Below, piece after piece: positions 1 to 14,345 of a stretch of 14,345 nt of DNA. Position 1 is the stretch's first letter; each line of letters starts with the position of its first letter. The stretch lies in contig JABDRH010000651.1 of the NCBI GenBank assembly GCA_013041835.1, positions 1 to 14,345 on the forward strand. Direction: 5' to 3'. This stretch comes from Desulfatitalea sp. (GTDB lineage Bacteria; Desulfobacterota; Desulfobacteria; Desulfobacterales; Desulfosarcinaceae). The translations under genes and the position numbers were made by a program. The notes below the pieces were generated by a model. That model had not been told where the DNA came from. It saw nothing but the letters and a program-made list of their open reading frames with translations, and made no database searches.

Positions 1-165
1 CTTAGGGCTCGTGCAAAAATAACTTCACATTTTTATGCGCCGATCCATCTCACCCGGCTGCGTTATAAAAATACAGAACATCTCGACATTCTTTATTCTT
101 TGTGCCTTGCCGGGTGAGCGCCTCAACACCTAAAAATGTAAATTTAGTTTTGCGCGAACCCTAAG
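1..165. mobile_element. MITE-like palindromic element with terminal inverted repeats
   Basis: The two ends are imperfect inverted repeats: bases 1-37 match the reverse complement of 129-165 at 31 of 37 positions, both beginning CTTAGGG. A second inner arm pairs 50-58 (TCACCCGGC) with 109-117, so the whole 165 bp could fold into one long hairpin with an AT-rich centre. It contains no coding sequence of useful length, which fits a non-autonomous element (MITE or large REP-like palindrome). The left flank is outside the window, so a target-site duplication cannot be tested. Its right arm supplies the stop codon of the small ORF ending at 144. It could instead be a transcribed structured RNA or a bidirectional terminator. 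Confidence 0.6.
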
Positions 166-344
166 GCAATGGCACCCTCCGTTTCAATCGCACCAGGATT
201 ATTCAAATCTTGAACTGAATTTTGCACCATCGGACCCGACCACCATGACCCCCACCACCTATTATATCCAGACCACCATCTCGATCTATTTTCTTGGATG
301 CTATGCGGATTACCATAGGAATAGTGTTTTTTTACGGATTTCAT
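144..344 (-). CDS. Trp-rich 66-aa small protein, function unknown
   Basis: This 66-codon ORF starts at ATG 344 with a reasonable Shine-Dalgarno (AAAAGG, 8 nt before the ATG). I do not recognise a family. The peptide is basic at the N-terminus (MKSVKKHYSY) and has three Trp-Trp pairs at residues 23-24, 30-31 and 34-35 in the pattern RWWSG, RWWGS, WWSG, that is six Trp in 13 residues. No signal peptide or membrane helix is evident. The last six residues and the stop lie inside the right arm of the 1-165 palindrome, so the original C-terminus may have been replaced by insertion of that element. It lies 76 bp downstream of the SnoaL-like gene on the same strand. It could be a chance ORF. Confidence 0.3.
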   Translation of the reverse strand: MKSVKKHYSYGNPHSIQENRSRWWSGYNRWWGSWWSGPMVQNSVQDLNNPGAIETEGAIALGFAQN

Positions 345-420
345 AAGACCTGCCTTTTGATGGTTAGCGACATTGGGGCCTGTAAGGTGCTGCCGGCAAG
401 TGATAACGCAATATGGCTCG

Positions 421-906
421 TTACGCAGGTTTGATGCTGCCGGGTTCCCCGGTTATCCAAACGGCTGTCAGCTTAACATGCGTGAATTTCCATCCTTCTG
501 GTGTTCGGATATGCTTGCAGTCATACCATCCTCCGGCATCCCAATGATCCAGTGGATTCGTCTTCACATGCACGGCCTGAAGATAGGCGCGTGATGATGC
601 CGTATCGTCTGTGATAACAATCTGATGATTGGTGCTGATATGGTGTGTCGCCGTATAACCAGTGATTAACCCTTTGCGTAAAAAGTCCTCCATTTCATTA
701 CGATGGATAGTAATGGCCGCGCCGGATTTTGATGCCGGATCGGGCAGTTCAAGGATAGCGTCTTGTGTATAATTATCGATATATCCGACCACATCCTTCG
801 TATCGAGCGCACGGGCAAAGCTGAATAAGAGCTCGCTTATCAGCGCTCGGTCCACCAGCCACTGAACTTTTTCCACAAATGAATCATCCTCTTTTTCTAA
901 TTTCAT
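421..906 (-). CDS. SnoaL-like / NTF2-fold protein (SnoaL_4 type)
   Basis: The 161-aa protein has the layout of the SnoaL_4 group of the NTF2-like superfamily. An N-terminal helix (residues 17-35, ending FARALDTKD) leads to a YTQDAILELPD segment, then to THHISTNHQIVITDDTASSRAYLQ (88-110) and a C-terminal sheet ending in a GWKFTHVKLTAVW-type strand (138-150). Relatives include polyketide cyclases, dehydratases and ring-hydroxylating dioxygenase small subunits, and many are uncharacterised, so no substrate is assigned. I chose ATG 906 over the upstream in-frame ATG at 936 because GAGGTG sits 8 nt before it and it starts one base after the monooxygenase stop (TAA at 908-910). It is almost certainly cotranscribed with that gene; a shared role on a small aromatic or quinone-like molecule is inference. 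Confidence 0.8.
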   Translation of the reverse strand: MKLEKEDDSFVEKVQWLVDRALISELLFSFARALDTKDVVGYIDNYTQDAILELPDPASKSGAAITIHRNEMEDFLRKGLITGYTATHHISTNHQIVITDDTASSRAYLQAVHVKTNPLDHWDAGGWYDCKHIRTPEGWKFTHVKLTAVWITGEPGSIKPA

Positions 907-907
907 T

Positions 908-1219
908 TTAATACACCTCTTTACGCGTGAATCCATCTATTTCTTCGAAAAATTCGATCTCCGGCGCACGCATTAGAAATTGATCGAGCTGTTTTATCAG
1001 TTCTTGGACGTACGGGGTTGACATGTGATCATCGCATGCTTGCTGATCACGATATTTCTCATAGAACAAAAACCGGCTGGCGTCTTTCTGGCTGCGGTGA
1101 AGTGTATAGGTTACCGTTCCTTGCTCATGCCTGACGCTTGGAATGATATCTTTCAGCAGCTTTTCCAACTCTTGCGCTTTTTCCGGTTGTGCTTGCAGGA
1201 TTACTTTTACTGCGATCAT
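908..1219 (-). CDS. ABM-family (YgiN-like) putative monooxygenase
   Basis: This 103-aa protein has the compact ferredoxin-like dimeric alpha-beta barrel pattern of the antibiotic biosynthesis monooxygenase family (PF03992, YgiN-like). The visible elements are a first strand MIAVKVILQAQPEK, helix AQELEKLLKDIIPSVR, the family hallmark EQGTVTYTLHRS (32-43), then FLFYEKYRDQQACDDHMSTPY (50-70) with His41 and His65. Family members act without cofactor on quinols or polyphenols; others are of unknown function. I chose ATG 1219 because AAGGA lies 8 nt upstream, whereas ATG 1228 has its SD directly abutting and longer starts run back into the helicase gene. It begins 25 bp after the helicase stop with no convincing terminator between, so it may share the upstream transcript. 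Confidence 0.82.
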   Translation of the reverse strand: MIAVKVILQAQPEKAQELEKLLKDIIPSVRHEQGTVTYTLHRSQKDASRFLFYEKYRDQQACDDHMSTPYVQELIKQLDQFLMRAPEIEFFEEIDGFTRKEVY

Positions 1220-1244
1220 GTCGAACATCCTTTCGGTTGAGTCG

Positions 1245-2999
1245 TTAAAAAAGAGACATCTGGCCTTGAAGATCCAGCGCCATGCCGTATTCATCCTCGA
1301 AATCGGCCTGGACGCGCTGGATCAGATCCGGCGTGAGGCCGGAAACCGTTGCGGTAATTGTATTGTTTCGTGTATTCGCGGCCAGGTTGCTGACACGGCA
1401 ACCTTCGGGCAACATGGAGCGTAGCAGCGTTCGGGGGCTGACCGCGCCGTTTTTACGGTTGGGCGGTTCATAGACCACGTGGCGGCAGGTGGCTCTCTTC
1501 AGGTGCCACTTCAGATAGGCATAACGTTCGTTTTGCGTCTCCGGCTCCCGGAATTGGATGCGCACCGTCGTTTCATCGATCTGCAGCCTGGCGCCCACGC
1601 ACCCTGCCTGTTTTAATATTTCGCGGATCGATTCGCGGGCCCGGCTGATCGTGCAGTCTTGCTCCCCTGGTTCATAATGGAGCACCGGCTCTCCATCCAG
1701 GCCGGCGGTGACCACTTCCGGCGGCAACCGCATCAATATGGATTGGACCTCTTCCAGGCTGGATGCTTCGCGCAGGCGCAGGAACGCATCCGTGCAGGTG
1801 ACTTTGATCCCGGAAAATGACCGGGCCTGGCGGAAGGGGTCGGCGCCGCGGCTCTGCCACTTTTTGGGCAGTCCGGCCATCTGGGTGGCGCCATACTGCA
1901 GTTGGTGGGTGCTGCGGTCGACGATGTCGATCACGACACAGGCCGCTTTGCCGGGAGCGGTGCGCAGACCTCTTCCGATGCACTGGGTGTAGACCAGCGG
2001 CGATGTGGTGGGCCGGGCCATCAGGATACAGGCCACGGTGGGGTCATCAAATCCCTCGGTGAGCACCCCATAGTTGGTCAACACCTGGATCTGTCCTTTG
2101 TCAAAACGGTTCAGGATCTCGCCGCGGTCCTTGCTTTTGCCGTCGATCTTCTCGGCGCTGATGCCCATGGCGGAAAAATCCGCGGCCAACTGGCCGGCAT
2201 GCTCGACGCCGGCGCAAAAGACGATGGTTTTTCGGCCTTGCCCCTGTTCAAACCACGCTTGCAGGGTCAAGGCCCTGGTGGCCGGGGCGTTCATCACCCG
2301 GGAAAGGGCGCCCACTTGAAAATCACCGGCCGACATTTTTAGATGGTCCAGGTTCAGATGACTTCCGACGGTGAAGTATTGCATGGGAACCAGGTAGCCC
2401 AAATCCTCCAGCTCCGTGCGGGTGATTTCAAAGGCGGTGCGGCCGAAGACATCCAGGGCGGAACGGCCGTCCGTGCGCTGAGGGGTGGCCGTCATGCCAA
2501 GCAACAGCGTGTTTTGGTCGGTCCGGGTGTGAAAGTAGTCGATCACTTCGCCCCAACTGGGCGACAGCGCGCGATGGCATTCATCACAAATGATCAGGGC
2601 ATAGGCCTTGGGATCATATTTTTCCTTGCGGCGCACCAGCGACTGGACCGATGCCAGGGTAATGTCGCCGTTGCCCCGGGCGCTGCGCTTGCCTTGCTCG
2701 ATTTGCACCTTGAGCCTGGGCAGGTGCCGGCCAATGGTGTGGGCGGTCTGATTGATAATCTCCCGGCGATGCGCGACAAAGAGCACTTTGCCGAAGGTGT
2801 TGCCGGTGCGCAAGGCCTTGATGATGTGCGTGGCGATCACGGTTTTTCCGGCGCCGGTGGGTAGATAAAGGAGCATGCGCCGCTGATGCGCTTCCTGGTA
2901 TCGCGAGACAACGGCGGCCACGGCCATTTTCTGGTAGGGCCGGAGCCGAAACGGTTTGCTCGCGGAATCGTGCCGTGTCGCTGAAGTCAGTTTAGTCAT
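1245..2999 (-). CDS. SF2 DEAD/DEAH-type helicase, fifth gene of the Wadjet operon
   Basis: This 584-aa superfamily 2 ATPase of the RAD25/XPB-like or type III-restriction-helicase-like group has all core motifs. They are LRPYQ (19-23), Walker A LPTGAGKT (46-53), AHRRE (76-80), motif II DECH (139-142), motif III GMTATP (168-173), EGFDDP (315-320) and motif VI QCIGRGLR (339-346). The helicase core takes about residues 15-375. Residues ~395-584 form a C-terminal region I do not recognise. The protein ends QMSLF (580-584), close to the bacterial sliding-clamp-binding consensus QL[SD]LF. The ATG at 2999 overlaps the jetD stop (2992-2994) by 8 bp, which ties translation to jetD. Its SD is weak, as expected for coupled re-initiation. 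No nuclease motif is visible. Its role in defence is inferred from the gene order only. Confidence 0.93.
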   Translation of the reverse strand: MTKLTSATRHDSASKPFRLRPYQKMAVAAVVSRYQEAHQRRMLLYLPTGAGKTVIATHIIKALRTGNTFGKVLFVAHRREIINQTAHTIGRHLPRLKVQIEQGKRSARGNGDITLASVQSLVRRKEKYDPKAYALIICDECHRALSPSWGEVIDYFHTRTDQNTLLLGMTATPQRTDGRSALDVFGRTAFEITRTELEDLGYLVPMQYFTVGSHLNLDHLKMSAGDFQVGALSRVMNAPATRALTLQAWFEQGQGRKTIVFCAGVEHAGQLAADFSAMGISAEKIDGKSKDRGEILNRFDKGQIQVLTNYGVLTEGFDDPTVACILMARPTTSPLVYTQCIGRGLRTAPGKAACVVIDIVDRSTHQLQYGATQMAGLPKKWQSRGADPFRQARSFSGIKVTCTDAFLRLREASSLEEVQSILMRLPPEVVTAGLDGEPVLHYEPGEQDCTISRARESIREILKQAGCVGARLQIDETTVRIQFREPETQNERYAYLKWHLKRATCRHVVYEPPNRKNGAVSPRTLLRSMLPEGCRVSNLAANTRNNTITATVSGLTPDLIQRVQADFEDEYGMALDLQGQMSLF

Positions 3000-4131
3000 G
3001 TCCGGTATCTTGTATCAAAGCAGCAATAATGTCTTCGGTGGTCAGGCCCTCCTGGGGCCAGCGCACGCTGCCGGCGTTTTGCAGGTACAGGCCTGCCAGG
3101 TCCGGCCCCAGCCACTGGCGCGCCAGATCCGGGTAGTGCAGTTTGGCATGGCTGGGGTCGGCGGGCGCCGACAGGTTCTTTTTCAATAAGGCCTGGTAGA
3201 GACGCCGATGGGCGAGCAGAAGCGGCATCCGGTTTTTCTCCCGATACCGGTTGATGCGAAAAGCAATGTAGATACCGGGGGGATCCAGGTCGCCGAAGTA
3301 GTGGATGCCGGCGGTGTTCAGCCGGGTTTCGATGTCTCGCAGGCCGTCGTTCGCGCGTTCCGCGGCGCCTTCGGTCTCCCGGTCAGGACGGCTTTGCGTC
3401 TCCCGTTTGGCCGCGCAGGCTGCAAAACCCCGGCCGTACACAACGGCGCCGTAGTGATGCAGGGCGTCGTTGGCCTGGCAGCAACTCCAGTAGGTATTGG
3501 CATTTTCCACGACCAGCAAGGGTTTTCCCCGGGTCTGCCTTGGGTCCAGGGAAAAGGCAAGATACGGCAGCGGCTCGGGGCAGTAAAAGCAATCCAGGGC
3601 ATCCAGGGAGAGGCGGCCGCCAAACAGGCCGCTGCGCACATAGGTGTCCAGGGCCTTTTCATCGCCGAAGATCTCCAGGGCGCGCTCGCGGTGGGGCACG
3701 CGGATCGGTGCCGGTGGGCGCCGGAGCAGGTATTGGTTCACCTGCGCGGCGCGTTTCAGCTCGGCCAGGGTGCGCAGCTTGGGGCCGATGGCCACCATCC
3801 AAGTGGGCTCCCAGGCCGTTTTATGGCGCAGATCGTCCAGGACTTTCCGGTTGGCCTGGTGTTTGGCATCCGCTTCGATGCGTACGGCGGTGACGTATCG
3901 CGGCAGCCCGGTCCGGTCGGTCCACGATTTTTTTTTGTTCCTGGGCAGGCGCAGGTGGTTTTGCTTTTCGAGTTCTTTCAAGGTTTCCAGAAGACGTCGC
4001 TGGATTTCGAAATCAGTCATCAATCCGATGGGCAGGCGGCGGACGGCCGTCTCGAGCTGCGCCACGTATACTTTTTTCAGGCGGCTGGCCCCAAGGGCTT
4101 GCCGTATGGCGTCATGCCAGAGGCGGTCCAT
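2992..4131 (-). CDS. jetD: Wadjet subunit JetD, DUF3322/DUF2220 Toprim nuclease
   Basis: This is the Toprim-type nuclease subunit of Wadjet (MksG/EptD equivalent), which in characterised systems cleaves plasmid DNA trapped by the SMC motor. The 379-aa length is typical. The N-terminal winged-helix-like part (1-140) leads to the DUF3322 hallmark RERALEIFGDEK (148-159). The Toprim core follows: Glu209 in LLVVENANTYWS, a VVYGRGFA strand-turn (230-237), and the acidic pair Asp281 and Asp283 in HYFGDLDPPG. All three expected metal-binding acids are present, so the nuclease looks intact. The ATG at 4131 is preceded by AAAGGA and overlaps the end of jetC by 20 bp; the gene overlaps the helicase start by 8 bp. 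The insert at 242-262 is charged and probably a flexible loop. Confidence 0.92.
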   Translation of the reverse strand: MDRLWHDAIRQALGASRLKKVYVAQLETAVRRLPIGLMTDFEIQRRLLETLKELEKQNHLRLPRNKKKSWTDRTGLPRYVTAVRIEADAKHQANRKVLDDLRHKTAWEPTWMVAIGPKLRTLAELKRAAQVNQYLLRRPPAPIRVPHRERALEIFGDEKALDTYVRSGLFGGRLSLDALDCFYCPEPLPYLAFSLDPRQTRGKPLLVVENANTYWSCCQANDALHHYGAVVYGRGFAACAAKRETQSRPDRETEGAAERANDGLRDIETRLNTAGIHYFGDLDPPGIYIAFRINRYREKNRMPLLLAHRRLYQALLKKNLSAPADPSHAKLHYPDLARQWLGPDLAGLYLQNAGSVRWPQEGLTTEDIIAALIQDTGHD

Positions 4132-7100
4132 CGGTCCTTTCCACGTTCAATTCGTTGACTTCCAGCAGATCGTAAGCGACGCGGTCAATCTCCAGCTTTT
4201 TATCCCCTTTGCGGATGGCCACGCGCAGTTCGAAGAGGCCCAGCGATTCCCGATCGTTGATGCCGGTCAGGTAGACACACTGAATCCCCATGGCCCGGGC
4301 CACTTTCAGCTGCACATCCAAAAAATCCGACCGGTTGCATACGCCCAGCGGGTTGTCCAGCACGAGAAAGGCGGGGATTCGCCCGTCGGGATGATTGTGG
4401 CGTTTTTTTCGCATGGAGATAAGTAGGGTATAAAGGAGCACCGCCGTGGTCAAGGCTTCGCCGCCCGACCCCAGGTCCTTGCCCACCGGTTCGTAGTTGT
4501 GACCGGTATCGTCGCATTTGAGCAGGCGGATGCCGAAGCTTTTTTTGCCCGTGGACGCGGCCAGCAACTGGTAGAGCAGTTCGCCGCCCAGGCAGTTTCC
4601 CGCGCGCGGGTTCACTTCGGGCAGGCGGTCTTTTTGAATCAGCTCGTGGAGCCAGTTTTCCACCGAACGTTTGAAATCGTTGCCATACCGGGTGAAGTCC
4701 AGCCGGGTGCCGGCGCGCAGGATGCTTTCGCCACCGTAAATAAAGATGTCCTTGGGCAGTTTCTGCTGGGCCGCGGTCTGCAGCTTCTGGTGATATTCCT
4801 TGGCGCGCGAAAGCAGCATGTCCACCAGGTTTTCCACGATGCGCTGGGAAATTTCCAGGTCGCTTTCGATGTTGCTGGCGATCTGATCACAGCGCTGAAT
4901 CAGTTCTTCGGCCTGGGTGCCCAGGGCTTCGGTGTCATACCGCCGCAATTCATCGACCACCGCCGGCAGGTGGTTGCGAAAACGATCGCTTTGAAGGTCG
5001 GCCTGGAGGCGGTCGAAACCGTTGCTCATCCGCCTGCGCGCGGCATCCATGACCGTGTGTTCTTTCTCCCGGGCGGTTTTGCTTACGCGCACCTGGTCCC
5101 GCAAGGCCTTCACGGCTTCTATTTTTTCAGCGGCCGAGGATGCGCCGAGAAGATCCGGCCAGGCGGATCGGGGCGAATCGCCATCCCATAGCGGCGCATA
5201 ATCCTCGGTTTCGGCCAGGCCGATCTGGATCTGCTGGCACCAGTTATTATGATGGTCGAGGGAAGCCCGAAGTTCCCGGCATCGTTGGCTCAGACGTTCC
5301 GTGGTCTGCTCGTGTCGACCGGCCTCGCTTTGGAGCCGATGGATCAGGCCGTCCGGGTCCTGGTCGGCCAGGTCCGATTCCGACACGTCGGGGTGAATGT
5401 TGTTGCGGCCGTGTTCGGCCAGTGCTTCGCCCAGTTGGTCGATCTCCCGGTTCTGGTATGTCATGTCCGATCGCAGGCCGCCTAGGGTACCGCTTCGTTT
5501 CTCAATCTCGCCGGCCAGCCACACCCGGCGTTGCTCGCGCTCCGAACTTTTTCCGGCGGCCCACCGGTCGGCCTGGGCAAAGTCGTGGGGATATTCCCGG
5601 CGCAGGGTTTGCAGCCGCGCCTCGTGATCCGCGATGGCGTTCTGCACGACCTCCAGCTCGGTTTGCAGGGCGTCGACGCCCAACTCATCGGCCTTGCGGC
5701 GCTGGCTCCGGCGGGCTTCCGAGAACAACTCCCGCAACGTCGTCAGATCCATGGTCAAGGCGGCCTGGTTCTGTTCTTCGGAAAGGACGGCTTCCTGGGG
5801 TTTAGGCACATCACCGGCCCGCTCGTCCAATCCGGTGAGCAGGTACCGGCTGTGGCGGATGTCGCCCACCAGGACGGTGATCTCTTCCTGATGATGCAAA
5901 AGGACTTTGGCTTCGCCGCCGATTTGGGTGGTCAATGCTGTTTTTGCGGCGATCATCGCCTCGCCCTCCCCCTTCCAGGTGTCCAGATCCCGGTAGCGGT
6001 CCAGCCATCCGTCCACCTGGCGCAACTGCTCGGTAAGCCGGGCCGCGTCGATGGTAAGGTCCTGGATGGTATTTTGCACTTCGGTCTTGCGCTGCCCCAG
6101 GGTGTCGGAAAGGATTTCGGCATCGGCGATTTCAGAAGTCAACCCGGCCAGGGTGCGATCCAGCTCCGCCAGCCGGTCGCTCAGGGCCGACACCACGGTC
6201 GCGTCGGCAAACATCTCCCGGTAGGCATGAAGGTCCCGGCTGTCGGCCGCCATCTCCCGGAGGTCGGCGGCCGATACCCCCACCTCCTGTTCCATGGCCG
6301 CCAATTGCGCCTTGAGCCGGTTGCGCGTCTCTTCCAGGTAACTCTCGGCATAAACCTTGGGATCCTGGGGACGGATCACTGCCTGCGCGATGGTGGTCAG
6401 GGCGTCGGGGGGACAGGGCGTGGAAATGACCACGGGCCGGTGAAGCCAGTGGGGTACGGGCAACTGCATCACCGTATCGACCACTCCCGCGCTGGCGGCC
6501 ATGATCCCGGTGAACCGGCCGGGGTCGCTCTCCACGAACGTGGCGACTTGCCCGGGTTGTTCGTACAGGCCGGCCAGGTAGTCGGGAAAAGCCTTGAGCT
6601 CGCCGGGGCTGATGCCCTGGGCGTGGTAGTGGGCGATCAGCTTGCGGGTCTGGGCATCGCCGGCCAGCGTCTGGATGCCGGATAGTTGTTCCAGCTCCAT
6701 TTCCACGTTCAGACGGCGGCGCTCCTTTTCCGCCAGGCGCTCCCTTGCCCGGGTAATGGCATCGTCAAGCCGGGACAAAAGCGCCGCGGATGTCGGCTCG
6801 AAATCCGGCGTGCCGGCTACCCGCTGCAGATGAGCAGAGGCCAGGAGCCTTTCGCGCTGCCGGGCCTCGGCATCCACGCGTTGCCGGGCCTGGTCCCGAA
6901 AGATCTCGGTTTCAGAGCGCTTTTTTTGCAGCGCCCGCCACTGGGTCACGGCGTTGCGCATCTTCTCGTCGAAATCGGCGAGACGCCCCTGTTCGGCGGT
7001 GATACGCTCCTCTATGCGGTGGATTTGCCCCTGCAGGCGGTCGTGGGCGTTTTCAGGCGTTTCTCCCGGCGCCAGCGGCAATGCCTCCCGGTTTTGTTCG

Positions 7101-8515
7101 GCGGCCTGGATGCGGGTGGTGTTGGCGCCCATCTTTTCTCCAAGGGCCTCGCGCTGAGCCTCAAGGTCGGCGCGCCGTGCTTCGGATGTCTTGACAGCGG
7201 ATTGCAGATCGGCAATGCGCTCTTGCCATTGCGCGATGTCATCCATGATGCCTTGACGGTCGCTGTCGAGCCGGGCGTGGTATTGCAGCGCCATGTCGTC
7301 GACCCGGCGCAGCAGGGGCGAAAGCGCCGCGTCCGCCTGAAGCAGGGCATCCTGCTTGATCTGGACCTGGGCCCGGTTTCGCCGCAGTTGGGCGATGATA
7401 TCCGCGGATTTCAGGGCGTTTTCTTCCATGCGGAAGGATTGGATCTCCCGCTCGGTCCGGGCGATCTCTTTTTCGGCCTGGTCGAGCTGTCCTTGCAACT
7501 GGTAACGCCGCACCACCGCCACGTTGGCCCGGGCCACCGCAGTTTGGGTCAACGCCTCCCGGCGCTGGTTTTCCGCTTTTTGCAGTGACGGCGCCAGCAA
7601 TTTTGTTTCCTTTTCAGCCCCCTGGTTGGCCTGCTGGATGAGATGGGCGGCTTCACCGAGAACGGCCTGAAAGGATTCAACGGCGCTTTGCGCATCGCGC
7701 CATTTGCGGGCCAGGCCGTCAAAGTCGGCCATCCGCTCCTTGAGGTCCCGCGCGGCGCGCAATTGGGCGATTTTTCGCGGACGGTCTTCCATTTTTCTCA
7801 GGGACCGGCCAATGTTTTCACGCAAGTCGGCGGCTGCGTCCATGTCCGTCACGCAGCCCAGAAAAAAGTTCAAGAACTCATCCTCGGACCGGAATTTGAA
7901 GGCATCCTTGATCCCGCCCTCGCTGCGGGCAAAGTCGATCTGGCGATCGATCAGCCAGGGGTCCAGGCCCAACCGTTCCAGGGAGTCGGACCACTCTTTC
8001 TGGTTGTGGGTCTGCTGGACATGGGGAGACGCAAAATCCCTTACAGCACGCCAGGGCTGTTCCTGGTCCAGGAGGGCGTCCCAACCCGCCCGCAACTGTT
8101 CGAAAAAAGCCACCGACTGAGCGATGAAGAATATCCGGTCCACCTTGTCCTTGGCGCTGCGATGGCGGTACAGAAGCTGGCCGAGAACCAGATGTTCCTC
8201 GGGTTCGGCCTCGAACAAGGTCGGCTGCTGCACGCAGGCCACATCCACCAGCACCGCGGCGGGGCGGCCAGGGATCAAATATTGATCCAGGGTCTTGTCT
8301 CCGCCGGACTGAAGATGCTGAACAAAGCGCCGTTCATGGGGGCTGAAGACGCTGAGCACAAATGACAACACGGTGGTTTTGCAGGTGCCGTTGGCGGCAA
8401 AAAGCACGCCGTGGTCCGCCCGGCCGTTATCCCTTACGATGGGAATACATCCGTTGCGCAGCAGGTTCTTGCCGGCGGTGACATCGCTGATGAAAAATTT
8501 ACAGAGTCGATACAT
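4112..8515 (-). CDS. jetC: Wadjet subunit JetC, SMC/MukB-like coiled-coil ATPase
   Basis: This 1467-aa protein has SMC-type architecture: an N-terminal ATPase head (1-245), a long Gln/Arg/Glu-rich coiled coil (~250-610), a globular hinge-like section (~612-720), a return coil (~725-1240) and a C-terminal head. The head carries an ABC signature LGSGGE (1348-1353) and a Walker B strand AFLVLDN (1382-1388). In Wadjet/Mks complexes this subunit is the ATP-driven loop-extrusion motor. Two catalytic motifs are atypical. The P-loop reads AANGTCKTT (40-48), with Ala and Cys where GxxxxGK has glycines, and the Walker B Glu is Asn1388. I chose ATG 8515 because the protein then starts MYRLCKFF just ahead of the head domain, with AGAGGA upstream. 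The 45 residues encoded above it are Arg/Thr-rich and lie over jetB. It overlaps jetB by 17 bp and jetD by 20 bp. It seems longer than the ~1100 aa I recall for type I JetC. Confidence 0.9.
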   Translation of the reverse strand: MYRLCKFFISDVTAGKNLLRNGCIPIVRDNGRADHGVLFAANGTCKTTVLSFVLSVFSPHERRFVQHLQSGGDKTLDQYLIPGRPAAVLVDVACVQQPTLFEAEPEEHLVLGQLLYRHRSAKDKVDRIFFIAQSVAFFEQLRAGWDALLDQEQPWRAVRDFASPHVQQTHNQKEWSDSLERLGLDPWLIDRQIDFARSEGGIKDAFKFRSEDEFLNFFLGCVTDMDAAADLRENIGRSLRKMEDRPRKIAQLRAARDLKERMADFDGLARKWRDAQSAVESFQAVLGEAAHLIQQANQGAEKETKLLAPSLQKAENQRREALTQTAVARANVAVVRRYQLQGQLDQAEKEIARTEREIQSFRMEENALKSADIIAQLRRNRAQVQIKQDALLQADAALSPLLRRVDDMALQYHARLDSDRQGIMDDIAQWQERIADLQSAVKTSEARRADLEAQREALGEKMGANTTRIQAAEQNREALPLAPGETPENAHDRLQGQIHRIEERITAEQGRLADFDEKMRNAVTQWRALQKKRSETEIFRDQARQRVDAEARQRERLLASAHLQRVAGTPDFEPTSAALLSRLDDAITRARERLAEKERRRLNVEMELEQLSGIQTLAGDAQTRKLIAHYHAQGISPGELKAFPDYLAGLYEQPGQVATFVESDPGRFTGIMAASAGVVDTVMQLPVPHWLHRPVVISTPCPPDALTTIAQAVIRPQDPKVYAESYLEETRNRLKAQLAAMEQEVGVSAADLREMAADSRDLHAYREMFADATVVSALSDRLAELDRTLAGLTSEIADAEILSDTLGQRKTEVQNTIQDLTIDAARLTEQLRQVDGWLDRYRDLDTWKGEGEAMIAAKTALTTQIGGEAKVLLHHQEEITVLVGDIRHSRYLLTGLDERAGDVPKPQEAVLSEEQNQAALTMDLTTLRELFSEARRSQRRKADELGVDALQTELEVVQNAIADHEARLQTLRREYPHDFAQADRWAAGKSSEREQRRVWLAGEIEKRSGTLGGLRSDMTYQNREIDQLGEALAEHGRNNIHPDVSESDLADQDPDGLIHRLQSEAGRHEQTTERLSQRCRELRASLDHHNNWCQQIQIGLAETEDYAPLWDGDSPRSAWPDLLGASSAAEKIEAVKALRDQVRVSKTAREKEHTVMDAARRRMSNGFDRLQADLQSDRFRNHLPAVVDELRRYDTEALGTQAEELIQRCDQIASNIESDLEISQRIVENLVDMLLSRAKEYHQKLQTAAQQKLPKDIFIYGGESILRAGTRLDFTRYGNDFKRSVENWLHELIQKDRLPEVNPRAGNCLGGELLYQLLAASTGKKSFGIRLLKCDDTGHNYEPVGKDLGSGGEALTTAVLLYTLLISMRKKRHNHPDGRIPAFLVLDNPLGVCNRSDFLDVQLKVARAMGIQCVYLTGINDRESLGLFELRVAIRKGDKKLEIDRVAYDLLEVNELNVERTDGPPLA

Positions 8516-9284
8516 CTTCGTCCTCTTCCGGCTCGTCGACCGATGCCGCCTGCGTATGCGCCGCAAGGATGTCCCTGAAAGCGTGGAACGAATAGACGAT
8601 CCCTTCGCGCAGGGAGGTCTGGTAGGCCGGCGTGGGGCGGTATTCCACATCGCCGGGAGTCTCTTCGAACTGCAACAGGTAGCCGGTCTCCACCAGATGT
8701 TCCAGGACCCGGCTCACCAGGTCCACCCAGGAGTTGCCGGCGCCGGCCCGCAGACGGTCCGGGTTTTCTTCGGGCAGTTCGCGCAGGCGCCGGGCCACGG
8801 TGCGCACCTGGGGGTGCAGCCGGTCCTCCTGCTCGGGCAGGTCGGCTTCGACCTGGGAAAAGCGCCGCAGGATGTCGATCACATCGTTCATCACAATGGC
8901 GCCCAGGTCCTCCACCGGCATGTCCAGATCCGCCTCCGTGGGAAAAAAAGCGGCGGCGATGGCGCAATGCACCGGCAGCACATCCGCGGCCTTGAGATCA
9001 CCGCGGGCCAGCAGCCGACCATAGTCGGTGAGCGTGGTCGCGAAAAAGGCGTCGGCATTGCGGGCCGACAGACGCAGTCCGCCATCTTCCAGGGCCAGCA
9101 GCCGCAGTTCCAAGGCCCGCAACCCCTCCTCGACGGCCGCGCGGAAAGCATCTTCTGCCTGGAAGCGCTGCACCAGTTCGGTCATTTCGGCGCTGTTCTG
9201 GGTCACGATGCGTTTTTTGCCGCTGCTGTAAGCCAGGCTCAGGTAGATGAGCCGGCTGACCGGGTAAATCGTCTCGTCGCTCAT
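8499..9284 (-). CDS. jetB: Wadjet subunit JetB, MukE/MksE-like KITE protein (probable)
   Basis: This 261-aa acidic protein lies between the kleisin candidate and the SMC ATPase, where Wadjet, Muk and Mks operons encode the KITE subunit that bridges kleisin and motor. The sequence is largely helical with two winged-helix-like sections: residues ~1-100, including ELRLLALEDGGLRLS, and ~170-250, including WVDLVSRVLEHLVETGYLLQFEE. It ends in an acidic tail (DEPEEDEDVSTL). I do not recognise the DUF4194 pattern of type I JetB, so the name rests on position, size and fold impression. The ATG at 9284 overlaps the jetA stop as ATGA, with AAGGA 6 nt upstream, so translation is coupled. The tail is encoded by the 17 bp shared with jetC. 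Confidence 0.72.
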   Translation of the reverse strand: MSDETIYPVSRLIYLSLAYSSGKKRIVTQNSAEMTELVQRFQAEDAFRAAVEEGLRALELRLLALEDGGLRLSARNADAFFATTLTDYGRLLARGDLKAADVLPVHCAIAAAFFPTEADLDMPVEDLGAIVMNDVIDILRRFSQVEADLPEQEDRLHPQVRTVARRLRELPEENPDRLRAGAGNSWVDLVSRVLEHLVETGYLLQFEETPGDVEYRPTPAYQTSLREGIVYSFHAFRDILAAHTQAASVDEPEEDEDVSTL

Positions 9285-10894
9285 GGGGTATCCTTGCGTC
9301 GTTGCAAAGCGGGCTGGTGGTTCAATCGAAGTTCATGGCCCCGGTAGCGTCGGCCGGCGCACAGGTCCACGGTCACCCGCAGGCCGGGATCGGGCATCGA
9401 CACCCGGATCTGATACCGGGCGGCCACGCGCCGTTCCACCGTACATTGAAAAACGGCCATGGCCACCGCCACGGGAAACAGGTCGCCATTGTGCGAGGCT
9501 TGGCACCGATGGGAGGCCTTTTCCAGCAAACGGCTGAGCAGGACCTCACCGTCGCGTTGCACCGTCGCGTGCAACATTTCAAAAGCCATGCGCATTTGCG
9601 CTTCGGTCAGGTCGGAGACAAAGCGTTCGATTGGGGCGCCGTCGATTTCATGGATGCTCTGGGTGCGGTCGCCGGGTATATTTTGCCGTTCCAGGGCCCG
9701 GTCGCAGGCTTCGATCACCGCGGCCGGGTCGAACAGGCAGCGCTGGGCCGGCGGGTCGATGCGGGCGATAAACTCGGTGCCCACCCGCGCCGCGTCATCC
9801 TCGCCCAGCCGGCACAAGCGGCGCATCACCTCCTCCATGGCGGGAAAGGCGCCCAGCACCCGCCGCCGGAAGAGCTTGAAACTGTGGTAGTGATAGTCCT
9901 CCGGAAGCTGCTGCAGTTCGCCCGAGAGTTTGATCAACTGGTTGTTGAGTCGCTCCAGCATTTCGGCCAAGCGGTGAAGTTTGGCCTCGTGTTGCTTCTT
10001 GGGAGCGGCCAGCAGGTTCTCGACGACCATGGTGTGCAGCCGCTGCCCTTCTTTCTGGATGGTGGTGGCCTGGTTCACCCCCTCATCGGCCAGGGCCCGC
10101 ACCTGATCGAAGTCCACGGCGTGAATATTACGCCGGATCTGGCGCCGCACGTTGCGCATCTCCAGGGCCTTTCGGGCGCACTGCTTGCGGTTGCCGTCGG
10201 CCACGAGGATGGCATCGTCGACATTGCCTCGTTCGATAAGCAGCTTGATCCGCAGGTTGCCGATGGCCGTGGCATCCAGGGCGCTGGTCTCATAGAGGCC
10301 GAAATAGGCCGCGTATCCCTCGTCGGTGAGCGTAAACAGCGCTTCGTGTCCCTCTCCGGTATACACGGTCTTGATCAACCAGAACCGGCGGGTCCGGTAG
10401 CGGCCGGCGGCGGCGTTAAACCACGTGTAACGAAAGGGCAGATAGCGCTCTTGACGGTTGACCAGGTGATCGAACACCTTGTTAAGCACCTCGGTCAGCC
10501 CCTCCCGGGTGGCTTCGATACCGCATGCCGCCACTTGCCCGCGCGCCAGGGGCAAAATCTTTTCCATGACCTCGGCGCGGGTGGCGCCGGACTGGTACTC
10601 GGTCAGCTCCGAGATCACATCCAGCACGGCAAAAGCGATCCACAGCGCGTCGACACCCTCCCAGATGGCGTTGGTGTCATCGGTGTCGCTTGGCCGGAAG
10701 CGGCGGGACGCCAGCTCGAAAATCGGCCGCATGATCGAAGCGGAAAAGACCGCCCGGCTGACATCCGCCTGGAAACCGGGGTCTTTCACAGCCCCCGACG
10801 CGTCGGCCGGAGATGCATCCGCCCGAATCGCCGCACCTTCAGCCGCCTTTTGTTGCCGCTGAACGAATTCGATGATGTCGAGTTGAATAGCCAT
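9281..10894 (-). CDS. jetA: Wadjet subunit JetA, MukF/MksB-like kleisin (probable)
   Basis: This 537-aa protein heads the operon in the slot occupied by the kleisin in jet/mks/ept operons. It has a short N-terminal segment (MAIQLDIIEFVQR), an Ala/Asp-rich linker (~17-44), then a mostly helical middle with winged-helix-like features. The region FTLTDEGYAAYFGLYE followed by a DATAIGNLRIKLLIERGNVDDAI helix resembles the MukF/MksB pattern. A long helical, coiled-coil-prone stretch (~290-345) and a C-terminal domain with PVAVAMAVFQCTVERRVA follow. I do not see the DUF3375 pattern of type I JetA, so the assignment rests on order, size and helical layout. No strong SD precedes the ATG at 10894, but a consensus-like promoter gives a roughly 25-nt leader. 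The last four bases overlap jetB. Confidence 0.72.
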   Translation of the reverse strand: MAIQLDIIEFVQRQQKAAEGAAIRADASPADASGAVKDPGFQADVSRAVFSASIMRPIFELASRRFRPSDTDDTNAIWEGVDALWIAFAVLDVISELTEYQSGATRAEVMEKILPLARGQVAACGIEATREGLTEVLNKVFDHLVNRQERYLPFRYTWFNAAAGRYRTRRFWLIKTVYTGEGHEALFTLTDEGYAAYFGLYETSALDATAIGNLRIKLLIERGNVDDAILVADGNRKQCARKALEMRNVRRQIRRNIHAVDFDQVRALADEGVNQATTIQKEGQRLHTMVVENLLAAPKKQHEAKLHRLAEMLERLNNQLIKLSGELQQLPEDYHYHSFKLFRRRVLGAFPAMEEVMRRLCRLGEDDAARVGTEFIARIDPPAQRCLFDPAAVIEACDRALERQNIPGDRTQSIHEIDGAPIERFVSDLTEAQMRMAFEMLHATVQRDGEVLLSRLLEKASHRCQASHNGDLFPVAVAMAVFQCTVERRVAARYQIRVSMPDPGLRVTVDLCAGRRYRGHELRLNHQPALQRRKDTP

Positions 10895-10926
10895 TGTCTG
10901 TTTCGGAAAGCCCTTTTTTTCGACGG

Positions 10927-10955
10927 AATATACCGGATTGCCTTTCGGTTTTCAA
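10927..10955 (-). promoter_or_regulatory. sigma70-type promoter of the jet operon
   Basis: Reading the minus strand, TTGAAA (10950-10955) is separated by exactly 17 bp from TATATT (10927-10932), a close match to the sigma70 consensus with ideal spacing. Transcription would begin near 10920 and give a leader of about 25 nt before the jetA ATG. The only other intergenic gap in the five-gene block is none at all (all junctions overlap), so this is the natural promoter for the whole operon. Confidence 0.7.
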
Positions 10956-11004
10956 TCGGCAGTCCTGTATCTCGGACAAACCGCACCCGTTGTCACATTG
11001 TGCA

Positions 11005-11019
11005 CGACCGTCATGGTCG
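11005..11019. promoter_or_regulatory. Small dyad upstream of the jet promoter, possible operator
   Basis: CGACC-gtcat-GGTCG is a perfect 5+5 inverted repeat about 50 bp upstream of the -35 box. A neighbouring CAC-att-GTG lies just beside it. Such a short dyad could be chance. Its place just upstream of a strong promoter makes a regulator site possible. Confidence 0.2.
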
Positions 11020-11148
11020 CTGCCGGAGGCAATCGTTGAAACACGTCGAGGCGCTGACCGGATCATCATATCGATTGAATGGATTGACCGGATGCGCCCA
11101 AAAAACAATACACCCCCGTCGGACTTGAACGAATATCCCAGAAAGTCA

Positions 11149-11367
11149 TCACCTGCACCAGGATTGCTCAGGTTGACCACTTCCGCCCGCTTTCAATTCG
11201 AGGCCCAACCAGGATTCGATCTTTGCCGCGATGAACCCGATCAATCGTTTGGGGTCGAAGTGATCCAACGCTACAAAGTCGTCCGCGTTGGAAACAATGA
11301 TATTAATGATGCTTATTTGGGGCAGGCCGACAAGCGGTGTTCCCTTGTCGCATTCTATTTCGTCCAA
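11149..11367 (-). pseudogene. 72-codon coding-like remnant downstream of vapC
   Basis: This open stretch can only start at TTG 11367, directly after an in-frame TGA and without an SD, and it contains no internal ATG. The translation reads like protein (PLVGLPQISIINIIV, DDFVALDHFDPKRLIGFIAAKIESWLGLELK) but I do not recognise a family. The frame closes at 11149-11151. A different minus-strand frame then stays open past 11180 with protein-like residues (NPGAGDDFLGYSF), which would fit a frameshifted older gene. Its start overlaps the vapC end by 13 bp, so coupled translation from TTG cannot be excluded. Best read as the tail of a decayed gene. Confidence 0.3.
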
Positions 11368-11759
11368 TTTTCAATTTTAAGGTGATCGACCCTTTGGAAT
11401 TCTTTCTCATTGTTCGTGACGAGTACAATATCATTACTTAAAGCATGAGCAGCTATCAGCATATCTAATGGGCCAATGATCTCTCCTCTTTTTTCTAAAT
11501 TCAGTCGAACTTCACCATAGGATTTAGCGGCTACATAATCATATAAAAGAATCTCTATTGGCATGAGAAATTCTTCAACGCGCTGCAAATTCAGCTTGGG
11601 GTTTTTGCTTTTCGCTGCTCCGTACTGCAGCTCTGAAACCGTTATGATTGAGACACCAATGTCACCAACATCGAACTTCTTAAATTTATGTATGATTTCT
11701 GAGGGCCTTCGATTCATTATATAAATACAGATATTTGTATCCAATAAATATTTAATCAA
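11355..11759 (-). CDS. vapC: VapC toxin, PIN-domain ribonuclease
   Basis: This complete 134-aa PIN-domain toxin has the acidic active site in place: Asp7 in YLLDTNICIY, Glu43 in VSELQYGA, Asp99 in GPLDMLIAAHA, and the TNNEKEF segment (115-121) near the end. The order and spacing match the enteric VapC/MvpT group, whose characterised members cleave initiator tRNA(fMet); that target is inferred from family resemblance. It starts at TTG 11759, which overlaps the vapB stop by 8 bp. A GGAG lies about 10 nt upstream, so synthesis is coupled to vapB and probably kept lower than the antitoxin. The region is clearly more AT-rich than the jet genes. Confidence 0.93.
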   Translation of the reverse strand: MIKYLLDTNICIYIMNRRPSEIIHKFKKFDVGDIGVSIITVSELQYGAAKSKNPKLNLQRVEEFLMPIEILLYDYVAAKSYGEVRLNLEKRGEIIGPLDMLIAAHALSNDIVLVTNNEKEFQRVDHLKIENWTK

Positions 11760-11988
11760 GACCGTCTCGCTCCTGTTGTTGACTAGGCTGGCGCCTATCC
11801 ATCATAAACGCAGTATCATATTTCATTAGATTCTTTTCCCAAAGATCCCAAACAGATTGATTTTTAGAAATTAAAAGCACACCTTCTGCAACCTTCTTAA
11901 TATACACTTCGTTACCCTCGAACCTGAAAGCCTTTGGTAAACGCACGGCTTGGCTACGTCCATTATTGAATAATTTAGCAGTTTTCAT
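11752..11988 (-). CDS. vapB: VapB antitoxin, AbrB/SpoVT-type
   Basis: This 78-aa antitoxin begins with the swapped-hairpin AbrB/MazE-like DNA-binding motif KTAKLFNNGRSQAVRLPKAFRF (residues 2-23), followed by EVYIKKVAEGVLLIS. The C-terminal part, including VWDLWEKNLMKYD, would wrap the VapC toxin. Two ATGs are possible (11994 and 11988). GGAGG directly abuts the first but sits 6 nt before the second, so I chose 11988; the longer form adds only Met-Ala. VapB, alone or with VapC, should repress its own promoter through the palindrome at 12011-12026. Confidence 0.92.
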   Translation of the reverse strand: MKTAKLFNNGRSQAVRLPKAFRFEGNEVYIKKVAEGVLLISKNQSVWDLWEKNLMKYDTAFMMDRRQPSQQQERDGLD

Positions 11989-12010
11989 TGCCATCCTCCC
12001 GAACTTGGTT

Positions 12011-12026
12011 TATACTAATTAGTATA
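12011..12026. promoter_or_regulatory. vapBC operator, perfect 16-bp palindrome
   Basis: TATACTAATTAGTATA is a perfect palindrome located 22 bp before the vapB ATG and covering the -10 box of the vapBC promoter. This is the usual arrangement for autoregulated toxin-antitoxin operons, in which the AbrB-type antitoxin binds a palindrome to block transcription. Confidence 0.75.
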
Positions 12027-12048
12027 TACCCATCGGGCGAAATGTCAA
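12021..12048 (-). promoter_or_regulatory. vapBC promoter
   Basis: On the minus strand TTGACA (12043-12048) is followed after 16 bp by TATACT (12021-12026). The -35 box is perfect consensus and the -10 nearly so. The -10 lies within the right half of the 16-bp palindrome, which places the promoter under direct antitoxin control. Confidence 0.8.
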
Positions 12049-12672
12049 CCCTTCCGGCACGAGTTTCCTTTGCGGGCTATGTGCTCCCGTCAGGTCCTTC
12101 CCCTTACCAACACCGATGAAAACAGGGTGAAGGCGTGTGGCTGGCTTTCCCAACCTCTGAGTACTATGCCTGATAAGATACCCCGCTGGCATTTAACCGC
12201 CTCTCGACGACCCACCTGGTTCATGATCGCGCATGCCAGGAGCCCAACGGGGCTTCCCGAGTTCTACAGCGTCTCTCTTCTTGCATGCCATGGCCTGAGG
12301 ACTCCGGCGGACCTCCACATCCTCGCTAAATCGGATGCCTCTGTGTTGCCTTCGGCGCGCGTTAAAACCCTCGGCGTCCACAATTTGCATTTCGAATGCT
12401 GTACCAGCACTTCAGGGAGCGCGGTCTCCCCTATGGCCTACAAGATTCTCTGCCTATTCTCACCCAAGCTCTTGCTTCCGTTACATTTTTATCCTCAAGG
12501 GTGACGTAAAAAACTCGCTGCAAACTGGTCCTATCACTGAAAAAGAATGGACCAGTTTTGAAAACTGCGTAATTCAATACGCAATATTGTGTATCCATTT
12601 CGGTCTGCCCATTTTCTTAATTCGGCCAATCCACTTTTTCTGCAATACGCCCTGTAAATATGCAGATTGATT
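12049..12672. other. Gene-poor stretch, probable mobile-element debris
   Basis: About 620 bp with no gene I can support. A plus-strand frame is open from 12070 to 12504, but its translation (Cys-, Pro-, Ser- and His-rich, no domain) does not look like a protein and lacks an SD. The minus strand over the same bases has short open frames that are no better. The look recalls non-coding parts of mobile elements or introns, but I could not find a group II intron domain V hairpin or a transposase fragment on either strand. From 12510 on the sequence becomes AT-rich and carries two inverted repeats. Confidence 0.4.
12522..12558. repeat. 10-bp perfect inverted repeat (AAACTGGTCC)
   Basis: AAACTGGTCC at 12522-12531 is exactly complementary to GGACCAGTTT at 12549-12558, with a 17-nt A-rich loop. 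It is followed closely by a 6+6 dyad TGCGTA-attcaa-TACGCA (12566-12583). The pair sits where the GC-richer unassigned sequence changes to AT-rich sequence, so it may be the end of a mobile element. No T-run follows on the plus strand, so it is not a standard intrinsic terminator. Confidence 0.5.
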
Positions 12673-12801
12673 TTATTGGCTCAATTTGGAACTATCAATG
12701 CGATTAAGGCTTACACCAGATTCTGCTGCTTGTATGACTAATTTTATAGGAACATCAGGGGGGACCCGGACCATAAACTTCCCACTAATCGGGATGGTCA
12801 T
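12673..12801 (-). pseudogene. hicB: HicB-type antitoxin remnant, C-terminal domain only
   Basis: This 42-codon frame encodes ISGKFMVRVPPDVPIKLVIQ followed by AAESGVSLNRI. It is the ribbon-helix-helix-like C-terminal part of HicB antitoxins (PF05534; family pattern SGKF-x-hR-hP-x-x-h, then AA-x-x-G-x-SLN). Full HicB antitoxins carry an additional N-terminal RNase-H-like half of about 60-70 residues, which is absent here. A stop (TAA) lies two codons upstream of the ATG at 12801 and no SD is visible. The usual LHRRL stretch is altered to VPIKL, and the end (IDSSKLSQ) departs from the usual VSEKLA-type helix. No hicA partner is next to it. I read it as a decayed toxin-antitoxin gene; a stand-alone mini-protein is possible. 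Confidence 0.6.
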
Positions 12802-12865
12802 CTTTTTTTATTGGCGCAAATGGCGAAGCCGTTTCAGACGGATTCAAGGCGTATCGGAATAGTTT

Positions 12866-14071
12866 ATGAACACGAACATCCCCTTCAAACGAATGCCGGT
12901 CAGTATCTGGGTGCTCGGCCTTGTGAGCATGTTCATGGACATCTCGTCGGAGATGATCCACAGCCTGCTTCCCCTGTTCCTGGTCGGCGCGTTGGGTGCG
13001 AGTACGGTCGTTGTCGGTCTGATCGAAGGTTTGGCCGAGTCCACAGCCCTTATCGTCAAAGTCTTCTCCGGCGCCCTCAGTGATTACCTGGGCAAGCGCA
13101 AGGCGCTGGCTGTCTTCGGTTACGCCTTGGGCGCGTTGACCAAGCCGTTGTTTGCCATCGCGCCGACTGCAGGTGTCGTCTTTACGGCACGAATACTGGA
13201 TCGCGTGGGGAAAGGTATGCGTGGCGCTCCGCGTGATGCATTGGTGGCGGACATCGCGCCAGTCGAGGTGCGCGGCGCGGCATTCGGCCTGCGCCAATCA
13301 CTCGACACGGTGGGTGCATTCCTTGGCCCTCTGCTGGCGGTCGGCCTGATGCTGCTCTGGGCCAATGATTTCCGGGCCGTGTTTTGGGTCGCTGTCATCC
13401 CGGGCATGATCGCTGTCGCTCTGCTCCTGTTCGGTGTACGCGAACCGGAGCGGCACGCCGGCGGAAAACGCACCAATCCGATACGTCGTGACAACCTCAA
13501 GCGCCTGACGAGAAGGTACTGGTGGGTGGTCGGTATCGGCGCGGTGTTCACTTTGGCGCGATTCAGTGAGGCATTCCTGGTGCTTCGCGCTCAACAGGGA
13601 GGTATTCCAGTCGCCTATGTTCCTCTGGTGATGATGGGCATGAACGTGGTCTATTCGGGATCAGCCTATCCGTTTGGCAGACTGTCGGATCGGATGAGCC
13701 ATGGCAAGTTGCTGTGGCTGGGCTTGATGGTCCTGGTCGCAGCCGATCTGGTTTTGGCCGCAAACGATCATTGGCTCTCCGTGGCTGTTGGTGTCTCCTT
13801 GTGGGGCCTTCACATGGGAATTACCCAGGGATTGCTTGCGACAATGGTTGCCGATACCGCCCCGACAGACCTGCGTGGCACCGCCTTTGGCTTTTTTAAC
13901 CTGGTCAGCGGCATGGCCATGTTGATCGCCAGCGTCACCGCCGGGCTCCTCTGGCACCGCTTTGGCGCATCCTTCACTTTCTATGCGGGTGCGGCTTTCG
14001 CAGTGTTGGCGATGATGGGTCTTGCCCTTAACGCATGGCGACAGCGGCAACTTCCGGAGGTGTCTCGATGA
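12866..14071 (+). CDS. MFS transporter, 12-TM major facilitator
   Basis: This complete 401-aa inner-membrane protein is of MFS_1 type (PF07690). Twelve hydrophobic segments can be placed, split by a basic cytoplasmic loop (~191-217, REPERHAGGKRTNPIRRDN). Motif A is GALSDYLGKR (69-78) after the second helix. A further conserved loop, DRVGKGMRGAPRD (112-124), follows TM4, and a motif-C-like GAFLGPLLAV (150-159) lies in TM5. The DRVGKG-x-RGAPRDAL loop is characteristic of a particular group of proton-driven MFS proteins, mostly of unknown substrate and often annotated as drug or metabolite exporters, so I name no substrate. The upstream SD is weak (GGA about 10 nt before ATG). It is the only long gene on the plus strand and its stop overlaps the next small ORF as ATGA. 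Confidence 0.9.
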   Translation: MNTNIPFKRMPVSIWVLGLVSMFMDISSEMIHSLLPLFLVGALGASTVVVGLIEGLAESTALIVKVFSGALSDYLGKRKALAVFGYALGALTKPLFAIAPTAGVVFTARILDRVGKGMRGAPRDALVADIAPVEVRGAAFGLRQSLDTVGAFLGPLLAVGLMLLWANDFRAVFWVAVIPGMIAVALLLFGVREPERHAGGKRTNPIRRDNLKRLTRRYWWVVGIGAVFTLARFSEAFLVLRAQQGGIPVAYVPLVMMGMNVVYSGSAYPFGRLSDRMSHGKLLWLGLMVLVAADLVLAANDHWLSVAVGVSLWGLHMGITQGLLATMVADTAPTDLRGTAFGFFNLVSGMAMLIASVTAGLLWHRFGASFTFYAGAAFAVLAMMGLALNAWRQRQLPEVSR

Positions 14072-14160
14072 CTAGGCGTCTCAACAAAGATTATATGAGC
14101 AGGTTGGCGGCACCACCCATAAAACGTGACCTTCCGGCAAGCGTGCGTGAACCGCGCTGA
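14068..14160 (+). CDS. 30-aa ORF translationally coupled to the MFS gene
   Basis: The ATG overlaps the MFS stop (ATGA), and GGAGG lies 7 nt upstream, inside the MFS gene, which is a textbook coupled start. The frame reads MTRRLNKDYMSRLAAPPIKR and ends at TGA 14158-14160 after 30 codons. I do not recognise it. The basic, proline-containing peptide has no membrane segment. A second frame further on (GTG 14174 to TAA) has protein-like residues (NPFDDLQALGQHPDQVKAHPDQW), so this could be the start of a larger gene broken by a frameshift. Confidence 0.35.
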   Translation: MTRRLNKDYMSRLAAPPIKRDLPASVREPR

Positions 14161-14345
14161 CAATTATGCACAGTGAATCCCTTTGATGACTTGCAAGCGC
14201 TCGGCCAACATCCGGATCAAGTAAAAGCCCACCCGGACCAATGGATGCCGTGGAATTACAAACAAGCAAATTGTGAAGTCACTTGCTAACGATGGGCAGG
14301 TTGTCTTCACCCTGCCCGCTGCGTCAACGCCTTCCCGCTCCGTTA
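14161..14345. other. Unassigned right end of window with a 7-bp hairpin
   Basis: No gene is supported here. A GTG-started frame of 38 codons (14174-14290) is protein-like but unidentified. A 7+7 inverted repeat, GGGCAGG...CCTGCCC, spans 14294-14317 with a 10-nt loop. It is not followed by a T-run, so it is not a clear intrinsic terminator for the MFS transcript. Confidence 0.3.

What the first reader, a model, noticed from the sequence alone, without database searches (positions are those of the whole stretch)
1245..10955. Wadjet-type SMC defence operon with a fifth gene, an SF2 helicase
The sequence shows kleisin-like, KITE-like, SMC ATPase and Toprim nuclease genes followed by a complete SF2 helicase, all junctions overlapping by 4-20 bp behind one good promoter. 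Known Wadjet systems are described as four-gene jetABCD (types I-III). A helicase bound into the same coupled unit suggests an expanded system in which unwinding or translocation adds to loop extrusion and cleavage. JetD is clear; JetA and JetB do not show the type I DUF3375/DUF4194 patterns, so this may be a separate branch.
Basis: partly seen in the sequence, partly recalled or inferred. Interest (0 to 1): 0.85.

Follow-up and report, generated by a model that had tools for sequence, protein, structure and literature searches.

The report
Type III Wadjet operon plus helicase
A bacterial anti-plasmid gene set of a known kind (a divergent type III Wadjet) carries, in one family of sulfate-reducing bacteria, a fifth gene for a DNA helicase whose tail looks like a handle for the replication clamp, hinting at a link between plasmid destruction and DNA replication.

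Summary
The five-gene operon is real. JetA, JetC and JetD match PADLOC type III Wadjet models (E 7e-28, 4e-67, 6e-57): a divergent branch of known type III, not a new type. JetB matches no model, but resembles the JetB of a Pandoraea type III locus. The helicase is a complete RadD-like SF2 protein ending QMSLF, a fit to the published clamp-binding consensus QxxLF; 110 of the 120 listed homologues end so. Of 30 family genomes, 5 have JetD and all 5 have the helicase behind it (one with a gene between); 1 of the 25 others has it, beside recC. Of 22 JetD genomes in 389 of the class, 17 lack it. No downstream flank is shared among the five loci, and helicase dS falls within the jet genes' range in 5 of 6 genome pairs. 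It is probably a module member in one clade, dispensable elsewhere. Its role (clamp-guided action on replicating or cut plasmids) is inference. The helicase family is common in other phyla, where I could not read neighbours. New variant of a known kind; moderately interesting.

The parts
10927..10955 (-). Promoter: -35 TTGAAA, 17-nt spacer, -10 TATATT
   Evidence: Pattern scan; TTGAAA and TATA conserved in the 4 five-gene loci aligned
9281..10894 (-). jetA, type III, kleisin-like by position (537 aa)
   Evidence: PADLOC JetA3 E 7e-28; 73-76% identical in three loci of the family
8499..9284 (-). jetB, KITE-like by position (261 aa)
   Evidence: No relevant HMM match; 28% to the Pandoraea JetB, E 8e-9, which hits JetB3 at 1e-6; 83-84% in three loci of the family
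4112..8515 (-). jetC, SMC-type ATPase (1467 aa from MYRLCKFF)
   Evidence: PADLOC JetC3 E 4e-67; start by homologue alignment
8372..8398 (-). Unusual P-loop AANGTCKTT in JetC (Cys before the Lys)
   Evidence: 72 of the 75 sequences found (window included) have the Cys
2992..4131 (-). jetD, Toprim nuclease (379 aa)
   Evidence: PADLOC JetD3 E 6e-57; Toprim E and DxD invariant in 20 of 20 rows
1245..2999 (-). Fifth gene: SF2 helicase/ATPase of RadD-like type (584 aa)
   Evidence: Pfam ResIII E 3e-34 and Helicase_C E 1e-13; RadD structure 6jde E 3e-33 over residues 17-367; 8-bp overlap with jetD
1248..1262 (-). C-terminal QMSLF, putative sliding-clamp-binding motif
   Evidence: 110 of 120 listed homologues (window included) end in QxxLF; last residues better conserved than the stretch before them

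Best explanation
This is a divergent type III Wadjet (JetABCD) anti-plasmid operon. In one Desulfosarcinaceae lineage it has captured a fifth, overlapping gene for a RadD-like SF2 ATPase/helicase with a C-terminal sliding-clamp-binding tail. JetABC would reel in small circular DNA and activate the Toprim nuclease JetD to cut it (inferred from studied Wadjets). The helicase would be brought by the clamp to replicating or gapped DNA. There it would either clear obstacles in the extruder's path (R-loops, replication intermediates) or open the cut plasmid for exonucleases such as RecBCD and stop its repair. Shown by sequence: operon structure, type III profiles for three of four subunits, a conserved promoter, the helicase's intact motifs and tail, conserved neighbourhood in one family, similar divergence of the five genes. 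Inferred: that the helicase acts in plasmid defence, that the tail binds the clamp, and the step at which it acts.
For: Type III HMM matches. Of 30 family genomes, 5 have JetD and all 5 have the helicase behind jetD on the same strand; 1 of 25 without JetD has it (Fisher p 4e-5 ignoring relatedness). In the host's own genus 10 of 11 genomes lack both at the thresholds used. Among the five loci no downstream flank (1.2-4.6 kb available) is shared, and only G011 and G017 share an upstream flank. Helicase dS lies within the range of the four jet genes in 5 of 6 genome pairs and slightly above it in the sixth (window, G011, G013, G017). Helicase dN/dS is 0.11-0.20 among the five linked copies. QxxLF at the very end in 110 of 120 homologues; consensus from passages of PMC12309361 and PMC4549789.
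Against: 17 of 22 JetD-bearing genomes in the class lack the helicase at E 1e-100 and, where their system is whole, presumably work without it. The helicase family is common elsewhere: 3256 of 8000 scored candidates match at E 1e-3, and all 120 listed are at least 60% identical, several named as Myxococcota. Of the 97 more distant listed homologues (P0144-P0240) none shares a contig length with the 120 listed JetD relatives (a weak test). The clamp tail is equally conserved in those homologues, so it was not acquired for Wadjet. One close copy sits beside recC without Jet on its 8-kb contig. In G012 a LysE gene lies between a frame-split jetD and the helicase. All linked cases are in one family. 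No test of function exists.
Confidence: 0.5

Rival explanations
1. The helicase is a stand-alone clamp-associated repair helicase that travels as a passenger in the operon. Co-transcription is convenient, and it repairs damage in general, with no role in plasmid restriction.
For: Common family outside this Wadjet branch; orphan copy beside recC; clamp tail shared by nearly all listed homologues; most related Wadjets lack it.
Against: In the family it is rare without Jet (1 of 25). It keeps its place behind jetD although the downstream flanks differ, and its divergence is like that of the jet genes. A plain repair gene would be expected more often without Jet.
Confidence: 0.33
2. The helicase is a safety factor: it protects or repairs the host chromosome from JetD cuts or SMC-replisome collisions, working at forks through the clamp.
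For: Clamp-type tail; RadD relatives act in genome maintenance and R-loop limitation (abstract and section headings of PMC6606805; abstract starts); the orphan's neighbour is recC.
Against: The 17 helicase-less JetD genomes in the class have no such factor of this family. No direct evidence.
Confidence: 0.12
3. Chance neighbourhood: a chromosomal helicase gene that happens to lie downstream of jetD in one lineage.
For: All linked cases belong to one family.
Against: 8-bp overlap in the window, no shared downstream flank among the five loci, absence of the gene from 24 of 30 family genomes.
Confidence: 0.05

Closest known systems
Wadjet type III (jetA3B3C3D3, PADLOC/Doron classification)
   Same: Gene order ABCD; JetA3, JetC3 and JetD3 HMM matches; Toprim residues; DNP where SMC proteins have Walker B D-E, also in the four outgroup type III JetC looked at.
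   Different: JetB too diverged for the JetB3 models; Cys P-loop in JetC; a fifth helicase gene in the Desulfosarcinaceae branch.
RadD/YejH (SF2 DNA repair ATPase)
   Same: SF2 core 17-367 matches the RadD structure (E 3e-33) and the NCBIfam RadD model (156 bits).
   Different: Far below the RadD cut-off (156 of 720 bits); matches RadD only over the SF2 core; ends in QMSLF. The host has another gene closer to RadD on contig C344 (248 bits, also below the cut-off).
Wadjet type I / MksBEFG / EptABCD
   Same: SMC, kleisin, KITE and Toprim composition as described in PMC10586767 (passages read).
   Different: Best HMM matches are type III, not I or II.

Membership tests
Wadjet type III | JetD with Toprim nuclease, type III profile | tested here: met
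   JetD3 E 6e-57; E209, D281, D283 invariant in 20 of 20 rows. Pfam JetD_C only 15.5 bits, below its cut-off of 22
Wadjet type III | JetC SMC-type ATPase, type III profile | tested here: met
   JetC3 E 4e-67 over nearly full length
Wadjet type III | JetA type III profile | tested here: met
   JetA3 E 7e-28
Wadjet type III | JetB type III profile | tested here: inconclusive
   No match for the window or 3 of 3 other clade members tried; 28% to the Pandoraea JetB, which hits JetB3 at 1e-6
Wadjet type III | Operon order jetABCD | tested here: met
   same order in relatives, with jetD set apart from jetABC in several
Wadjet type III | Blocks plasmid transformation | not testable with these tools
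New Wadjet subtype by the PADLOC authors' criteria (PMC8565338, passages read) | Conserved operon-like architecture of the added gene | tested here: met
   5 of 5 family loci with JetD, one with an inserted gene
New Wadjet subtype by the PADLOC authors' criteria (PMC8565338, passages read) | Diverse genetic contexts | tested here: met
   No shared downstream flank in the 1.2-4.6 kb available; one shared upstream pair
New Wadjet subtype by the PADLOC authors' criteria (PMC8565338, passages read) | Distribution across distantly related organisms | tested here: not met
   Helicase only in the host's family among 389 class genomes; 1 of 395 phylum genomes, that one being the host
New Wadjet subtype by the PADLOC authors' criteria (PMC8565338, passages read) | Added gene rarely an orphan | tested here: inconclusive
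   1 orphan of 6 in the class sample; common family in other phyla whose neighbours could not be read
RadD | NCBIfam equivalog score at or above 720 bits | tested here: not met
   156 bits
Clamp-binding proteins | QL[S/D]LF or QxxLF motif, here at the C-terminus | tested here: met
   C-terminal QMSLF; 110 of 120 listed homologues end in QxxLF
Clamp-binding proteins | Physical binding to the beta clamp | not testable with these tools
   -

The most novel reading that the evidence does not exclude
A five-gene Wadjet (JetABCD plus a clamp-tethered helicase) in which the replication clamp marks replicating plasmids for the SMC nuclease, so that plasmid recognition is tied to replication as well as to circle size. 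This happens in a type III branch whose SMC motor has a non-canonical Cys P-loop and lacks the usual Walker B glutamate.
Probability: 0.22. Interest if true: 0.7.

Novelty: new variant of a known kind. Interest (0 to 1): 0.42.

Why it matters
How Wadjet tells plasmids from chromosomes, and what happens to DNA after JetD cuts it, are open points. A helicase built into the operon and carrying a clamp-type tail gives a direct genetic handle on whether replication state or DNA processing feeds into restriction. The branch also looks structurally unexplored: sequence searches of the PDB copy found no meaningful match for its JetA (best E 0.34), JetB (best E 0.75), JetC (none at 1e-3) or JetD (none at 0.1 by profile), and its SMC ATPase motifs are unusual.

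Tried and rejected
Considered a new Wadjet type: rejected, because type III profiles match three of four subunits. Considered chance adjacency: unlikely on flanks, overlap and co-occurrence. Considered that the helicase is the genome's ordinary RadD: unlikely, since another gene on contig C344 scores higher on the RadD model (248 against 155 bits; both below the cut-off of 720). Considered that helicases follow jetD widely: nine proteins near jetD in helicase-less loci and the RecC of L064 were scanned and none is an SF2 helicase; this is only a sample of the neighbours. Considered that the ABM and SnoaL-like genes downstream belong to the unit: no related locus shares them. Helicase in mobile elements: best 47% in one viral contig (80 best of 416 loci kept), under 60% in all phage records matched, 37% in two plasmids at E 1e-50. 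JetD in viral contigs: none; in plasmids 5 records, best 36%. One search gave 8 of 345 phylum genomes: the host, four hits at E 1e-4 to 5e-4 that I did not follow, and G409, G559 and G604, in whose fetched stretches I found diverged Jet genes and no relative of the helicase at E 1e-4. Of the 17 helicase-less JetD genomes, at least G095, G122 and G243 have broken jet genes; the genome searches scored the three best helicase candidates of each genome. The helicase tree (125 sequences, midpoint root) puts the orphan G021 copy beside the linked ones in a 21-member clade (support 1.0), but its exact place is weak (0.51), so the order of gain and loss is open.

Literature: searches (30 of 4545 papers listed; 22 of 22; 10 of 17; 15 of 19) combined Wadjet with helicase, type III, Walker and accessory-gene terms. 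None of the titles and abstract starts listed concerns a helicase-bearing Wadjet. Passages were read of PMC10586767, PMC4549789, PMC12309361, PMC12287153, PMC10123090 and PMC8565338, and the abstract and section list of PMC6606805. Most subscription papers and preprints are not held, so this does not prove absence.
Full report
What is there. The window is a stretch of contig C29 of a 4.3-Mb, 87% complete draft genome. The named relatives of its JetD are mostly Desulfosarcina and other sulfate reducers. On the minus strand five ORFs run head to tail with overlaps of 4 bp (JetA/JetB), 17 bp (JetB/JetC, taking the JetC start shared by homologues), 20 bp (JetC/JetD) and 8 bp (JetD/helicase). The promoter-like site at 10955-10927 is one of 9 found against 5.3 expected, but TTGAAA and TATA at that spacing are kept in the four five-gene loci aligned.

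What the four jet genes are. Against PADLOC-DB the best matches are JetA3 (7e-28), JetC3 (4e-67) and JetD3 (6e-57). For JetC and JetD, type I and II models score far lower; for JetA none appears. JetB has no match in PADLOC, Pfam or NCBIfam. It aligns at 28% (E 8e-9) with the JetB of a Pandoraea locus whose own four genes hit the type III models. JetD carries the Toprim acidic residues, though Pfam's JetD_C scores below its cut-off. This is a divergent type III Wadjet. In related loci of the same order JetA is 47-76%, JetB 49-84%, JetC 36-65% and JetD 39-59% identical where the genes are whole; JetC and JetD relatives also occur in Spartinivicinus.

What the fifth gene is. The 584-aa protein matches ResIII and Helicase_C and the RadD structure over residues 17-367 (E 3e-33), but scores only 156 bits on a RadD model with a cut-off of 720. 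The SF2 motifs looked at are intact. It ends in QMSLF. The published clamp-binding consensus is QL[S/D]LF, or more generally QxxLF (PMC12309361, passages), often at a C-terminus (PMC4549789, passages). Of the 120 homologues listed by the search, window included, 110 end exactly in QxxLF; most of the other ten have the motif one or two residues further in or one residue changed, and one ends otherwise. In the alignment of the 119 others the commonest residue stands at 100% for Q and 99% for F, against a mean of 55% in the stretch 540-575. No other protein of the operon ends so; JetA and JetC hold one internal QxxLF each, not followed up. Clamp binding itself is inferred.

How often it goes with Wadjet. 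Family, 30 genomes: JetD in 5, helicase at E up to 1e-120 in 6. In all 5 JetD genomes the helicase is the next jet-linked gene on the same strand; in G012 a LysE-type gene lies between and jetD itself is split over two frames. The sixth, G021, has the helicase divergent from recC and a RecB-like gene, with no Jet gene on that 8-kb contig and no JetD match in the 86% complete genome (RecC by Pfam, RecB by reading). Class, 389 genomes: JetD in 22, helicase at E up to 1e-100 in the same 6, so 17 JetD genomes lack it; some of those 17 have broken jet genes (G095, G122, G243). Phylum sample, 395 genomes: helicase only in the host. More cases are likely: D. ovata subsp. sediminis, where JetC and helicase carry locus tags two numbers apart; a 2.62-Mb contig with JetC, JetD and helicase proteins; and two metagenome contigs whose lengths match between JetD and helicase. 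Fisher p values of 4e-5 (family) and 2e-6 (class) ignore relatedness.

Is it a module member? Three lines say yes within this clade. First, the flanks: with 1.2-4.6 kb available downstream of the helicase and 0-3.5 kb upstream of the jet genes in the five loci, no two share the downstream side, and only G011 and G017 share an upstream neighbourhood, apart from a 43-bp match at the promoter. Second, divergence: in six genome pairs (window, G011, G013, G017) helicase dS lies within the range of the four jet genes in five and just above it in one (window-G011, 0.92 against 0.57-0.83); it is towards the high side throughout, and jetB is the lowest. The orphan G021 copy has dS 1.09-1.46 against four linked copies and 0.94 against G017, the last no larger than some linked pairs. 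Third, selection: helicase dN/dS among the linked copies is 0.11-0.20, like jetB (0.15-0.19) and below jetD (0.21-0.42). Against: the helicase-less relatives, the restriction to one family, and the size of the helicase family elsewhere, whose contexts I could not read.

How it most likely works. Studied Wadjets are proposed to recognise small circles by loop extrusion and to cut them through JetD (review PMC10586767, passages). Nothing here contradicts that, and nothing tests it. The helicase is read as an accessory. Its tail would bring it to the clamp on replicating or gapped DNA, where it would remove obstacles or process the cut plasmid. I put functional membership at about 0.5 and a pure passenger at about a third.

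An unasked oddity. JetC of this clade has AxNG[TS]CKTT where SMC proteins have a P-loop ending GK[ST]: of the 75 sequences found, 72 have the Cys, 2 (actinobacterial, P0314 and P0315) have GGGK and 1 is gapped. The Pandoraea (L013) and G186 (L068) proteins have GGGK and GDGK. The Walker B region reads DNP, without the usual Glu, in 72 of 75 (the other three, P0310, P0312 and P0313, are short and do not align there) and in L013 and L068. How this motor hydrolyses ATP is unknown.

Verdict. Observation confirmed. Interpretation partly supported: known type III, divergent branch, with a lineage-restricted helicase gene that behaves like a fifth member of the module. New variant of a known kind.

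Noticed in passing
window 8372-8398 (-) and homologues: JetC P-loop is AANGTCKTT: a Cys replaces the Gly before the Lys in 72 of 75 sequences, while the four outgroup type III JetC looked at keep Gly.
   Followed up: partly
window 4343-4366 (-): JetC Walker B reads LVLDNP; the residue after Asp is Asn, not Glu, also in the Pandoraea, G186 and two actinobacterial type III JetC.
   Followed up: partly
window 11355-11994 (-): VapBC-type toxin-antitoxin pair upstream of the operon: VapC NF047863, 185 bits, and VapB NF040493, 67 bits, both above the cut-off.
   Followed up: no
window 421-1228 (-): ABM monooxygenase-like and SnoaL-like genes follow the helicase closely but are not shared by the related loci compared.
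   Followed up: partly
L061, L065, L066: Decayed jet loci: jetC in pieces in G122, jetD in pieces in G243, several jet genes in pieces in G095, hinting at loss of the system in this order.
   Followed up: no
L048, L051, L054, L055, L057, L058, L060: In these related loci other genes lie between jetC and jetD, so jetD is often apart from jetABC; examples by Pfam are Nudix and histidine-phosphatase (L054) and HipA-like (L058).
   Followed up: partly
P0066: A JetD-like sequence that a source names GNAT acetyltransferase, from Desulfosarcina cetonica; possibly an effect of a frameshifted draft.
   Followed up: no
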